Source of the DNA: Acidovorax delafieldii
GTDB taxonomy: Bacteria; Pseudomonadota; Gammaproteobacteria; Burkholderiales; Burkholderiaceae_C
NCBI RefSeq assembly: GCF_007993815.1
Contig: NZ_VJWE01000013.1
Span: 310,001-374,000 of the forward strand
Reading direction: 5' to 3'
DNA length: 64,000 bases
Each line of letters starts with the position of its first letter. Position 1 is the first letter of the stretch. Positions 1 through 64,000 of the stretch are shown one piece after another. Both the position numbers and the translations under genes were made by a program. The notes below the pieces were generated by a model. It was given only the letters and a program-made list of their open reading frames with translations, was not told the origin of the DNA and ran no database searches.

Positions 1-627
1 GCCGACTGCCTCCAGGTCTGTCAAGGCTTGCAGGCCGTACTGGCCGCACGGGGTGTGCGCTTCATGCTGGGCGCCACGGTCCAAGGCTTTGTGCACGAGG
101 GATCCCGCATTGCTGCGGTGCAGACCAGCGCAGGAGCCATCGAGGCGCAGCAGTTTGTGCTGGCCCTGGGCAGCCGCAGCCACCAGGCGGCGCAGACGCT
201 GGGGTTGCGCTTGCCGGTATACCCTCTCAAGGGCTACAGCATCACGCTCGATACCACCCCCGCACCATCGGCAGCGCCTCGCGTCAATGTGACCGATGCT
301 GCACGCAAGGTGGTGTTTGCGCGCATCGGCCAGCGCCTGCGGGTGGCGGGCATGGCCGAACTGGTGGGGCACGATGCACGCATACCTGCCGCGCGCATCC
401 AGAGCCTGTGCGATGCCACCCGCACCGTTTTCCCGACCTGCCATCAAGGCGGAGAGCTGCATGCCTGGACCGGCATGCGCCCCGCCACGCCCACCGGGCT
501 GCCGATCGTAGGCCGTTGGGTGGGGGCACCGGACAACTTGCTGCTCAACACAGGCCATGGCTCTTTGGGGTTCACGCTGGCGTTTGGCACGGCGGCGCAG
601 GTGGCCGAGCTGCTGGCACCCCCCTGA
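1..627 (+). CDS. dadA: D-amino acid dehydrogenase (DadA family), 5' end missing
   Basis: The frame is open from base 1 to a TGA at 625-627, giving the last 208 residues or so of an FAD-dependent oxidoreductase. DadA-type enzymes oxidatively deaminate D-amino acids to 2-oxo acids at the inner membrane and pass electrons to the respiratory chain. Family marks are the early DCLQVCQGL segment, the RPATPTGLPIVG turn and the C-terminal LNTGHGSLGFTLAFGT FAD-domain signature. The N-terminal dinucleotide-binding Rossmann motif lies outside the window. It is tail-to-tail with the LysR gene downstream. DadA is the best family match, but a related amino-acid oxidase of the DAO superfamily cannot be excluded from the C-terminal part alone. 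Confidence 0.8.
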   Translation, partial: ADCLQVCQGLQAVLAARGVRFMLGATVQGFVHEGSRIAAVQTSAGAIEAQQFVLALGSRSHQAAQTLGLRLPVYPLKGYSITLDTTPAPSAAPRVNVTDAARKVVFARIGQRLRVAGMAELVGHDARIPAARIQSLCDATRTVFPTCHQGGELHAWTGMRPATPTGLPIVGRWVGAPDNLLLNTGHGSLGFTLAFGTAAQVAELLAPP

Positions 628-690
628 CCCTCCCGCACTCCCACGCTCCGCAGCCGCACAAGGCACCACCCGCCTCGGCAGGTGGCGCGT

Positions 691-1620
691 TCACTCCGCC
701 TCGGGCTGCAGGCCCACCGCATCCAGAGTCTCTGCCACCGCCTGGCGCATGCATTGCGTCATGGCACTGGCCAGCAGTGAGCTGGGGCGGTTGACAGTAC
801 GCAGCGACTTGATGGGCACGGCAATGTGCGGCGCCAGCGCCAGTACATCCACCTTGCTGCGGTCGGCCGATGCCGCCGTGCAGGCGTCCACCAGCGCCAC
901 CGCGTGACCATGGTGCGCCAGCGCCAGCGCCGCATGGTAGGTCTGCACCGTGAACGCCGTCTGCAGGCCCACGCCCGCCTCGCGGCACGCATGGTTGACC
1001 ACCGTGCCGATGGGGTCGCGTACATCCAGGCGCACCACCGGCGTGTCTGCCAGGTCGGCCAGATGCACCACCCCGGCCGCCACCAGCGCAGCGCCCAGCA
1101 TGCCCTTGGGCGCCACACACACCATGCGCCCATCGGCCAGATGCTCCTGCGTGAGCGCGGGGTGGGCGATGGCGCTGAACACAAAGCCCACATCCGCCTC
1201 CTGCAGCACCAAGGCCGAGACGATCTGGGGCGAGTGCAGCGCGTCGATGGTCACCTGCACATCCGGGTGCTTTTTCCTGAAAAAACGCAACGCACGCGGC
1301 AGCACCTCGTAGCTCAGCGCCAGCACGCTGAGGATGTGCAACTCACCCTCACGCCGGTCGCTCTTGAGGCTGTTGGCCAGGCGCTGCACATCATCGAGCT
1401 GGGTGAACAGGCGCTCGATGTGCGGGTACAGGGTCTGTGCCTCGGTGGTGGGTACCAGCTTGCCCTTGAGCCGGTGGAACAACGGAAAGCCCAGCTGCAA
1501 TTCAGCATGCGCCAGGATGCGGCTGACCGCAGGCTGCGTGACGTTGATGAGGCGGGCCGCCGCGCTCACGCTGCCGGTGAGCATGACGGCGTTGAAGACT
1601 TCTATGTGGCGAAGGCGCAT
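691..1620 (-). CDS. LysR-family transcriptional regulator
   Basis: This 309-residue protein has the standard LysR length. The N-terminal winged helix-turn-helix spans about residues 3-62, with the recognition segment INVTQPAVSRILAHAE. The rest is a periplasmic-binding-like effector domain. The ATG at 1620 places the helix-turn-helix directly at the N-terminus; the longer upstream reading frame has no family support. It lies tail-to-tail with the D-amino-acid dehydrogenase gene and downstream of two GST-type genes on its own strand. LysR regulators are often encoded beside dadA-like genes, so control of amino-acid oxidation is plausible, but the effector and targets are unknown. Confidence 0.9.
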   Translation of the reverse strand: MRLRHIEVFNAVMLTGSVSAAARLINVTQPAVSRILAHAELQLGFPLFHRLKGKLVPTTEAQTLYPHIERLFTQLDDVQRLANSLKSDRREGELHILSVLALSYEVLPRALRFFRKKHPDVQVTIDALHSPQIVSALVLQEADVGFVFSAIAHPALTQEHLADGRMVCVAPKGMLGAALVAAGVVHLADLADTPVVRLDVRDPIGTVVNHACREAGVGLQTAFTVQTYHAALALAHHGHAVALVDACTAASADRSKVDVLALAPHIAVPIKSLRTVNRPSSLLASAMTQCMRQAVAETLDAVGLQPEAE

Positions 1621-1717
1621 AAGCTGACGATGCAAGGAATGGGCCGCAAGCGCAATCCTTGCATGTACCCATTGCGAAATCGCGCACTCAAACCGCGCGC
1701 CTCGCACGCGCTTGCAG

Positions 1718-2350
1718 CTAAAGCGACATCGACGGCCGCAGCGCCATGGCCGCACGCCAGCGCAGCAAGTGCGGGTGCTGCTCGCCGGGCTTGTGCTTGA
1801 CCACACGCGCAAAGTCCACCGCCACCACCGCCGTGATGTCGGCCACGCTGAAGCGGTCAGTGGCAATGAATTCGCGGTCCGCGAGGCGCTCGTTGAGCAG
1901 CTGAAAGAACTGCCCCACACGCACCAGTCCACGCTCAGCCAGGGCCGGGATTTGCGGGTAGTCCACCGCGCCGGGCAATGCCCGGTTGGCCATGGCGGGC
2001 GCGCTGTTGCGCAGCGCCTCGGCAATGGCCTGCAGGCCCTCGAACTCCATGCGCCAGTTCCAGCTCGCAATCTCGGCCTTTTCTGCAGGCGTCTCGCCCA
2101 GCAGTGCAGGCTGCGGGTAGCGCGCTTCGAGATACGCCGTGATCGCCGCGTTGTCGGTCAGCAGCAGACCTTCTTCGCTGCGCAACGCGGGCACCGTGCA
2201 CTGCGGGTTGATCTGGCGATACGCCTCGCCCAGTTGCTCGCCATTGCGCAGGTCCACCTGCACGGTGTCGTGGGCCACACCCTTTTCTGCCAGCAGGATA
2301 CGCGCACGGCGCGGGCTGGGCGCCGTGGCGCAGTCATACAAAGTGATCAT
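1718..2350 (-). CDS. glutathione S-transferase family protein
   Basis: A 210-residue cytosolic GST. The N-terminal thioredoxin-like domain (about 1-80) begins MITLYDCATAPSPRRARILL, and its glutathione-binding cis-proline segment reads INPQCTVPAL, followed by a LTDNAAITAYLE stretch. The C-terminal all-helical domain (about 90-205) contains FSVADITAVVAVDFA, the usual N-capping box region. The likely role is glutathione conjugation or reduction of electrophiles. The start at 2350 is 21 bases after the stop of the upstream YghU-like gene on the same strand, so the two are probably co-transcribed. The substrate cannot be predicted. Confidence 0.9.
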   Translation of the reverse strand: MITLYDCATAPSPRRARILLAEKGVAHDTVQVDLRNGEQLGEAYRQINPQCTVPALRSEEGLLLTDNAAITAYLEARYPQPALLGETPAEKAEIASWNWRMEFEGLQAIAEALRNSAPAMANRALPGAVDYPQIPALAERGLVRVGQFFQLLNERLADREFIATDRFSVADITAVVAVDFARVVKHKPGEQHPHLLRWRAAMALRPSMSL

Positions 2351-2371
2351 GGTGACGCCTTGCAAAAACAC

Positions 2372-3277
2372 TCAGCGTACGGGGGAAGAAGCTGCTGCTG
2401 CCGCCGCCTCGATCTTGTCCTGCGTCTTCGTGTCAAAGTCGCTCGCGTCATGCCGCTCGCGCAACTGGCTGGCCAGATCGCCCTGCACGCGGTTCACCTT
2501 GCGCCCCCGCTGCACTGCCGGGCGCTTGGCAATCTGCTCGGCCCAGCGCACCACATGCGTGTATTCGTGCACCTGCAAAAACTCGCCCGCGTTGTAGGCC
2601 TGCCCTTTCACCAACAAGCCATACCAGGGCCAGATCGCGATGTCCGCCACCGTGTACTCATCGCCCGCCACGTACTCGGTCACGGCCAGGCGCTGGTTCA
2701 GCACATCCAGCTGGCGCTTGGCCTCCATCGCGTAGCGGTCAATCGCGTACTCGATCTTGACCGGCGCATAGGCATAAAAATGACCAAACCCGCCGCCCAC
2801 GAAAGGTGCACTGCCCATCTGCCAGAACAGCCACGACAGGCACTCGGCGCGGGCCGCGCCGTCTTTGGGCAAGAAGGCGCTGCCGAACTTCTCGGCCAGG
2901 TACATCAGGATGGCGCCGGACTCGAACACCCGCACCGGGTTGGCAGGGTCGGTACGGTCCAGCAGCGCGGGGATCTTGGAATTAGGGTTCACAGACACGA
3001 AGCCGCTGCCAAACTGCTCGCCCTCGTTGATCCGAATCAGCCACGCGTCGTACTCCGCCCCGCTATGGCCCAGCGCCAGCAACTCTTCCAGCATCACCGT
3101 CACCTTCACACCATTGGGTGTGCCCAGCGAATACAGCTGCAGCGGGTGACGGCCTACGGGCAACTCTTTGTCGTGCGTAGCCCCGGCAACAGGCCGGTTG
3201 ATGCTGGCGAACTGGCCGCCGTTTTCTTTGTTCCATTGCCAGATAGCTGGGGGGGTGTAGGAGGTAGATGTAGACAT
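2372..3277 (-). CDS. yghU: YghU-type glutathione-dependent disulfide-bond oxidoreductase
   Basis: The 301-residue protein has the YghU/YfcG nu-class GST layout: an N-terminal extension (about 1-45), a thioredoxin-fold domain with LYSLGTPNGVKVTVMLEE and the VNPNSKIPALLD glutathione-binding loop, then a helical domain with YTVADIAIWPWYG. E. coli YghU, the namesake, has strong disulfide-bond reductase activity with glutathione. The C-terminus carries a tail of alanines (KIEAAAAAASSPVR) longer than the fold needs. It is first in a probable two-gene unit with the GST at 1718-2350 and is transcribed away from the DUF4062 gene. Confidence 0.9.
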   Translation of the reverse strand: MSTSTSYTPPAIWQWNKENGGQFASINRPVAGATHDKELPVGRHPLQLYSLGTPNGVKVTVMLEELLALGHSGAEYDAWLIRINEGEQFGSGFVSVNPNSKIPALLDRTDPANPVRVFESGAILMYLAEKFGSAFLPKDGAARAECLSWLFWQMGSAPFVGGGFGHFYAYAPVKIEYAIDRYAMEAKRQLDVLNQRLAVTEYVAGDEYTVADIAIWPWYGLLVKGQAYNAGEFLQVHEYTHVVRWAEQIAKRPAVQRGRKVNRVQGDLASQLRERHDASDFDTKTQDKIEAAAAAASSPVR

Positions 3278-3671
3278 AAGGGCTCCGGGCCAATCGATGG
3301 AAGCTAGCGGATTCTCTAGCGGTTGCCGAATGAGTCTAGCGATGAGGGAGATTCAACGCAGAGCTGAGGCAAATGTCCTTCTGAAAACTAGTTATGCGAG
3401 CTAGGAGTCTGCGCCACTCAACACACATTTTTAAGGGCCTCGCAATAGTCATAGATTTTTTTGCAGGAGGTCGACTTGCACCATGGGCCAGGAAATTTAG
3501 GTCATCCGTTGCCGAAACCGACGGCCACCTGTCACAACTCCCTTTTCACATCATCCAACCCATTAGCATAGAGAAGTAGGCACAAATCAGTGGGATAGAC
3601 AGCGACCAATCTAAACCTCTTGGGCAAGCCCCAACAGAGACCAACTAGTAGATAAAACGGGTGTAGCAAAC
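3278..3671. other. intergenic region of about 390 bases, GC drops toward the DUF4062 gene
   Basis: This gap separates divergent yghU and the DUF4062 gene. The yghU-proximal part has three copies of CTAGCG (3304, 3316, 3336). From about 3360 the base composition becomes visibly more AT-rich than the surrounding chromosome, matching the DUF4062 gene. A 61-codon frame at 3394-3579 shows no family features and I do not call it. The promoter of the DUF4062 gene must lie here, but I see no convincing -35/-10 pair. Confidence 0.6.
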
Positions 3672-6137
3672 ATGGCTGGTTCAAGAAGGTTCGTCAAAGT
3701 GTTTCTTGCCTCCCCAGGCGATCTGTCTGAAGAACGCAAGATTGCGAAAACAGTCGTTGAAGATTTCAATAGTCAACTGGCAAAAGCTCTGGGGTATCAG
3801 ATTGAGTTGGTCGGCTGGGAGGACACACTGCCAGGTGTCGGTCGACCTCAAGCGATCATCAATCGCGACCTTGACGGATGCGATCTTTTTGTTGGCATGC
3901 TTTGGAAGCGCTGGGGTACGCCGCCAGGCACCGAAGCCTATACGTCCGGCTTCGAGGAAGAGTTTCAGCGGTCAATGACACGAAACTCAAAGGAAGGGCG
4001 ACCTCAAATACACCTGCTGCTGAAAGATCTTGACGCCGCGTCGCTCGCTGACCCCGGGGATCACCTCAAGAAAGTGATCGAATTCAAAAAGCATGTTTTT
4101 GCCGAGAGAAAGCTACTGGCAGGAACCTTCTCTGACACTCGGGACTTCGAAAGCAAGTTCCGCAAGTGCATTCAGGGATATGTCATCGAGCTTACGGACA
4201 AAGACAACACATCGGAATCCGAGAAAGATAAAGCACCAGCTTTAGAGGCTGAAACCCTACCTTCAAGTGAACCAGGTCCAACGACCCCGTTGTCGGTTGA
4301 GGGTGCCAAGTTTCTGCGAACTTTTTTACACACGGCTGAGAAAGCATCCGAGGAACATCCCCTCGCCGCCGACGACGTTGCGCGTTTCAGATTACTTTCA
4401 AGCATAGCGGCTGTCCACGGCAACGATCAGCAATCGCTGGGCTCTCACGACGCGAATCTCCTTTACAAAGCGCGAAACAAGTTCAGGTTTGGCAGACGCG
4501 AAATCAATGGACTCATTGACGATGGGTTCGCCCATCTCCAACATGAGAACGTTCCACTCTGGCACTGGATTGCTGCCGTCGACGGTTTCAAAGACAACAT
4601 ATTGCCCATCTGGTCTGTTGTCGGTACAGCCGAACGCCGAATCGGCGCTCTCAAAGCAATGCGACTGATATCGGAACCGATATTTGAGAAAGAGCAAATT
4701 GGCCGCCAGACGCTTGTTTCGCTGTGGTTTGTCAAAGACGTAGATACCGCTGTGCGCTTGGCTGCTTTGGAATATCTGAGTGAATGCGGCCAGCAGGCTG
4801 ACCTACCTTTAATCAAAAAAGAGTTTGACCGCAATGAGACACCGACAAGCAGTGCAGCGGCTAACGCCATCATCTGCATAACACTACGTGACGATCGCCG
4901 CGCTGCTTTAGAAGCGCTTTATGCAATGCAGCCCAGCATCGTGGAGCAAGAGCTGCTGAATGCACTGTTCTGCAACGATACGGAATTCGAAAATGAAATT
5001 CTGGCTCGCGGCCTTAATCACAGCAGTGCATTGGTAAGAACAAAAGTAGTCAAGCTTCTGAGAAAACGGCATGCGCTCGCATTCAGCGTCGCCGAATCAC
5101 TCTTGAACGATAGTTCTGCAGAGGTGCGCTTTGAAGCACTGCAGGCACTAGTCTCAGGAGGGAGAAATTACTCAATCGACCAAGCAAAAGACGTCCTAGT
5201 ACGCAAAGGGCGAGCCACGACAGCAAGTGGATTTCTCGCAATGAGTCAGACAGATCGAGATGGCGAGGCCATGCTGGAGCGCTACGCCGAACAGCACTTT
5301 GACAGTTTGCCCAGTTCGGAACTCGAAGAAAAAGCCACACGAGCCATCTTTGACCAAAATGCTTACTTCGCGTTAGTCCGTCGAGACATTAGGCTACGTG
5401 GCGACGACTTACGTAAGGCCGTTGACAACGATTTTGTAGACCGTTTTGAGCTCCTACTCCAGGAGATGGCTAACCAATATGGGACTCAGACGGATCTGAT
5501 CGAAAAAACCCGCTCACTTGCTCAATATTTGCGCAGCAAATTTACGCGTGAAGGTCTAGACATCATCTGCGCCAGACTAGATCCGACCGACCTACCACTT
5601 GTTCGATCCAAGTTGGAGAGCAATCACATGAGCCACTCAGCCGAAGATCTTCGATATCTGGCGAAGTTTGGCCAATGGCGTGATATCCCCCTGGTGATTG
5701 CATCAATTGAACGGCCTGATAACGGTCGGAAGTACACGTCGTTATTTTTGACGGTGAGTAGCACCAAATATGTCGATGCAGCGCATACGCTCCTTGCGCT
5801 CGGCAAGCACAGGCTTGCTGATCTTCTGGCCACCCCCATGCCTGCAAATCTGTTGGCACACATCATCCTTTTTATGCCCGCCAAAGCCTTTCACGGACTG
5901 GACGAATCGGTTATCCATTCCCTCATACAGTCAGAGGACGAAAACGTTCGGAAGTGGGCGGCACTCAAGTTTGTTCGAGCATTTCCACGACGTAAGGTGA
6001 AACAGTTGCTTGACAACTACTTGGCTGCCAATCAGTTCTACTACAACGTTATACATTGGCTCGACTTCGGCTTATCCGCCCCCAGAGACAGAGTGCTGCG
6101 CGCGGCACTGAAATTAATGATAGAGGCAAAACCATAG
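3672..6137 (+). CDS. DUF4062 (TIR-like) N-terminal domain fused to HEAT-type repeats; possible defence protein
   Basis: An 821-residue protein. Residues about 6-175 look like a DUF4062 domain: VKVFLASPGDLSEER, then a strand IELVGWED, the block INRDLDGCDLFVGMLWKRWG, and a conserved acidic turn SGFEEEFQR. This domain is related to the TIR fold and in other proteins usually precedes an NTPase or sensor module. Residues about 190-215 are a polar, acidic linker. From about 330 to the end the chain is helical with HEAT-like units (VDTAVRLAALEYLSE, SALVRTKVVKLLRKR, SAEVRFEALQALV, NVRKWAALKFV). I see no P-loop and no membrane segment. GC and codon use are clearly lower than neighbouring genes, pointing to horizontal acquisition. 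It stands alone, divergent from yghU and convergent with polA. An antiphage role is inference only. Confidence 0.75.
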   Translation: MAGSRRFVKVFLASPGDLSEERKIAKTVVEDFNSQLAKALGYQIELVGWEDTLPGVGRPQAIINRDLDGCDLFVGMLWKRWGTPPGTEAYTSGFEEEFQRSMTRNSKEGRPQIHLLLKDLDAASLADPGDHLKKVIEFKKHVFAERKLLAGTFSDTRDFESKFRKCIQGYVIELTDKDNTSESEKDKAPALEAETLPSSEPGPTTPLSVEGAKFLRTFLHTAEKASEEHPLAADDVARFRLLSSIAAVHGNDQQSLGSHDANLLYKARNKFRFGRREINGLIDDGFAHLQHENVPLWHWIAAVDGFKDNILPIWSVVGTAERRIGALKAMRLISEPIFEKEQIGRQTLVSLWFVKDVDTAVRLAALEYLSECGQQADLPLIKKEFDRNETPTSSAAANAIICITLRDDRRAALEALYAMQPSIVEQELLNALFCNDTEFENEILARGLNHSSALVRTKVVKLLRKRHALAFSVAESLLNDSSAEVRFEALQALVSGGRNYSIDQAKDVLVRKGRATTASGFLAMSQTDRDGEAMLERYAEQHFDSLPSSELEEKATRAIFDQNAYFALVRRDIRLRGDDLRKAVDNDFVDRFELLLQEMANQYGTQTDLIEKTRSLAQYLRSKFTREGLDIICARLDPTDLPLVRSKLESNHMSHSAEDLRYLAKFGQWRDIPLVIASIERPDNGRKYTSLFLTVSSTKYVDAAHTLLALGKHRLADLLATPMPANLLAHIILFMPAKAFHGLDESVIHSLIQSEDENVRKWAALKFVRAFPRRKVKQLLDNYLAANQFYYNVIHWLDFGLSAPRDRVLRAALKLMIEAKP

Positions 6138-6307
6138 GTTGAGCTGGGGTGCAACACCTAGTTTTCAGAGGGCACACGCAGGCAGCGCCTGAGAGATTGT
6201 GCGGTGTAGTCTGTCCCACATGTAGCTCTCGAAGCCCAGCACATAAAGCTCAGATAAGGGTACCTGCCCCAAGCAAGACTCCTACCCCTGACTACAGCGT
6301 CGGCACC
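6138..6307. other. short intergenic gap between convergent DUF4062 gene and polA
   Basis: This stretch is AT-richer than polA. I see no gene, tRNA fragment or strong hairpin here. It probably contains the right edge of the acquired segment, but no target-site duplication is obvious by eye. Confidence 0.4.
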
Positions 6308-9106
6308 TCAATGCGCCTTATCCCAATTAGCCCCCACCCCCACCTCGGCCAATAACGGCACCTTCAGCGCCGCCACCTCAGCCATCAGGCGCGGGATGTG
6401 GGTCTTGAGCCAGTCCACCTCGCCCTCGGGCAGCTCAAACACCAGTTCGTCGTGCACCTGCATGATCATCTGGATATCCGGCTTGTGGGCGTCCAGCTCC
6501 TTTTGCACGGCCACCATGGCCAGCTTGATCAAGTCAGCCGCCGTGCCCTGCATGGGCGCGTTGATGGCGGCGCGTTCAGCACCGGCGCGGCGGGGGCCGT
6601 TGGGGGAATTGATTTCGGGCAGGTAGAGGCGTCGGCCAAACACGGTTTCGACATAGCCCATGGATTTGGCGGCGGCCTTGGTGTCGTCCATGTACTGCTT
6701 CACGCCGGGGTAGCGCTGGAAGTATTTGTCGATGTACGCGGCGGCGGCCTTGGTTTCTATACCCAGGTTCTTGGCCAGGCCAAAGCTGCTCATGCCGTAG
6801 ATAAGGCCAAAGTTGATGACCTTGGCATAGCGGCGTTGCTCGCTGGTGACCTGATCCACCTCCACCCCAAACACTTCGGCAGCGGTGGCGCGGTGCACGT
6901 CCAGCCCGGCGTGGAAGGCGTGCAGCAGCGAGTGGTCGCCACTCAGGTGGGCCATGATGCGCAGCTCGATCTGCGAGTAGTCGGCACTCGCAATCACGCG
7001 GCCTGCGGGGGCTACGAAGGCCTCGCGCACGCGGCGGCCTTCCGGAGTACGGATGGGGATGTTCTGCAGGTTGGGGTCGTTGCTGGACAAGCGCCCAGTC
7101 ACAGCCACGGCCTGCGCGTAGTGCGTGTGCACGCGGCCTGTGCGTGGCAGCGCCAGCTGGGCCAGCTTGTCGGTGTAGGTGCCTTTGAGCTTGACGAGGC
7201 CCCGGTGCTCCAGCAGTTTGGCGGGCAGGGGGTAGTCCTCGGCCAGCTTTTCCAGCACTTCTTCGTCGGTGCTGCGGGCGCCGGTGGCGGTCTTCTTGAC
7301 CACGGGCATGCCCAGCTTGTCGAAGAAGATTTCGCCCAGCTGCTTGGGGCTGCTCAGGTTGAAGGGCTGGCCTGCAATCTCGTACGCCTCGGTTTCGAGC
7401 TGCAGGATGCGCTGGCCCAGTTCGTGGCTTTGGGCGGCCAGCGTGGGTGCGTCAATCAGCACGCCGTTGCGTTCGATGCGGTACAGGGCTTCGCTGCTGG
7501 CAATCTCCAGCTCGTAGATGAAGCGCAGTTTGTCATCCGCCTGCAGCAGCGGCCACAGGGCGTTGTGCACGTCCAGGGTCTGGTCGGAGTCTTCGCACGA
7601 GTAGGCAGCGGCCTTGTCCACCGGCACCTGGGCAAACGGAATCTGGTGCGCGCCTTTGCCGCACAGGTCTTCGTAGGTGATGCCTTTGCGGCCGGTGTGG
7701 CGCTCGGCCAGGCTGGTCAGGTTGTGGGGCTTGTGCACTTCGAGCACATAGCTTTGCAGCATGGTGTCGTGTGTGTAGCCCTGCACCTCGATGCCATGGT
7801 TGGCGAACACATGGCGTTCGTACTTGATGTGCTGGCCCAGCTTATGGTGCTTGGGGTCTTCCAGCCAGGGCTTGAGACGGGCGAGCACTTCATCCAACGG
7901 CAGTTGCGCGGGCGCATCGGGGCCTTCGTGGCGCAGGGGAATGTAGGCGGCCTCGCCGGGCTGTACGCTGAAACTGATGCCGACGATTTGTGCGCGCATT
8001 TCGTCGAGGGAATCGGTCTCGGTGTCGATGGCCGCGAGTGGGGCTTTGTGCAGGCGCTCCAGCCACTGGTCAAAGTCCGCCCAGTTCAGGATGGTGTCAT
8101 ACACCACGGTGCGGTGCTGGGCTTCTTCGGCCACGGTGCTGGCGGAGTGGTCGGCAAACAGATCGCCGCTTTGGCCGGGCATGGCGACGGTGGGGGCTGT
8201 GGTGGCGAGGGCCACGGCACCCTTGATCGCGCTGGCCAAGCCCTTGAAACCATACTTTTCGTAGAACGGCAGCAGGCCGGCGTTGTCCGGCGTGTCCAGC
8301 GTGATGTCATCAAACGCGGGCAACCCGGGGATGTAGTCGGCCAGCGCGCAATCGGTCTTCATGGTGACCAGCTGGCGGCTCAATGCCAGCTGACCACTGG
8401 CGATCGCCTCGCGCAGGTTGTTGCCTGCCACGCCTTTGATGGCGTCGGCGTTGGCAATCAGGTTGTCGAGCGAGCCGTACTCTTCCAGCCACTTGGCGGC
8501 CGTCTTGGGGCCCACCTTGGCAACGCCGGGCACGTTGTCCACGGTGTCGCCCACCAGCGCCTGGTAGTCCACCATCAGCGTGGGTGGCACGCCAAACTCT
8601 GCTGTCACGCCTGCCACGTCGCGGCGCTTGCCGCTCATGGTGTCGATGATGGTGATGTGCTCATTGACCAGCTGGCTCAAATCCTTGTCGCCGCTGGACA
8701 CGATGACCTCAATGCCCTGTGCGGCCGCCACGTGGGCCAAGGTGGCGATCACGTCGTCAGCCTCCACGCCGGGCACGGCCACCACCTTCCAGCCCAGCAG
8801 GTCCACCACCTCATGGATGGGCGCGATCTGGCTGCGCAGGTCGTCGGGCATGGGCGAGCGCGTGGCCTTGTACTCGGTGTACAAGGCATCGCGGAAGGTG
8901 GGGCCCGAGGCGTCGAACACGCACACAGCGTAGTCGGCCACCACCTCTTTGCGCAGGGCCTGCATCATGTTGATCATGCCGCGAATGGCACCGGTGGCAG
9001 GGCTTGTAGGGTCACCCGGCACGGCCCGCAGGTCGGGCATGGCGTGGAAGGCGCGGTAGAGGTAGCTGGAGCCGTCCACCAGCACCAGGGTCTTTTTGTT
9101 GCTCAT
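6308..9106 (-). CDS. polA: DNA polymerase I
   Basis: A 932-residue enzyme with all three Pol I domains. The 5'-nuclease (about 1-300) starts LVLVDGSSYLYRAFHA and contains YKATRSPMPDDLR and SGDKDLSQLV. The 3'-5' exonuclease (about 340-520) keeps the metal-binding DxE as IDTETDSLDE near residue 358, so proofreading is probably active. The polymerase domain has motif A (SADYSQIELRIMAHLSGDHS), motif B (RRYAKVINFGLIYGMS) and motif C (QVHDELVFEL). It removes primers and fills gaps in replication and repair. The ATG at 9106 is preferred over an in-frame start five codons upstream because family N-termini begin here. It is divergent from the small secreted protein gene at 9159. Confidence 0.98.
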   Translation of the reverse strand: MSNKKTLVLVDGSSYLYRAFHAMPDLRAVPGDPTSPATGAIRGMINMMQALRKEVVADYAVCVFDASGPTFRDALYTEYKATRSPMPDDLRSQIAPIHEVVDLLGWKVVAVPGVEADDVIATLAHVAAAQGIEVIVSSGDKDLSQLVNEHITIIDTMSGKRRDVAGVTAEFGVPPTLMVDYQALVGDTVDNVPGVAKVGPKTAAKWLEEYGSLDNLIANADAIKGVAGNNLREAIASGQLALSRQLVTMKTDCALADYIPGLPAFDDITLDTPDNAGLLPFYEKYGFKGLASAIKGAVALATTAPTVAMPGQSGDLFADHSASTVAEEAQHRTVVYDTILNWADFDQWLERLHKAPLAAIDTETDSLDEMRAQIVGISFSVQPGEAAYIPLRHEGPDAPAQLPLDEVLARLKPWLEDPKHHKLGQHIKYERHVFANHGIEVQGYTHDTMLQSYVLEVHKPHNLTSLAERHTGRKGITYEDLCGKGAHQIPFAQVPVDKAAAYSCEDSDQTLDVHNALWPLLQADDKLRFIYELEIASSEALYRIERNGVLIDAPTLAAQSHELGQRILQLETEAYEIAGQPFNLSSPKQLGEIFFDKLGMPVVKKTATGARSTDEEVLEKLAEDYPLPAKLLEHRGLVKLKGTYTDKLAQLALPRTGRVHTHYAQAVAVTGRLSSNDPNLQNIPIRTPEGRRVREAFVAPAGRVIASADYSQIELRIMAHLSGDHSLLHAFHAGLDVHRATAAEVFGVEVDQVTSEQRRYAKVINFGLIYGMSSFGLAKNLGIETKAAAAYIDKYFQRYPGVKQYMDDTKAAAKSMGYVETVFGRRLYLPEINSPNGPRRAGAERAAINAPMQGTAADLIKLAMVAVQKELDAHKPDIQMIMQVHDELVFELPEGEVDWLKTHIPRLMAEVAALKVPLLAEVGVGANWDKAH

Positions 9107-9158
9107 CCGGCAATTGTGCACGGGCAGCGCCCGCCGGGCGGCGCTCTACAATCGCTCG

Positions 9159-9527
9159 ATGCGCGCTGTTCACCTTCTCCTGCTGCTGGGCATGGCCTGC
9201 GGCAATGCCCTGGCCCAAACCCCGTCCCCATCCCCTGCTGCCACCACCGCAGGCGCTGGTAACCAGCGCGATGCGCTGCCCGACCCCGAGCCCCTGTCTG
9301 GTCGCACCAACCAGCGCACGGAGCGCATCCAGATCGAAGACGCAGGCAGCCGTGTGGACGAGCTGCGGGTCGGCGGGCAAACCCAGAACATCTCGGTGCA
9401 GCCCAAGACCGGCAACCTGCCCGCCTACGAAGTGCAGTCGCCTGATGGCGCGCGCAGCCGCGCCGGTGGCAACAATGGCGCTGAAACCACCACGGCGCCA
9501 CGCGTCTGGAACGTGTTCAAGTTCTGA
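9159..9527 (+). CDS. small exported protein, DUF2782-like by position and pattern
   Basis: A 122-residue protein with a signal peptide (about 1-20, cleavage after GNALAQ). The mature part is rich in Thr, Ala and Pro, then has RIQIEDAGSRVDELRVGG and a basic/aromatic end. In Pseudomonas a DUF2782 protein sits between polA and thrB, exactly as here, and that family also pairs a signal peptide with a short sheet-rich domain. The assignment is therefore mostly positional. It is about 100 bases before thrB on the same strand and 52 bases from divergent polA. Function is unknown. Confidence 0.7.
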   Translation: MRAVHLLLLLGMACGNALAQTPSPSPAATTAGAGNQRDALPDPEPLSGRTNQRTERIQIEDAGSRVDELRVGGQTQNISVQPKTGNLPAYEVQSPDGARSRAGGNNGAETTTAPRVWNVFKF

Positions 9528-9625
9528 TGGGTGGCAGGGTGGCGCGCACGCACTGCGTTGCCACCGGTTAAGCCCCGCCCGTTGTCCCGCCCCTTCCCCT
9601 TCTTTTTTCTTCGACCCCCTGAGCG

Positions 9626-10579
9626 ATGGCCGTTTTTACCGAAGTCTCCAATCCCGAGGCGCGCGAGTTGCTGCGCCGTTTGCAACTGGGCGAGCTGGTG
9701 GAGCTGCGCGGCATTGAGGGCGGCATCGAGAACACCAACTACTTTCTGACCAGCGACCAGGGCGAGTTCGTGCTGACACTGTTCGAGCGCCTCACGGCCG
9801 AGCAGCTGCCTTTCTACCTGTACCTGATGAAGCACCTGGCGCACGGCGGCGTGCCCGTGCCCGACCCGCGTGCCGACAAGAACGGCGACATACTGCACAC
9901 CGTGTGTGGCAAACCCGCCGCCGTGGTCAACAAGCTGCGCGGCAAGAGCCAGCTGGCCCCGCAGGGCGTGCACTGCGCGGCCGTGGGCACCATGCTGGCC
10001 CGCATGCACCTGGCGGGCCGCGACTTTGACCGCCACCAGCCCAACCTGCGCGGGCTGCCCTGGTGGAACGAGACGGTGCCGGTGGTGCTGCCCCACATTG
10101 ACGCTGCACAGGCCGCATTGCTGCGGTCCGAGCTGGCCTACCAGAACCATGTGGCCGCCAGCTCCGCCTATGCCGCCCTGCCGCGCGGGCCCGTGCATGC
10201 CGACCTGTTCCGCGACAACGTGATGTTCGAGGGTGAAGAGCTGACAGGCTTCTTCGACTTCTACTTTGCAGGTGTGGACACCTGGCTGTTTGACCTGGCC
10301 GTGTGCCTGAACGACTGGTGCATCGACCTGCCCACCGGCACGCATGACGCAGAGCGCGCCACGCGCATGCTCGACGCGTACCAGGCCGTGCGCCCGCTGA
10401 CGGCCGCCGAACGCGAGCTGCTGCCCGCCATGCTGCGCGCCGGGGCGCTGCGGTTCTGGATCTCGCGCCTGTGGGACTTCTACCTGCCGCGCGAGGCCTC
10501 CATGCTCAAGCCCCACGACCCCACACACTTCGAGCGCGTGCTGCGCGGGCGCCTGGCACTGCCCGTGCACGCGGGCTGA
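9626..10579 (+). CDS. thrB: homoserine kinase, APH-fold type
   Basis: A 317-residue kinase that phosphorylates L-homoserine in threonine biosynthesis. It belongs to the aminoglycoside-phosphotransferase-like ThrB of Pseudomonas and Burkholderiales, not the GHMP-type of E. coli. Marks are the N-terminal [16 protein letters not shown], the segment [15 protein letters not shown], the catalytic-loop [14 protein letters not shown] (Brenner motif HxDxxxxN) and the metal-binding [17 protein letters not shown]. The full length fits the family. It follows the small exported protein gene and precedes a membrane-protein gene, with no other threonine genes nearby. Confidence 0.95.
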
Positions 10580-10746
10580 TCCCACCACGGTCGAGCAGCC
10601 TCTAACCCCTGGCCCAGCCACCGGTTTGGGGCGGTGGGGTAAATTCGGCCTTATTCGCCCACCCGACATCCGATGCTGCTCGGCGCCCCCTGTTGGCGCC
10701 AGGGCACACTTGCCAGTGCGGGCCTCTCCTCCTTTCCAACGTATTC

Positions 10747-11601
10747 ATGAAACTCCACATCGTTCCCGCACGCACCGGCATGGCCTGGGTCAAGCTCGGC
10801 GTTCGGGCGTTCTGGCGGCAGCCCATGGCGCTGGCTGCGCTGTTCTTCATGACCATGGCGGCCATGTCGCTGGCCACGATGATTCCGCTGGTGGGGCCGG
10901 CCATTGCCCTCGCACTGCTACCGTCGGCCACGCTGGCCATGATGGTGGCCGCGGCGCAGGCATCACAAGGGCGGTTTCCGATGCCCACGGTGCTGCTGGT
11001 GGCCTTTCGCACCGGGCGCGAGCGGCTGCGCGACATGCTCACACTGGGTGTGCTGTATGCGGTGGCTTTTCTCGGCATCATGGGCCTGTCGGCCCTGCTG
11101 GACGGCGGCCAGTTTGCGCAGGTTTACCTGGGTGGCGCGCCCATGACCCGAGAGATTGCCGAGAACCCGGACTTCCAGCGCGCCATGTGGCTGTCGATGC
11201 TGCTGTACCTGCCCCTGTCGCTGCTGTTCTGGCATGCACCGGGCCTCGTGCACTGGCATGGCGTGCCGCCGGTCAAGGCGCTGTTCTTCTCCATCGTGGC
11301 CTGCGTGCGCAACTTTGGCGCGTTCCTGGTCTACGGGCTGGGCTGGCTGGGGGTGTTTTTGCTGGGCGGGCTGGTGGTCAGCATCGTGTCGGCCCTGCTG
11401 GCCGTGGCGGGGCTTGCGGGATCGATGGCCGGTGGCATCATGGTAGGCGCTGCCATGATGATGGCGGCCATGTTCTTCACCTCGGTGGTCTTCACCTTCC
11501 GCGACTGCTTCGAGCCCCCCTACACCCCCCAGCAAGAAGAGGCGCCCCATGACAACCCGCCCCCCAGCCCCCCTGGCGCACCACCTGCAGGGCCGCTCTG
11601 A
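10747..11601 (+). CDS. BPSS1780-family integral membrane protein
   Basis: A 284-residue polytopic protein starting MKLHIVPARTGMAWVKLG, a typical start of the BPSS1780 family of Burkholderiales. About six hydrophobic helices follow (near residues 28-48, 50-72, 97-118, 150-170, 195-225 and 225-255), with a proline-rich C-terminal tail. The ATG at 10747 is chosen over 10693 because the family begins here. Its 3' end overlaps the FecR-domain gene by 53 bases in another frame, so the Pro-rich tail and the neighbour's N-terminus share DNA. No biochemical function is known to me. Confidence 0.8.
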   Translation: MKLHIVPARTGMAWVKLGVRAFWRQPMALAALFFMTMAAMSLATMIPLVGPAIALALLPSATLAMMVAAAQASQGRFPMPTVLLVAFRTGRERLRDMLTLGVLYAVAFLGIMGLSALLDGGQFAQVYLGGAPMTREIAENPDFQRAMWLSMLLYLPLSLLFWHAPGLVHWHGVPPVKALFFSIVACVRNFGAFLVYGLGWLGVFLLGGLVVSIVSALLAVAGLAGSMAGGIMVGAAMMMAAMFFTSVVFTFRDCFEPPYTPQQEEAPHDNPPPSPPGAPPAGPL

Positions 11602-12340
11602 CGACGAGCTGGTCTGGTTCCAACGGCGCAGCGTGGTGCAGGCTGCCGCGCTGTGGGTGGCAGGCGGTGGCTGGTCGGCCGCCCATGCGCAGGCGCGCAG
11701 CAACATCGTGGAGGTGCGCGGCGATGTGCTGCGCAATGGCGAGCCCCTGACGGCGCAGCACACCATCACCGCCAACGACCGCATCGAGACCGGGCCGGGC
11801 GCCAGCCTGGTGTTCTCGGTGGGTGACAGTGCCTTCATGGTGCGGCAGAACTCACGCATGGCGATGGAGAGCGACACCCCCACGGCCGTCAAGCTGTTGC
11901 GCCTGCTCAGCGGTGCGGTGGCCACGGTGTGGGGGCGCGGCCCCGACCGGCAGATTGCGCTGCCCACCGCCACGGCGGGCATCCGCGGCACAGGGGTGTA
12001 TGCCGAGGTATTTGCCGACCAGGACCAGCGCGGCTACCTCTGCAACTGTTATGGCACGGTGGAGCTGACGGCGGGCGGCGAACGCCTGGTGAGCCAGTCC
12101 AGCTACCACCAGTCGTTCTGGGCCGAGCCCGCGCCCCGCAATGGCCGGCTGCTGACACCGGCCGGTGCCATCAACCACACGGACGAAGAAATGGAATTTT
12201 TGGCGGGGCTGGTCAACCAGCGCACCGCGTGGCAGGTGTCGGGCCGCAAGGGCGTCAAGGACGGCAGCGGGGGCGCGGCTGCACCGGCCAACAACTACGG
12301 AACCGGCAACTCCTACGGCCCGCCCGGCTCCCGGGACTGA
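11549..12340 (+). CDS. FecR-domain protein
   Basis: A 263-residue protein. The N-terminal 50 residues contain FQRRSVVQAAALWVAGGGW ending AAHAQA, an RR-containing hydrophobic leader that suggests export, possibly by Tat. The FecR domain spans about 52-150, with VEVRGDVLRNGEPL, NDRIETGPGASLVF and RLLSGAVATVWGRG. The segment IRGTGVYAE is typical of stand-alone FecR proteins. No FecI sigma factor or TonB receptor lies beside it, so it is not a classical iron-signalling FecR. It overlaps the preceding membrane gene by 53 bases, indicating translational coupling. Its job is unknown. Confidence 0.85.
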   Translation: MTTRPPAPLAHHLQGRSDDELVWFQRRSVVQAAALWVAGGGWSAAHAQARSNIVEVRGDVLRNGEPLTAQHTITANDRIETGPGASLVFSVGDSAFMVRQNSRMAMESDTPTAVKLLRLLSGAVATVWGRGPDRQIALPTATAGIRGTGVYAEVFADQDQRGYLCNCYGTVELTAGGERLVSQSSYHQSFWAEPAPRNGRLLTPAGAINHTDEEMEFLAGLVNQRTAWQVSGRKGVKDGSGGAAAPANNYGTGNSYGPPGSRD

Positions 12341-12445
12341 ACGCTGCTCAGCGGTACTCAGCCGCACTGAGCCGCAGCGCGCGCCGCGATGGCTGCGCGG
12401 CGCGCATTGAGGTGCCGTTACGCCGTGCGCCAGGCACCGCGTCAA

Positions 12446-12478
12446 ACAGTCACACAAACGTCAAACCACTGTCACGGG
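12446..12478 (+). promoter_or_regulatory. PhoB box-like direct repeat upstream of phoX
   Basis: Three consecutive 11-bp units carry GTCAC, GTCAA and GTCAC at 12449, 12460 and 12471, exactly 11 bases apart. The third unit has ACTGTCAC, near the CTGTCAT consensus. PhoB binds tandem 11-bp repeats of this form. The site ends 123 bases before the phoX start, compatible with a 5' leader. It predicts induction by phosphate starvation. Confidence 0.65.
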
Positions 12479-12601
12479 GCGTTCCTAGGATCGCGGGCTG
12501 GACTCCATGCCACCCGCCTACTACGCCTTTTCCAACAAGGCTCCCGGTCGGATCAGGGCGTGGCATGCCCGTTCGCATACCCACTTGGAAACACCCCGAA
12601 A

Positions 12602-14554
12602 ATGACCCAACCGACGATGCCCACCCGCCGCAAGGCCCTGCAACTGCTGGCCGGCGTTCCCATGCTGCCGCTCAGCGCCAGCGCCTCGGCCGCACTGCTG
12701 ACCGCCTGCGGTGGCGGCGACTCCGCCGCGCCCGGCTATGTGTCGGCCAGCTTCACGTCGATGGCAGCCCCCACCCTGGCCAACGCCGCTGCCATGGCCA
12801 CCACCACCGTGGGCTCCACGCTCAACATCAAGCTCAGCGACGACTCGGTGCGCTCGTACCAGCTGGCTTACCAGCCGTTCTTCGTGACGGGCGACATGGT
12901 GTCCGACGGCAAGGGCGGCACCATCCTGTCGGGCGGCTACTACGACATCAACAACAAGCCCATCATCGACGCCACAGTGGCTGGCAAGGAGCGCCAGTAT
13001 TTCTCGGACTCGCCCGACGGCACCTCGCTGCTGACCGTGGCCAACCCTACCGTGACCGGCCTCAAGGGCAAGGCCGTGTTTGCCGTGGTGCAGTTTGAAT
13101 ACACCACCTGGGCGCAAGACGGCAAGACCGACATGTACGGCAAGCTGCCCTCGCCCATCGCCGTGCTGACGCTGGACCAGGACCAGACCACCGGCAAGCT
13201 GAGCCTGGTGAAGTACCACAACGTGGACACCTCCAAGGTGCACGGCCTGTGGATCACCTGCGGCGCGAGCCTGTCGCCCTGGGGCACCCACCTGTCGAGC
13301 GAAGAATACGAACCCGATGCGTTCAGCATCGCCAGCAACGCCATGTTCAAGGCCTACAGCAAGAACCTGCTTGGCGACGAAACCAAGGCCAACCCCTACC
13401 ACTACGGCCACATGCCCGAGGTGACGGTGAACCCTGACGGCACCGCCAGCATCAAGAAGCACTTCTGCATGGGCCGCATCTCGCATGAACTGGTGCAGGT
13501 GATGCCTGACAACCGCACGGCGCTGATGGGCGACGACGCCACCAACAGCGGCTACTTCGTGTTCGTGGCCGACAAGGAAAAAGACCTGTCGTCCGGCACG
13601 CTGTACGTTGCCAAGGTGGGCAGCGGCTTCTCCATCGACCCGAAGGTGGGCACAGCGGCACCCCTCACCTGGATCAAGATGGGCTCGGCCACCAGCGCCG
13701 AGATCGAGAACCTGGCCAACACGCTCAAGCCCACGGACATCATGACCGTGAAGACCACCGACCCGGCCGACGCCAGCTACACCAAGATCGTGGCCAACGG
13801 CAAGACCGAGTGGATCAAGCTGAACCCTGGCATGGAAAAGGCCGCTGCCTTCCTGGAAACCCACCGCTACGCCGCCTACCTCGGCGCCAGCCTGGGCTTC
13901 ACCAAGATGGAAGGCACCACGGTCAACGCCAAGGACAAGATTGCCTACTCAGCGCTGCAGAACATCCAGTCGTCCATGGTGGCAGGCAACGCCGCCAACG
14001 TGCCGGGCAACGGCATCTCGGTGCCCAAGCAACTGGTGGCCGGCGCCGTGATGGCGCTGAACCTCAAGGGTGGCCAGAAGGACACCGCTGGCGGCACCAT
14101 CAACAGCGAATGGATGCCCGTGGACACCAAGGTGCTGCTGGCCGGTGAAGACATCACCGCCGACGCCCTGGGCAACACCGCCAACCCCAACAACATCGCC
14201 AACCCGGACAACCTCAAGTTCTCCGAAAAGATGCGCACCCTGTTCATCGGCGAAGACAGCAGCCAGCACGTCAACAACTTCCTGTGGGCCTACAACGTGG
14301 ACACCAAGCAGTTGTCGCGCGTGATGTCGATCCCCTCGGGCGGCGAGTCCACCGGCCTGCACGCCGTGGACGAGATCAACGGCTGGACGTACATCATGAG
14401 CAACTTCCAGCACGCCGGTGACTGGGGCGCCATCCACAGCGTGGTCAAGGACACGCTGGACCCGATGATCAAGGCCAACTACAAGAACAAGAACGGCGCG
14501 GCCGTGGGCTACCTGACGGCAGCGGCCAAGCAGCCCAGCCTGAACCAGGCCTGA
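12602..14554 (+). CDS. phoX: PhoX-family alkaline phosphatase (DUF839)
   Basis: A 650-residue exported phosphatase that releases phosphate from organic phosphoesters in the periplasm or outside. The N-terminus has a twin-arginine motif (TRRKALQLLAG) and a hydrophobic stretch ending LLTACGGG; the Cys context also resembles a lipobox, so Tat lipoprotein export is possible. The family block WITCGASLSPWGTHLSSEEY near residue 217 supplies calcium and iron ligands known for PhoX. The start at 12602 precedes the RR motif by a short n-region; ATG 12617 is an alternative. A PhoB-box-like repeat lies upstream, which fits phosphate-starvation control. Confidence 0.9.
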   Translation: MTQPTMPTRRKALQLLAGVPMLPLSASASAALLTACGGGDSAAPGYVSASFTSMAAPTLANAAAMATTTVGSTLNIKLSDDSVRSYQLAYQPFFVTGDMVSDGKGGTILSGGYYDINNKPIIDATVAGKERQYFSDSPDGTSLLTVANPTVTGLKGKAVFAVVQFEYTTWAQDGKTDMYGKLPSPIAVLTLDQDQTTGKLSLVKYHNVDTSKVHGLWITCGASLSPWGTHLSSEEYEPDAFSIASNAMFKAYSKNLLGDETKANPYHYGHMPEVTVNPDGTASIKKHFCMGRISHELVQVMPDNRTALMGDDATNSGYFVFVADKEKDLSSGTLYVAKVGSGFSIDPKVGTAAPLTWIKMGSATSAEIENLANTLKPTDIMTVKTTDPADASYTKIVANGKTEWIKLNPGMEKAAAFLETHRYAAYLGASLGFTKMEGTTVNAKDKIAYSALQNIQSSMVAGNAANVPGNGISVPKQLVAGAVMALNLKGGQKDTAGGTINSEWMPVDTKVLLAGEDITADALGNTANPNNIANPDNLKFSEKMRTLFIGEDSSQHVNNFLWAYNVDTKQLSRVMSIPSGGESTGLHAVDEINGWTYIMSNFQHAGDWGAIHSVVKDTLDPMIKANYKNKNGAAVGYLTAAAKQPSLNQA

Positions 14555-14611
14555 ACTCAGCCTGAGCGAAGGGCCAACAGGGCTGCACCCGGTGCGGCCC
14601 GCTTCAAAAAC

Positions 14612-14635
14612 CAACGGGGCCTCAGGGCCCCGTTG
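14612..14635. terminator. GC-rich hairpin between convergent phoX and uvrD
   Basis: The arms AACGGGGCC and GGCCCCGTT flank a TCAG loop. On the minus strand a TTTTT run follows two bases later, fitting termination of uvrD. On the plus strand the T-run is weak, so it may serve phoX only partly. Confidence 0.6.
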
Positions 14636-14650
14636 TCACTAGCGGCCCCG

Positions 14651-14716
14651 GCTTGCTATATAAACAATAGCTAACAGGGCATAAGGTACTAGCGCTAGCA
14701 GGCGATTTGGCTCAAA
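14651..14716 (-). repeat. dispersed AT-rich palindromic repeat, copy A
   Basis: On the minus strand it reads GAGCCAAAT, then CTAGCGCTAG, then after a spacer TTAGCTATTGTTTATATAGC. It shares these blocks in the same order with copy C at 57884. It fills the gap just after the uvrD stop codon. The AT-rich arm stands out against the GC-rich surroundings. Confidence 0.7.
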
Positions 14717-14721
14717 ACGCG

Positions 14722-17196
14722 CTATTCGACCACCGTCAGCTTGGCCACCGACAGCGCCAGCCACTTGGTGCCGTGGCGCGGAAAGTTGACCTGTGCACGT
14801 GCGTCGTCGCCGGTGCCTTCAATGGCCAGCACCTTGCCCTCGCCAAACTTGGTGTGGAACACGGCAATCCCCGCGCGCAGGCCGTGCGATGGTGCCGCCT
14901 TCTGCACAGGCACCGGGGGGCTGGCAAACGTCTCGGATTTGAAGCCAAATTGGCCTCTAGCGCTAGATCCATATACACCACCAGCTCCTGAATTAGTAGC
15001 AAAACTAGGCGCATACGAGCCAAAGCCCTGCTGCTTGGGCGTGATCCACTTGAGGGCCGCTTCGGGCAGCTCGTCAAAAAACCGGCTCTTGATGTTGTAG
15101 CGCGTCTGCCCGTGCAGCATGCGCGTTTGCGAGTGGCTCAGGTACAGGCGCTTGCGCGCGCGGGTGATGGCCACGTACATCAGGCGGCGCTCCTCCTCCA
15201 GGCCGTCGCGGTCGCTGGCGGAGTTCTCGTGGGGGAACAGGCCCTCCTCCATGCCGCCGATGAACACGCAGTCAAACTCCAGCCCCTTGCTGGCGTGCAC
15301 CGTCATGAGCTGCACAGCGTCCTGCCCAGCCTGGGCCTGGTTGTCGCCCGCCTCCAGCGCGGCGTGGGTCAGGAAGGCTGCCAGGGGCGAGAGGGTTTCG
15401 CCGGTGTCGGCGTCCACGATGCCGGGCACAGCGGGTTTCAAAGGCTCGTCGAGCACCGGCGCGTTCGGGTCCAGCCCTTGGCTCACCGGGCTTTGCACGC
15501 TTTGGATGAGCGGCGTGCCGTGCTCGTCCAGCGGCAGCGCCACCGCGTCACGGCCAAAGCCCTCTTGCGTGACAAAGCTCTCGGCGGCGTTGACCAGTTC
15601 CTCCAAGTTCTCGATGCGGTCGGCGCCTTCCTTCTCGGTGCGAAAGTGCTCCACCAGCCCCGTGGATTCGAGCATCTGCTCGATGATGCCGCGCAGGTTC
15701 AGGCCCTGGGTCTGCTCGCGCAGCACATCCACCATGGCCACAAACGCGCCCAGGTTGGCCCCCGCCTTGCCGGGCACGGCGCTCACCGCATCGTGCAACG
15801 AGCAGCCTGCGGCGCGGGCCGCGTCCTGCAGCACCTCGATGCTGCGCGCGCCAATGCCGCGGGGCGGGAAGTTGACGACGCGCGTGAAGCTGGTGTCGTC
15901 GTGCGGGTTCTCCAGCAGGCGCAGATAGGCCAGCGCGTGCTTGATTTCGGCACGCTCAAAAAACCGCAGGCCGCCGTACACACGGTAGGGGACGCTGGCA
16001 TTGAACAATGCCGATTCGATCACCCGGCTTTGCGCATTGCTGCGGTAGAGCACGGCGATTTCCTTGCGCTCAAAGCCGTCGTTGCGCACCAACTGCTTGA
16101 TCTCGTCCACCATCCACTGCGCCTCGGCCAGGTCAGAGCTGGCCTCGTACACGCGCACGGGCTCGCCAGCGCCTTGGGTGGTGCGCAGGTTCTTGCCCAG
16201 GCGGCGGCTGTTGTGGCTGATGAGGTGGTTGGCCGAGTCGAGGATGTTGCTGTAGCTGCGGTAGTTCTGCTCCAGCTTGATCTGGCGCTGCACATCGAAT
16301 TCGCGCACAAAGTCGGTCATGTTGCCCACGCGCGCGCCACGGAAGGCGTAAATGCTCTGGTCGTCGTCGCCCACGGCGATCACGCTGCCACGCGCTTCGT
16401 AGCGCCCGCCCACCTCGTTGCCCGCCAGTTGCTTGAGCCAGGCGTACTGCAGCTTGTTGGTGTCCTGGAACTCATCGACCAGGATGTGCTGGAACCGGCG
16501 CTGGTAGTGCTCGCGGATCGGGTCGTTGTCGCGCAGCAGCTCGTAAGACCGCAGCATCAGCTCGCCGAAGTCCACCACGCCTTCGCGCTGGCATTGCTCT
16601 TCGTATAGCTGGTAGACCTCGACCTTTTTGCGGGCGTCGCTGTCGTGCGTGGGCACGTCGCCGGGACGCATGCCTTCTTCCTTGCAGCTGGCGATGAAGT
16701 ACGACAGCTGCTTGGGAGGAAAGCGCTCCTCGTCCACGTTGTGCTGCTTGCACAGGCGCTTGATGGCCGAGAGCTGGTCTTGCGTATCCAGGATCTGGAA
16801 CGCCTGCGGCAGCCCCGCTGCCTTGTGGTGCGCGCGCAGCAGCCGGTTGCACAGGCCGTGGAAGGTGCCAATCCACATGCCACGCACGTTGACCGGCAGC
16901 ATGGCCGACAGGCGGGCCACCATCTCCTTGGCCGCCTTGTTGGTGAATGTGACGGCCAGAATGCCGCCGGGCGTGGCGTAGCCGTTTTGCAGCAGCCAGG
17001 CAATGCGGGTGGTCAGCACCCGGGTCTTGCCCGACCCCGCCCCCGCCAGGATGAGCGCATGGCCTGCGGGCAAGGTCACCGCAGCCAGTTGTTCATCGTT
17101 CAGGTGGGCCAGAAGGGGGGATGCGGCCGAGGGCGCACCGGAGTGTGGGGGCACCAGGGCATCTGGCGCACCCGAAAACGGGTCTTGTGGGAACAT
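14722..17196 (-). CDS. uvrD: ATP-dependent 3'-5' DNA helicase UvrD/PcrA
   Basis: An 824-residue superfamily 1 helicase for nucleotide-excision and mismatch repair. Motif I is AGAGSGKTRVLTTR near residue 55, Ia is VTFTNKAAKEM, II is ILVDEFQDTN, III is GDDDQSIYAFRGA, IV is LEQNYRS and VI is VAITRARKRLYLS. The last 60 residues (GIAVFHTKFGEGKVLAIEG onward) are the Tudor-like RNA-polymerase-contact domain of UvrD/PcrA. Residues about 731-753, the linker before that domain, are encoded by a copy of the dispersed repeat. The ATG at 17196 is used because the earlier open frame has no helicase homology. It ends against repeat A and is divergent from 17240. Confidence 0.96.
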   Translation of the reverse strand: MFPQDPFSGAPDALVPPHSGAPSAASPLLAHLNDEQLAAVTLPAGHALILAGAGSGKTRVLTTRIAWLLQNGYATPGGILAVTFTNKAAKEMVARLSAMLPVNVRGMWIGTFHGLCNRLLRAHHKAAGLPQAFQILDTQDQLSAIKRLCKQHNVDEERFPPKQLSYFIASCKEEGMRPGDVPTHDSDARKKVEVYQLYEEQCQREGVVDFGELMLRSYELLRDNDPIREHYQRRFQHILVDEFQDTNKLQYAWLKQLAGNEVGGRYEARGSVIAVGDDDQSIYAFRGARVGNMTDFVREFDVQRQIKLEQNYRSYSNILDSANHLISHNSRRLGKNLRTTQGAGEPVRVYEASSDLAEAQWMVDEIKQLVRNDGFERKEIAVLYRSNAQSRVIESALFNASVPYRVYGGLRFFERAEIKHALAYLRLLENPHDDTSFTRVVNFPPRGIGARSIEVLQDAARAAGCSLHDAVSAVPGKAGANLGAFVAMVDVLREQTQGLNLRGIIEQMLESTGLVEHFRTEKEGADRIENLEELVNAAESFVTQEGFGRDAVALPLDEHGTPLIQSVQSPVSQGLDPNAPVLDEPLKPAVPGIVDADTGETLSPLAAFLTHAALEAGDNQAQAGQDAVQLMTVHASKGLEFDCVFIGGMEEGLFPHENSASDRDGLEEERRLMYVAITRARKRLYLSHSQTRMLHGQTRYNIKSRFFDELPEAALKWITPKQQGFGSYAPSFATNSGAGGVYGSSARGQFGFKSETFASPPVPVQKAAPSHGLRAGIAVFHTKFGEGKVLAIEGTGDDARAQVNFPRHGTKWLALSVAKLTVVE
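14937..15006 (+). repeat. dispersed repeat, copy B, inside uvrD
   Basis: It has TTTGAAGCCAAATTGGC, then CTCTAGCGCTAG, and after a spacer AGCTCCTGAATTAGTAGC. The left block nearly matches copy C at 57884. It is read in frame on the opposite strand as the UvrD linker and uses codons rare in this window. Confidence 0.65.
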
Positions 17197-17239
17197 CCAG
17201 CCATTGTAGAAAGCACCCTGCCCCACGCCGCCTCGCACC

Positions 17240-17965
17240 ATGAAAAACATTGCCCTCACCCTGGCCAGCCTGTGGCTGGCCCTGGCGCACGCCCCCCAGG
17301 CGATGGCCCAGGCCAGTTGCAGCAGCGACGGCACCCCCAGGCCTGTGGCCGTGTTCGAGCGCTTCATCAGCGCCGACTGCGAGTCCTGCTGGGGCGATGC
17401 GGCCACCCCGGCACCGTCAACCAAGGCAGGTGCCTTGGTGCTGGACTGGATCGTGCCGGGCAAGGCGGGCGACGACGCCCCCCTGTCGGCTGCGGCCTCG
17501 ACCGACGCGCTGACCCGCCTGCAAGCCCTGGGGCGCAAGCCCCCCATCTCCACCGATGTGTACGTCACCCCGGTCGATTTAGCAGCGCGTGGCCGGTTGC
17601 GTGTGGCCCATGGGGTGGCGTTCAATGACTATGTGGGCACCGGCATCGCCTTCACCCCCTCCCCTGCCGCGCCACAGCGCACTGCGACTGCCACGCCCCT
17701 CGCCTTTTACCTGTTGCTGGTAGAGGCCATACCCGCAGGTACTGACGGCACCGTTGTGCCCCGTTACATCGTACGCAATCAGTTCGAGGGCACCTGGCCC
17801 CTGGCCCAGCGGCCCGCACGCAGCAAGGGCAAGCCGTGGGCATGGATGGAAACCCGCTCCATGCGCATCCCCGATGGCGCACAGGCCGACAGGCTGCATC
17901 TGGTTGGCTGGGTGCAGGATGCCTCGGGCAGCATCGTGGCGGCTGCCCAATCCGTATGCAGGTAA
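17240..17965 (+). CDS. conserved exported protein of unknown function with a Cys-x-x-Cys motif
   Basis: A 241-residue protein with a clear signal peptide (about 1-24, cleavage after QAMAQA). The mature N-terminus has VAVFERFISADCESCW, a CxxC placed like the active site of DUF1223 or thioredoxin-fold secreted proteins, followed by alternating strand and helix segments and a C-terminal Cys. This suggests a periplasmic thiol or redox-related protein, but I cannot name the family with confidence. It is divergent from uvrD (43 bases between starts) and followed by a strong terminator, so it is probably monocistronic. Confidence 0.75.
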   Translation: MKNIALTLASLWLALAHAPQAMAQASCSSDGTPRPVAVFERFISADCESCWGDAATPAPSTKAGALVLDWIVPGKAGDDAPLSAAASTDALTRLQALGRKPPISTDVYVTPVDLAARGRLRVAHGVAFNDYVGTGIAFTPSPAAPQRTATATPLAFYLLLVEAIPAGTDGTVVPRYIVRNQFEGTWPLAQRPARSKGKPWAWMETRSMRIPDGAQADRLHLVGWVQDASGSIVAAAQSVCR

Positions 17966-18012
17966 TACCGGTGCCGTTATGACGGCCCTTTGGCAGGCGG
18001 GTAGAATCAATC

Positions 18013-18046
18013 ACCGGGCCCAAGTTTCTTGACGCCCGGTTTTTTG
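18013..18046 (+). terminator. rho-independent terminator after the exported CxxC protein
   Basis: The arms ACCGGGC and GCCCGGT enclose a 13-base loop and are followed by TTTTTT. It ends the 17240-17965 transcript and isolates guaC. Confidence 0.85.
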
Positions 18047-18169
18047 TGCCTGCGCTCAGCAGGGTTCGGAGTGACTGTCACGTCCACTCCCGCAAAGCCG
18101 GTCTGACAGCCAAGCGCCCACCGCCGTCGAAATCGTTTGGCGGCGTCCCTTTATGGAGCTTGGAACCTC

Positions 18170-19147
18170 ATGGAAATCTTCGACTACGACAACATCCTGC
18201 TGCTGCCCCGCAAGTGCCGCGTGGAAAGCCGCTCGGAATGCGACGCCAGTGTGGAGCTGGGCGGTCGCCGCTTTCGCCTGCCGGTGGTGCCCGCCAACAT
18301 GAAGACCGTGGTGGACGAAACCATCTGCACCTGGATGGCACAGAACGGTTACTTCTACGTCATGCACCGCTTTGACCTGGACAACATCCAGTTCGTCAAG
18401 GATATGCATGCCAAGGGCTGCTATGCATCGATCTCGCTCGGTGTGAAGCAACCCGACTACGCCACCGTGGACCAGTTGGTGGCACAGGGCATCACGCCCG
18501 AGTACATCACCATCGACATTGCCCATGGCCATGCCGACAGCGTGAAGAACATGATCGGCTACCTGAAAAAGCACCTGCCGCAGTCGTTTGTGATTGCTGG
18601 CAACGTGGCCACGCCCGAAGCCATCATCGACCTGGAAAACTGGGGCGCCGACGCCACCAAGGTGGGCGTGGGCCCGGGCAAGGTGTGCATCACCAAGCTC
18701 AAGACCGGTTTTGGCACGGGCGGCTGGCAGCTCAGCGCGCTGAAGTGGTGTGCCCGCGTGGCCACCAAGCCCATCATTGCCGACGGCGGCATCCGCAGCC
18801 ACGGTGACATTGCCAAGAGCATCCGCTTTGGCGCCAGCATGGTGATGATCGGCTCGCTGTTTGCGGGCCACGAGGAATCCCCCGGCAAGACAGTGGAAGT
18901 GGACGGCGCGCTGTTCAAGGAGTACTACGGCTCGGCCAGCGACTTCAACAAGGGCGAATACAAGCATGTCGAAGGCAAGCGCATCCTGGAGCCCATCAAA
19001 GGCAAACTGGCCGAAACGCTCATCGAGATGGAGCAGGACGTGCAAAGCTCCATCAGCTACGCGGGCGGCACCAAGCTGATGGACGTGCGCAAGGTGAACT
19101 ATGTGATCCTGGGCGGCGACAACGCAGGCGAGCACCTGCTGATGTAA
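18170..19147 (+). CDS. guaC: GMP reductase, Bacillus-type
   Basis: A 325-residue TIM-barrel enzyme that reduces GMP to IMP with NADPH, linking guanine and adenine nucleotide pools. It starts [16 protein letters not shown] and has the catalytic-Cys loop [18 protein letters not shown]. The [14 protein letters not shown] segment and the length are those of the shorter GuaC2 subgroup and lack the CBS domains of IMP dehydrogenase. The ATG at 18170 is preferred over 18137 because the family begins with this strand. The 123-base leader contains two inverted repeats (18069-18091 and near 18120-18143) that might affect expression. Confidence 0.93.
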
Positions 19148-19151
19148 CCCC

Positions 19152-19173
19152 CCGGGCGCGAGCCGCCGCCCGG
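19152..19173. terminator. GC hairpin between convergent guaC and hydrolase
   Basis: The arms CCGGGCG and CGCCCGG have an 8-base loop, three bases after the guaC stop. There is no T-run, so intrinsic termination would be weak. Confidence 0.35.
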
Positions 19174-19189
19174 TTAGGAGAACCTGTTC

Positions 19190-20071
19190 TCAGGCCCGCA
19201 GCAGGTTCTGCGCCATGTGGTGCAGGTCATGCCCGGGCTTGGCCAGGGCATCGACGATGCTGAAGTGGTTCAACCCCGGCAAGGCCACGCTGCGGGGTAC
19301 AAAATGGCTGCCCCAGGCATCCTGCATGAGCTGGTTCTGGCGCAGGAACTCGGGGCTTTCATCCGCCCCGACGGCGCAATACAGCGTGCCGGTGGGCGGC
19401 TCCAGCAAGCGCGCGGGGCTGCATTGCAGCACCTGCTGTTCGGTCAGGTGCAACACCGACTGGTACATGGGCGTGTGCATGATGGGCTCTAGGTCGTGCA
19501 CCCCCGAGATCGACAGCGCATTGCGCACCAGGCCATCGGGCAAACCCTTTCCGATGAGCGGCCACACGCTGGTCAGCAGCAGCGCCGCCAGTTGCCCGCC
19601 GGCAGAGTGCCCTGCTACGGTGATCCGCCGGGGGTCCCCACCATGGGCGGCGATCTGGTGCCACACCCAGCCCAGCGCCTTTTCCATCTGCCGCGCGATG
19701 TGGGGAATGGTCACCGGCGCGTCCGGGGTGCCCGGGCACAGCGCGTAGTTCACCACCACCACACAAAACCCGGCCTGGGTGAAAGGCGGCGCGATGAAAG
19801 AGTGATCCGATTTGTCGAGTGACCGCCAGTAACCGCCGTGGATGAACACCAGCACGGGCACCGCCCCACCCCCGGCACGGGCGGACGGAAACACGTCCAG
19901 GGTTTCCCCGGCACCCGTGCCATAGGCCACATCCAGCGCACAAGGGACAGTGGCTCGCACCTGGGCAGAGTCTTGAGCCCAACGCTCGAAGTAGTCCATG
20001 TGGTCAGGGACCAGGGCGCGGTTGTTGTACATGCGCTCCAGCCAGGCAGGGTCGTACAGGGGCAAGGTCAT
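19190..20071 (-). CDS. alpha/beta hydrolase, HSL/kynurenine-formamidase-like
   Basis: A 293-residue esterase-fold protein. The oxyanion-hole segment VLVFIHGGYWRSLDKS and the nucleophile elbow GHSAGGQLAALL are both intact. A C-terminal GLNHFSIVDAL supplies the catalytic His, and an Asp precedes it in the VGADESPE region. HGGYW-type proteins include bacterial kynurenine formamidases and carboxylesterases, and the substrate cannot be fixed from sequence. The ATG at 20071 gives MTLPLYDPAWLERMYNNR, a start typical of this group. It is divergent from the dehydrogenase at 20282. Confidence 0.88.
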   Translation of the reverse strand: MTLPLYDPAWLERMYNNRALVPDHMDYFERWAQDSAQVRATVPCALDVAYGTGAGETLDVFPSARAGGGAVPVLVFIHGGYWRSLDKSDHSFIAPPFTQAGFCVVVVNYALCPGTPDAPVTIPHIARQMEKALGWVWHQIAAHGGDPRRITVAGHSAGGQLAALLLTSVWPLIGKGLPDGLVRNALSISGVHDLEPIMHTPMYQSVLHLTEQQVLQCSPARLLEPPTGTLYCAVGADESPEFLRQNQLMQDAWGSHFVPRSVALPGLNHFSIVDALAKPGHDLHHMAQNLLRA

Positions 20072-20281
20072 GGGCAAGGGTCTCCGATTTATGTGGGCTG
20101 CCTTCGGTGCCATACCGCAGACCGGCCAACAGGCTCGGCAGACGCAGGAACGGCGCTGGCGCTGCAGAATCATCTGGCCAATCGCCATACGCTGCAAGCT
20201 CCGTGACAGACTGGAGCGCCAAAAAGGCACATGATGACAACAGAGACGCCCTTGAATTCCTCTTTGCAGCAGAACAACGCC

Positions 20282-21166
20282 ATGACCACCACACCGCTTC
20301 GCATCGCCGTTCTTGGCATTGGCATGATGGGGTTGCCCATGGCCAAGCGGCTCAGCGAAGCAGGCCACAGGGTGCACGCCTGGAACCGCACCCGCGCCAA
20401 AGCAGAACCGCTGGCGCAGTGGGGTGTCACCGTGCACGGCAGCCCTGCCGATGCCATCAAGGACGCGGACATTGTCATCAGCCTGCTCGAAAACGGTCCT
20501 GTCGTGGGCCAGGTTCTCTTTGAACAGGGCGCCGCGCGGGCAATGCGCCCGGGTGCTCTTTTCATTGACATGGCCTCCATTCAGCCCAGCGAAGCCCGTG
20601 ACCACGCAGCCCGCCTGGGCGAGCTGGGCCTGACCCACCTGGATGCACCGGTATCTGGGGGCACCGTTGGCGCCGAAGCCGGCACTCTGGCCATCATGGC
20701 CGGCGGAAGGCCCGAGGACTATGTCCGCGCCCAGCCCGTGTTTGCCTGCCTGGGGCACGCCACGCATGTGGGGCCACACGGTGCCGGGCAGCTGGCCAAA
20801 CTGGCCAACCAGATGATCGTGGGCATCACGATTGGCGCCGTGGCCGAAGCGCTGCTGTTTGCCGCCAAGGGTGGTGCCGACATGGCCAAGGTCCGCGAGG
20901 CCATTAGCGGCGGTTTTGCCGACAGCCGTATCCTGCAACTGCATGGGCAGCGGATGGTGGAACGCGACTTTGCCCCCAGGGGCCGGATGGCGGTCCAACT
21001 GAAGGACATGCGCAATGCGTTGGCCACCGCCCGGGAAACAGGTTTCGACGCCCCCATCACTGCCCTGTTTGAGGCCTTGTATGCCGAAGGTGTGGACCAC
21101 GGCCTGGGCGAACTGGACCACAGCGGCCTCTTCGTCGAGCTGGCCAGCCGCAACGCAATGCAATAA
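20282..21166 (+). CDS. NAD(P)-dependent oxidoreductase, 3-hydroxyisobutyrate dehydrogenase family
   Basis: A 294-residue member of the beta-hydroxyacid dehydrogenase family (HIBADH, GarR, GLYR-like). The N-terminal Rossmann motif is IAVLGIGMMGLPMAKRL. The substrate-binding region is LDAPVSGGTVGAEAGTLAIM, and the catalytic-Lys helix is GQLAKLANQMIVG. It probably oxidises or reduces a short hydroxy acid or semialdehyde. The ATG at 20282 puts the Rossmann strand a few residues from the start; an upstream ATG at 20231 with AAAAGG before it would add 17 residues and cannot be excluded. It lies just before tRNA-Lys and is divergent from the hydrolase. Confidence 0.88.
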   Translation: MTTTPLRIAVLGIGMMGLPMAKRLSEAGHRVHAWNRTRAKAEPLAQWGVTVHGSPADAIKDADIVISLLENGPVVGQVLFEQGAARAMRPGALFIDMASIQPSEARDHAARLGELGLTHLDAPVSGGTVGAEAGTLAIMAGGRPEDYVRAQPVFACLGHATHVGPHGAGQLAKLANQMIVGITIGAVAEALLFAAKGGADMAKVREAISGGFADSRILQLHGQRMVERDFAPRGRMAVQLKDMRNALATARETGFDAPITALFEALYAEGVDHGLGELDHSGLFVELASRNAMQ

Positions 21167-21180
21167 TTTTTGGACGCGAC

Positions 21181-21210
21181 TTGCAGAGTGTCCAAAAACT
21201 AGTGCATAAT
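21181..21210 (+). promoter_or_regulatory. probable sigma-70 promoter of tRNA-Lys
   Basis: TTGCAG (21181-21186) and CATAAT (21205-21210) are separated by 18 bases, placing transcription start about 33 bases before the tRNA. It overlaps an inverted repeat, TTTTTGGAC and GTCCAAAAA (21167-21198), just after the dehydrogenase stop. Confidence 0.55.
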
Positions 21211-21249
21211 TCGAGGCTCTGCAGCGATGCAGACAAATTTTAAAGATTT

Positions 21250-21325
21250 GGGTTCTTAGCTCAGTTGGTAGAGCAGCGGACTCTTAATCCGTAGGTCGAG
21301 TGTTCGAGTCACTCAGGACCCACCA
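21250..21325 (+). tRNA. tRNA-Lys (anticodon CTT)
   Basis: A 76-base cloverleaf starting GGGTTCTTAGCTCAGTTGG. The acceptor arms GGGTTCT and AGGACCC pair, with one G-T pair. The anticodon stem GCGGA/TCCGT encloses the loop CTCTTAA, giving anticodon CTT, which reads AAG. The T arm contains GTTCGAGTC, and CCA is encoded at 21323-21325. Confidence 0.97.
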
Positions 21326-21343
21326 AATCAAGCCGCAAGGCAC

Positions 21344-21378
21344 AAAAAGCCTGCTACCCATAAGTAGCAGGCTTTTTT
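21344..21378 (+). terminator. terminator after tRNA-Lys
   Basis: The arms AAAAAGCCTGCTAC and GTAGCAGGCTTTTTT have a 6-base loop. The T-run makes this a strong intrinsic terminator. Confidence 0.9.
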
Positions 21379-21822
21379 GTTTCCAGACCGATTGTTTCTC
21401 CGCTCGCGGCAACCCGGCCCCCAGGCCCGGAGTCGTCCGCCGGCAGCACCATCGTCTGGCCGCCTGGGGCCCACGGCCCCGGTGTCCACCTTCCACGGGT
21501 GGCAACGGATGTGTCTTTGCAAGAACCACCGCGTGTTCTGTCCGCCGTCAGCCCGCCAGGGAGCATGCCATGCGCCATGCCATGGTGACCAGACAGTGCT
21601 ACAGACGCGCACCGTTTTTTCGAACCATGAATCCAGGCAATTACTCTTCACGTACCTGCTGCAGTCGGGCAACAACACTGCTGGCAAAGCAATTGCAAAC
21701 AAATGTCCTGCGAAGCGGCACAACCCGGCCCCATCGATACACTTTGTCACACAAGTGACACCACCCAGGCATGGGTCCGATGCGCCCCATCCTTCAGGTA
21801 CGAGCCAGCAAAAAAGAACACT
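21379..21822 (+). other. leader and promoter region of the cellulose operon
   Basis: No gene is supported in these 444 bases; the frames that cross it lack codon bias and family features. The first 200 bases are GC-rich, and the last 200 are more AT-rich and probably hold the bcs promoter. A perfect palindrome is annotated separately at 21745. I could not identify a convincing -35/-10 pair. Confidence 0.55.
21745..21760. promoter_or_regulatory. palindromic operator-like site before bcsB
   Basis: The sequence is TGTCACACAAGTGACA: perfect 6-bp arms around a 4-bp centre, ending 62 bases before the bcsB GTG. Size and symmetry suit a dimeric helix-turn-helix regulator, for example a CRP/FNR-type protein. 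In Burkholderia a c-di-GMP-responsive CRP/FNR regulator (Bcam1349) controls cellulose genes; whether this site is comparable is inference. Confidence 0.5.
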
Positions 21823-24198
21823 GTGAAATCCACTTCTGCAACCCGCGCGCTCCCTCTTTTTGTCGCGCTGATCACTGCCGGGCTGATCTCAGCCCCCGCC
21901 CCGCAAGCCAACGCCCAGACCAGCAAGGCCCGCAGCGCTGTGGCCAAGGAAAAGGCTCAGACCCGCCAGGAGCGCGAGTCAGCACGTGCAGTGCAGGCCA
22001 ACGACAGCGCGATCGGAGCCAGCCCATCGGACACTCCTACGCTGCCCGCACGGCAGTGGAAAGTCAGCCTCAAGGAACTGGGCGTGGGGCGCCCTGTTTC
22101 TTTGCGCGGCGTGGAGAGTGAGGCCAGTGTGGGTGTGGGGGTGCGGCGCGACGAGATCGTCGAAGCCGCCAAGCTGCGCCTGACCTTCACACTGTCACCT
22201 GCGCTGATCCCGTCACTGTCGCATCTCAAGCTGATGCTCAATGACGAAACCCTGCAGACCGTGGTGCTGGACAAGGAGCGCCTGGGCACCCCGCAGACGG
22301 TCGAGCTCAACATCGACCCGCGCTACTTCACGGATTACAACCGGTTCCGCTTCCAGTTCATCGGCCACTACACGATGGAATGTGAGACGCCCACCCACTC
22401 CAGCCTGTGGGCCACCATCAGTAACGACAGCCAGCTGGAGCTTTCGTTGCGGCAGATTCCTCTGCGCAATGACCTCGCGCTGCTGCCTGCGCCGTTTTTC
22501 GACCCCCGGGACAACCGCCCCGTCAAGCTGCCGTTTGTGTTCGGCGATCAACCCAGCACCGGTACGCTCAAGGCGTCAGGCTCCATTGCCAGCTGGATCG
22601 GCATGCTGGCAGGCTACCGAGGCAACCAGTTCCCGGTGCTGGAAAACCAGCTGCCCCGCTCGCACGCCGTGGTGCTGGCCACCAACAGCCACCGTCCCGC
22701 GTTCCTGCAGGACATGGCACCTGTGACCGAGCCCACGATCTCGATGGTCAACCACCCCGAAGTGCCAGGCGCCAAACTGCTGCTGGTGCTGGGCAAAGAC
22801 GATGTTCAGCTGCAGATGGCGGCAGATGCCCTGGCCCTGGGGAAAGCGGTTTTGTCCGGGCAAACCATTGCTGTCAAATCGCTGGACTATCCCGCGCTGA
22901 CCAAGCCCTATGACGCCCCTCGCTGGATCACCACCCAGAGGCCCGTGAAACTGGCCGAGCTGGTGGGCAGTCCTTCGGACCTGCAACTGCGTGGCACGGT
23001 GCTCAACGACACGGTGAACATCTACACCCGCATGGCCCCGGACCTGTTCACCTGGAACGCCAAAGGCGTGCCGCTTGACCTGGCCTATCGCTACACCCCC
23101 AGCAGCGTTTCGGACCATGGCAGTCTGAACATCTCCATCAACAACCAGTTCATCCAGTCCTATCCACTGCAGTCGCGAGACGAGCGCACCAGCGGCAAGA
23201 ACACGGTGATGTTGCCCCTGTTCGATGACGGGAACGCCCAGAACCGTTCGGACCTGAAGATTCCTGCCTTCATGATTGGCGGCGACAACCAGTTGCAGTT
23301 CGCGTTCCAGATCCCCCCCAACGACCTGGGCCGCTGCAAGTCCGCGCCGCCGACCGAACTGTTTGCGGCCATCGATCCGCAGTCCACCATCGACCTCACG
23401 GGTTTTCGCCACTACCTGGCCATGCCCAATCTGGCGGCCTATGCCAACAGCGGCTTTCCGTTCACCCGGGTGCCCGACCTGGCCCAGACGTCCATCATCC
23501 TGCCCAACCAGCCCAGCACCGCAGACATCGAGGTCTTCCTGACCTCCGTGGGCCGCATGAGTGCATCGACCGGTTATCCAGGTACCCGCTTTCAGTTGCT
23601 GCGCGCCGCAGACGCCAACAAGGCGGGCGACACGGACATCCTGATCGTGTCGCAGGCCGACGCCGATGGTTTGCTGGAGCAATGGAAGAACCATCTGCCG
23701 GCGCTGCTGGCCGCTGGCGCACGGTCCGTCCAGCCCCTGGAGCGGGCCCTGGGATCATTCATTGAGCTGTTCAACCTGGAGTCCGAACACCGCCTCTCCG
23801 CGTCCGGCGGGCAAGCCGTGCTGCAAGGCACAGGGCCGCTGGCTGCCGTCACCGGTTTTGAATCGCCCTTGCACAGTGGGCGCAGCGTGGTGGCGCTCAC
23901 CGCCACCGACAAGGAAGCCATGGGGCTGCTGAGCCAGAGCCTGAACGATGCGGGCAAGATCAAGAGCCTGCGCGGAGATCTGGGCTTGATGCGCGGCGAC
24001 GCCATCGAAAGCTTCCGCATCAAGCCTGTGTACTACGTGGGCGACCTGCCATGGTGGCAACGCCTGTGGTTCCACCTGCACAGCCACCCCTTGCTGCTGG
24101 CCTTGGCGGGCATCGCCACCGGCCTTCTGCTGACCTTTATCGTTTATGGCGCTTTGCGCACCATGGCGCGCCGCCGACTGGCATCCCAGCATGACTGA
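21823..24198 (+). CDS. bcsB: cellulose synthase periplasmic subunit BcsB
   Basis: A 791-residue protein that accepts the glucan leaving BcsA and guides it across the periplasm. A signal peptide (about 1-31, ending PQANAQ) follows a GTG start; this start is chosen because it puts the charged n-region (VKSTSATRA) just before the hydrophobic core. The body has the alternating carbohydrate-binding and flavodoxin-like domains of BcsB, with LFTWNAKGVPLDLAYRY and FIGHYTMECETPTHSSLW. One C-terminal transmembrane helix (about 752-778, PLLLALAGIATGLLLTFIVY) ends in a basic tail, the anchor that docks with BcsA. It opens the operon and overlaps bcsZ by 8 bases. Confidence 0.95.
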   Translation: MKSTSATRALPLFVALITAGLISAPAPQANAQTSKARSAVAKEKAQTRQERESARAVQANDSAIGASPSDTPTLPARQWKVSLKELGVGRPVSLRGVESEASVGVGVRRDEIVEAAKLRLTFTLSPALIPSLSHLKLMLNDETLQTVVLDKERLGTPQTVELNIDPRYFTDYNRFRFQFIGHYTMECETPTHSSLWATISNDSQLELSLRQIPLRNDLALLPAPFFDPRDNRPVKLPFVFGDQPSTGTLKASGSIASWIGMLAGYRGNQFPVLENQLPRSHAVVLATNSHRPAFLQDMAPVTEPTISMVNHPEVPGAKLLLVLGKDDVQLQMAADALALGKAVLSGQTIAVKSLDYPALTKPYDAPRWITTQRPVKLAELVGSPSDLQLRGTVLNDTVNIYTRMAPDLFTWNAKGVPLDLAYRYTPSSVSDHGSLNISINNQFIQSYPLQSRDERTSGKNTVMLPLFDDGNAQNRSDLKIPAFMIGGDNQLQFAFQIPPNDLGRCKSAPPTELFAAIDPQSTIDLTGFRHYLAMPNLAAYANSGFPFTRVPDLAQTSIILPNQPSTADIEVFLTSVGRMSASTGYPGTRFQLLRAADANKAGDTDILIVSQADADGLLEQWKNHLPALLAAGARSVQPLERALGSFIELFNLESEHRLSASGGQAVLQGTGPLAAVTGFESPLHSGRSVVALTATDKEAMGLLSQSLNDAGKIKSLRGDLGLMRGDAIESFRIKPVYYVGDLPWWQRLWFHLHSHPLLLALAGIATGLLLTFIVYGALRTMARRRLASQHD

Positions 24199-25345
24199 GT
24201 CCCTTCGTCGGCGCACGGCCCTGCAGGCTGGCGGCGGTGCTGCACTGCTGTCCTGGCTGCCAGGCCTTCGCGCGCAACCCCAATCCACGGCAGAACGCCC
24301 CGGGTGGCCCGCCTGGGAAGCGTTCAAGGCGCAGTTCATCAACGAAGGCGGCCGCGTCATCTCGGATGATGCGGGAGGAGGACAGACCTACTCCGAAGGC
24401 CAGGCATACGCCTTGTTCTTTGCCTTGGTGGCCAATGACCGAACCACCTTCGACAAGCTGCTGCGCTGGACGGAAAACAACCTGTGCGACGGCGATATGA
24501 CCGCCCGCCTCCCGGCCTGGCTATGGGGTAAACGCCCCGATGGCACTTGGGGTGTCATCGACAGCAACGCCGCCTCGGACGCCGACCTCTGGATAGCCTA
24601 CGCGCTGGGCGAGGCAGGCCGCCTGTGGAACGTGCGCACCTACCGCGCACTCTCTGCCTTGCTGGCGGCCCGCATCCTGCGCGAAGAAACCGCGCAACTG
24701 CCCGGCCTGGGACTGACCCTTCTGCCAGCGCCCCAGGGCTTTGCACAGAAGGACGGACGCTGGCGCCTGAACCCCAGCTACATGCCCATGCACCTCATGC
24801 ACTGGCTGGCAGCAGAGGACCCCCAGCCCGAATGGAGGCAACTGGTGGACAGCTCGCTCAAGGTCATCCAGGGCGCTTCACCCAAGGGCTTCACGCCCGA
24901 CTGGACCGTGTACGACCCTAAACAGGGCTTTCTGGTGGATGACAAGGGCAAGGAAAAAGGCCAGGGCAGCTACAACGCCATCCGCGTCTATCTGTGGGCG
25001 GGCACGTTGCACGCCAACGCTCCCGGTCGCAAGGCCTTGCTGGATACCCTGCAGCCTATGGCACGCTTCGTGCGCGAACAGGGATACCCGCCTGAGTCCA
25101 TCGACATCCTGACAGCCCAAGCCTCGGGCCCCGCACCCTCGGGGTTCTCGGCTGCAGTCCTGCCATTTTTGCGGGCAGTGGGCGACGACCGCACTCTGCA
25201 ATCGCAGCGCATGCGCCTGGAGGCCCGCCCCTTGCGTCCCACGGCTTACTACGAGCAGGTGCTCGGCTTGTTTGGGCTGGGCGCCATGGAGGGGCAATAT
25301 CGCTTCACTGCAAACGGCCAACTCACTGTGCGATGGAAACCGTGA
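24191..25345 (+). CDS. bcsZ: periplasmic endo-1,4-beta-glucanase BcsZ (GH8)
   Basis: A 384-residue family-8 glycoside hydrolase that trims cellulose during export. The N-terminus (LRRRTALQAGGGAALLSWL, ending LRAQ) is a signal peptide with an RRR start resembling a Tat leader. The GH8 general-acid region is GGGQTYSEGQAYALFFAL near residue 62. The block SNAASDADLWIAYALGEA is the strongly conserved aspartate motif. The length is close to E. coli BcsZ. It overlaps bcsB by 8 bases (ATGACTGA) and bcsC by 13 bases, implying coupled translation. Confidence 0.95.
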   Translation: MTESLRRRTALQAGGGAALLSWLPGLRAQPQSTAERPGWPAWEAFKAQFINEGGRVISDDAGGGQTYSEGQAYALFFALVANDRTTFDKLLRWTENNLCDGDMTARLPAWLWGKRPDGTWGVIDSNAASDADLWIAYALGEAGRLWNVRTYRALSALLAARILREETAQLPGLGLTLLPAPQGFAQKDGRWRLNPSYMPMHLMHWLAAEDPQPEWRQLVDSSLKVIQGASPKGFTPDWTVYDPKQGFLVDDKGKEKGQGSYNAIRVYLWAGTLHANAPGRKALLDTLQPMARFVREQGYPPESIDILTAQASGPAPSGFSAAVLPFLRAVGDDRTLQSQRMRLEARPLRPTAYYEQVLGLFGLGAMEGQYRFTANGQLTVRWKP

Positions 25346-28300
25346 AACGCCGTACACACCGCTGGCTCCCCTCCCTGACCTTGCTCGCCGCCGCCTGCCT
25401 GCCCGGGCAGCACGGCGTGCACGCCAGCACCCCACCCGCCATCGAAGCTGAGCTGCTCAGCGGCGCCCGCCTGTGGGCCAGCAAAAACCGGCCGGATATG
25501 GCCCGCCAGCTGGTGGACAAGCTGCTGGCCATGGACCCGAACTCTCCCGAAGGGCTGGCGACGCTGGGAGACTTAGCGCTGCGCGAAAAGAAAAGCGACG
25601 AGGCCCAGCGCGTGCTGGCCACCTTGCGCGCACGCCACCCCGGCCATGTGCTGACCCAGGAACTGGAAACCCTGGTACGCGTGTATGGCCCCGACCGCGA
25701 AAAACTGGCCCAGATGCGCTTGATGGCGCGCGCAGGCCGCAAGGCCGAGGCCGCCGACTTGGCGCGCGAGCTGTTCCCGCAAGGCCCGCCCACGCTCGGC
25801 GGACTGGCGCTGGAATACCACCAGATCATGGGCTCCACCGCCAAGCAGAGCACCGAATCCCAGCGCCAGCTAGCCAGGCTGTACCAGCAGACCAGGGAGT
25901 CCCGCTACCGGCTGGCACAGCTGGAGCTGCGCATGTACCAGGGGGGCAACCCGACGGCCGTGGTGCAGGAGATCGAGGCCCAGGCAAAGCAGCCCGATAC
26001 GAACGCCCCACAGCTGCAAGACCTTTGGCGTCGCGCCCTGGACCGGCTGGCCAACACCCCAGCGAACCTGCCCCGCGTGCGCGCATTTCTGCAGCGCTAC
26101 CCGGCTGATAGCGCCATGGTGGAACGATTGGCCGCCATGCAACAGGCGGTCGAGCGCGCAGAGCGCGCGGCCCGCGACCCCGCCAACATCGCCCGCCAGG
26201 CAGCGCGCACGGCCCTTGACCAAGGCGATATGGAGTTGGCGGAAGAGCAGATCCAGGCGACGCTGGCTTTGCGCCCCCAGGACGGAGAAAGCCTGGGAAA
26301 CCTGGGGTTGATACGCCTGCGCCAGGGCCAGCATGCGCAAGCGCAGGACCTCTTCAGCCAGGCCTATGCGTTCACACGCCAGAGCCGCTGGAAGGACTTG
26401 CAGGCCACTGCCAGATTCTGGGGACTGCTGCGACAGGCCGACAGAGCCGTCGAACAGAACGAACTGGTCACGGCAGCCAGCCTGGCCGAACGCGCGCTGC
26501 AGATGCAACCCCAAAGTGCTGACGCATTGACCACCCTGGCGAGCATTCGCGACCTGCAAGGGGACCATGCGCTGGCAGAGAATTTCTACCAACAAGCCAT
26601 CCAACAGGAGCCCAACAGCACCTCCGCCCTCAAAGGCCTGGCAAGTCTCTATGCCCGCACCGGGCGGGTGACCAAAGCGCTGTCCCTGCTGGCCGAGGCT
26701 GCCGCACGTGACACCACACTCTCAGAAAAACTCGCCAGTGCCCAGGCCGACGTGCTGGTGGCCCAGGCGGAGGACGACCTGCAGGCCCAGCGCCTGGGCC
26801 CCGCACTGCGTGCCTTGGAGTCGGCAGTGGTACTGACCCCCGACGATGCCTGGATAAGACACCGCCTCGCACGTATTTACATACGCCTGGGCCGCCCCCA
26901 AGAAGCACTGCACGCCATGGATGAGGGTGTGGCGCGTATTCCGTCCGGCGCCGTCGGTGCCGAGATGTTGTATGCCCGCGCCCTGATACGTTCTGCCCTG
27001 GACGAAGACAGCGCTGCCCTCGCGGACATGCAGCGGATACGCTCCGCCGATCAGACAGACGCCATGCGCTCGCTGGTGCGGCGCTCTCAGGTCAAGTCGC
27101 TCGTCACTCAGGCCCTGAAACCCCTGCCTGCCGCAGAGGTCAAGGCACTGCTACAACAAGCGGAACAAGAAGCGGGCAATGAAGCAGACCTGCTCTACAG
27201 CGTTGCCAATGCCTGGTTTCGCCGCGCACAGCCCGCGCGGGGCGTGGCAGTCTTCCATCGCCTGGCAGCGCGTGTCCCCACGCTGGCGCCAGACACGCAG
27301 CTGGACTACGCACAGCTGCTCAACCGGGCGGAGGACGATGCCGGCCTCGCCGAGCAATTGCCTCGTCTGCTGCAAGCCAAGGGCTGGAGCGCGGAGCAGG
27401 AAGACCGGCTGGTAGCGCTGTATGCAGCGCACCAAGAGCGGCTCATCGAGAAGCAGCGGCAGGCCGGACGTACCAACGAAGCCTCGCGCCTGGCACGCCA
27501 GGCGACACCCCTGCCGGACACACTCTCCACACCACGCCAACGCAGCCTGGCCCAGGCACGGTTGCTCATGGCTGCAGCCGAATATGCCGATGCCGCCCAG
27601 TTGCTCAAGCCTTTGGCATCCGCACAACCGGATGATCTGTCTGTTCGCATGGCGCTGGCGGACACCCTGTCACGACTGCAGGACACCGGAGACCGGCGGG
27701 CTGCGGCCAATGAGGCCGACTGGTTGAAAGACCGCATCCCTCCGAGCGATGTGGGGCAGCAACTGGCACTGCTACGCATCTGGCAACGTATTGGCCGCAT
27801 GGACGAAGCGCGTGCATTGGCGACCCGTCTGCTGGACGGTTTTCCGCAAGACAGTGACGTGCTGCTGCATGCAGCGCGCCTGGAGCGGGCCAACCGCAAC
27901 TACGCACAGGCCATGGTGTTCTTCCGCAGTGCGCTCATGCTGGAGACGCGCGGAAAGATCGCCCCCCCTGCTGCAACGGCCCCAGAAAGCCAGGCCCCGG
28001 TGCCGATTGATTCCGACCTACCACTGGCTCTCCAGCAGAGTTACACACTGTCCGTCCCCGCCGACCCGGCCGTCGTTGCCAAGATCCAGGGCGAGATCGA
28101 TGCCATCGAGGCACGGCGTCAGCCTCGGATCGAAGCGGGACACCAGGCGCTGAGCAAGCGCTCCACGGACGGAATCTCCAGCCTGCGCGGCTGGGAACGT
28201 CCTGTGGTGGCGTGGATGCCGCGTGCCTACGACGGGCACTATTTCTTGCACGTGGATCGGGTGCAGCTGGATGCGGGCGATCTCCCCGCCGATGGTCCAG

Positions 28301-29259
28301 ACCTGCTCACTTACGGGCAGGTGGCGGCACTACCACCGGGGTCCTCCTTTGCCACCGAGCGACGCCAACGGGGCCAGGGCACCAACCTGGGTTTCGGCTA
28401 TGTGGGAGACGATGTCCAGTGGGACATCGGAACCACTGGGGTTGGATTTCCGGTGACCAATGTCGTAGGGGGCCTGTCCAAAACCGGCGATCTGGGCCGC
28501 TACAGCTACAAACTCGAAGCGTATCGGCGCCCCATCACTGGCAGCCTGCTGTCGTACGCAGGGGCACGCGATCCCATCACAGGCCAGGTATGGGGCGGCG
28601 TGGTAGCAACGGGCGCTGCAGGCCGTCTTTCTACCGACATTGGGCCCTACAGCACCTCGCTGAGCCTGAGCCTGGCCGCCCTCACCGGCAAAAATGTGGC
28701 AACCAACACCCGCGCCCAGCTGCGGTGGGCACTGGACCGCGATGTATGGCGCCACAGCGATAGCGTGGTCAACCTCGGTGTTGCCGTCTCAGCTTGGCAC
28801 TATGGCAAAGACCTGTCCGAATTCAGCTTCGGCCACGGCGGCTATTACAGCCCACGCAACTACGTATCCGTCGCCCTGCCACTGGAATGGAGTGGACGCC
28901 GCGGCGCACTGACCTGGCTGGCACGCGGGTCCGTCTCTGTATCGCGCAGTAGCAGTGGCGACAGCGACTATTTTCCGCAGAGCGCACTCCTGCAGGCACT
29001 GGCACGTGCGCGGCTGGCGGCCGACGGTGGCGTTCCGGTGTACGCGGGCAGTTCGGGCTCGGGTTTCGGGCGTTCGTTCCGGGGGGCACTGGAATACCAG
29101 GTCACACCCCATCTCGCACTGGGTGCACAGCTGGAGCTGGATCGCTCGGCCTACTACGCGCCCACCAATTTCATGGTGTATGGCCGCTACCGCTTTGAGC
29201 CCGGGAACGCTCCACTGGACAACCGCCCACGGCCGGTGCAGACCTATTCCAGCTTCTGA
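25333..29259 (+). CDS. bcsC: cellulose export outer-membrane protein BcsC
   Basis: A 1308-residue exporter. A signal peptide (about 1-32) precedes a long periplasmic superhelix of TPR units (about 40-900), such as SADALTTLASIRDLQGDHALAE and DDAWIRHRLARIYIRLGR. TPRs are thought to bind the glucan and other Bcs parts. The last 350 residues form the BcsC outer-membrane barrel, with amphipathic strands rich in Gly, Ser and aromatics (TNLGFGYVGDDVQWDIG, ALGAQLELDRSAYYAP) and a C-terminal Phe (TYSSF), the usual BAM signal. It overlaps bcsZ by 13 bases and lies one base from bcsE. Confidence 0.95.
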   Translation: METVKRRTHRWLPSLTLLAAACLPGQHGVHASTPPAIEAELLSGARLWASKNRPDMARQLVDKLLAMDPNSPEGLATLGDLALREKKSDEAQRVLATLRARHPGHVLTQELETLVRVYGPDREKLAQMRLMARAGRKAEAADLARELFPQGPPTLGGLALEYHQIMGSTAKQSTESQRQLARLYQQTRESRYRLAQLELRMYQGGNPTAVVQEIEAQAKQPDTNAPQLQDLWRRALDRLANTPANLPRVRAFLQRYPADSAMVERLAAMQQAVERAERAARDPANIARQAARTALDQGDMELAEEQIQATLALRPQDGESLGNLGLIRLRQGQHAQAQDLFSQAYAFTRQSRWKDLQATARFWGLLRQADRAVEQNELVTAASLAERALQMQPQSADALTTLASIRDLQGDHALAENFYQQAIQQEPNSTSALKGLASLYARTGRVTKALSLLAEAAARDTTLSEKLASAQADVLVAQAEDDLQAQRLGPALRALESAVVLTPDDAWIRHRLARIYIRLGRPQEALHAMDEGVARIPSGAVGAEMLYARALIRSALDEDSAALADMQRIRSADQTDAMRSLVRRSQVKSLVTQALKPLPAAEVKALLQQAEQEAGNEADLLYSVANAWFRRAQPARGVAVFHRLAARVPTLAPDTQLDYAQLLNRAEDDAGLAEQLPRLLQAKGWSAEQEDRLVALYAAHQERLIEKQRQAGRTNEASRLARQATPLPDTLSTPRQRSLAQARLLMAAAEYADAAQLLKPLASAQPDDLSVRMALADTLSRLQDTGDRRAAANEADWLKDRIPPSDVGQQLALLRIWQRIGRMDEARALATRLLDGFPQDSDVLLHAARLERANRNYAQAMVFFRSALMLETRGKIAPPAATAPESQAPVPIDSDLPLALQQSYTLSVPADPAVVAKIQGEIDAIEARRQPRIEAGHQALSKRSTDGISSLRGWERPVVAWMPRAYDGHYFLHVDRVQLDAGDLPADGPDLLTYGQVAALPPGSSFATERRQRGQGTNLGFGYVGDDVQWDIGTTGVGFPVTNVVGGLSKTGDLGRYSYKLEAYRRPITGSLLSYAGARDPITGQVWGGVVATGAAGRLSTDIGPYSTSLSLSLAALTGKNVATNTRAQLRWALDRDVWRHSDSVVNLGVAVSAWHYGKDLSEFSFGHGGYYSPRNYVSVALPLEWSGRRGALTWLARGSVSVSRSSSGDSDYFPQSALLQALARARLAADGGVPVYAGSSGSGFGRSFRGALEYQVTPHLALGAQLELDRSAYYAPTNFMVYGRYRFEPGNAPLDNRPRPVQTYSSF

Positions 29260-29260
29260 C

Positions 29261-31081
29261 ATGTCCTCTGCCGCTTCATCCTCACGCAAGAGCCCACCTG
29301 CAACCAGTGTGCTGCACTCGCTCGCCCAGCGCCTTTGGCCCTCTTTGGGTACAGCCAGCGCCATCCAGCGACCGACAAGCATCGGCATCGCAGGCCTGCC
29401 AGACGGCATTGGCCAGTTGCCATCCCATGTGCCCGTCTCTTTGGTTGCCGCCGACAGCAGAAGCGCTGCGGCATGGTTTCCCGCGCTGATCGAAGACGCT
29501 TTGGCCGCTGGCCCCTTGGGGCTGGTGGCGTCCAGCACGCAGTGGCTGGACGAGTTGCTGGAGTACCCCGAGCTACGAGCGGCTTACCGCGCTGGTCGGC
29601 TCAAGCTCTGGGCGCTATCGCCTGGGTTGCAGGCGCAAGTACAGCGCCATGGACTCAGTCCACTCGTGCAGGAGCTTGAACGGACCGGTCTGCTGCCACA
29701 GCACGCGCTGTATCTGTGCGACACACAGAACCTGCTGTCCGGACTGAACATTGCCCAACTCGCACATGTCAGCGACCAGCTCAGCGCCCTGTGCCGCCAA
29801 CGGCAGCGCCCGGTGGTACTGGGGTTCACCCCGCCGCTGGATGCCACTGCCCTTTTGCCAACGCTGCGCAACCTGTGCCAGATGTCCATGCACATCGCCA
29901 CCTTGCATGCTGACGCTGACCGCTGGCGCCTGAGCCTGGACCGCTGGGGTTCGGACACCGGGGCGCTGTTTCAGACCGGCTTTGGCCTGGTGCAAGACGC
30001 CAGCACACACCGACTGACTGCCGACGGCACGCGCACCCAAGGCGCTACCCCCGAACTGGTCACTGCAGCCGACCAATGGGGCGTGCTGGCAACCCGGGCA
30101 TCGGTGGAGGGGCAGCGCGGTATCCCTGGCCACTGGCGCATCGTCGATGGGCTGGAGGACATCGAAGTGGCTGCTGCGACCTGCGTGGCCTCCACGGTGC
30201 TGATCGACGCGGGCTCTGCGGGGGATTTTGAATCCCGCGCACGCCTGGTGCACCACCTGCGTCTCTCGCGCCCCCCAACGCTCAAGATTGTGGTGCGCGA
30301 GAACCTCGGCAAGTTGCGCACCCACAGCGAACAGGCACTGCTGCAACTGGGCGCCAGCGCGGTGGTCTACAAAGAGGTGGGTTTCTCGCGACTGCTGCAA
30401 CTGCTGCAGGACATCAACGCTCAGAGCCACACCCGCAAAGTCCACCCCGACTACGCTCAGGCGCTCGACAGCTTCATGCCCCCCCGCGAGCGGGGCTACC
30501 AGGCCCCGGGACGATTCTGTACGTTGGTACGCGGCATGCTCGACCGCACCCATGACATTGGCCTGTCGCACAGTCTGATACGGCTCAACATGCTGGACCG
30601 GATGCCGCACCTCGATGCTTTGCGCGCCTGCCACACCTCGCGCGATGGCGACTTGTTCACGGCCGACCACGAAGCGATCTACGTGTTCCTGTTCGCCTGC
30701 CGGGAGCCCGATGTAGAGCTGGCACTGCAACGGGTATTCGCGCTGCCGCTGACCCAGCTTTTCACTTCGCAAGCTACGGACTGCTCAGCGCCGGGCATAC
30801 GCGCGATGACTGAACAGTTGCAAGAATCCCTGCGCAAGGGCTTACCTGACTACAGTGCCATCTTGGCAGCAGTCAGCGCCCCCACACCTGCCGCCCTGGA
30901 GGCTCCTCCTGCCACGCCCTTGGCGCAGTTAAGAGAGGATGCGCTGGCACTGCCAAAGCACACCAACGTAGAGAGCCAACAGTCCGCGGCCTCGCCGCTC
31001 GTTGTGACAAGACCGCAAATGCGACCACGCCCTATCGGACAGCGCGCCGCGCCACGCCCCCTTGGAAGGACGTCTGCATGA
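29261..31081 (+). CDS. bcsE: c-di-GMP-binding cellulose accessory protein BcsE
   Basis: A 606-residue cytosolic protein of the BcsE (GIL-domain) family. In E. coli BcsE binds c-di-GMP through an RxGD motif and boosts cellulose output with BcsF and BcsQ. Here an RDGD at residues 461-464 (TSRDGDLFTADHEAIYVF) fits that motif in the C-terminal GIL domain. The N-terminal part has a degenerate RecA/REC-like arrangement (LGLVASSTQWLDELLEYPE). The ATG at 29261 follows the bcsC stop by one base; the longer upstream frame lies inside bcsC and is discarded. It overlaps bcsF through ATGA. Confidence 0.9.
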   Translation: MSSAASSSRKSPPATSVLHSLAQRLWPSLGTASAIQRPTSIGIAGLPDGIGQLPSHVPVSLVAADSRSAAAWFPALIEDALAAGPLGLVASSTQWLDELLEYPELRAAYRAGRLKLWALSPGLQAQVQRHGLSPLVQELERTGLLPQHALYLCDTQNLLSGLNIAQLAHVSDQLSALCRQRQRPVVLGFTPPLDATALLPTLRNLCQMSMHIATLHADADRWRLSLDRWGSDTGALFQTGFGLVQDASTHRLTADGTRTQGATPELVTAADQWGVLATRASVEGQRGIPGHWRIVDGLEDIEVAAATCVASTVLIDAGSAGDFESRARLVHHLRLSRPPTLKIVVRENLGKLRTHSEQALLQLGASAVVYKEVGFSRLLQLLQDINAQSHTRKVHPDYAQALDSFMPPRERGYQAPGRFCTLVRGMLDRTHDIGLSHSLIRLNMLDRMPHLDALRACHTSRDGDLFTADHEAIYVFLFACREPDVELALQRVFALPLTQLFTSQATDCSAPGIRAMTEQLQESLRKGLPDYSAILAAVSAPTPAALEAPPATPLAQLREDALALPKHTNVESQQSAASPLVVTRPQMRPRPIGQRAAPRPLGRTSA

Positions 31082-31260
31082 CGGCATGGATGCTTGTTTA
31101 CGTGCTGCTGGGCGTCTTGCTGGCTTGGCCGTGTGGTTGGCTGCTGCGCCGCGTGCTGAAGGGGCGCCAGCCGTTACGCTGCGTGCAGCCCTATCGGCCA
31201 AACCTTCCGCAAAGCGAGTCGCCCATTACCCAAAAAGGTGGGATGACCAAAGCCCCATGA
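31078..31260 (+). CDS. bcsF: small membrane protein BcsF
   Basis: A 60-residue protein with one transmembrane helix (about 5-23, LVYVLLGVLLAWPCGWLL), followed by a basic cytosolic segment (RRVLKGRQPLR) and a polar tail. E. coli BcsF is a 63-residue single-span protein with the same helix-then-basic pattern that recruits BcsE to the synthase. Primary sequence identity is hard to judge at this size, so the name rests on topology and position after bcsE. ATG 31078 overlaps the bcsE stop by ATGA. Confidence 0.8.
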   Translation: MTAWMLVYVLLGVLLAWPCGWLLRRVLKGRQPLRCVQPYRPNLPQSESPITQKGGMTKAP

Positions 31261-31273
31261 ACAAAGAGTTTGC

Positions 31274-32065
31274 ATGCGCGTGATTGCTGTCGTTTCGCCG
31301 CTCGGCGGGTCCGGGCGTACCACCATGGTCGCCCACCTGGCGTCCATTGGCGCCCGTCAAGGCCAACACACCTTGGCCGTAGAACTCTGTGCCCAGAATC
31401 TGCTGGGCATACACCTGGGCATGCCCCGCCCCGCCAGTCAGGGATGGGCAGCACTTGCCGCCACAGACTCTTGGTGGGCAGACGGCAGCTTCGACAACAC
31501 GGACGGCGTCTGCGTTCTGCCCTTTGGCCCAGCGGCACCAGAAACCATCACGACGCTCCACCAGTTGCTCGCTGCCAACCCACAGTGGCTGCAAGACCAG
31601 GTGGAACTGCTCGACGTACCAGAGGATTGCACGATAGTGCTGGACACACCGCAATGGCCTTCGCCGCTGGCCCAGGCAGCGCTGCGCTGCGCAGATGCGG
31701 TGTTGGTGGTCATGGAAGCGTCTGCGCGCGGATGTGCCAGCACGGACGCCGTACGCGCCATGCTGCAGGCGTCGCCAGCAACGCCCAACGTGCAGGGCAT
31801 CGCAGTCACGCGTTTTGACCCGCGCCGCGTATCGCAACGGGAGGCGCTCAGCACATTGCGCCAGCAGTGGGGAAGCCAATTGCTGCCCTATACCGTGCAT
31901 GAAGACGAGAACCTCTCACGTGCACTGGCCGCATCGCAATGCGTGAACGGCATGGCACCGCATGCACAGTCCGCGCACGATCTCCAGGGCATCTTCCACT
32001 GGCTGTCGGCAGTGCCTCCGTTGGCGCCGCTGCCTGCGCCCGCAGCTGGAGTGGTTGCACCATGA
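31274..32065 (+). CDS. bcsQ: BcsQ, MinD/ParA-family cellulose accessory ATPase
   Basis: A 263-residue SIMIBI-class protein. BcsQ forms a complex with BcsR or BcsE that activates and may localise the synthase. The P-loop reads SPLGGSGRTTMVAHLASIG, with Arg where ParA proteins have the catalytic Lys; E. coli BcsQ is also degenerate here, so this is probably a family trait. A switch-II-like CTIVLDTPQWPSPLAQAALR follows. No bcsR-like small gene is present upstream. It is 13 bases after bcsF and overlaps bcsA by ATGA. Confidence 0.9.
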   Translation: MRVIAVVSPLGGSGRTTMVAHLASIGARQGQHTLAVELCAQNLLGIHLGMPRPASQGWAALAATDSWWADGSFDNTDGVCVLPFGPAAPETITTLHQLLAANPQWLQDQVELLDVPEDCTIVLDTPQWPSPLAQAALRCADAVLVVMEASARGCASTDAVRAMLQASPATPNVQGIAVTRFDPRRVSQREALSTLRQQWGSQLLPYTVHEDENLSRALAASQCVNGMAPHAQSAHDLQGIFHWLSAVPPLAPLPAPAAGVVAP

Positions 32066-34572
32066 CAGACCAGGCGCCCTCGGGCACCACCACACCCACA
32101 CCGGCCACCGAACAAGCGGACGCACTGGTGCCCACTCGCAAGGCACTGATGTGGCTCGGGCGCCAGCTTGAGGTCGGGCATGAGGCTCCCTGGTGGATGT
32201 GGTTGTGGCGCTGTTTCGTTCTGCCACCCTCGCCACAGCGCGCATTGCGCCCCTGGTTGCTACGCCCAGTGCGCGGGCTTTGGGCAGGCCTCGGCTGGGC
32301 CATGCGCTGGCTCTGGCGAGTCCTGGCACTGGCGCTGACACTGGTTTTCTGGCCCATCCGGCTTTTCCTGCGTGCCATGGACCGCCTGGCCACCCACGTC
32401 AACGTGGGCAAGGGCATGCGACTGGCAGACCAGTGGCTCACACCGGCCCTGGAGATTCCTGGCCTGCGCTGGGTGATCCTGGCGGTGGGGGCGGTCACCG
32501 GTCTGGTCGTCATGACCACCCCATTCAACTGGTTCGGGCAACTGTTGTTCATGCTGCTCTGCTGGGGACTGTCCCTGGTGCTCCGGCGCCTGCCAGGCCG
32601 CTATCCTTCGCTGGCGCTTGCAGCGATCAGCCTGCTGGCGATGGGGCGTTACGCCTGGTGGCGCCTGACTTCATCGATTGAATTCGACTCGGTCATCGAG
32701 TCCTTCCTGGGCTACGGCCTGCTGGCGGCAGAGGCTTACACCTGGTTGGTGGTGGTGCTGGGCTTCATACAGACTGCCTGGCCCCTGCACCGCAGTCCGG
32801 CGGAGCTGCAAGGCGCACCCGCGTCCTGGCCCACGGTGGATGTGTACATCCCCACCTATAACGAGCCGCTGAGTGTGGTGCGCACCACGGTGCTGGCGTC
32901 GATGGCACTGGACTGGCCCAAAGACAAGGTCAAGGTCTTCATCCTGGACGATGGGCGGCGCGAGGAATTCCGTGCCTTTGCCGAATCCATGGGCGTGGGC
33001 TATATCGTGCGGCCCGACAACAACCACGCCAAGGCTGGCAACCTGAACCATGCGCTGGGCAAGACCGATGGTGAGCTGATCGCCATCTTCGACTGCGACC
33101 ACATTCCCACACGCTCCTTCCTGACCACGGCCGTGGGCTGGTTCCAGCGCGACCCGAAGTGCGCCATGCTGCAAACGCCGCACCACTTCTTCTCACCTGA
33201 CCCGTTTGAGCGCAACCTGGGCACCTTCCGCCGTGTGCCCAACGAAGGTGCCCTGTTCTACGGTCTGATCCAGGATGGCAATGATTTCTGGAACGCCACG
33301 TTCTTCTGCGGTTCCTGCGCGGTGATACGGCGCGGCCCTTTGCTAGAAGTGGGCGGCATCGCAGTGGAAACCGTGACCGAGGATGCGCACACCGCCCTCA
33401 AGCTGCACCGGCGCGGCTACACCACGGCTTACATCAATGAGACGCAGGCCGCCGGCCTGGCCACCGAGAGCCTGTCGGCCCATGTGGGCCAACGCATCCG
33501 CTGGGCGCGAGGCATGGCGCAGATCTTCCGCGTGGACAACCCCTTCCTGGGCAAGGGCCTCACGCTGTGGCAGCGCATCTGCTATGCCAACGCCATGGTG
33601 CACTTCTTCTTCGGGCTGCCGCGGCTGGTGTTCCTCACCGCGCCCATGGCCTTCTTGTTTTTTGAATGGCACATCATCAACGCGGGCGCCATCATGATCG
33701 CGCTGTATGTGCTGCCATACATCCTGCAGTCCAACATCGCCAATGCGCACGTGCAAGGCGAGCACCGGCACACGTTCTGGGCTGAGGTCTACGAAACGGT
33801 GTTGGCCTGGTACGTGGCCCTGCCCACCACGGTGGCTCTGATCAATCCGCGCCTTGGCAAGTTCAACGTGACAGCCAAGGGCGGGCTGGTGGACGAGCCG
33901 TACTTCGACTGGGTGATCTCCCGCCCCTACACCGTGCTGGTCCTGCTTAACTTCGCAGCCTTCGGCATGGGGCTGCTGCGCCTGTTCTTTTGGAATACCG
34001 AGGAAACCGCCACCGTACTCCTCAATCTGCTATGGACGGTCTACAGCATCCTCATGCTGGGTGCTGCGTTGGGTGTGGCATCCGAAGCACGCCAGGTGCG
34101 GCGAATGCACCGCGTGGCCACGCAATTGCCCGCAACCTTGTACCAGGACGACGGAACCGTGCTTCAGGCCCTTTGCATCGACTTTTCCATGACTGGTGTA
34201 GGCCTGCAATTGCCTGAAGGCACTCCACTGGCCGTGGGAGACAAGGTGCAGGTGGGACTGTGGCGCAACGATATGGAATGCACCTTTCCAGCCACGGTGA
34301 TGTTGCACAGAGGCCAGAGCGCCACCGGTTTTCAGTTTGACCCCATGACGCGCGAACAACAAATCGACCTGGTGCAGTGCACCTTTGCCCGCCCCGACAC
34401 CTGGAGGCAATGGAACGACAGCCACGATACCGACCGACCTTTGCATGGCCTGCAGGAAATCGCGCAGCTGGGCGTGCTGGGCTACCGCAAGTTCTGGACT
34501 TCGCTGGTGGAGTCGGCACGCAGCCGATGGCCCCTTCGCAAGCAGCGCGGGCAAGAAAGGCTGCCGGCATGA
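32062..34572 (+). CDS. bcsA: cellulose synthase catalytic subunit BcsA
   Basis: An 836-residue inner-membrane GT2 glycosyltransferase that polymerises UDP-glucose into beta-1,4-glucan and extrudes it. An N-terminal cytosolic and basic stretch and about four membrane helices (to about 250) lead to the GT domain: VDVYIPTYNE, ILDDGRREEF (D296-D297), FDCDH (D344, D346), FFCGSCAVIRRG, TED (439-441) and QRIRW (477-481). More membrane helices follow (about 520-690). The C-terminal PilZ domain has RQVRRMHRV and DFSMTGVGL, the RxxxR and DxSxxG c-di-GMP ligands. All catalytic residues are present. It overlaps bcsQ and bcsG by ATGA. Confidence 0.98.
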   Translation: MTDQAPSGTTTPTPATEQADALVPTRKALMWLGRQLEVGHEAPWWMWLWRCFVLPPSPQRALRPWLLRPVRGLWAGLGWAMRWLWRVLALALTLVFWPIRLFLRAMDRLATHVNVGKGMRLADQWLTPALEIPGLRWVILAVGAVTGLVVMTTPFNWFGQLLFMLLCWGLSLVLRRLPGRYPSLALAAISLLAMGRYAWWRLTSSIEFDSVIESFLGYGLLAAEAYTWLVVVLGFIQTAWPLHRSPAELQGAPASWPTVDVYIPTYNEPLSVVRTTVLASMALDWPKDKVKVFILDDGRREEFRAFAESMGVGYIVRPDNNHAKAGNLNHALGKTDGELIAIFDCDHIPTRSFLTTAVGWFQRDPKCAMLQTPHHFFSPDPFERNLGTFRRVPNEGALFYGLIQDGNDFWNATFFCGSCAVIRRGPLLEVGGIAVETVTEDAHTALKLHRRGYTTAYINETQAAGLATESLSAHVGQRIRWARGMAQIFRVDNPFLGKGLTLWQRICYANAMVHFFFGLPRLVFLTAPMAFLFFEWHIINAGAIMIALYVLPYILQSNIANAHVQGEHRHTFWAEVYETVLAWYVALPTTVALINPRLGKFNVTAKGGLVDEPYFDWVISRPYTVLVLLNFAAFGMGLLRLFFWNTEETATVLLNLLWTVYSILMLGAALGVASEARQVRRMHRVATQLPATLYQDDGTVLQALCIDFSMTGVGLQLPEGTPLAVGDKVQVGLWRNDMECTFPATVMLHRGQSATGFQFDPMTREQQIDLVQCTFARPDTWRQWNDSHDTDRPLHGLQEIAQLGVLGYRKFWTSLVESARSRWPLRKQRGQERLPA

Positions 34573-36146
34573 GCTTCTGGCATTTGATTTTCCTTGCCAA
34601 GGTGGGCCTGTACTTTGGTGGCTATATCGGCTTGAACTGGTGGCTGAACCTGCTGTTGTGGGCGTCCATGCTGCCCCCCATTGCGCACAAGAGGTGGCGC
34701 CGTGTACGCGCTGCAGTCGCCGTAGCGGCTGCCATCGCACTGCTGTATGCCGACTCTTACCTTCCCAGCCCAGGACGCGTGCTGTCGCAGCTCAAAGCGC
34801 TGAGTGGCTTCAGCGCGGACTACTGGCTGGAACTTGCCCAGCGGGTGTTCAACCCTGAAATGCTGCTGGTGGGACTGGTCGGCATCGTGCTTTATGCAGC
34901 ACTGGCCCGGCGGGTGCGTGCGGGGACGTTTGCATTGCTGGCGTTGTTGAGCGTACCGGTGGTAGCGGCCCTGCAGGAGCAGGCGGCTACGCCCCAGGCC
35001 ACCATGGCCGCAGCAAGCGGATTGAACTCGGCCGCCGCGCCCAACGACAATCAGGACACGTCGCCAGACGCTCTGCTGCAACGCTTTTACGCGAGCGAAA
35101 GCCAAAGGCGCGTCCAGTTCACCGCGCCCAATACGCCCCCGGCATTCGACATCATCCTGCTGCATGTGTGCTCCTTGTCGTGGGATGACATGGACTTTGT
35201 AGGACAGCGGGACAACCCATTCCTCAAGCGTTTTGATGTGTTGTTCACCAACTTCAACAGCGCTGCCAGCTACAGCGGACCAGCCTCTCTGCGGGTATTG
35301 CACGGCACCTGTGGCCAAACACCACACAACAAGCTGTACGAGGGCATTGATCCGCAGTGCTACGTGTTTCCCAACCTGGAAAAAGTGGGCTACCAGACCG
35401 CTGCACTGCTCAACCACGACGGGGTGTACGAAGAGTTTGCCCATGCGCTGGAACAGCGCGGAGGCCTTGCTGGCAAGCTGCAGTCCAATCAGGGCGCGCC
35501 CGTGCACATGCAGAATTTTGACGGCTCGCCCATCTATAACGACCACGCCTTGTTGGCGCAATGGTGGAAGAAGCGCAGCACTGACCGCAGCACCGGGCCC
35601 GTGGCGCTGTACTACAACACCATCTCCCTGCACGACGGAAATCGCGTGCCAGGCATGGCTTCGCGCAACAGCCTGGAGACATTCAAGCCCCGCTTGGTAC
35701 AGCTGCTCGCCGACTTCGACAAGTTCATCTCCGAACTGGAGGCAGCAGGCCGCCCTGTGGTCGTGATGCTGGTCCCTGAGCACGGCGCATCGCTGCGCGG
35801 AGACAAAATCCAGATGTCGGGTATGCGGGAGATTCCTGGCCCCCGCATCACCCTGGTCCCCGCTGCGGTGAAGCTGGTGGGCATGAAGCCATCTGAGGCA
35901 TCCGCCCCAGCAGCGCCCGTGGTTGTGAACCAGCCGATGAGCTACCTGGGCTTGTACACCTTGCTAGGCGATCTGATTCGCGACAACCCTTACGTCGACT
36001 CCGCGCGCCCGTTGGCGGAGCGGCTCGCAGCCCCGGTCACTACCCCCTTTGTGTCAGAGAACGCCGATGTGATCGTGATGCGCAACATGGAAGGCAAGTA
36101 CGTGATGCGCTCGGGGAACGGTGAATGGGTTCCCTACAACTATTGA
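34569..36146 (+). CDS. bcsG: cellulose phosphoethanolamine transferase BcsG
   Basis: A 525-residue protein that moves phosphoethanolamine from phospholipid to cellulose in the periplasm. The N-terminal 140 residues hold about four or five membrane helices. The C-terminal half is an alkaline-phosphatase-fold domain with HVCSLSWDDMDFV (Cys and Asp near the metal site), the nucleophile region NSAASYSGPASLRVLHG and the metal-binding VPEHGASLRGDK. It ends the operon. Start 34569 overlaps the bcsA stop (ATGA); the longer frame lies inside bcsA. Its presence suggests a modified, pEtN-type cellulose. Confidence 0.94.
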   Translation: MSFWHLIFLAKVGLYFGGYIGLNWWLNLLLWASMLPPIAHKRWRRVRAAVAVAAAIALLYADSYLPSPGRVLSQLKALSGFSADYWLELAQRVFNPEMLLVGLVGIVLYAALARRVRAGTFALLALLSVPVVAALQEQAATPQATMAAASGLNSAAAPNDNQDTSPDALLQRFYASESQRRVQFTAPNTPPAFDIILLHVCSLSWDDMDFVGQRDNPFLKRFDVLFTNFNSAASYSGPASLRVLHGTCGQTPHNKLYEGIDPQCYVFPNLEKVGYQTAALLNHDGVYEEFAHALEQRGGLAGKLQSNQGAPVHMQNFDGSPIYNDHALLAQWWKKRSTDRSTGPVALYYNTISLHDGNRVPGMASRNSLETFKPRLVQLLADFDKFISELEAAGRPVVVMLVPEHGASLRGDKIQMSGMREIPGPRITLVPAAVKLVGMKPSEASAPAAPVVVNQPMSYLGLYTLLGDLIRDNPYVDSARPLAERLAAPVTTPFVSENADVIVMRNMEGKYVMRSGNGEWVPYNY

Positions 36147-36318
36147 CTACGTTGGCTTGAAGCCCGAACGGGGCGTGACGAGGGGTTGCGCGACAGCCCC
36201 CTTCTCCGCACCCTGCCGCATGCGTCCCGCATAATCCATCCGCACTGCCGCGCCATCCCGCGATGCCACGGCGGTGCGATGTCCTTCGCGTGCCCGCAAC
36301 CCCCATCTGCCACCACTC

Positions 36319-37551
36319 ATGAACCCACAAGCCCATCTGCTCTGGAAAGCACCCCGCTGGGCGCTCGCGATCCTGTTGGCTGTGCTGGGCATGCTCGGGC
36401 CTTTCTCCATCGACACCTACATCCCCGCGTTCTCAGGCATCGCCGCGGCGCTGGGAGCCACACCGGTGGAAATGCAGCAGACGCTGTCCGCCTACCTGTT
36501 CGGCTTTGCGTTCATGAGCCTGTTCCACGGCGCGCTGGCAGACAGCTTTGGGCGCAGGCCCGTGATCTTGTGGGGCATCGCCGTGTTCACGCTCGCTTCC
36601 GCAGGGTGTGCGCTGTCGCAAACGATCGGGCAACTGGTCTTTTTCCGGGCACTGCAAGGCCTGTCCACGGGAGCAGGGATCGTGGTCTCCCGCGCGGTGA
36701 TCCGCGACATGTTCCCTCCAGCACAAGCGCAGAAGGTTATGAGCCAGGTGACCATCTACTTTGGAGTGGCTCCAGCGATTGCTCCCATCATCGGAGGCTG
36801 GCTGTTTGTCCACACCGGGTGGCACAGCATTTTCTGGTTCCTGACCTTCGTGGGAGTGGCCCTTTGGACCGCCAACTTCAGGCTGCTGCCAGAGACCTTG
36901 CATGTGGAGCAGCGCCAGCCCTTTCATGTGCGCCATCTAATGCGCGGCTACGTGCAGTTGGGCACCAGTGCGCGCTTTGTGCTGCTGGCGCTGGCCAGTG
37001 GCGTGCCCTTCAATGGCATGTTCCTGTACGTTCTCTCGGCTCCAGCATTTCTTGGCGATCACCTGTCGCTGGCGCCTACGCAGTTTTTCTGGTTTTTTGT
37101 CCTGACCATCTCGGGGATCATGGGCGGTGCGTGGCTCAGTGGACGGCTGGCAGGGCGTATCCCGCCCAAGCGCCAGATCCGCCACGGATTTGTCATCATG
37201 TTTTCGGTGGCTGTGTTGAACCTGGTCGCCAATCTGCTGTTCACACCCCACGCCTGGTGGGCTCTGGCGCCCATTGCGGTCTTCTCTTTTGGCTGGGCAC
37301 TGATGGTGCCGGTGGTGACGCTGCTGGTGCTGGACCTCTACCCGGAGCGCCGAGGCATGGCCTCATCCATGCAGGCGTTTGTCGGCTCTTCGGCCAATGG
37401 CCTGGTGGCAGGCGTCATCGCTCCGCTGGTGATGCACTCTACCGTTTTGCTGGCGCTGTCATCACTCCTGATGTTGTGCCTTGGCATGCTGTCCTGGATC
37501 TGTCTGCACCATCGCTGGCCCGAGATCGGGCGTACGCCGGTCCACCTCTGA
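36319..37551 (+). CDS. MFS multidrug exporter, Bcr/CflA family
   Basis: A 410-residue, 12-helix major facilitator. It starts MNPQAHLLWKAPRWALAILL and has SIDTYIPAFSGIAAALG in helix 1, a Bcr/CflA hallmark, the motif-A loop HGALADSFGRRPVILWG, and GLSTGAGIVVSRAVIRDMF (motif C). Bcr/CflA proteins export bicyclomycin, chloramphenicol or other small molecules. The ATG at 36319 is preferred because 36274 adds a basic, non-family segment. It is separated by 172 bases from bcsG and is convergent with the GGDEF gene, 15 bases away. Confidence 0.9.
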   Translation: MNPQAHLLWKAPRWALAILLAVLGMLGPFSIDTYIPAFSGIAAALGATPVEMQQTLSAYLFGFAFMSLFHGALADSFGRRPVILWGIAVFTLASAGCALSQTIGQLVFFRALQGLSTGAGIVVSRAVIRDMFPPAQAQKVMSQVTIYFGVAPAIAPIIGGWLFVHTGWHSIFWFLTFVGVALWTANFRLLPETLHVEQRQPFHVRHLMRGYVQLGTSARFVLLALASGVPFNGMFLYVLSAPAFLGDHLSLAPTQFFWFFVLTISGIMGGAWLSGRLAGRIPPKRQIRHGFVIMFSVAVLNLVANLLFTPHAWWALAPIAVFSFGWALMVPVVTLLVLDLYPERRGMASSMQAFVGSSANGLVAGVIAPLVMHSTVLLALSSLLMLCLGMLSWICLHHRWPEIGRTPVHL

Positions 37552-37566
37552 TCAATACCCGACTGA

Positions 37567-39036
37567 TCAAGGACTGGGCTGCCGCCGGTCCACGTTTTTT
37601 TGCTGGTAATAGCGGTTCTTCTCCGCATACATCGCCTGGTCTGCGCGATGGATCGCGGCTTCTACCGCATCTCCAGACTGGCAACAGGCAATCCCCATGG
37701 CCAGGCTCAGATGCTGGCCAGGGTAGAACTGGTTGTTGAGTTCGAGCATCGACAAAATGCGCTCCTGCAAAGCCATGGCTCCTCGCTCATCCGTGCCTGG
37801 CAACAACACCGTGAACTCGTCACCACCAATGCGGGCTGCGCAGGCCGGAGCATCCACGGCCTTGGCCAAGACCTCGCCAACGCGGCGCAGCATGGAGTCC
37901 CCCGCCGCATGGCCTTGCTCATCGTTCACCACCTTGAGACCATTCAGGTCGATGGCGATGATGGACAGCGGCCAAGGGCCCTTGCGGGTCAGGCGGTTGA
38001 GCTCCTCTGCATAAAAGGCTCGGTTGCGCAATTGCGTGAGCACATCGTGCTTGCCCAGGTACTCCAGATAAGCCTCGGCCTTCTTGCGTGCCGTGATATC
38101 CACCAATGACAGGAGCACCAGGCCCCAGTCGCTCATGTGATCGGCAAGCACCGAGAACTGCATGTGGATATGCACGGCATCCCCGGACAGTGCGTAGTTA
38201 ACCACTTCGCGCTGTTGAAAGGTCTTGCCCTCCCACAGGTCCAGCAATTGCTCCGCAAAGGACTCGTGCATCTCACCGCGAAACACCCGACCAATGTTGT
38301 TCAGCAGCATTTCTTTGCTCTCTGCGCCGAACATCCGCAGGGTCTGCTGGTTCACATCGATCACCCGGATTTCGTGCATGCAGCGTGTCACGAACTCGGG
38401 ATGCACCCGGATGAATGTCTTGAAATCATCAATACCCTGCGCACGCACACCATCGAGCAGGCTCTTGACCGCACTGAAGTCCTCCACCCACAAGGACACG
38501 GGTGAATGTTCGAACAAATCGCGTGCATACCGTTCGCTGCGGCGCAGCTCGGCACCTGCACGCACAGTGGCCGTAACATCCTCCAGCGACACCAGCACAC
38601 GGCTCCAGTTGTCCTCGTAACCGGGCAGGATGCGCGCACGGATCTGCACATCCAGCCGGCGTCCGTCGAGCGCGTAGTTGACTGTCTGGTTAGAAAATTC
38701 CAGCTGACCGTCCCACAACTGTGACAGTTCATGCGCCACTGCGTCGTGCATGTCGTCCCTGAAGACCTTATCCAGATTGGCTTCCAGTACCTGCTGGCTC
38801 TCGGCGGCAAACAGATCCAGCGTGCGCTGATTCACCTTGAGCACCTTGAGGGCTGCACTGCAGGCCCGCAGGCGGGCCGGGTCCTCTGCCAGGAACTGGC
38901 GGATGTCGGTCACGCCTTCGGCGCGCCACTGCTCAAAAAGCTGCTTGAGCGCACTGTAGTCCTCCAACCAGAGCGACACTGGCGCCAACCCGAACATGTG
39001 CTCAAAGTCCGCACCCGAAGATAAAGAAGACGACAC
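37567..39036 (-). CDS. diguanylate cyclase with two PAS domains
   Basis: A 489-residue cytosolic sensor enzyme. Two tandem PAS-like repeats (about 10-150 and 165-315) are internal duplicates: each has a variant of SPVSLWVEDFSAVK and NQ-TL-F-AES. The GGDEF domain follows (about 325-480), with IGGDEFTVLLPG near residue 404, so the active site is intact. No RxxD sits five residues before GGDEF (DAPA occupies that place), so I-site feedback inhibition is unlikely. No membrane helix is seen. The start is GTG 39036 with GGAGG about 8 bases upstream. Its position near the bcs operon suggests it can supply c-di-GMP to BcsA and BcsE. Confidence 0.93.
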   Translation of the reverse strand: MSSSLSSGADFEHMFGLAPVSLWLEDYSALKQLFEQWRAEGVTDIRQFLAEDPARLRACSAALKVLKVNQRTLDLFAAESQQVLEANLDKVFRDDMHDAVAHELSQLWDGQLEFSNQTVNYALDGRRLDVQIRARILPGYEDNWSRVLVSLEDVTATVRAGAELRRSERYARDLFEHSPVSLWVEDFSAVKSLLDGVRAQGIDDFKTFIRVHPEFVTRCMHEIRVIDVNQQTLRMFGAESKEMLLNNIGRVFRGEMHESFAEQLLDLWEGKTFQQREVVNYALSGDAVHIHMQFSVLADHMSDWGLVLLSLVDITARKKAEAYLEYLGKHDVLTQLRNRAFYAEELNRLTRKGPWPLSIIAIDLNGLKVVNDEQGHAAGDSMLRRVGEVLAKAVDAPACAARIGGDEFTVLLPGTDERGAMALQERILSMLELNNQFYPGQHLSLAMGIACCQSGDAVEAAIHRADQAMYAEKNRYYQQKNVDRRQPSP

Positions 39037-39106
39037 AGCAGATTCCTCCGGCGGCCATTATTGACGAGGCGCCGTTGGCATCCGCAGCTGAAATGGCCTC
39101 CCCAAT

Positions 39107-39140
39107 GAAAAAAGGCCAGCACCTTACGGTACTGGCCTTT
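39107..39140 (-). terminator. terminator of the DEAD-box helicase gene
   Basis: The arms AAAGGCCAG and CTGGCCTTT extend inward with partial pairing. On the minus strand the hairpin is followed by TTTTTTC. It lies 33 bases after the helicase stop and before the GGDEF gene. Confidence 0.85.
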
Positions 39141-39172
39141 GCACAAAGGGCGGCGCTAGCGCCACACAACAA

Positions 39173-41053
39173 TCAGCGCGCGGGGCGTGCAGGACGCTTG
39201 CGGGCGTCGTGGGCCACAAAGGGCTTGCCACCACCACCGGCAGGCTTGGCAAATGCAGGCTTGCGAGGAGCGAAATCGCCGCGCGGTGCACCCGCATCGC
39301 CACGAGGAGCAAAGCCACCACGGCCTGTATCACCAAAACCAGGCTTGCGGCCATAACCGTCACCGTCACGACGCGGCGCAAAACCACGGTCGCCGCCACG
39401 GTCATCACGGCCAGCGAAACCGCCGCCGCCTTCACCACGGGCAGGGGCGCCACGGTTGTCACGACCAGCAAAGCCGCCGCCAAAGCCACCGCCGAATCCA
39501 CCACGATCATTGCCACCACGTGCGGGACCACCGAAGCGACCGCGCGACTGGTTATCACGGTTGTCATACGAACGGCCCGGGGCGCCACGGCCACCACCAA
39601 AATCGCCACCGCGAGGTGCCTGCGGAGCGCGCTGTGAAGGCTCCATGCCCGGAATCACTTCGGCCTTGAACTGCTGCCGGCTGTACGACTCAATGTCGTA
39701 GATCTTGCGGCGATCGCGGAACTCGGCAAACGTGATGGCCAGGCCATCGCGGCCCGCACGGCCGGTACGACCGATGCGGTGGGTGTAATCCTCAGCCTTC
39801 ATGGGCAGGCCGAAGTTGAACACGTGGGTGATGGTAGGCACGTCGATGCCCCGTGCGGCCACGTCAGTAGCCACCAGAATCTGCACCTGACCAGCGCGCA
39901 GCGCCATCAAACGGCGGTTGCGCAGGCCCTGGCTCAGGGCGCCATGCAACGCGACGGCCGAGAAGCCTTCTTGCTGCAGGTCGTTGGCCAAACCGTCGCA
40001 CTCCACCTGGGTGCTGGCAAAGACAATGGCTTGGTTGATCGTGGTGTCACGCAGCCAGTGGTCCAGCATCTTGCGCTTGTGTTGGGCATTGTCGGCCCAG
40101 TACAGAACTTGCTTGATGTTGGCGTGCTTCTCTTGCGGAGAATCGATGGTCACCTTCTGCACAGACGAACCACCGTCGTGCATCACGCGCATGGCCAGTT
40201 GCTGGATGCGGGGCGCAAATGTGGCGCTGAACATCATGGTCTGCTTGCGCTGCGCGGTCAGCTGGTTCAGTTCTGCCAGGTCATCCGAGAAGCCCAGGTC
40301 GAGCATACGGTCCGCTTCGTCAACGACCAGGAACTGCACCTTGTCGAGCTTGATTTGCATCGAGCGCTGCAGGTCCAGCAGGCGGCCAGGGGTTGCCACC
40401 ACGAGGTCAGCGTTTTGCAGTTTGGCGATCTGCAACTGGTAAGGCATGCCACCCACCACATTGGCCACACGCAGGCCACGGCAATGCTTGACCAGGTCGA
40501 TGGCATCGTGCGCGACTTGCTGCGCCAGTTCACGGGTCGGGCACAGGATCAGGGCACCAGGGGTGGCAGCCTTGAAGTTGCGCGAACTGGTAGGGTCCTT
40601 GCGTTTGGCGCGCTTGGGAGCAGGTTCGCCACGGGCAGCGGCTTCGGCCACGGCGCGTTCAAAAGCGGCGCGCTCTTCGGCTTCGGCAGCAGCTTGCTGG
40701 TTGATCAGTGTGTGCAGCACAGGCAGGAGGAAGGCGGCGGTCTTGCCGCTGCCCGTCTGGCTGGAGACCATGAGGTCGATGAACTTGGTGGAGTCGTTGC
40801 CACCGCCCATCGCCAGAGGGATCGCCTTGAGCTGCACGCTGGTGGGCTGGGTGTAACCCAGATCAGCCACGGCTTGCACGAGTTCAGGGGCCAGGCCCAG
40901 CTCGATGAAGCCATTGGGCTCAGCGGTCACAGCAGCATCGGCTTCGACGGCTGATACCACGGCGTCCAGGGGAGAAGACTGCACGGAAATGTCGGCAGCA
41001 AAGGAAGTGTCTGCAGGCGCGAATTCGCCCTGCACCAAAGAGGTGTCGGTCAT
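39173..41053 (-). CDS. DEAD-box RNA helicase with a Gly/Arg-rich tail
   Basis: A 626-residue RhlE-like helicase. Motifs are the Q motif (TQPTSVQLKAIPLAM), I (SSQTGSGKTAAF), Ia (PTRELAQQ), II (VVDEADRMLDLG), III (MFSATFAPR), V (VATDVAARGID) and VI (YTHRIGRTGRAG). A charged insertion of about 40 residues (EERAAFERAVAEAAARGE onward) sits between motifs I and Ia. Residues about 470-626 are a low-complexity tail of RGG/FGG units with repeats of GGGFAGRD, probably RNA-binding. Start 41053 is chosen because the upstream extension is not family-like. It probably acts in ribosome assembly or mRNA turnover. Confidence 0.95.
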   Translation of the reverse strand: MTDTSLVQGEFAPADTSFAADISVQSSPLDAVVSAVEADAAVTAEPNGFIELGLAPELVQAVADLGYTQPTSVQLKAIPLAMGGGNDSTKFIDLMVSSQTGSGKTAAFLLPVLHTLINQQAAAEAEERAAFERAVAEAAARGEPAPKRAKRKDPTSSRNFKAATPGALILCPTRELAQQVAHDAIDLVKHCRGLRVANVVGGMPYQLQIAKLQNADLVVATPGRLLDLQRSMQIKLDKVQFLVVDEADRMLDLGFSDDLAELNQLTAQRKQTMMFSATFAPRIQQLAMRVMHDGGSSVQKVTIDSPQEKHANIKQVLYWADNAQHKRKMLDHWLRDTTINQAIVFASTQVECDGLANDLQQEGFSAVALHGALSQGLRNRRLMALRAGQVQILVATDVAARGIDVPTITHVFNFGLPMKAEDYTHRIGRTGRAGRDGLAITFAEFRDRRKIYDIESYSRQQFKAEVIPGMEPSQRAPQAPRGGDFGGGRGAPGRSYDNRDNQSRGRFGGPARGGNDRGGFGGGFGGGFAGRDNRGAPARGEGGGGFAGRDDRGGDRGFAPRRDGDGYGRKPGFGDTGRGGFAPRGDAGAPRGDFAPRKPAFAKPAGGGGKPFVAHDARKRPARPAR

Positions 41054-41443
41054 GATTTTTCTCTCACGAAGACGGTCGCGGGCGCAGCCCACGATTGGCT
41101 TCGTCAAATGGTTAAAAAACATCAACCATCAAACGAAACCTGCGCTGGCTCAGAGAAGGCCGGAGCGGGTGGGCGTTATTCGCCAGTCCTGCACTGTCGA
41201 GTGACAGTCGGCTGGCAAGCCCGGTGTGTGAGGGGAGATGCACAATCTGCGAGGGATTCCTGCGCAGCTATCGATTATTGCACGATTAAGGGTTTGCCCG
41301 CAATACCCTCCTTTGCTTTTCGCCAGTGGCAATGCCTTCTCCGCCAGGAATCCAGTCCCGCGTCGTCGTAAAACACGCGCGCCAAAGGCGCGGATCTCAC
41401 CAGGGCTCCCACGCCCCTCACAAAAGGGATGAGAAGCAGTGGC
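41054..41443. other. 390-base intergenic region before the DEAD-box gene
   Basis: It contains the helicase leader and promoter and the 3' region of orn. I see no gene. A hairpin with arms CGCGCC and GGCGCG at 41377-41391, followed on the minus strand by TGTTTT, is a weak candidate terminator for orn. The helicase 5' leader could be long (up to about 300 bases), as in cold-inducible DEAD-box genes, but no specific element is recognisable. Confidence 0.45.
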
Positions 41444-42037
41444 TCAAGACGTTTTCACATCCACGGCCAACAGGTGCTGACGGTAATGCGCCAGCTCGTC
41501 GATGGACTCGTGGACATCGGCCAGGGCCGTGTGTTTTTGCGCTTTCTTGAAGCTGGTGTATGCCTCGGGCTTCCAGCGCTTGGCCAGCTCCTTGAGCGTG
41601 CTCACATCCACATTGCGGTAGTGAAAGAACCGCTCGAGCTTGGGCATGTAACGCACCAGAAAACGCCGGTCCTGACCGATGCTGTTGCCGCACATGGGCG
41701 CAGTGCCCTTGGGCACGTACTGGGCCAGGAAAGCAAGGATCTTCTGTTCCGCTTCCTCCTCCGTCACCGTGGACGCCTTCACTTTGTCGATCAGGCCGCT
41801 GCGGCCATGCGTGCCTTTGTTCCAGGCATCCATCTTGTTCAGCAATTCATCCGGCTGGTGAATGGCAAATACGGGGCCTTCGACGCGGGGTTCCAGGCTC
41901 GGACCGGTCACGACCACGGCGATCTCCAGCAGGCGGTCGGTGTCGGGCTCCAAGCCGGTCATCTCACAGTCCAGCCAGACCAGGTTCTGGTCGGATTTGG
42001 CAAGCGTGGCAGGGGTGGGGTTGTTGGCTTCTGACAT
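41444..42037 (-). CDS. orn: oligoribonuclease
   Basis: A 197-residue DEDDh 3'-5' exonuclease that degrades 2-5 nt RNAs, including pGpG from c-di-GMP breakdown. It has [20 protein letters not shown] (D, E), the [15 protein letters not shown] Exo II block and [18 protein letters not shown] (H, D). ATG 42037 gives [12 protein letters not shown]; another ATG three codons upstream is possible. It is divergent from the M48 protease gene (37 bases). Orn ends c-di-GMP turnover, which ties it to the GGDEF and bcs genes nearby, though orn is a general essential-type gene. Confidence 0.96.
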
Positions 42038-42074
42038 GGCACGCATTGTCGCCGATGGCCTAAACTCGCCGCAC

Positions 42075-43382
42075 ATGCCCACCTCTGACGACATTTCCCC
42101 CTCTTTGCTGTTCACCCTGGCCTTTGCAGCCGCGCTGCTGCTGGGCCTGGCCCTCAAGTTCTGGCTGGCGACGCGCCAGGTCCGGCATGTAGCACGCCAT
42201 CGCGCGGCGGTCCCGGTACCGTTTGCCGAGCGCATCGCCCTGGCGGCGCACCAGAAGGCGGCCGACTACACCATCACCAAGGCCCGGCTGGGCATGCTGG
42301 AGATGGCGCTGGGCGCGGCCGTGCTGCTGGGCTGGACCTTGCTGGGCGGCCTGGACGCACTGAACCAGGCGCTGCTTGGCGTGCTGGGCGGCGGCATGTG
42401 GCAACAGATGGCATTCCTGGTCGCCTTTGCAGCCATCAGCGGCCTGATCGACCTACCCCTATCGCTGTACCAGACGTTTGTTGTGGAAGAACGGTTTGGG
42501 TTCAACAAGATGACCTGGCGCCTGTGGCTGGCGGACGCCCTCAAGGGCCTGCTGGTGGGCGCCATCATCGGGCTGCCCATTGCCGCACTGATCCTCTGGC
42601 TGATGGGCGCTGCAGGCCCGCTGTGGTGGCTGTGGGCCTGGTGCTTCTGGATGGGTTTCAACCTGCTGCTGATGGTGATTTACCCCACCTTCATCGCACC
42701 GCTGTTCAACAAATTCCAGCCGCTTGAAGACGAGTCGCTCAAAGCCCGCGTGACTGCGCTGATGCAGCGTTGCGGCTTCTCGGCCAAGGGCCTGTTCGTG
42801 ATGGACGGCAGCCGCCGCAGCGCCCACGCCAATGCCTATTTCACTGGCTTTGGTGCCGCCAAGCGCGTGGTGTTCTACGACACCCTGCTGCGCCAGCTGG
42901 CACCTGGCGAGGTCGAGGCTGTGCTGGCCCATGAGCTGGGCCACTTCAAGCACCGCCACATCATCCAGCGCATCGTGATGATGTTTGCGCTCAGCCTGGC
43001 GGGCTTTGCGCTGCTGGGCTGGCTTTCCACACAGGTCTGGTTCTACACCGGGCTGGGTGTGCGGCCCAACCTCTCGCTGGACCCGGCCATGGCCGCCGCA
43101 CCCAATGATGCGCTGGCACTGCTGCTTTTCATGCTGGTCGTTCCGGTATTTACCTTCTTCATCTCGCCGCTGTTTTCGCAACAATCGCGTCGCCATGAGT
43201 TCCAGGCGGACGCATATGCCGCGGCCCAGGCCAGCGGCGCCGACCTGTCGTCGGCCTTGCTCAAGCTGTACGAAGACAACGCCTCCACGCTCACTCCAGA
43301 CCCGGTCTACGTGAAGTTTTACTACTCGCATCCACCCGCCACAGAACGGCTGGCGCGCATGCAAACCCCTGCTCACCCATGA
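42075..43382 (+). CDS. M48 (Ste24-type) membrane zinc protease
   Basis: A 435-residue polytopic metalloprotease similar to CAAX prenyl protease 1. About seven hydrophobic segments surround the zinc motif [10 protein letters not shown] (H286, H290), with the third ligand E375 in [11 protein letters not shown]. An N-terminal [20 protein letters not shown] block is the Ste24 signature. In bacteria these act in envelope protein quality control. ATG 42075 is used because the earlier frame lies within antisense orn. It overlaps phhB by ATGA, suggesting a short operon with phhB and rsgA. Confidence 0.93.
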
Positions 43383-43717
43383 CTACCATGTTGAAGAAAA
43401 AAGACTGGTCCACGCTGACCCGACGCGCCCTGACAGCTACAGAAATAGTAGCAAACCTAGCCAAACTGGAGGGCTGGAGCCTCAGTGGCGACGGCGCCAA
43501 CGTCGCCATCGAGAAGACCTACCACTTCGCCAACTACTACGAGACGATCTCGTTCGTGAACGCATTGGCGTTCATCGCCAATGCGCAAGACCACCACCCC
43601 GATCTGTCTGTGCACTACAACCGCTGCGTGGTGCGACTGAACACGCACGACGTGCATGGCATCTCCAGCACCGACTTCGAGTGCGCCACCCAGTTCGACG
43701 CACTGGTCGCACGGTGA
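43379..43717 (+). CDS. phhB: pterin-4a-carbinolamine dehydratase
   Basis: A 112-residue protein that dehydrates 4a-hydroxytetrahydrobiopterin, recycling the cofactor of phenylalanine hydroxylase. The family motif is NAQDHHPDLSVHYNRCVVRL with the catalytic His pair. The N-terminal helix (residues about 18-27, TATEIVANLA) is encoded by an AT-rich block with rare ATA and GTA codons that resembles the right half of the dispersed repeat. ATG 43379 overlaps the protease stop; ATG 43388 is an alternative. No phhA is adjacent. Confidence 0.92.
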   Translation: MTTMLKKKDWSTLTRRALTATEIVANLAKLEGWSLSGDGANVAIEKTYHFANYYETISFVNALAFIANAQDHHPDLSVHYNRCVVRLNTHDVHGISSTDFECATQFDALVAR

Positions 43718-43729
43718 GGCAGGCCCACC

Positions 43730-44674
43730 ATGGCTGAACGCAGCGCCCTCATGGAAGGTACCGTGGTGGCCAGCCATGGGCGCCATTGCATGGTCGAGAC
43801 CCCGGATGGGGAGCGCCGCATCTGCCACCCCCGCGGTAAAAAAAGCCAGGCCGTCGTTGGCGACCATGTGCTATGGCAGGCACCGCCGCCCGGGCAAGGC
43901 GAAGAAGGCACCATCGAAAAGGTCAAGGAACGGCGCAACCTGTTCTACCGACAGGACGAGATTCGCACCAAATCTTTCGCCGCCAACCTCGATCAGGTAC
44001 TCATCCTGATTGCGGCGGAACCGGTGTTCTCCGAAAGCCAGCTATCGCGGGCACTGATTGCTGCAGAGGCGGAGGGCATCAAACCCATCATTGCACTCAA
44101 CAAGAGTGATCTGGTCGAACCCTTCGCCCGCGCATGGGAGCGACTGCTGCCGTACCGGCACATGGGCGCCGGCAAACACTATGGCGTGCTGCCGCTATCT
44201 CTGGCGCTGTCCAGCGATGTGGACCGTGCCCTGCTCATGGAACACTTGCAGGGCAAGACCACGCTGGTGCTGGGCCCGTCGGGGTCCGGCAAGAGCACGC
44301 TGATCAACCTGCTGGTGCCGGGCGCCTCGGTGCTGACCGGAGAAATCTCGCAGGCCCTGAATTCAGGCAAACACACCACAACCAGCACCCACTGGTACTG
44401 GATGGATGCGGCGCGCACCACGGCACTGATCGACTCGCCAGGGTTCCAGGAATTCGGGCTGCACCATATCGCCCCCATGCAGCTGGCGGCCTGTATGCCC
44501 GACATCGCCGAGCATGCAACGGCCTGCAAGTTCTACAACTGCACCCACCTGCATGAGCCGGGGTGCGGTGTGCTGGATGCAGTCAAAAAGGGCCAAGGCG
44601 CTGGAGGAATAAGCCCTTCTCGCTACAAAATATATAGCGATTTATTTGAAGAGCTGAGTCACACCCGGTATTGA
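43730..44674 (+). CDS. rsgA: ribosome small-subunit biogenesis GTPase RsgA
   Basis: A 314-residue circularly permuted GTPase that checks late 30S assembly. An OB domain (about 5-85) is followed by G4 (ALNKSDLVEP) and then G1 (LGPSGSGKSTLINLL), confirming the permutation. G3 is DSPGFQEFG, and the zinc knuckle is ACKFYNCTHLHEPGC. The last 25 residues (GISPSRYKIYSDLFEE) are family-like, but their DNA is AT-rich and resembles the dispersed repeat arm. It is 12 bases after phhB and convergent with the CobD-like gene. Confidence 0.95.
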   Translation: MAERSALMEGTVVASHGRHCMVETPDGERRICHPRGKKSQAVVGDHVLWQAPPPGQGEEGTIEKVKERRNLFYRQDEIRTKSFAANLDQVLILIAAEPVFSESQLSRALIAAEAEGIKPIIALNKSDLVEPFARAWERLLPYRHMGAGKHYGVLPLSLALSSDVDRALLMEHLQGKTTLVLGPSGSGKSTLINLLVPGASVLTGEISQALNSGKHTTTSTHWYWMDAARTTALIDSPGFQEFGLHHIAPMQLAACMPDIAEHATACKFYNCTHLHEPGCGVLDAVKKGQGAGGISPSRYKIYSDLFEELSHTRY

Positions 44675-44723
44675 CCGGCGTATGCCAGCGGCGCCACGCG
44701 AGATGGCGCGACAGGTGAACGGG

Positions 44724-45710
44724 CTAGCCGAGCAACCGGGCCAGCGTCAACAGCGCCAGCAGCAGCATCCAGACCACCACCGAGCGCCACACCAGGCCCA
44801 CCACGCTACGAAGGTGGCCTACTTCAGGCTCGCGGCCGGGGGTGGAGTCGCTGTCACCCATGTCGGCATCAATCTCCAGACCCTGTGGCGCATGCAGCTC
44901 GGTGCGCGCCTTCAACGCCTCACCGCCCAGGCGCACATTAATGGCCCCTGCAGTGGCGGCAAGAACCACACCATCGTTGTCGTTGGGAAACCGCTGCGCA
45001 TGAAAACGCCAGCCTTCAATCGCTTCTTCAAAACTGCCGACAACCGCAAAGCTCAGAGCCGTGAGCCGCGCAGGCAACCAGTCGATGGCAGTCCAGGCCT
45101 GGGCGGACGCCTGCTGCAAGGACTCGCTGGCGGGCAATGCGCCCGTGCGCTGCTTGTAATGCCAGTAGCGAGAGACAAATTCAGCCAGGCGATACAACAC
45201 CGCCCCCGTCGGCCCCAGACCCAGCGCAGCCAGCACCGAGAACCACGCCAACACCCCAAATACATGCCGGTGCGCAGCCAGCACCGAATACTCGATCACA
45301 TGGCGCACGATCTCGCTGCGCGGCAGCGCGCCCACATCCACCTGTTGCCAGTGCGCGAGGCGCTCGCGCGCCGCGTCTTCGTCACCCTCTTCCAGCGCAT
45401 CGCGGATGCCGGTGAAGTGGTGGCTGAACTGCCGAAAACCCAGCGTGACATATAGCACCGCCACGCTCCAGAGCACCGCAAACGGCCAGCCGAGACCCCA
45501 CAGCAGCAGCCAGTGGATGCCCAGTGTGACCAGGGCGGGAACGAGCACCGCGAGGCTCCACGCCACCCACCCGTGGTGCGATTTGCCCGCGTCGAAATTG
45601 CGGCTCACGGACAAGGCCCATGCACGCAGCCCCGCGTGGATGGGATTGCTGCGAGCCAGAGGGCGTGCCTGCTCGATCAGCAGAGCGAACAGGATGGCAA
45701 AGAAACTCAT
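44724..45710 (-). CDS. CobD/CbiB-like (AmpE-like) membrane protein
   Basis: A 328-residue membrane protein, starting MSFFAILFALLIEQARPL and having four or five helices (about 1-20, 50-90, 130-165, 280-300). A conserved charged loop DALEEGDEDAARERLAHW and the block RSEIVRHVIEYSVLAAHRHVFG are typical of the CobD/CbiB and AmpE fold. No cobalamin genes are nearby, so a cobinamide-synthase role is unproven. ATG 45710 removes a 51-codon upstream extension that lacks family features. It lies downstream of the NUDIX gene on the same strand. Confidence 0.8.
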   Translation of the reverse strand: MSFFAILFALLIEQARPLARSNPIHAGLRAWALSVSRNFDAGKSHHGWVAWSLAVLVPALVTLGIHWLLLWGLGWPFAVLWSVAVLYVTLGFRQFSHHFTGIRDALEEGDEDAARERLAHWQQVDVGALPRSEIVRHVIEYSVLAAHRHVFGVLAWFSVLAALGLGPTGAVLYRLAEFVSRYWHYKQRTGALPASESLQQASAQAWTAIDWLPARLTALSFAVVGSFEEAIEGWRFHAQRFPNDNDGVVLAATAGAINVRLGGEALKARTELHAPQGLEIDADMGDSDSTPGREPEVGHLRSVVGLVWRSVVVWMLLLALLTLARLLG

Positions 45711-45899
45711 GGGGGGCAATGATACTGGCGCCAAGCCACGGGAGCACGTGATTCCGCCGAACCTCAGCAACACATCCTCCAATGAAGCGGGGACCCCACC
45801 CGCAGCCCTCAAAGCCCACATGGCCGAAGCCAGAGCCCCACGTGAGGGGTCGCGCTGCCACACACCGGGTGCGTCCGCGCGAAGCGCCTCAGGGGTGCT

Positions 45900-46622
45900 T
45901 CATTCAGCCATCATGAACCGGTAGAAATTGCGCAGCATGCCAGCCGTGGCGCCCCAGATGAAATGGGTCTTGTCGCCTTGCTGGTAGGGCATGGAGAACC
46001 ATTCGCGGTGCACGCCATCACGGTCAAACACATGGCGGCGATGGTGAGCTGGGTCGAGCAAAAAGGCCAGCGGTACCTCAAACAGGTCGGCCACCTCATA
46101 CGGGTTGGGCCGAAGCACACAGTCCGGCTGCACAAGGGCGACCACCGGGGTGATGATGAATGACGAGCCGGTCACGTAGGTGGGCAAGGTCCCCAGTACC
46201 TCGACAAATTCACGGTCCAGGCCCACCTCCTCCTGCGCTTCGCGCAAGGCGGTTTCAGCAGCACTGGCGTCTTCCGGATCAGCCCGCCCGCCCGGGAAGG
46301 CCACCTGCCCGGAATGGGTGGACAGATGTGCGGTGCGCTCCGTCAACAGCACCATGGGTTGCTCGCGCAACACGATCGCCAGCAACACGGACGCGTGGGC
46401 TGGCTCGCGGTTCATGAACTTCTTTTCCAGCACCACCTCCGGCTCCCACCGGGGTGGCTGTGCAAAACGCGCACGCAGCGCATCGGGCGTCCGCACAGCC
46501 AGGGGCACGGCGGGCAGGTGCGCATCCACCCCGACCACCGGCACCGTGCGAGGGTCAAAGTCGGGCAGGCTCGACAGAGGCGCAATGACCGATGAGACAG
46601 CAGGAGGAGAAGAAGGGTTCAC
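45900..46622 (-). CDS. NUDIX hydrolase, CoA pyrophosphatase type
   Basis: A 240-residue NudL/YeaB-like protein. CoA pyrophosphatases of this group split CoA to phosphopantetheine and 3',5'-ADP. The UPF0035-type motif HSGQVAFPGGRADPED precedes the NUDIX box, TALREAQEEVGLD, with the catalytic REXXEE. The proposed start at 46622 is GTG; the first in-frame ATG is about residue 70 and would cut the fold, so GTG is preferred although no good Shine-Dalgarno is visible. The gene follows rplS and its terminator. Confidence 0.9.
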   Translation of the reverse strand: MNPSSPPAVSSVIAPLSSLPDFDPRTVPVVGVDAHLPAVPLAVRTPDALRARFAQPPRWEPEVVLEKKFMNREPAHASVLLAIVLREQPMVLLTERTAHLSTHSGQVAFPGGRADPEDASAAETALREAQEEVGLDREFVEVLGTLPTYVTGSSFIITPVVALVQPDCVLRPNPYEVADLFEVPLAFLLDPAHHRRHVFDRDGVHREWFSMPYQQGDKTHFIWGATAGMLRNFYRFMMAE

Positions 46623-46643
46623 AAAAAGCAGGTTCCACGGACC

Positions 46644-46681
46644 AAAAAAAAAGCCGCTACAGGCAGATGCTGTAGCGGCTT
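46644..46681 (-). terminator. terminator of the rpsP-rimM-trmD-rplS operon
   Basis: The arms AAGCCGCTACA and TGTAGCGGCTT surround an 8-base loop. On the minus strand a run of about nine T residues follows. It sits 28 bases after the rplS stop. Confidence 0.92.
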
Positions 46682-46709
46682 GTCAGGACAGGCCCTCGCC
46701 TTGCTTGAA

Positions 46710-47093
46710 TTAAGCGGCGGTAGCAGCAGCCTTGACGCGCGAAGGCAGCTTTTCCTTGATACGCGCCGACTTACCGCTGCGGTCACGCAGGTAGTACAGC
46801 TTGGCACGGCGCACGTCACCGCGGCGCTTGACTTCGATGCTGGCGATCAGCGGGCTGTAGGTCTGGAACGTACGCTCCACGCCTTCGCCGCTGGAGATCT
46901 TGCGCACGGTGAAGCCGCTGTTCAGGCCGCGATTGCGCTTGGCAATCACCACGCCTTCGTAAGCCTGCACGCGCTTGCGGGTACCTTCCACCACGTTCAC
47001 GCTCACGATGACGGTGTCACCAGGGGCGAATTCGGGGATGGTCTTGTTCAAGCGGGCAATTTCTTCCGCTTCCAGGGTCTGGATCAGGTTCAT
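46710..47093 (-). CDS. rplS: 50S ribosomal protein L19
   Basis: A 127-residue L19, located at the 30S-50S interface. It starts [20 protein letters not shown] and has [39 protein letters not shown] and the [18 protein letters not shown] end typical of L19. It has a short Ala-rich C-terminal tail. It is last in the operon before a strong terminator, 128 bases after trmD. Confidence 0.98.
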
Positions 47094-47221
47094 GTGAGTT
47101 TCCTAGTGATCTTGTCCGCGCCAAAAATGGCTGCGTCGGGATTGACGTCTCAGTGTTTTGCGGGAGAACTCCCAGTCAAAACGGCCGGCCAGAGGATCGA
47201 AAAGCCTTTGATTATAGCAAT

Positions 47222-47980
47222 TCAGCCGAGCTTGGCCAATACGGCTTCATCGGCGGGCCCCAAACGCCCCGCTTTGCGCGCGGCGTCGATGAGATCAGGC
47301 CGGTGGCGGGCCGTGGTGGCCAGGCGCTGATCACGCCGCCAGCGCTCGATCTGCGCATGGTGACCCGACATGAGGGCCGCTGGCACCTGCTGCCCTGCCC
47401 ACTCTTCGGGCCTCGTGTAATGCGGGCAGTCCAGCAGGCCATCGAGCGCGGGATTGAAGCTGTCGAGCTGGTGGCTGCCCTCGTCGTTGAGCACCCCGGG
47501 CTGAAGGCGCGCCACGGCGTCCAGCAGCGCCATGGCGGCAATCTCGCCGCCCGAGAGCACGAAGTCGCCCAGGCTTATCTGAACATTCACATGGGTGTCA
47601 ATGAACCGCTGGTCTATGCCTTCATAGCGCCCACACAGCAACACGGCCCCCTCGCTGGCAGACCAGCGCTCCACGGCGGCGTGGTTCAGCGACTCGCCGA
47701 TGGGTGAAAAAAGAACCAGCGACGCCTCGCCGCCCTCGGGCTCACCGCGCTCTGCCCGGATGGCCGCAAGGCACCGCGCCAGGGGCTCGGCCATCATCAC
47801 CATGCCCGGGCCACCGCCAAACGGGCGGTCATCCACCCGGCGGTAGTTGCCGTCGGCGTAGTCGCGTGGGTTCCACAGGCGCACATCGACTTGGCCACTG
47901 GCATAGGCGCGCCGGGTCACACCGCTCGCCAGGAAGGGCGCGAACAGCTCGGGAAAGAGGGTGATGATGTCAAAGCGCAT
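47222..47980 (-). CDS. trmD: tRNA (guanine-37-N1)-methyltransferase
   Basis: A 252-residue SPOUT (trefoil-knot) enzyme that methylates G37 in tRNAs with a G36G37 sequence, preventing +1 frameshifts. Motifs are MRFDIITLFPELFAPFL, VDDRPFGGGPGMVMMAEPL and the knot segment LCGRYEGIDQRFID, then ISLGDFVLSGGEIAAM. It is full length. It starts 24 bases after the rimM stop in the conserved operon. Confidence 0.98.
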   Translation of the reverse strand: MRFDIITLFPELFAPFLASGVTRRAYASGQVDVRLWNPRDYADGNYRRVDDRPFGGGPGMVMMAEPLARCLAAIRAERGEPEGGEASLVLFSPIGESLNHAAVERWSASEGAVLLCGRYEGIDQRFIDTHVNVQISLGDFVLSGGEIAAMALLDAVARLQPGVLNDEGSHQLDSFNPALDGLLDCPHYTRPEEWAGQQVPAALMSGHHAQIERWRRDQRLATTARHRPDLIDAARKAGRLGPADEAVLAKLG

Positions 47981-48004
47981 AGGGCGCGGGTCGTGACGGC
48001 GCGG

Positions 48005-48577
48005 TCAGTAGTCGGGCTGCCAGTCCACGGTGATGCGTTTTTCGGCCAGATCCACCTTGTCCACGAAGGCCGAGACAAACGGAATCATGCGCTCCTGTGC
48101 CTTGCCATCCTGCTCATAGGCCAGCACCAGCACGGTCTGTGGACCGGTGGACATCAACTCGCGCACCTCGCCCAGCGCCACACCTTCACGGTTGAAGACC
48201 GACAGACCGATCAGATCGACCCAGTAGTACTCGTCTTCGGAGGTGGATGGAAAACTGGATCGCGGCACAAAAATCCGCGCACCGCGCAACGCCTCTGCCC
48301 CATTGCGGTCATCAATGCCCTGCGCCCAGGCCACCACGGAGTCCGAATGATCCTTGGCCTGGCGGATGGGCAGCAGCACGGTGCCGCTGAAGGTCTTGAC
48401 ACCACGCTCGGAGGGCTGCAAATACCAGCGTTTGGACGAAAAAAGCGCCTCGGGATTGCTGCTGTGCGACAGGACCTTGAACCAGCCCTTGATGCCCCAG
48501 GCATCTGCGATGCGCCCCACTTCAACGGCGTCGGCAGGCAGTTCTGCGGGTTCGAGGGTCAACGGTGTGGTGGCCAT
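48005..48577 (-). CDS. rimM: 16S rRNA processing protein RimM
   Basis: A 190-residue ribosome maturation factor for the 30S head, binding S19. The N-terminal RimM domain starts near residue 19 (VEVGRIADAWGIKGWFKVL), and the C-terminal PRC-barrel has YYWVDLIGLSVFNREGVALGEV and PFVSAFVDKVDLAEKRITVDW. The N-terminal 15 residues are an extension (MATTPLTLEPAELPA). It is separated from rpsP by a large hairpin. Confidence 0.97.
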   Translation of the reverse strand: MATTPLTLEPAELPADAVEVGRIADAWGIKGWFKVLSHSSNPEALFSSKRWYLQPSERGVKTFSGTVLLPIRQAKDHSDSVVAWAQGIDDRNGAEALRGARIFVPRSSFPSTSEDEYYWVDLIGLSVFNREGVALGEVRELMSTGPQTVLVLAYEQDGKAQERMIPFVSAFVDKVDLAEKRITVDWQPDY

Positions 48578-48597
48578 GGCAGTGAATCCAGAATGAG

Positions 48598-48642
48598 AAA
48601 AGGGCGGGTTCCGCCAGACCAGCCGACGGAACCCGCCCTTTT
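48598..48642 (-). terminator. hairpin between rpsP and rimM (partial terminator or processing site)
   Basis: The arms AAAAGGGCGGGTTCCG and CGGAACCCGCCCTTTT have a 13-base loop. On the minus strand it ends in TTTTC, so termination is likely partial. It lies 10 bases after the rpsP stop and could set the S16 to RimM ratio. Confidence 0.7.
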
Positions 48643-48651
48643 CAGGGAGCT

Positions 48652-48903
48652 TTAAGCAGCCTTCTTGGCGGCTTGCTTGATCAGGCGGTCCACCGTGGGG
48701 GAGGACTGGGCGCCAACGCCCACCCAGTAAGCCAGACGGTCTTGCACGATGCGCAGGCCTTCTTCAGATTCCTTGGCGGTGGGGTTGTAGAAGCCGATGC
48801 GCTCGATGAAGCGGCCATCACGGCGCACGCGCTTGTCAGCAACGACGATGTTGAAGAAAGGACGGCCCTTGGAGCCGCCGCGGGAGAGTCGAATGACGAC
48901 CAT
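48652..48903 (-). CDS. rpsP: 30S ribosomal protein S16
   Basis: An 83-residue S16, starting [20 protein letters not shown], with [19 protein letters not shown] and [16 protein letters not shown]. It is full length. It opens the rpsP-rimM-trmD-rplS operon. The 145-base gap to the divergent acetyltransferase holds both promoters. Confidence 0.98.
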
Positions 48904-49048
48904 GATTTATCCTTCGGGTGGTGAACTCCGGCAACATTTGCCGTAAGCCACAGTGTTCGCAACCATATTCGCAACGCTTGAGACACGCGACATGGCCACC
49001 CGGCCAGCGACACGCTGCAAAGCCTGCGATTATATCCATTTCCCCAAA

Positions 49049-49570
49049 ATGCCCTCTATCCGCCCCAGCACTGACAGCGATATTCCTGCCATCACGGCCA
49101 TTTACCAACACCATGTGCTCCACGGCACGGGCACCTTCGAGATAGATCCCCCCTCCGAAGCCGACATGGCAAGCCGCCGCGCTGACGTGCTGGCGCGTGG
49201 CCTGCCCTGGCTGGTTGCGGAGAAAGACGGTCAAGTGCTGGGCTTTGCCTATGCCAACTGGTTCAAGCCCCGCCCTGCCTATCGCTTCTCGGCCGAAGAC
49301 TCGATCTACGTGGCCGATCAGGCCCGCGGCATGGGCCTGGGCCGCAAGCTGCTGGCCGAGCTGGCGGTACAGGCCGAAGCGGCTGGCGTGCGCAAGCTGC
49401 TGGCGGTGATTGGAGACTCTGCCAACGCAGGCTCGATCGGCGTGCACCGGGCCCTGGGCTTCACCGATGTGGGCATCATGCGCTCAGTCGGCTGGAAGTT
49501 CGGCGCCTGGCGCGACATCGTGCTCATGGAAAAGACCCTGGGCGCGGGCGACACCACTTCACCCGAATAG
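49049..49570 (+). CDS. GNAT N-acetyltransferase, phosphinothricin-acetyltransferase-like
   Basis: A 173-residue acetyl-CoA transferase of the PAT/MddA/YncA group. It starts MPSIRPSTDSDIPAITAIY and has HGTGTFEIDPPSE, PWLVAEKDGQVLGFAYANWF, the acetyl-CoA loop RGMGLGRKLLAEL and IGVHRALGFTDVGIM. These enzymes acetylate methionine analogues or phosphinothricin. ATG 49049 is used because the family starts here; an earlier in-frame ATG at 48953 adds a non-family segment. It is divergent from rpsP and 10 bases before the TM2 gene. Confidence 0.93.
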   Translation: MPSIRPSTDSDIPAITAIYQHHVLHGTGTFEIDPPSEADMASRRADVLARGLPWLVAEKDGQVLGFAYANWFKPRPAYRFSAEDSIYVADQARGMGLGRKLLAELAVQAEAAGVRKLLAVIGDSANAGSIGVHRALGFTDVGIMRSVGWKFGAWRDIVLMEKTLGAGDTTSPE

Positions 49571-49580
49571 CGCAGCACCC

Positions 49581-50027
49581 ATGAAAAACAAAACCGTAGC
49601 CGCCTGGCTCGCCTTTGTCGGCGGCCCCCTGGGCCTGCACCGCTTTTACCTTCATGGCCTGTCCGACATGCTCGGCTGGTTGTTGCCCATCCCCACGGCG
49701 CTGGGCATCTATGGCATTCAGCGGGTGCAGCAACTCGGCCAGGACGACCACTACAGCTGGGTGCTGATACCGCTGCTGGGCTTCACGATTGCCGCCTGTG
49801 CGCTGCGCGCCATCCTGTACGCGCTGATGACACCCGAGGCATGGAATGCGCGCTACAACCCCAGCGCCGCACCGGACGCCGCGCCGGGCAGGACGCAATG
49901 GATCACCGTGGGCGCCATCGTGGTGTCCCTGCTGATCGGGACCACGGTACTGATGGCCAGCCTGGCGTTCAGTTTCCAGCGGTACTTTGAGTACCAGATC
50001 GAGGAAGCGCGCAAGATCTCGCAGTGA
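49581..50027 (+). CDS. TM2-domain membrane protein
   Basis: A 148-residue protein with four hydrophobic segments (about 6-24, 28-50, 65-90, 110-132). The start MKNKTVAAWLAFVGGPLGLHRFYLHG is a TM2-type beginning with the GxxGxHRFY motif. Function is unknown. It follows the acetyltransferase gene closely and is convergent with pit. Confidence 0.8.
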   Translation: MKNKTVAAWLAFVGGPLGLHRFYLHGLSDMLGWLLPIPTALGIYGIQRVQQLGQDDHYSWVLIPLLGFTIAACALRAILYALMTPEAWNARYNPSAAPDAAPGRTQWITVGAIVVSLLIGTTVLMASLAFSFQRYFEYQIEEARKISQ

Positions 50028-50082
50028 TCCGCTGGCAGGCGCCAATGCAAACGCCCCATCAAATTCACACCCAATGGGGCGT

Positions 50083-50128
50083 ATGCGCTAGTGTTGATTG
50101 CCTTGAATGCTATCTATTCAATAGCATT
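50083..50128 (+). repeat. dispersed repeat, copy D (partial)
   Basis: It has GCGCTAGTGTTGATTGCC, then GCTATCTATTCAATAGC, matching the right part of copies A and C. The left AGCCAAAT block is absent or decayed. It lies between convergent TM2 and pit. Just before it a hairpin with arms ACGCCCCAT and ATGGGGCGT (50050-50082) could terminate the TM2 transcript. Confidence 0.55.
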
Positions 50129-50144
50129 CGCGATAACTCCGCCA

Positions 50145-51155
50145 TCAGAACAGCTGCAGGCTGATCCAGTAGGCGACGGCGGCCACAAATGCGCTCGCCG
50201 GGATGGTCAGAATCCACGCCCAGATGATGTTGCCGGCCACGCCCCAGCGCACGGCACTGGCGCGCTGGGTGGAGCCCACACCGACGATGGCGCCCGTGAT
50301 GGTGTGCGTGGTGGACACCGGAATGCCCAGTGTGGTGGCCAGGAACAAGGTCAGCGCCCCACCCGTTTCGGCGCAGAAGCCGCCCACCGGCTTGAGCTTG
50401 GTGATCTTCTGGCCCATGGTCTTCACAATGCGCCAGCCGCCAAACATGGTGCCCAGGCCGATGGCCACGTAGCAGCTGATGATGGCCCAGGTGGGTGGCG
50501 AGGCGTCAGACGCCGATGCATACCCGGTGGCAATCAGCAGCAGCCAGATGATGCCGATGGTTTTTTGCGCATCGTTGCCGCCGTGGCCCAGGCTGTAGGC
50601 ACCCGCAGACAACAGCTGCAACCGGCGGAACCACTTGTCCACCTTGCTCGGGCGCGTGCGCCTGAAGATCCAGGCCACGGCCACCATCATGAGCGAACCC
50701 AGCGCAAAACCCAGCAGCGGCGAGACAAAGATGAACGCCACGGTCTTGAGGATGCCCGCCGAGATCAGCGCGCCCGCACCAGCCTTGGCAATCACAGCGC
50801 CCACAATGCCGCCGATGAGGGCGTGCGAGGAGCTGCTGGGGATGCCGTAGTACCAGGTGATCACGTTCCAGGTGATCGCGCCCACCAGAGCGCCAAACAC
50901 CACGTGCGTGTCCACAATGCCGGGCTGCACGATGCCTTTGCCCACCGTCGCTGCCACGCTCAGGTGAAAGACAAAGATCGCCACAAAGTTGAAGAAGGCG
51001 GCAAACAGCACCGCCTGCGCGGGCTTGAGCACGCCGGTGGAGACCACCGTGGCGATCGAATTGGCCGCGTCGTGGAACCCGTTCATGAAGTCGAACAGGA
51101 TTGCCAGGGCCACAAGCAGAACCACAACCCAGAGGGCCGTCTGTACGGTTTCCAT
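50145..51155 (-). CDS. pit: low-affinity inorganic phosphate transporter (PiT family)
   Basis: A 336-residue, about 10-helix PiT permease. PiT signatures are MNGFHDAANSIATVVSTG and, later, LSLGHGGNDAQKTIGI (here YSLGHGGNDAQKTIG), plus GIPVSTTHTITGAIVGVG. It moves metal-phosphate complexes with protons. It begins 19 bases after the DUF47 gene, forming a two-gene unit with a PhoB-box-like promoter. The length is shorter than E. coli PitA, as is common in this subgroup. Confidence 0.95.
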   Translation of the reverse strand: METVQTALWVVVLLVALAILFDFMNGFHDAANSIATVVSTGVLKPAQAVLFAAFFNFVAIFVFHLSVAATVGKGIVQPGIVDTHVVFGALVGAITWNVITWYYGIPSSSSHALIGGIVGAVIAKAGAGALISAGILKTVAFIFVSPLLGFALGSLMMVAVAWIFRRTRPSKVDKWFRRLQLLSAGAYSLGHGGNDAQKTIGIIWLLLIATGYASASDASPPTWAIISCYVAIGLGTMFGGWRIVKTMGQKITKLKPVGGFCAETGGALTLFLATTLGIPVSTTHTITGAIVGVGSTQRASAVRWGVAGNIIWAWILTIPASAFVAAVAYWISLQLF

Positions 51156-51174
51156 ACTGGTCAGCCTGCGCGGA

Positions 51175-51822
51175 TCAGGAGTTCTCGAGGACGATGCCCT
51201 CGATACAGTTGGCCACGTCCTCGCACTTGTCGGTGATCGTCTCCAGCAGTTCGTAGATGGCCTTGAGCTTGATCACCTCGCGGACATCGGGCTCCTCGCG
51301 GAACAGCTTGCTCATGGCGCTGCGCATCACGCGGTCGGCGTCGGATTCGAGCTTGTCGATCTCCTCGCAGGTCTTGAGCGCGGCCTCGGCAACGGCTGGG
51401 TCGGCGATCTTGTCGAGCAGCTTGACGGCATCGCGCAGGCGCTCGCAGCACTTGAGACTCAGGTCCGTGAGGCGGGTGATTTCTTCCGTCATGTGGCGCA
51501 CGTCGTACAGCGCCATGGTTTCAGCCGAGTCCTGGATCAGGTCGGCCACATCGTCCATGGTGTTGATCAGCGTGTGGATCTGCTCACGGTCGATGGGGGT
51601 GATGAAGGTCTTGTGGATGGCCTTGTTCACCTCGTGCGTCACTCGGTCGGCGGCACGCTCGGCGTTGTCCACATCCTGGTTGTACTTGTCGCGCAGGTGC
51701 GGGTCGCTGTAGTTGGCCACCAGTTGCGAGAAGGCCCGGGCCGCCTCGACGATGCGGTCCGCATGCTGGTTGAACATTTCGAAAAAATTGCCTTCGCGTG
51801 GCAACAGCTTGGCAAACAGCAT
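51175..51822 (-). CDS. DUF47 (PhoU-like) phosphate transport accessory protein
   Basis: A 215-residue helical bundle of the DUF47/TIGR00153 family (Pit accessory protein). It starts MLFAKLLPREGNFFEMFNQH, with acidic helices such as DNAERAADRVTHEVNKAI and DDVADLIQDSAETM. Acidic EXXXD patterns bind metal in PhoU relatives. It is always paired with PiT and is thought to tune transport. ATG 51822 is the family start; earlier frame is not conserved. Confidence 0.93.
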   Translation of the reverse strand: MLFAKLLPREGNFFEMFNQHADRIVEAARAFSQLVANYSDPHLRDKYNQDVDNAERAADRVTHEVNKAIHKTFITPIDREQIHTLINTMDDVADLIQDSAETMALYDVRHMTEEITRLTDLSLKCCERLRDAVKLLDKIADPAVAEAALKTCEEIDKLESDADRVMRSAMSKLFREEPDVREVIKLKAIYELLETITDKCEDVANCIEGIVLENS

Positions 51823-51863
51823 GGAGACTCCTGGATCGGGAACGAATGGTGAGAAAAGGCCGC

Positions 51864-51896
51864 GCCATGACAGAACCATGACGCTTTCGTGACCCG
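51864..51896 (-). promoter_or_regulatory. PhoB box-like direct repeat upstream of DUF47-pit
   Basis: On the minus strand three units carry GTCAC, GTCAT and GTCAT with exact 11-base spacing (TGAC on the plus strand at 51868, 51879 and 51890). One unit is CTGTCAT, the PhoB consensus. The site is about 45-75 bases before the DUF47 start. It predicts PhoB control of this transporter. Confidence 0.7.
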
Positions 51897-52000
51897 TCGA
51901 GTTTAACCGTGCGCCTTGCAGGGACTGATGCCGCTGCCTCATGCAGTCATGCGCACGGCGCCGTGGGCGACGACACACTGGCCGTTCAGGCCCTGTGCCT

Positions 52001-52363
52001 TCAGGCGCCCCGGAAGATGAAATACACCGCCCCCACCAGGCACAACCCCGCCCAAAGGTAGTCCCACTTCAGGGGTTGCCCCATGTAGAACACGGCGAAG
52101 GGCACAAACACGCCCAGCGTGATGACCTCTTGCATGATCTTGAGCTGCCCCACGTTGAACTGGGTGAAGCCAATGCGGTTGGCCGGCACTTGCAACAGGT
52201 ATTCAAACAGCGCGATACCCCAGCTGACGAGGGCCGCGACATACCACGGCGAAGACGCCAGGTTCTTCAGGTGGCCGTACCACGCAAAGGTCATGAAGAT
52301 ATTGCTGGCAGTGAGCAGCAATACCGTTTGCAAAGAAATAGGCAGGGATTGGAGCGCGTTCAT
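52001..52363 (-). CDS. DUF486 small four-helix membrane protein
   Basis: A 120-residue DMT-superfamily protein with four hydrophobic helices and the family segments SNIFMTFAWYGHLKNL, VSWGIALFEYLLQVPANRIG and FTQFNVGQLKIMQEVITL. The family resembles small multidrug-resistance-like proteins, but the substrate is unknown. It sits alone between the phosphate unit and the liv operon. Confidence 0.9.
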   Translation of the reverse strand: MNALQSLPISLQTVLLLTASNIFMTFAWYGHLKNLASSPWYVAALVSWGIALFEYLLQVPANRIGFTQFNVGQLKIMQEVITLGVFVPFAVFYMGQPLKWDYLWAGLCLVGAVYFIFRGA

Positions 52364-52427
52364 GGTGGAGCGGCAGGCTGGGGAAGTGAACGAAGCGGCC
52401 GATTATGAACAAAACCAATCGATTGTG

Positions 52428-52470
52428 CTGGTGTTACATACCTTGTCAGCTATATTTTTAATAGCAATTT
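52428..52470 (+). repeat. dispersed repeat, copy E (partial)
   Basis: It contains CAGCTATATTTTTAATAGC, the AT-rich palindromic arm shared with the other copies, preceded by a GTGTTACATACCTTG spacer. It lies between the DUF486 gene and the liv terminator. The left block is missing. Confidence 0.5.
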
Positions 52471-52498
52471 ACTGCAACACCACCCCCACCAACAGACA

Positions 52499-52528
52499 TA
52501 AAAAAAGGCACTCCCGAGGGAGTGCCTT
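52499..52528 (-). terminator. terminator of the livHMGF operon
   Basis: The arms AAGGCACTCC and GGAGTGCCTT have a 4-base loop. On the minus strand a T-run of seven follows. It is 49 bases after the livF stop. Confidence 0.92.
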
Positions 52529-52576
52529 GCTGGACAGCCGCCGCACCACACCAGCGGTGCGCAGGCTTGCGGTCGC

Positions 52577-53305
52577 TTATTCGCCCAGGTAGGCAGCGCG
52601 CACCTTGGGGTCGTTGAGCAACTGCTGGCCAGGGCCCGACATGGTGATCAGGCCGGACTCCATCACGTAGCCGCGGTCGGCAATCGCCAGCGCGCGGCTG
52701 GCGTTCTGCTCCACCAGCACGATGGTCACGCCCAGCGCGTACACGTCGCGCACCACCTCAAAGATCTTGTCCACCATGATGGGGGACAGGCCCATGGAAG
52801 GCTCGTCCAGCAGCAGCACCTTGGGTTGGCTCATCAGCGCGCGGCCCATCGCCAGCATCTGCTGCTCACCGCCCGACATGGTGCCGGCCAGCTGGTCCTT
52901 GCGCTCGCGCAGGCGCGGGAAAATGGTGAACATCTTCTCGATGTCAGCCAGGATGCCGGCCTTGTCGGAGCGCGTGTAGGCGCCCATTTGCAGGTTTTCG
53001 GTGATGGTCATGCGCGCAAACACGCCACGGCCTTCCGGCACCATCACCAGGCCCTTCTTCACCAGGTCCCAGGCGCCCTTGCCCTTGATGCTTTCGCCCA
53101 GGTACTCGATGTCGCCGTCGTTCATGGCCAGGGTGCCAGTGATGGCCTTCATGGTGGTGGTCTTGCCCGCACCGTTGGAGCCGATCAGCGAGACAAGCTC
53201 GCCTTCACGCACTTCGAAGTCCACGCCCTTCACGGCCTGGATACCGCCGTAGGCCACTTTCAGGCCCTTGACCTGCAGCAGTACCTTGTTGGATTTTTCG
53301 GCCAT
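52577..53305 (-). CDS. livF: branched-chain amino acid ABC transporter ATPase LivF
   Basis: A 242-residue ABC ATPase with Walker A GSNGAGKTTTMKAI, signature TMSGGEQQMLAMGRALM, Walker B VLLLDEPSMGLSP and switch His in VEQN context. It couples ATP hydrolysis to uptake of branched-chain or similar amino acids. ATG 53305 is used; two codons upstream a TTG is in frame but GGAGG is better placed for the ATG. It begins two bases after the livG stop. Confidence 0.96.
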   Translation of the reverse strand: MAEKSNKVLLQVKGLKVAYGGIQAVKGVDFEVREGELVSLIGSNGAGKTTTMKAITGTLAMNDGDIEYLGESIKGKGAWDLVKKGLVMVPEGRGVFARMTITENLQMGAYTRSDKAGILADIEKMFTIFPRLRERKDQLAGTMSGGEQQMLAMGRALMSQPKVLLLDEPSMGLSPIMVDKIFEVVRDVYALGVTIVLVEQNASRALAIADRGYVMESGLITMSGPGQQLLNDPKVRAAYLGE

Positions 53306-53307
53306 TC

Positions 53308-54102
53308 TCAATGTCCTCCGGTGCCCAGATAGGCCTCAATCACTTTTTCGTTCTTCTGCACTTCGGCAGGGTTGCCTTCGGCGATCTGCTTGCCATAGTC
53401 GAGCACCGTCACACGGTCGCACAGGCCCATCACCAGCTTCACGTCGTGCTCGATGAGCAAGATGGTGCGGTTGTCTTTGCGGATGCGGTCGATCAGCTCG
53501 CGCAGCAGCACCTTCTCGGTGGCGTTCATGCCGGCGGCGGGCTCGTCCAGCGCAATCAGTTGCGGATCGGTGGCCAGGGCCCGGGCGATCTCCAGGCGGC
53601 GCTGGTCGCCATAGCTCAGGGTGCGCGCCTTGTAGTCGGCAAACTTGCCAATGCCCACGTAGTCGAGCAGTTCCTGTGCGCGCTTGGCGATGGCCAGCTC
53701 TTCTTCCTTGAAGCCCTTGGTACGCAGCACAGCGCCCAGCAGGCCGGACTTGGTACGGATGTGGCGGCCCACCATCACGTTTTCCAGTGCCGTCATTTCT
53801 GCAAACAGGCGGATGTTCTGGAAGGTGCGCGCAATGCCTGCCTTGGCCACTTCGTGCACGGCCGTGGGCTCGTAAGGCTTGCCAGCCAGTTCAAAGGTAC
53901 CGCTGTCGGGGGTGTACAGGCCGGTGATCACGTTGAAGAACGTGGTCTTGCCTGCGCCGTTCGGGCCGATCAGGCCATACACCTGGCCTCGCTCAATGGT
54001 GATGCCCACGTCGGAGAGGGCTTGCAGGCCGCCGAAGCGCTTGGAAATGCCCGCAACCCGCAGCACCACGTCGCTGGCTGATTTCTGAATGTTCTCTGCC
54101 AT
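53308..54102 (-). CDS. livG: branched-chain amino acid ABC transporter ATPase LivG
   Basis: A 264-residue ABC ATPase with Walker A GPNGAGKTTFFNVI, the LivG-type RTFQNIRLFAEMTALENV segment, signature LSYGDQRRLEIARAL and Walker B LIALDEPAAGMNATE. It pairs with LivF on the cytosolic face. The C-terminal YGKQIAEGNPAEVQKNEKVIEAYLG is the family end. It begins 20 bases after livM stops. Confidence 0.97.
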   Translation of the reverse strand: MAENIQKSASDVVLRVAGISKRFGGLQALSDVGITIERGQVYGLIGPNGAGKTTFFNVITGLYTPDSGTFELAGKPYEPTAVHEVAKAGIARTFQNIRLFAEMTALENVMVGRHIRTKSGLLGAVLRTKGFKEEELAIAKRAQELLDYVGIGKFADYKARTLSYGDQRRLEIARALATDPQLIALDEPAAGMNATEKVLLRELIDRIRKDNRTILLIEHDVKLVMGLCDRVTVLDYGKQIAEGNPAEVQKNEKVIEAYLGTGGH

Positions 54103-54122
54103 GTTCTAACTTTCTGCGGTGT

Positions 54123-55199
54123 TCAGGTCTTCTGCGTGAGGCTCTTGCCATGGTCGGGCGCAGGCCACAGACCACGGGGACGCATCAGCATGATGATGAT
54201 CATGGCCAGCGCGATCAGCAGCTGGCGCAGGATGGCGGAGTCCAGGCGACCGTCCGTCATGGCCTGCAGAGGGCCTGCCACATAGCGCAGCACTTCGGGC
54301 AGGGCCGACAGCAGCACGGCGCCCAGGATCACGCCAGGAATGTGGCCGATACCGCCCAGCACTACCATGGCGACGATCATGACCGACTCCATCAGGCTGA
54401 ACGACTCGGGCGACACAAAGCCCTGGAACGCACCGAACATCGCACCCGACACGCCGCCGAACGAAGCCCCCATGCCGAAGGCCAGCAGCTTCATGTTGCG
54501 GGTGTTGATGCCCATCGCCTTGGCAGCGATTTCATCTTCACGGATGGCCATCCAGGCGCGGCCGATGCGCGAGTCCTGCAGGCGGTAGCAGATGATGATG
54601 GACACCACCACCAGGGTCAGGAACAGGTAGTAGTACAGGGTGACGGAATTGATGTCGAAACCGAACACCTCCAGTCGCTTGCCCAGGTCCAGGCCAAAGA
54701 TCTTGACCGAGTCGATCTGGCCCAGGCCCTTGGGGCCGTTGGTCAGGTTGACCGGGTGGTCCAGGTTGTTCAGGAAGATGCGGATGATTTCGCCGAAGCC
54801 CAGCGTCACGATGGCCAGGTAGTCACCGCGCAGCTTCAGCGTGGGCGCCCCCAGCATGGCGCCAAAGAACGCCGCTAACAACGCCGCCACCGGTATCACG
54901 ATCCACAGCGAGGTGTGCAGCCCGTTGGGGAACATGGCGGCAAACGCCGCAAAGTTGTCCGCCAGGTGCGGCGAAGCCATCAAGGCAAACAGGTAGGCGC
55001 CCACGGCGTAGAACGCCACGTAGCCCAGGTCCAGCAGGCCGGCGTAGCCCACCACGATGTTCAGGCCCAGGGCCAGCAGCACGTACAGCAGGGCCAGGTC
55101 GGCGATACGCACCCAGGCGTTGCCGAAGGATTGCAGGATCAGCGGCAGCACCAGCAGCGCGACGGCGCCGATGATCCAGTTGGTTTTGGTGTTCTTCAT
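54123..55199 (-). CDS. livM: branched-chain amino acid ABC transporter permease LivM
   Basis: A 358-residue permease with about ten helices, including LLYVLLALGLNIVVGYAGLLDLG and YLAIVTLGFGEIIRIFL, the LivM signature. The EAA-like loop GRAWMAIREDEIAAKAMGIN contacts the ATPases. ATG 55199 follows the livH stop closely. The first-encountered longer frame reading MSVWPIAPEEP lies within livH. Confidence 0.96.
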   Translation of the reverse strand: MKNTKTNWIIGAVALLVLPLILQSFGNAWVRIADLALLYVLLALGLNIVVGYAGLLDLGYVAFYAVGAYLFALMASPHLADNFAAFAAMFPNGLHTSLWIVIPVAALLAAFFGAMLGAPTLKLRGDYLAIVTLGFGEIIRIFLNNLDHPVNLTNGPKGLGQIDSVKIFGLDLGKRLEVFGFDINSVTLYYYLFLTLVVVSIIICYRLQDSRIGRAWMAIREDEIAAKAMGINTRNMKLLAFGMGASFGGVSGAMFGAFQGFVSPESFSLMESVMIVAMVVLGGIGHIPGVILGAVLLSALPEVLRYVAGPLQAMTDGRLDSAILRQLLIALAMIIIMLMRPRGLWPAPDHGKSLTQKT

Positions 55200-55212
55200 G
55201 GTGTGAGGCTCC

Positions 55213-56142
55213 TCAGGCGCGATCGGCCACACGCTCACCCAGCAGGCCCGAGGGGCGCAGCGTCAGGATGATGATGAGCACGATGAACGCAAAGATGTCG
55301 GTGTAGTGGCTGCCCAGCAAACCGCCCGTGAGCGTGCCGATGTAGCCGGAGCCGATGGCTTCGATGAGGCCCAGCAGGATGCCGCCCACCACCGCACCGG
55401 CCAGGTTACCGATACCGCCGAACACCGCCGCCGTGAAGGCCTTGAGCCCCGGCAGGAAGCCCATGGTGTGCTGCGCCGTGCCGTAGTTGGAGGCATACAT
55501 GATGCCGGCGATGGCCGCCAGGATGGCGCCGATGATGAAGGTGGCCGAGATCACCATGTCGGGCTTCACGCCCATCAGGGAGGCCACGCGGGGGTTCTCC
55601 GCCGTGGCGCGCATGGCGCGGCCCAGGTTGGTGTGGTTGACCAGATAGACCAGGGAAGCCAGGGCCACCGCCGTCACCCCCAGGATCAGGATCTGGGTGG
55701 GAGTGATGTAGGCACCACCCAACTGGAACGGCGTGCTGGGCAGCAGCGTGGGATAGGGCTTGTAGTTGGGCTTCCAGATGATCATGGCCAGCGTCTGCAG
55801 CAGGATCGACATGCCGATGGCAGTGATCAGGGGGGCAAGACGGGGGCTGGTGCGCAGTGGCTTGTAGGCCACCTTTTCGATCACGAAGTTGAGCGTGGCA
55901 GCGACCACGCAGGCGATGAGCGTGGCCAGCAGCAGGATGACCCAACCCGGCGCGCCGGGCATGGCAGCCTGCATCATTCCAATACAGCTCCAGCTGGTGA
56001 GGGCGCCGATCATGAGCACCTCGCCATGGGCGAAATTGATGAGTTGAATAATGCCGTACACCATCGTGTAGCCCAAGGCTATCAAGGCGTACATGCTGCC
56101 GAGTACCAGACCGTTGATGATCTGTTGCAGCAAAATGTCCAT
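55213..56142 (-). CDS. livH: branched-chain amino acid ABC transporter permease LivH
   Basis: A 309-residue permease, starting MDILLQQIINGLVLGSMYAL and containing GYTMVYGIIQLINFAHGEV, the LivH motif, and the EAA-like loop GRAMRATAENPRVASLMGV. It opens the operon. No substrate-binding protein (livJ/K) is adjacent, so the binding protein is encoded elsewhere, unless it is lost. Substrate class (branched-chain amino acids or amides) cannot be set from this alone. Confidence 0.96.
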   Translation of the reverse strand: MDILLQQIINGLVLGSMYALIALGYTMVYGIIQLINFAHGEVLMIGALTSWSCIGMMQAAMPGAPGWVILLLATLIACVVAATLNFVIEKVAYKPLRTSPRLAPLITAIGMSILLQTLAMIIWKPNYKPYPTLLPSTPFQLGGAYITPTQILILGVTAVALASLVYLVNHTNLGRAMRATAENPRVASLMGVKPDMVISATFIIGAILAAIAGIMYASNYGTAQHTMGFLPGLKAFTAAVFGGIGNLAGAVVGGILLGLIEAIGSGYIGTLTGGLLGSHYTDIFAFIVLIIILTLRPSGLLGERVADRA

Positions 56143-56499
56143 AAGAGAAGTCCTTCGTTTGTGACGTACCCACCGCTTTGGCACCGGAATCGGTACAGCC
56201 TTGTGGGCCCGACTGCCATCTAGCAAAAAACCCGCCAGGAATGCAGCTGTGCGGGTTTGTGGACGGGATTGTAGCGAGTAGTCACAACCGCCCCAATCCA
56301 AGCCGGGCGGGGTTTTCCCTCGGGTTTTGGTCACATCAGCGCGCCACGCACTGCATAAGGAATTTTGATGCACGCAAGATAATTGATGTGCAAACTTATT
56401 ACCTTGATCATGCAGAATCGGCATAAAGCAGGCTGCGCAGCACCTTGGGCCTGCCGCAGGACATGCGCGGCCACCTCGCCCCACCGAGCAGGTCTCGGA
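56143..56499 (-). other. leader region between rarA and livH
   Basis: No gene is supported in these 357 bases. A terminator-like hairpin lies at 56224-56258. The 56340-56425 part is AT-rich and is the likely liv promoter area, but no clear consensus pair is found. No leader peptide rich in Leu/Ile/Val codons is seen. Confidence 0.5.
56224..56258 (-). terminator. terminator-like hairpin upstream of livH
   Basis: The arms AAACCCGC and GCGGGTTT are followed on the minus strand by TTTTTT. It is 82 bases before the livH start and 242 bases after the rarA stop. It may end rarA transcripts or attenuate liv transcription. Confidence 0.6.
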
Positions 56500-57855
56500 T
56501 CAGGAGGCGGTGTCTGAATCCTGAAGGCCGGGAGTGGCTGCTGCGGCATTGCGTTCGCGCAGCTCACGCAGCTTCAGGGCAATCTTGATTTCGAGACCCC
56601 GCTCCACGGGCTGGTAGAAGCCAGGCTCTGGCATGCCTTCGGGCAGGTAGCTCTCCCCCGCCGCAAAGCCACCCTCTTCGTCGTGGGCGTAGCGGTAGCC
56701 CTTGCCGTAGTCGAGCTCTTTCATCAACTTGGTGGGCGCATTGCGCAGGTGCATGGGCACCGGGCGTGTGCCATCCTGTTTGACCCAGGCCCGCGCCGCG
56801 TTGTAGGCCTTGTAGACCGCGTTGGACTTGGGCGCCACCGCCAGGTACACCACGCATTCGGCCAGCGCCAGCTCGCCCTCAGGGCTACCCAGGCGCTCGT
56901 ACACCTCGCTCGCGTCCAGTGCCAGGCGCAATGCGCGCGGGTCGGCCAGGCCCACGTCCTCGGCTGCCATGCGCACCAGCCGGCGCGCCATGTAGCGGGG
57001 GTCAGCACCGCCGTCGAGCATGCGCACCAGCCAGTACAACGCAGCGTCGGGGTCAGAGCCCCGCACCGATTTGTGCAACGCGCTGATGGTGTCGTAGAAC
57101 TGCTCGCCGCCCTTGTCGTAGCGGCGCATGCGCTCGCCCAGCACCTTGAGCAGCCAGGCATCGGTGATCTCGGAAAGCTTCTCCTGCGCAGCCGCCATGG
57201 CCAGGGTTTCGAGCGTGTTGAGCAGGCGACGCGCGTCGCCATCGGCATAGGCCACCAAGCGGTCGATTGCTACACCTTCGATAGCAGGTAGCGCATCTTC
57301 CTCCTGCGCCAGGGCCACAATCTGCTTCAAATCTTGCTCAGACAGCGGCTGCAGCACGTAGACCGCCGCTCGCGACAGCAGCGCGGAATTCACCTCAAAC
57401 GAAGGGTTCTCGGTGGTCGCGCCGACGAAGGTGAACAGACCTGATTCAACGTGTGGCAAGAACGCGTCTTGCTGACTCTTGTTGAAGCGGTGCACCTCGT
57501 CCACAAACACGATGGTGCGCTGCTGCATCAACCCATCGCGCGCGGCCTGGGCCTGCTCCACCGCCTCGCGAATGTCCTTGACCCCGCCCAACACGGCGCT
57601 GATGCTGATGAACTGCGCATCGAACGCATCAGCCATCAGGCGCGCAATGGTGGTTTTGCCCACTCCAGGTGGGCCCCACAGGATGCAGCTGTGCGGCCGG
57701 CCTGACTCGAAGGCCAGGCGCAGCGGCATGCCCGGGCCCAGCACATGCTGCTGCCCGATCACCTCGCCCAGCGTACGGGGCCGCAGGCGTTCTGCCAGGG
57801 GCTGATGGGCGGAGGGTTGTGCCGGAGAAGGGGCGGAGGCACCGCGTGCTGCCAT
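56500..57855 (-). CDS. rarA: replication-associated recombination protein A (RarA/MgsA)
   Basis: A 451-residue AAA+ ATPase acting at stalled forks. It has [21 protein letters not shown], Walker [15 protein letters not shown], Walker [16 protein letters not shown], sensor-1 [12 protein letters not shown] and the MgsA C-terminal tetramerisation block [21 protein letters not shown]. An N-terminal Ala/Ser/Pro-rich extension of about 20 residues precedes the family start. It follows lolA on the same strand, with repeat C filling the gap. Confidence 0.96.
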
Positions 57856-57883
57856 GTTCGTATCCTGTCTACAGTACGCTGAT

Positions 57884-57949
57884 TTTCAAGCCAAATTGGC
57901 TTCTAGCGCCTAAAAATCATGCGTTGGCAGCTATTGTTTCAAGAGCAGA
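57884..57949 (+). repeat. dispersed repeat, copy C
   Basis: It has CAAGCCAAATTGGC, then TTCTAGCGCC, a spacer with TCATGCG, then GCAGCTATTGTTTC. The order and sequence match copy A reversed (14651). It occupies nearly the whole 96-base gap between the lolA stop and the rarA start. Confidence 0.7.
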
Positions 57950-57951
57950 AA

Positions 57952-58584
57952 CTACTGCTTCACCACATCAGCCCCTGCCGGAGGCTTGAACTGGAACGTG
58001 CTGGCAGGCAGCGCCGCATTGGCCTGCATACCGGTAAAGCGAATCAGCGAGCGCTGGCCAAAGCTGTCCAGAATGTCCAGGGCCGCCAGCTGCTCGCCCG
58101 CAAAGCCCACACGCACGCTCTTGAGCTGGCCGTCCTTGGTCCTGGGGCTGGCCAGCACCCATTGCAGGCCATCCGCATCCGGCGAGGCCTCCAGCGTGAA
58201 CTCGGCCTTCAGCGCCGACAGGTCCGGCGCGGACGCCAGCAGCGCAGCGGGCGTGCTACCCAGCGCCTGAGACTGCGAGCGCTGCGTGACCTGGTTCAGG
58301 TCCACGTCGTACAGCCACAAAGTCTGGCCGTCAGCCACGATGGTCTGCTCAAAAGGTTTTTTGTAGACGAACTTGAAGCGCCCGGGGCGCTGGAACTCAA
58401 AGCTGCCGCTCGATGTCTTGGTGCGCGCGGTCTGGCCGTCCTTGGGGGGCGAGGTCACAGTCTGGGTGAAGTCGGCCTTGCCCGTCTGCGTGCCCTTCAT
58501 GAAGGATTCCAGGCTTTTCAGCCCGTCAGCGCTAGCCATGCTTGCCGCAGCAGCTATCAAAATTGCAGTAGCGATCTTTTTCAA
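57952..58584 (-). CDS. lolA: outer-membrane lipoprotein carrier LolA
   Basis: A 210-residue periplasmic chaperone that carries lipoproteins from LolCDE to LolB. A signal peptide (LKKIATAILIAAAASMASA) precedes the LolA fold, with TQTGKADFTQTVTSP, GRFKFVYKKPFEQTIVADG and TLWLYDVDLNQVTQR. The start is TTG at 58584: AGGAG lies 6 bases upstream and the signal peptide begins there, whereas the ATG at 58632 would put polar residues before it and overlap ftsK. It is downstream of ftsK. Confidence 0.93.
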   Translation of the reverse strand: MKKIATAILIAAAASMASADGLKSLESFMKGTQTGKADFTQTVTSPPKDGQTARTKTSSGSFEFQRPGRFKFVYKKPFEQTIVADGQTLWLYDVDLNQVTQRSQSQALGSTPAALLASAPDLSALKAEFTLEASPDADGLQWVLASPRTKDGQLKSVRVGFAGEQLAALDILDSFGQRSLIRFTGMQANAALPASTFQFKPPAGADVVKQ

Positions 58585-58628
58585 CAGAAACTCCTGTGGG
58601 GTAGGGTCCGGCCTTGCGGTCCGGCCGA

Positions 58629-60965
58629 TCATTCGCTGCGGTTGGGTACCAGCACTTCACGCTGGCCGCTGGTGGTCAGGCCACTGACGAGTCCGGCCTT
58701 CTCCATGTCTTCCAGCAGCCGCGCCGAGCGGTTGTAGCCAATGCGCAGCTTGCGCTGCACGTAAGAGATGCTGGCCTTGCGGTCTTTGAGCACCACTTCG
58801 ACGGCTTGGTCGTACATGGGGTCCTTCTCGCCCCCTTCGCCGCCACCGCCCTCCCCTGACAGATCACCCTCGCCATCCACAGTTCCACCTTCGAGCACGC
58901 CTTCTATGTAGTCCGGCTCCCCTTGTTCCTTGAGGTAACTGACGACACGGTGTACTTCTTCGTCCGACACGAAGGCGCCATGCACCCGGATCGGCAGGCC
59001 CGTGCCGCTGGCCATGTAGAGCATGTCGCCCATGCCCAGCAACGCCTCGGCACCCATCTGGTCGAGGATGGTGCGGCTGTCGATCTTGGAGCCCACCGAG
59101 AACGCGATTCGGGTGGGGATGTTGGCCTTGATCAGGCCGGTGATCACATCCACGCTGGGGCGCTGGGTGGCCAGGATCAGGTGGATGCCGGCCGCGCGCG
59201 CCTTTTGCGCCAGGCGGGCGATCAGTTCTTCGATCTTCTTGCCCACGACCATCATCAGGTCGGCCAGCTCGTCGATGATGACCACGATGTGCGGCAGGCG
59301 CTGCAGCGGCTCGGGCTCCTCGGGTGTGAGGCTGAAGGGGTTGTAGATGAACTCTTCCTTGGCCTTGGCCTCGTCGATCTTGGTGTTGTAGCCCGCCAGG
59401 TTGCGAACGCCCAGCTTGGACATGAGCTTGTAGCGGCGTTCCATCTCGGCCACGCACCAGTTCAGGCCATGGGCCGCCTGCTTCATGTCGGTGACCACGG
59501 GCGCCAGCAGGTGCGGAATGCCTTCGTAGACCGACATTTCCAGCATCTTGGGGTCGATCATCAACAGACGCACATCGCGCGCCTCGGCCTTGTACAGCAG
59601 CGAGAGGATCATCGCGTTGATCCCCACCGACTTGCCCGAGCCCGTGGTACCGGCCACCAGCACGTGCGGCATCTTGGCGAGGTCTGCCACTACCGGGTTG
59701 CCCACGATGTCCTTGCCCAGGCCCATGGTGAGCATGCTCTTGGCCTCGTGGTAGACCTGCGATCCCAGGATTTCGGACAGGCGGATGGACTGCCGCTTGG
59801 CGTTGGGCAGTTCCAGCGCCATGTAGTTCTTGCCGGGGATGGTCTCCACCACGCGGATCGACACGAGGCTGAGCGAGCGCGCCAGGTCCTTGGCCAGTCC
59901 CACGATCTGCGAACCCTTCACGCCCGTGGCGGGTTCGATCTCGTAGCGTGTGATCACCGGGCCGGGCATGGCCGCGACCACGCGCACTTCCACGCCAAAG
60001 TCCTTGAGTTTTTTCTCAATGAGTCGGCTGGTCATCTCCAGCGTCTCGGGGGCTACGGTTTCCTGGCGCTGCAGAGGGCCGTCCAGCAGGTCCACCAGCG
60101 GCAGCTTGCTGTCGGGCATCTCGGTGAACAGGGGCTTCTGGCGCTCTTTCACCACACGGGTGCTCTGTGGCACATCCACCAGAATCGGCTCGATGATTTG
60201 CACGGGCTCTGGGTGGTGCACCTCGCTTTCGGTGCGCTCCTCCAACACCACCACTTCGCGCTCGCGAGCCGCCTTGCGGCCCACGGCGACGTCCTTGGCC
60301 ACCTCGCGTTTTGCCAGGCGCGCCTGTACCAGCGCATCAAGGCGCCCTCCGAGAAACTCCGCCACATGGCCCCACGAGAAGCGGAACACCAGCGCCGCCC
60401 CCGCCACAGCCAGAACGATCGCCAACAAGCCGGAGCCCGTAAATCCCAGCCACTTCACGCCAGCTGGCCCCACCAGGTACCCCAGCACGCCACCCGCATG
60501 TCCAGGCAGGAACGATTCAAACCGGTACAAACGCGACCATTCCAGCGCCGTGCTGGAACACATCAGCACCACCAGTCCACCCCAGAACGTGGCCCGGCGC
60601 ACAAGAGGGCTGGCGGCGCCCGCCACCACTTCGCCCCCGCGCATCCAGCGCGCCAGCGACGACAGCCAGGCCCGCACGCCAGCCGCCACACACCACCACA
60701 CTGAAAACCCCAGCGCAAAGTAGCTGCCATCGGCCAGCCAGGCGCCGAAGCGCCCCGCCCAGTTGGCAACGGAGCGCGCGTCGCGGGCGCCCGAGGTGGA
60801 CCAGGCCGCATCCTGGGCCGAATAGCTGACCAGCGCCAGCAGCCAGAAAACCAGGGCCAGCAAGCCCACCACCAGGGCGATTTCGTGGCCAAAACGGGCG
60901 GCGCCCGTGCGGGGCGGCGACTTGGCCGCCGCCGATGCATTCAGGGTATTGAGGGAATAGGTCAT
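58629..60965 (-). CDS. ftsK: DNA translocase FtsK
   Basis: A 778-residue septal motor for chromosome segregation and dimer resolution. The N-terminal domain has four membrane helices (about 25-190). A short linker (about 200-290) is followed by the RecA-like motor: Walker [16 protein letters not shown] near 440, Walker [14 protein letters not shown] and the [20 protein letters not shown] segment. The C-terminal gamma winged helix ([32 protein letters not shown]) reads KOPS. The linker is much shorter than in E. coli, as in Pseudomonas or Burkholderia. Confidence 0.97.
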
Positions 60966-61038
60966 AAACGTGCAGGGTGAGCTTACCCCATGCGTTGCGC
61001 TGGGCGCACCTCCCGGCGCAGGGTCCGCCCCCCGGATT

Positions 61039-62882
<1,844 letters not shown>

Positions 62883-63037
62883 CTGCGGCTTTGCTGAATT
62901 CGGCCCGTTTTTGCGGTCCTCCGAAACCGGCAAATCGGGTTACCGCCACCCTTTCTGGCGAGGTGAGGCCGCAAGCCAACCTGGGCACACAGCCCAGGGC
63001 TCAGCGAACGGCCGTTAATCAGTATCGGAGTGTCCTC

Positions 63038-63271
63038 ATGGCACGCGTCTGCGACGTAACGGGCAAGAAGCCCATGACGGGGAACAATGTTTCCCACGCC
63101 AACAACAAAACCAAGCGCCGGTTCCTGCCGAACCTGCAATACCGCCGTTTCTGGGTCGAGACCGAAAACCGTTGGGTGCGCCTGCGTGTTTCGAGCGCTG
63201 CCCTGCGTTTGATCGACAAGAACGGTATCGACTCGGTGCTCGCAGACCTGCGTGCCCGTGGCCAGGCTTAA
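63038..63271 (+). CDS. rpmB: 50S ribosomal protein L28
   Basis: A 77-residue L28, starting [20 protein letters not shown], with [18 protein letters not shown] and [17 protein letters not shown]. The upstream frame from 62891 is not conserved; ATG 63038 has a GGAG 9 bases before it. It is 11 bases before rpmG, the usual rpmB-rpmG pair. Confidence 0.98.
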
Positions 63272-63282
63272 GGAGTAGCACC

Positions 63283-63453
63283 ATGGCAAGCAAAGGCGGA
63301 CGCGACAAGATCAAGCTGGAATCCACTGCGGGTACCGGTCACTTCTACACCACGACCAAGAACAAGAAGACCATGCCCGAGAAGATGCTGATCATGAAAT
63401 TTGATCCCAAGGCTCGCAAGCATGTGGAATACAAGGAAATGAAGCTGAAGTAA
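63283..63453 (+). CDS. rpmG: 50S ribosomal protein L33
   Basis: A 56-residue L33, [19 protein letters not shown] at the start and [20 protein letters not shown]. It lacks the four-Cys zinc ribbon, as in E. coli L33 (C- form). AAGGAG lies 8 bases upstream. It ends the pair before a strong terminator. Confidence 0.98.
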
Positions 63454-63476
63454 TTCAGTCTCTTTCTTGTCATCCC

Positions 63477-63512
63477 AAAAGCCGCCCGGCATTCAGCCTG
63501 GCGGCTTTTTTC
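63477..63512 (+). terminator. terminator of rpmB-rpmG
   Basis: The arms AAAAGCCGCC and GGCGGCTTTTTT extend through a GGC/GCC pair. It lies 24 bases after rpmG. Confidence 0.9.
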
Positions 63513-63611
63513 ATGGCTGCAATCCATGCAGCCCGATGACTACAGCACCGCCTCCCGCCATCGACGACTTGTTCACCACCAACTTCGAGCGCCAGCAGGT
63601 CCACAGCCAAC

Positions 63612-63648
63612 AAAAAACCGCTGAGGGCACAAAGCCCTGCAGCGGTTT
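63612..63648 (-). terminator. terminator of the desaturase gene
   Basis: The arms AAACCGCTG and CAGCGGTTT enclose an inner GGGC/GCCC stem. On the minus strand TTTTTTG follows. It lies 57 bases after the stop of the partial gene at 63705. Confidence 0.85.
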
Positions 63649-63704
63649 ATGGGGAGGTGCGCCATGGTCAGGGGTCCGACCGACAGCGCCACCAAGGCAC
63701 TACA

Positions 63705-64000
63705 TCAGGCCCGTGCAGCGCGCAGACTGATGGAGAACTCGCGCAGAGTGGCAATACCGCTCTCCTCGGCACGACGGCACCAGGCCTGCAAGTCGGCAGT
63801 GAGTTGCTCACGGGATTGCGAGGTATTGAGCCACAGCTGACGCAGTTCTTCGCGCATGGTCACCATCTTGTCCAGGGCCGGATGCGCAGCGCGGGCCTGA
63901 GCCAACTGGGGCAAGGCCCCCGCCGGCACCTTCTCGGCATCGCGATGCAGCCAGCGCTTGGCGGCCTTGAGCACCGATACATCGGCCTGACGGGCCTGCA
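63705..64000 (-). CDS. C-terminal part of a DesA-type fatty acid desaturase, cut by the window edge
   Basis: The frame is open from the window edge (64000) to a TGA at 63705, giving about 97 C-terminal residues. No start codon belongs to the family here: GTG 63974 is inside the gene. The segment MREELRQLWLNTSQSREQL and the end LQAWCRRAEESGIATLREFS resemble the C-terminal helical tail of Pseudomonas/Burkholderiales DesA acyl-CoA desaturases. A similar LQAWC-AE-SGI-LREF pattern occurs in some ISL3-type transposases, so this is a moderate call. The His-box membrane part is outside the window. Confidence 0.6.
   Translation of the reverse strand, partial: QARQADVSVLKAAKRWLHRDAEKVPAGALPQLAQARAAHPALDKMVTMREELRQLWLNTSQSREQLTADLQAWCRRAEESGIATLREFSISLRAARA

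What the first reader, a model, noticed from the sequence alone, without database searches (positions are those of the whole stretch)
3672..6137. Lone DUF4062-HEAT fusion protein: candidate single-gene defence system
The N-terminal 170 residues look like DUF4062, a TIR-related domain found as an effector or signalling head in STAND-type immune proteins. Here it is fused not to an NTPase but directly to about 490 residues of HEAT-like repeats. The gene is lower in GC than all its neighbours and stands alone between housekeeping genes, as many antiphage genes do. A TIR-like head plus a repeat sensor suggests ligand-triggered activity (for example NAD+ or nucleotide cleavage). The architecture is seen; the defence role is inference.
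Basis: partly seen in the sequence, partly recalled or inferred. Interest (0 to 1): 0.75.

Follow-up and report, generated by a model that had tools for sequence, protein, structure and literature searches.

The report
HEAT-repeat TIR-like antiphage gene
A lone, horizontally acquired gene joins a TIR-like head, from a family recently shown to stop phage infection by destroying NAD+, to a long HEAT-repeat arm that probably senses the phage; it looks like an untested, HEAT-armed version of a newly described bacterial defence.

Summary
Window 3672-6137 (+) encodes 821 aa: a DUF4062 head (about 1-180) and an all-helical HEAT arm (about 209-819), with no NTPase found. The gene is GC-poor (GC3 53% against 81-85% for its neighbours) and stands alone between a GST-like gene and polA. 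It belongs to a coherent family: 34 of 54 loci found have uninterrupted 784-830-codon frames, in several phyla. E97 is present in 24 of 24 aligned heads not picked by that motif, and lines up with the TIR glutamate. A May 2026 preprint shows that DUF4062 is a TIR-like NADase acting in antiphage defence (Swarozyc, triggered by the phage portal). What differs from Swarozyc is the sensor: about 600 residues of HEAT repeats instead of a short winged-helix domain, in plan closer to DSR2 (SIR2-HEAT). Enrichment of defence genes among chromosomal neighbours was only modest against a control. Enzyme activity, trigger and phage phenotype are untested. Verdict: new variant of a known kind.

The parts
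3672..6137 (+). DUF4062-HEAT gene, 821 aa
3672..4211 (+). TIR-like DUF4062 head, residues 1-180
   Evidence: Pfam DUF4062, modelled alpha/beta fold, weak profile match to TIR_2
3960..3962 (+). codon of E97, proposed catalytic glutamate
   Evidence: E in 38 of 38 rows of A2 (biased by the search motif), in 24 of 24 aligned heads not selected by the motif; aligned with TIR glutamate
4221..4295 (+). linker, residues 184-208 (pLDDT under 50 at 184-203)
4296..6128 (+). all-helical HEAT solenoid, residues 209-819, proposed phage sensor
   Evidence: sensor role inferred
6039..6071 (+). conserved C-terminal stretch, residues 790-800 (W796, L797, D798 in 33, 35 and 36 of 38 rows)
3367..6299 (.). inserted segment: homology to same-genus relatives ends at 3261-3366 and resumes at 6300-6308 in 14 of 14 relatives with both flanks

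Best explanation
A single-gene antiphage abortive-infection protein. The HEAT arm binds a phage product, most likely a structural protein made late in infection. [quoted passage not shown] Shown here: architecture, conserved residues, arrival at a variable cargo site, carriage by prophages. Inferred from characterised DUF4062 relatives: NADase activity and abortive infection. Inferred by analogy with Swarozyc and DSR2: the HEAT arm as phage sensor.
For: DUF4062 head; five strands and five main helices in TIR order; head profile fits TIR_2 better than NDT or a response-regulator control (hhalign E 0.0031, 0.25, 0.5); E97 in 24 of 24 aligned heads outside the motif-selected set. DUF4062 proteins shown to be NADases and antiphage in PMC13174449. 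Mobility: full length in 0 of 35 other same-genus genomes, GC3 53% against 81-85%, nearest relatives in Pseudomonas and one other genus of the family, cargo site with sharp edges in 14 of 14, a PD-Lambda-5_B-type methylase plus AAA ATPase at that site in G007, full-length copies in 5 viral contigs with phage structural or packaging genes in the 4 tested, one beside a P2-type portal, a published hotspot. HEAT arm found only with this head in the strong matches.
Against: No activity, trigger or phenotype measured. The TIR profile match is weak (probability 10%) and a PDB sequence search with the head profile found nothing. Not every DUF4062 is active: in the preprint NWD1, NWD2 and NPHP3 did not hydrolyse NAD+. 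PADLOC hits among chromosomal neighbours were only slightly above a matched control and hand-picked neighbours were mostly negative. The GST-polA site carries mostly non-defence-looking cargo in relatives.
Confidence: 0.68

Rival explanations
1. A defence protein whose head does not deplete NAD+: it makes a signal molecule or acts on nucleosides, as other TIR or NDT enzymes do, or it is a non-catalytic clustering head.
For: DUF4062 is described as distantly similar to both TIR and NDT, and three human DUF4062 proteins were inactive in the assay reported.
Against: The NDT profile fits worse than TIR; E97 is retained in 24 of 24 other heads; tested bacterial relatives hydrolyse NAD+.
Confidence: 0.17
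2. A prophage-derived accessory gene with a job other than stopping phages, for example a stress or competition function of the lysogen.
For: Full-length copies in viral contigs; the chromosomal site also carries non-defence-looking cargo; neighbour enrichment modest.
Against: Family-level antiphage activity in print; one copy beside the P2 portal, in the published defence hotspot region; a PD-Lambda-5-type methylase at the same chromosomal site in a relative.
Confidence: 0.1
3. A housekeeping or regulatory gene of this lineage.
For: Its neighbours look like ordinary metabolic and replication genes.
Against: Full length in 0 of 35 other same-genus genomes; foreign GC3; other content at the same place in 14 of 14 relatives with both flanks.
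Confidence: 0.02

Closest known systems
Swarozyc, e.g. KpSwz of Klebsiella (PMC13174449, preprint, May 2026)
   Same: N-terminal DUF4062 TIR-like head with a conserved glutamate; single-gene; patchy and mobile distribution.
   Different: C-terminal sensor is about 610 residues of HEAT repeats here, against a short HTH/winged auxiliary domain that binds the portal there. Activity and trigger untested here. HEAT is not mentioned in its main text (one hit, in another sense or word); its supplement could not be read.
DSR2 (SIR2-HEAT NADase; PMC11263360, passages seen)
   Same: NADase-type head followed by a long HEAT arm; in DSR2 the helical arm receives a phage tail tube protein. Works-like comparison only.
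   Different: The head is DUF4062, not SIR2; no sequence kinship was detected and DSR2 was not among the 50 Foldseek rows shown.
PDC-S60 (PADLOC defence candidate)
   Same: The head matches profile positions 2-176 of 906 (E 1.1e-29).
   Different: The other 730 profile positions do not match. No paper in the library names PDC-S60.
STAND / Avs-type proteins with DUF4062 heads
   Same: TIR-like head plus repeat sensor in one chain (family knowledge recalled; human TEP1, NWD1, NWD2 and NPHP3 with NACHT).
   Different: No NTPase domain found between head and repeats.

Membership tests
DUF4062 (PF13271) | match above the curated cut-off | tested here: met
   31.9 bits against 24.7
DUF4062 TIR-like NADase | conserved catalytic glutamate | tested here: met
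   E97 present and aligned with the TIR glutamate; which residue aligns with KpSwz E97 was not checked because that sequence was not at hand
DUF4062 TIR-like NADase | TIR-like fold | tested here: inconclusive
   strand-helix order fits, weak profile match; no fold search of the head alone
DUF4062 TIR-like NADase | NAD+ hydrolysis | not testable with these tools
   needs an assay
Swarozyc | short HTH/winged auxiliary domain that binds the portal | tested here: not met
   C-terminal part is a HEAT solenoid
Swarozyc | antiphage abortive infection | not testable with these tools
   needs phage challenge
DSR2 | SIR2 N-terminal domain | tested here: not met
   the head is DUF4062; no SIR2 family listed
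DSR2 | HEAT-repeat sensor arm | tested here: met
   HEAT arm present; its sensing role is inferred
PDC-S60 (PADLOC) | match over the whole 906-position profile | tested here: not met
   only positions 2-176 match
STAND / Avs-type protein | NTPase domain | tested here: not met
   none listed by Pfam at E up to 1

The most novel reading that the evidence does not exclude
DUF4062-HEAT is a separate, widespread defence family in which a long HEAT arm reads a phage structural protein by a route different from the portal-ring binding of Swarozyc. Evolution would then have joined two unrelated NADase heads (SIR2 in DSR2, TIR-like DUF4062 here) to HEAT arms for the same job.
Probability: 0.5. Interest if true: 0.65.

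Novelty: new variant of a known kind. Interest (0 to 1): 0.52.

Why it matters
DUF4062 went from unknown to TIR-like antiphage NADase in a 2026 preprint that studied one type of bacterial sensor. This family offers a second sensor type on the same head, found in several phyla and carried by prophages. If it protects, comparing its trigger with the portal-sensing type would show how one NADase head is wired to different phage sensors, and may help explain how the human relative TEP1 is switched on.

Tried and rejected
Inverted repeat 3377-3391 / 6158-6172 as ends of a mobile unit: its core occurs only these two times in the genome, but seven homologue loci show inverted pairs of like length and no other locus held at that time contained the motif (only copies of the window's own stretch). 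Dropped as within chance.

Strong defence-island claim from chromosomal neighbours: 255 neighbour proteins of 36 loci gave 59 and 98 PADLOC families at 1e-10, 25 of each shown (names such as ThsA, GajB, AbiD, a DRT type, MTases). The control (138 proteins, 14 regions of the same contigs) gave 21 families at 1e-20, only mad3 and kinase types. The test set from the same 14 genomes (113 proteins) gave 29 families, 25 shown: mad3, kinase types, and in addition Cas1, PDC-M37B and DolB. So the excess is small, and loci on short contigs, where GajB, AbiD and ThsA lay, have no control. From the control I left out 3 of 17 regions and 3 long proteins to fit size limits, while long proteins stayed in the test set; genes were called by a simple script, so some are spurious. 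Hand-picked neighbours: of 10, one kinase, one TPR match, eight none; the 6 neighbours of family members had no match. A crude tyrosine-recombinase motif: 5 of 113 in the test set, 1 of 138 in the control.

Swapped sensors: 767 genome entries searched with the C-terminal half (369 and 398, overlapping, own genome in both) gave four strong genomes other than the window's (best piece E below 1e-80), all with a DUF4062 head; the other matches were weak. No swap seen, on few cases.

Discarded: single-sequence structure (pLDDT 40). Negative: PDB sequence search with the single protein and the head profile; phage records. Paper search for the word Swarozyc found nothing although a paper in the library bears the name, so that search says nothing.

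Full report
WHAT IS THERE. The finding's coordinates hold a single ORF at 3672-6137 (+), 821 aa. Pfam finds DUF4062 at 9-100 and HEAT repeats at 444-498. With a 38-row alignment of relatives (A2) AlphaFold gives mean pLDDT 86 and pTM 0.68: an alpha/beta head to about residue 180, a loose linker, then only helices from 209 to 819. A family profile matches a synthetic fusion (9sah) and designed alphaRep HEAT proteins in the PDB around residues 358-521. Foldseek with the whole model returns helical-repeat proteins such as PP2A-A, with low TM-scores and one match at E 0.001 or better. No NTPase was listed.

THE HEAD. The strand-helix order of the model is that of a TIR domain, five strands and five main helices. 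A profile of 34 heads (A5) against 14 TIR_2 domains, 4 NDT domains and 11 response regulators (12 taken, one dropped as too short) gave hhalign E-values of 0.0031, 0.25 and 0.5. The TIR value is weak taken alone (probability 10%), but the alignment puts E97 on the TIR glutamate. In A2, S92, G93, F94, E96 and E97 are present in 38 of 38 rows and E95 in 37; this is biased, because the scan that found most rows used a motif covering these residues (37 of 38 rows hold it). The unbiased test is: heads reached without that motif gave 25 aligned segments (a few are overlapping copies of one stretch); 24 cover the position, and 24 of 24 have E at 97, while position 96 is E in 21 of 24. A preprint (PMC13174449; introduction, results, discussion and figure legends read; [quoted passage not shown] coli by NAD+ depletion and abortive infection, that defence needs a glutamate (E97 in the Klebsiella protein), and that the phage portal triggers it through an HTH/winged auxiliary domain. 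I could not check whether the shared number E97 is more than coincidence.

THE FAMILY. One scan of the species-genome collection gave 54 loci; 37 match the query from its first six residues to residue 790 or beyond, and 34 have uninterrupted frames of 784-830 codons. In the tree they carry labels of Pseudomonadota (26 rows) and of Cyanobacteriota, Bacteroidota, Acidobacteriota, Actinomycetota, Chloroflexota, Bacillota and Nanobdellota; several are MAG contigs whose labels may be wrong. The window protein groups with two Pseudomonas proteins, G402 of the same family and a Burkholderiales MAG (100/99 support). Identity to the Pseudomonas proteins is 72 and 67%. Full length is absent from 35 of 35 other same-genus genomes (2 of 35 have a head-only match) and present in 2 of 398 other genomes of the family (G402, G125; 14 of 398 have some match). 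This pattern indicates horizontal transfer. Strong C-terminal matches came with a DUF4062 head in four of four genomes; one of them looks like a genome already seen under another handle.

THE SITE. polA was found in 22 same-genus relatives; I fetched the adjoining stretch from 17 of them, and 14 show both flanks. Homology to the window ends at 3261-3366 on the GST side and resumes at 6300-6308 at the polA end in 14 of 14. Between lie about 0.6-7.3 kb of differing content, mostly short ORFs or, by eye, metabolic-looking ones, so it is a general cargo site and not purely a defence one. In G007 (L160) it holds a GC-poor pair: a D12 methylase matching PADLOC PD-Lambda-5_B (E 1.2e-114; also MTase_II, 1.3e-98) and an AAA_15 ATPase with weak matches to GajA, AriA and PtuA; its PADLOC list was cut at 25 of 109 and showed no PD-Lambda-5_A. 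PD-Lambda-5 is a tested defence, described as a compact RM plus Abi system (PMC9519451, passages). G004 (L162) holds a pretoxin HINT fragment. No other interval protein except one in L163 (no match) was compared with a library.

MOBILE CARRIERS. Five viral contigs encode the full-length protein. Ten neighbouring proteins from four of them were compared with PHROGs: in L181 the gene is next to a P2-type portal (phrog_68, E 3.7e-172) and terminase; in L180 about 2 kb from terminase small and large subunits; in L179 about 5 kb from a tail fibre-like gene; in L183 (the same Inquilinus contig as L065, by its length) 3-5 kb from neck and tail genes. L182 was not tested. The stretch between gpA and the portal gene gpQ of P2-like phages is a published hotspot of antiphage systems (PMC9122126, passages). 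A plasmid copy in Asticcacaulis is split by an IS5 element. Pfam counted 7 phage integrases and 2 resolvases among 140 neighbour proteins; Pfam was not run on the other 115 or on the control. PADLOC enrichment among chromosomal neighbours was modest.

HOW IT PROBABLY WORKS. The simplest model is DSR2-like in plan and Swarozyc-like in chemistry: the HEAT arm holds the heads inactive, a phage protein binds the arm, the heads come together, NAD+ falls, the cell stops. DSR2 (PMC11263360, passages) shows a helical and HEAT arm doing this for a SIR2 head; that is an analogy, and no kinship was detected. Shown here: architecture, residues, mobility. Inferred: enzyme activity, trigger, phenotype.

NOVELTY. 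The chemistry and the defence role of DUF4062 are in print. The HEAT-armed architecture was not found in the library searched: DUF4062 with 'defense', 'TIR', 'HEAT' or 'phage' and HEAT repeat with antiphage and TIR domain (which found only DSR2). The library lacks most subscription papers and the preprint's supplement, so this absence is weak. PADLOC's PDC-S60 shares the head only. I therefore call it a new variant of a known kind.

Noticed in passing
L160:314-2897 (same-genus genome G007, between GST and polA): GC-poor two-gene cassette at the same site as the window's gene: D12 methylase like PD-Lambda-5_B and an AAA_15 ATPase.
   Followed up: yes
L162:149-640 (same-genus genome G004, same interval): Fragment with a pretoxin HINT domain, so the site may also take polymorphic-toxin pieces.
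   Followed up: partly
L181:319-5518: Viral contig with the full-length DUF4062-HEAT gene directly beside a P2-type portal and terminase.
   Followed up: yes
L076:6001-6573: DUF4062-like ORF right after the large terminase gene in a prophage stretch of a Salmonella plasmid record, followed by an IS3 transposase.
   Followed up: no
L020:11965-15308: Asticcacaulis plasmid copy of the gene split by an IS5 element; described only.
   Followed up: no
L040:10001-11794: Bradyrhizobium copy is open over 598 codons and matches 1-409 and 637-811 of the query, as if part of the HEAT arm were missing.
   Followed up: no
L021:10001-10315: Cupriavidus megaplasmid piece like residues 709-812 only (45%), in a stretch with transposase-like ORFs by eye; probably a remnant.
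   Followed up: no
window 3377-3391 and 6158-6172: Inverted 15-nt repeat around the gene; its core occurs only twice in the genome but the pair is within chance.
   Followed up: yes
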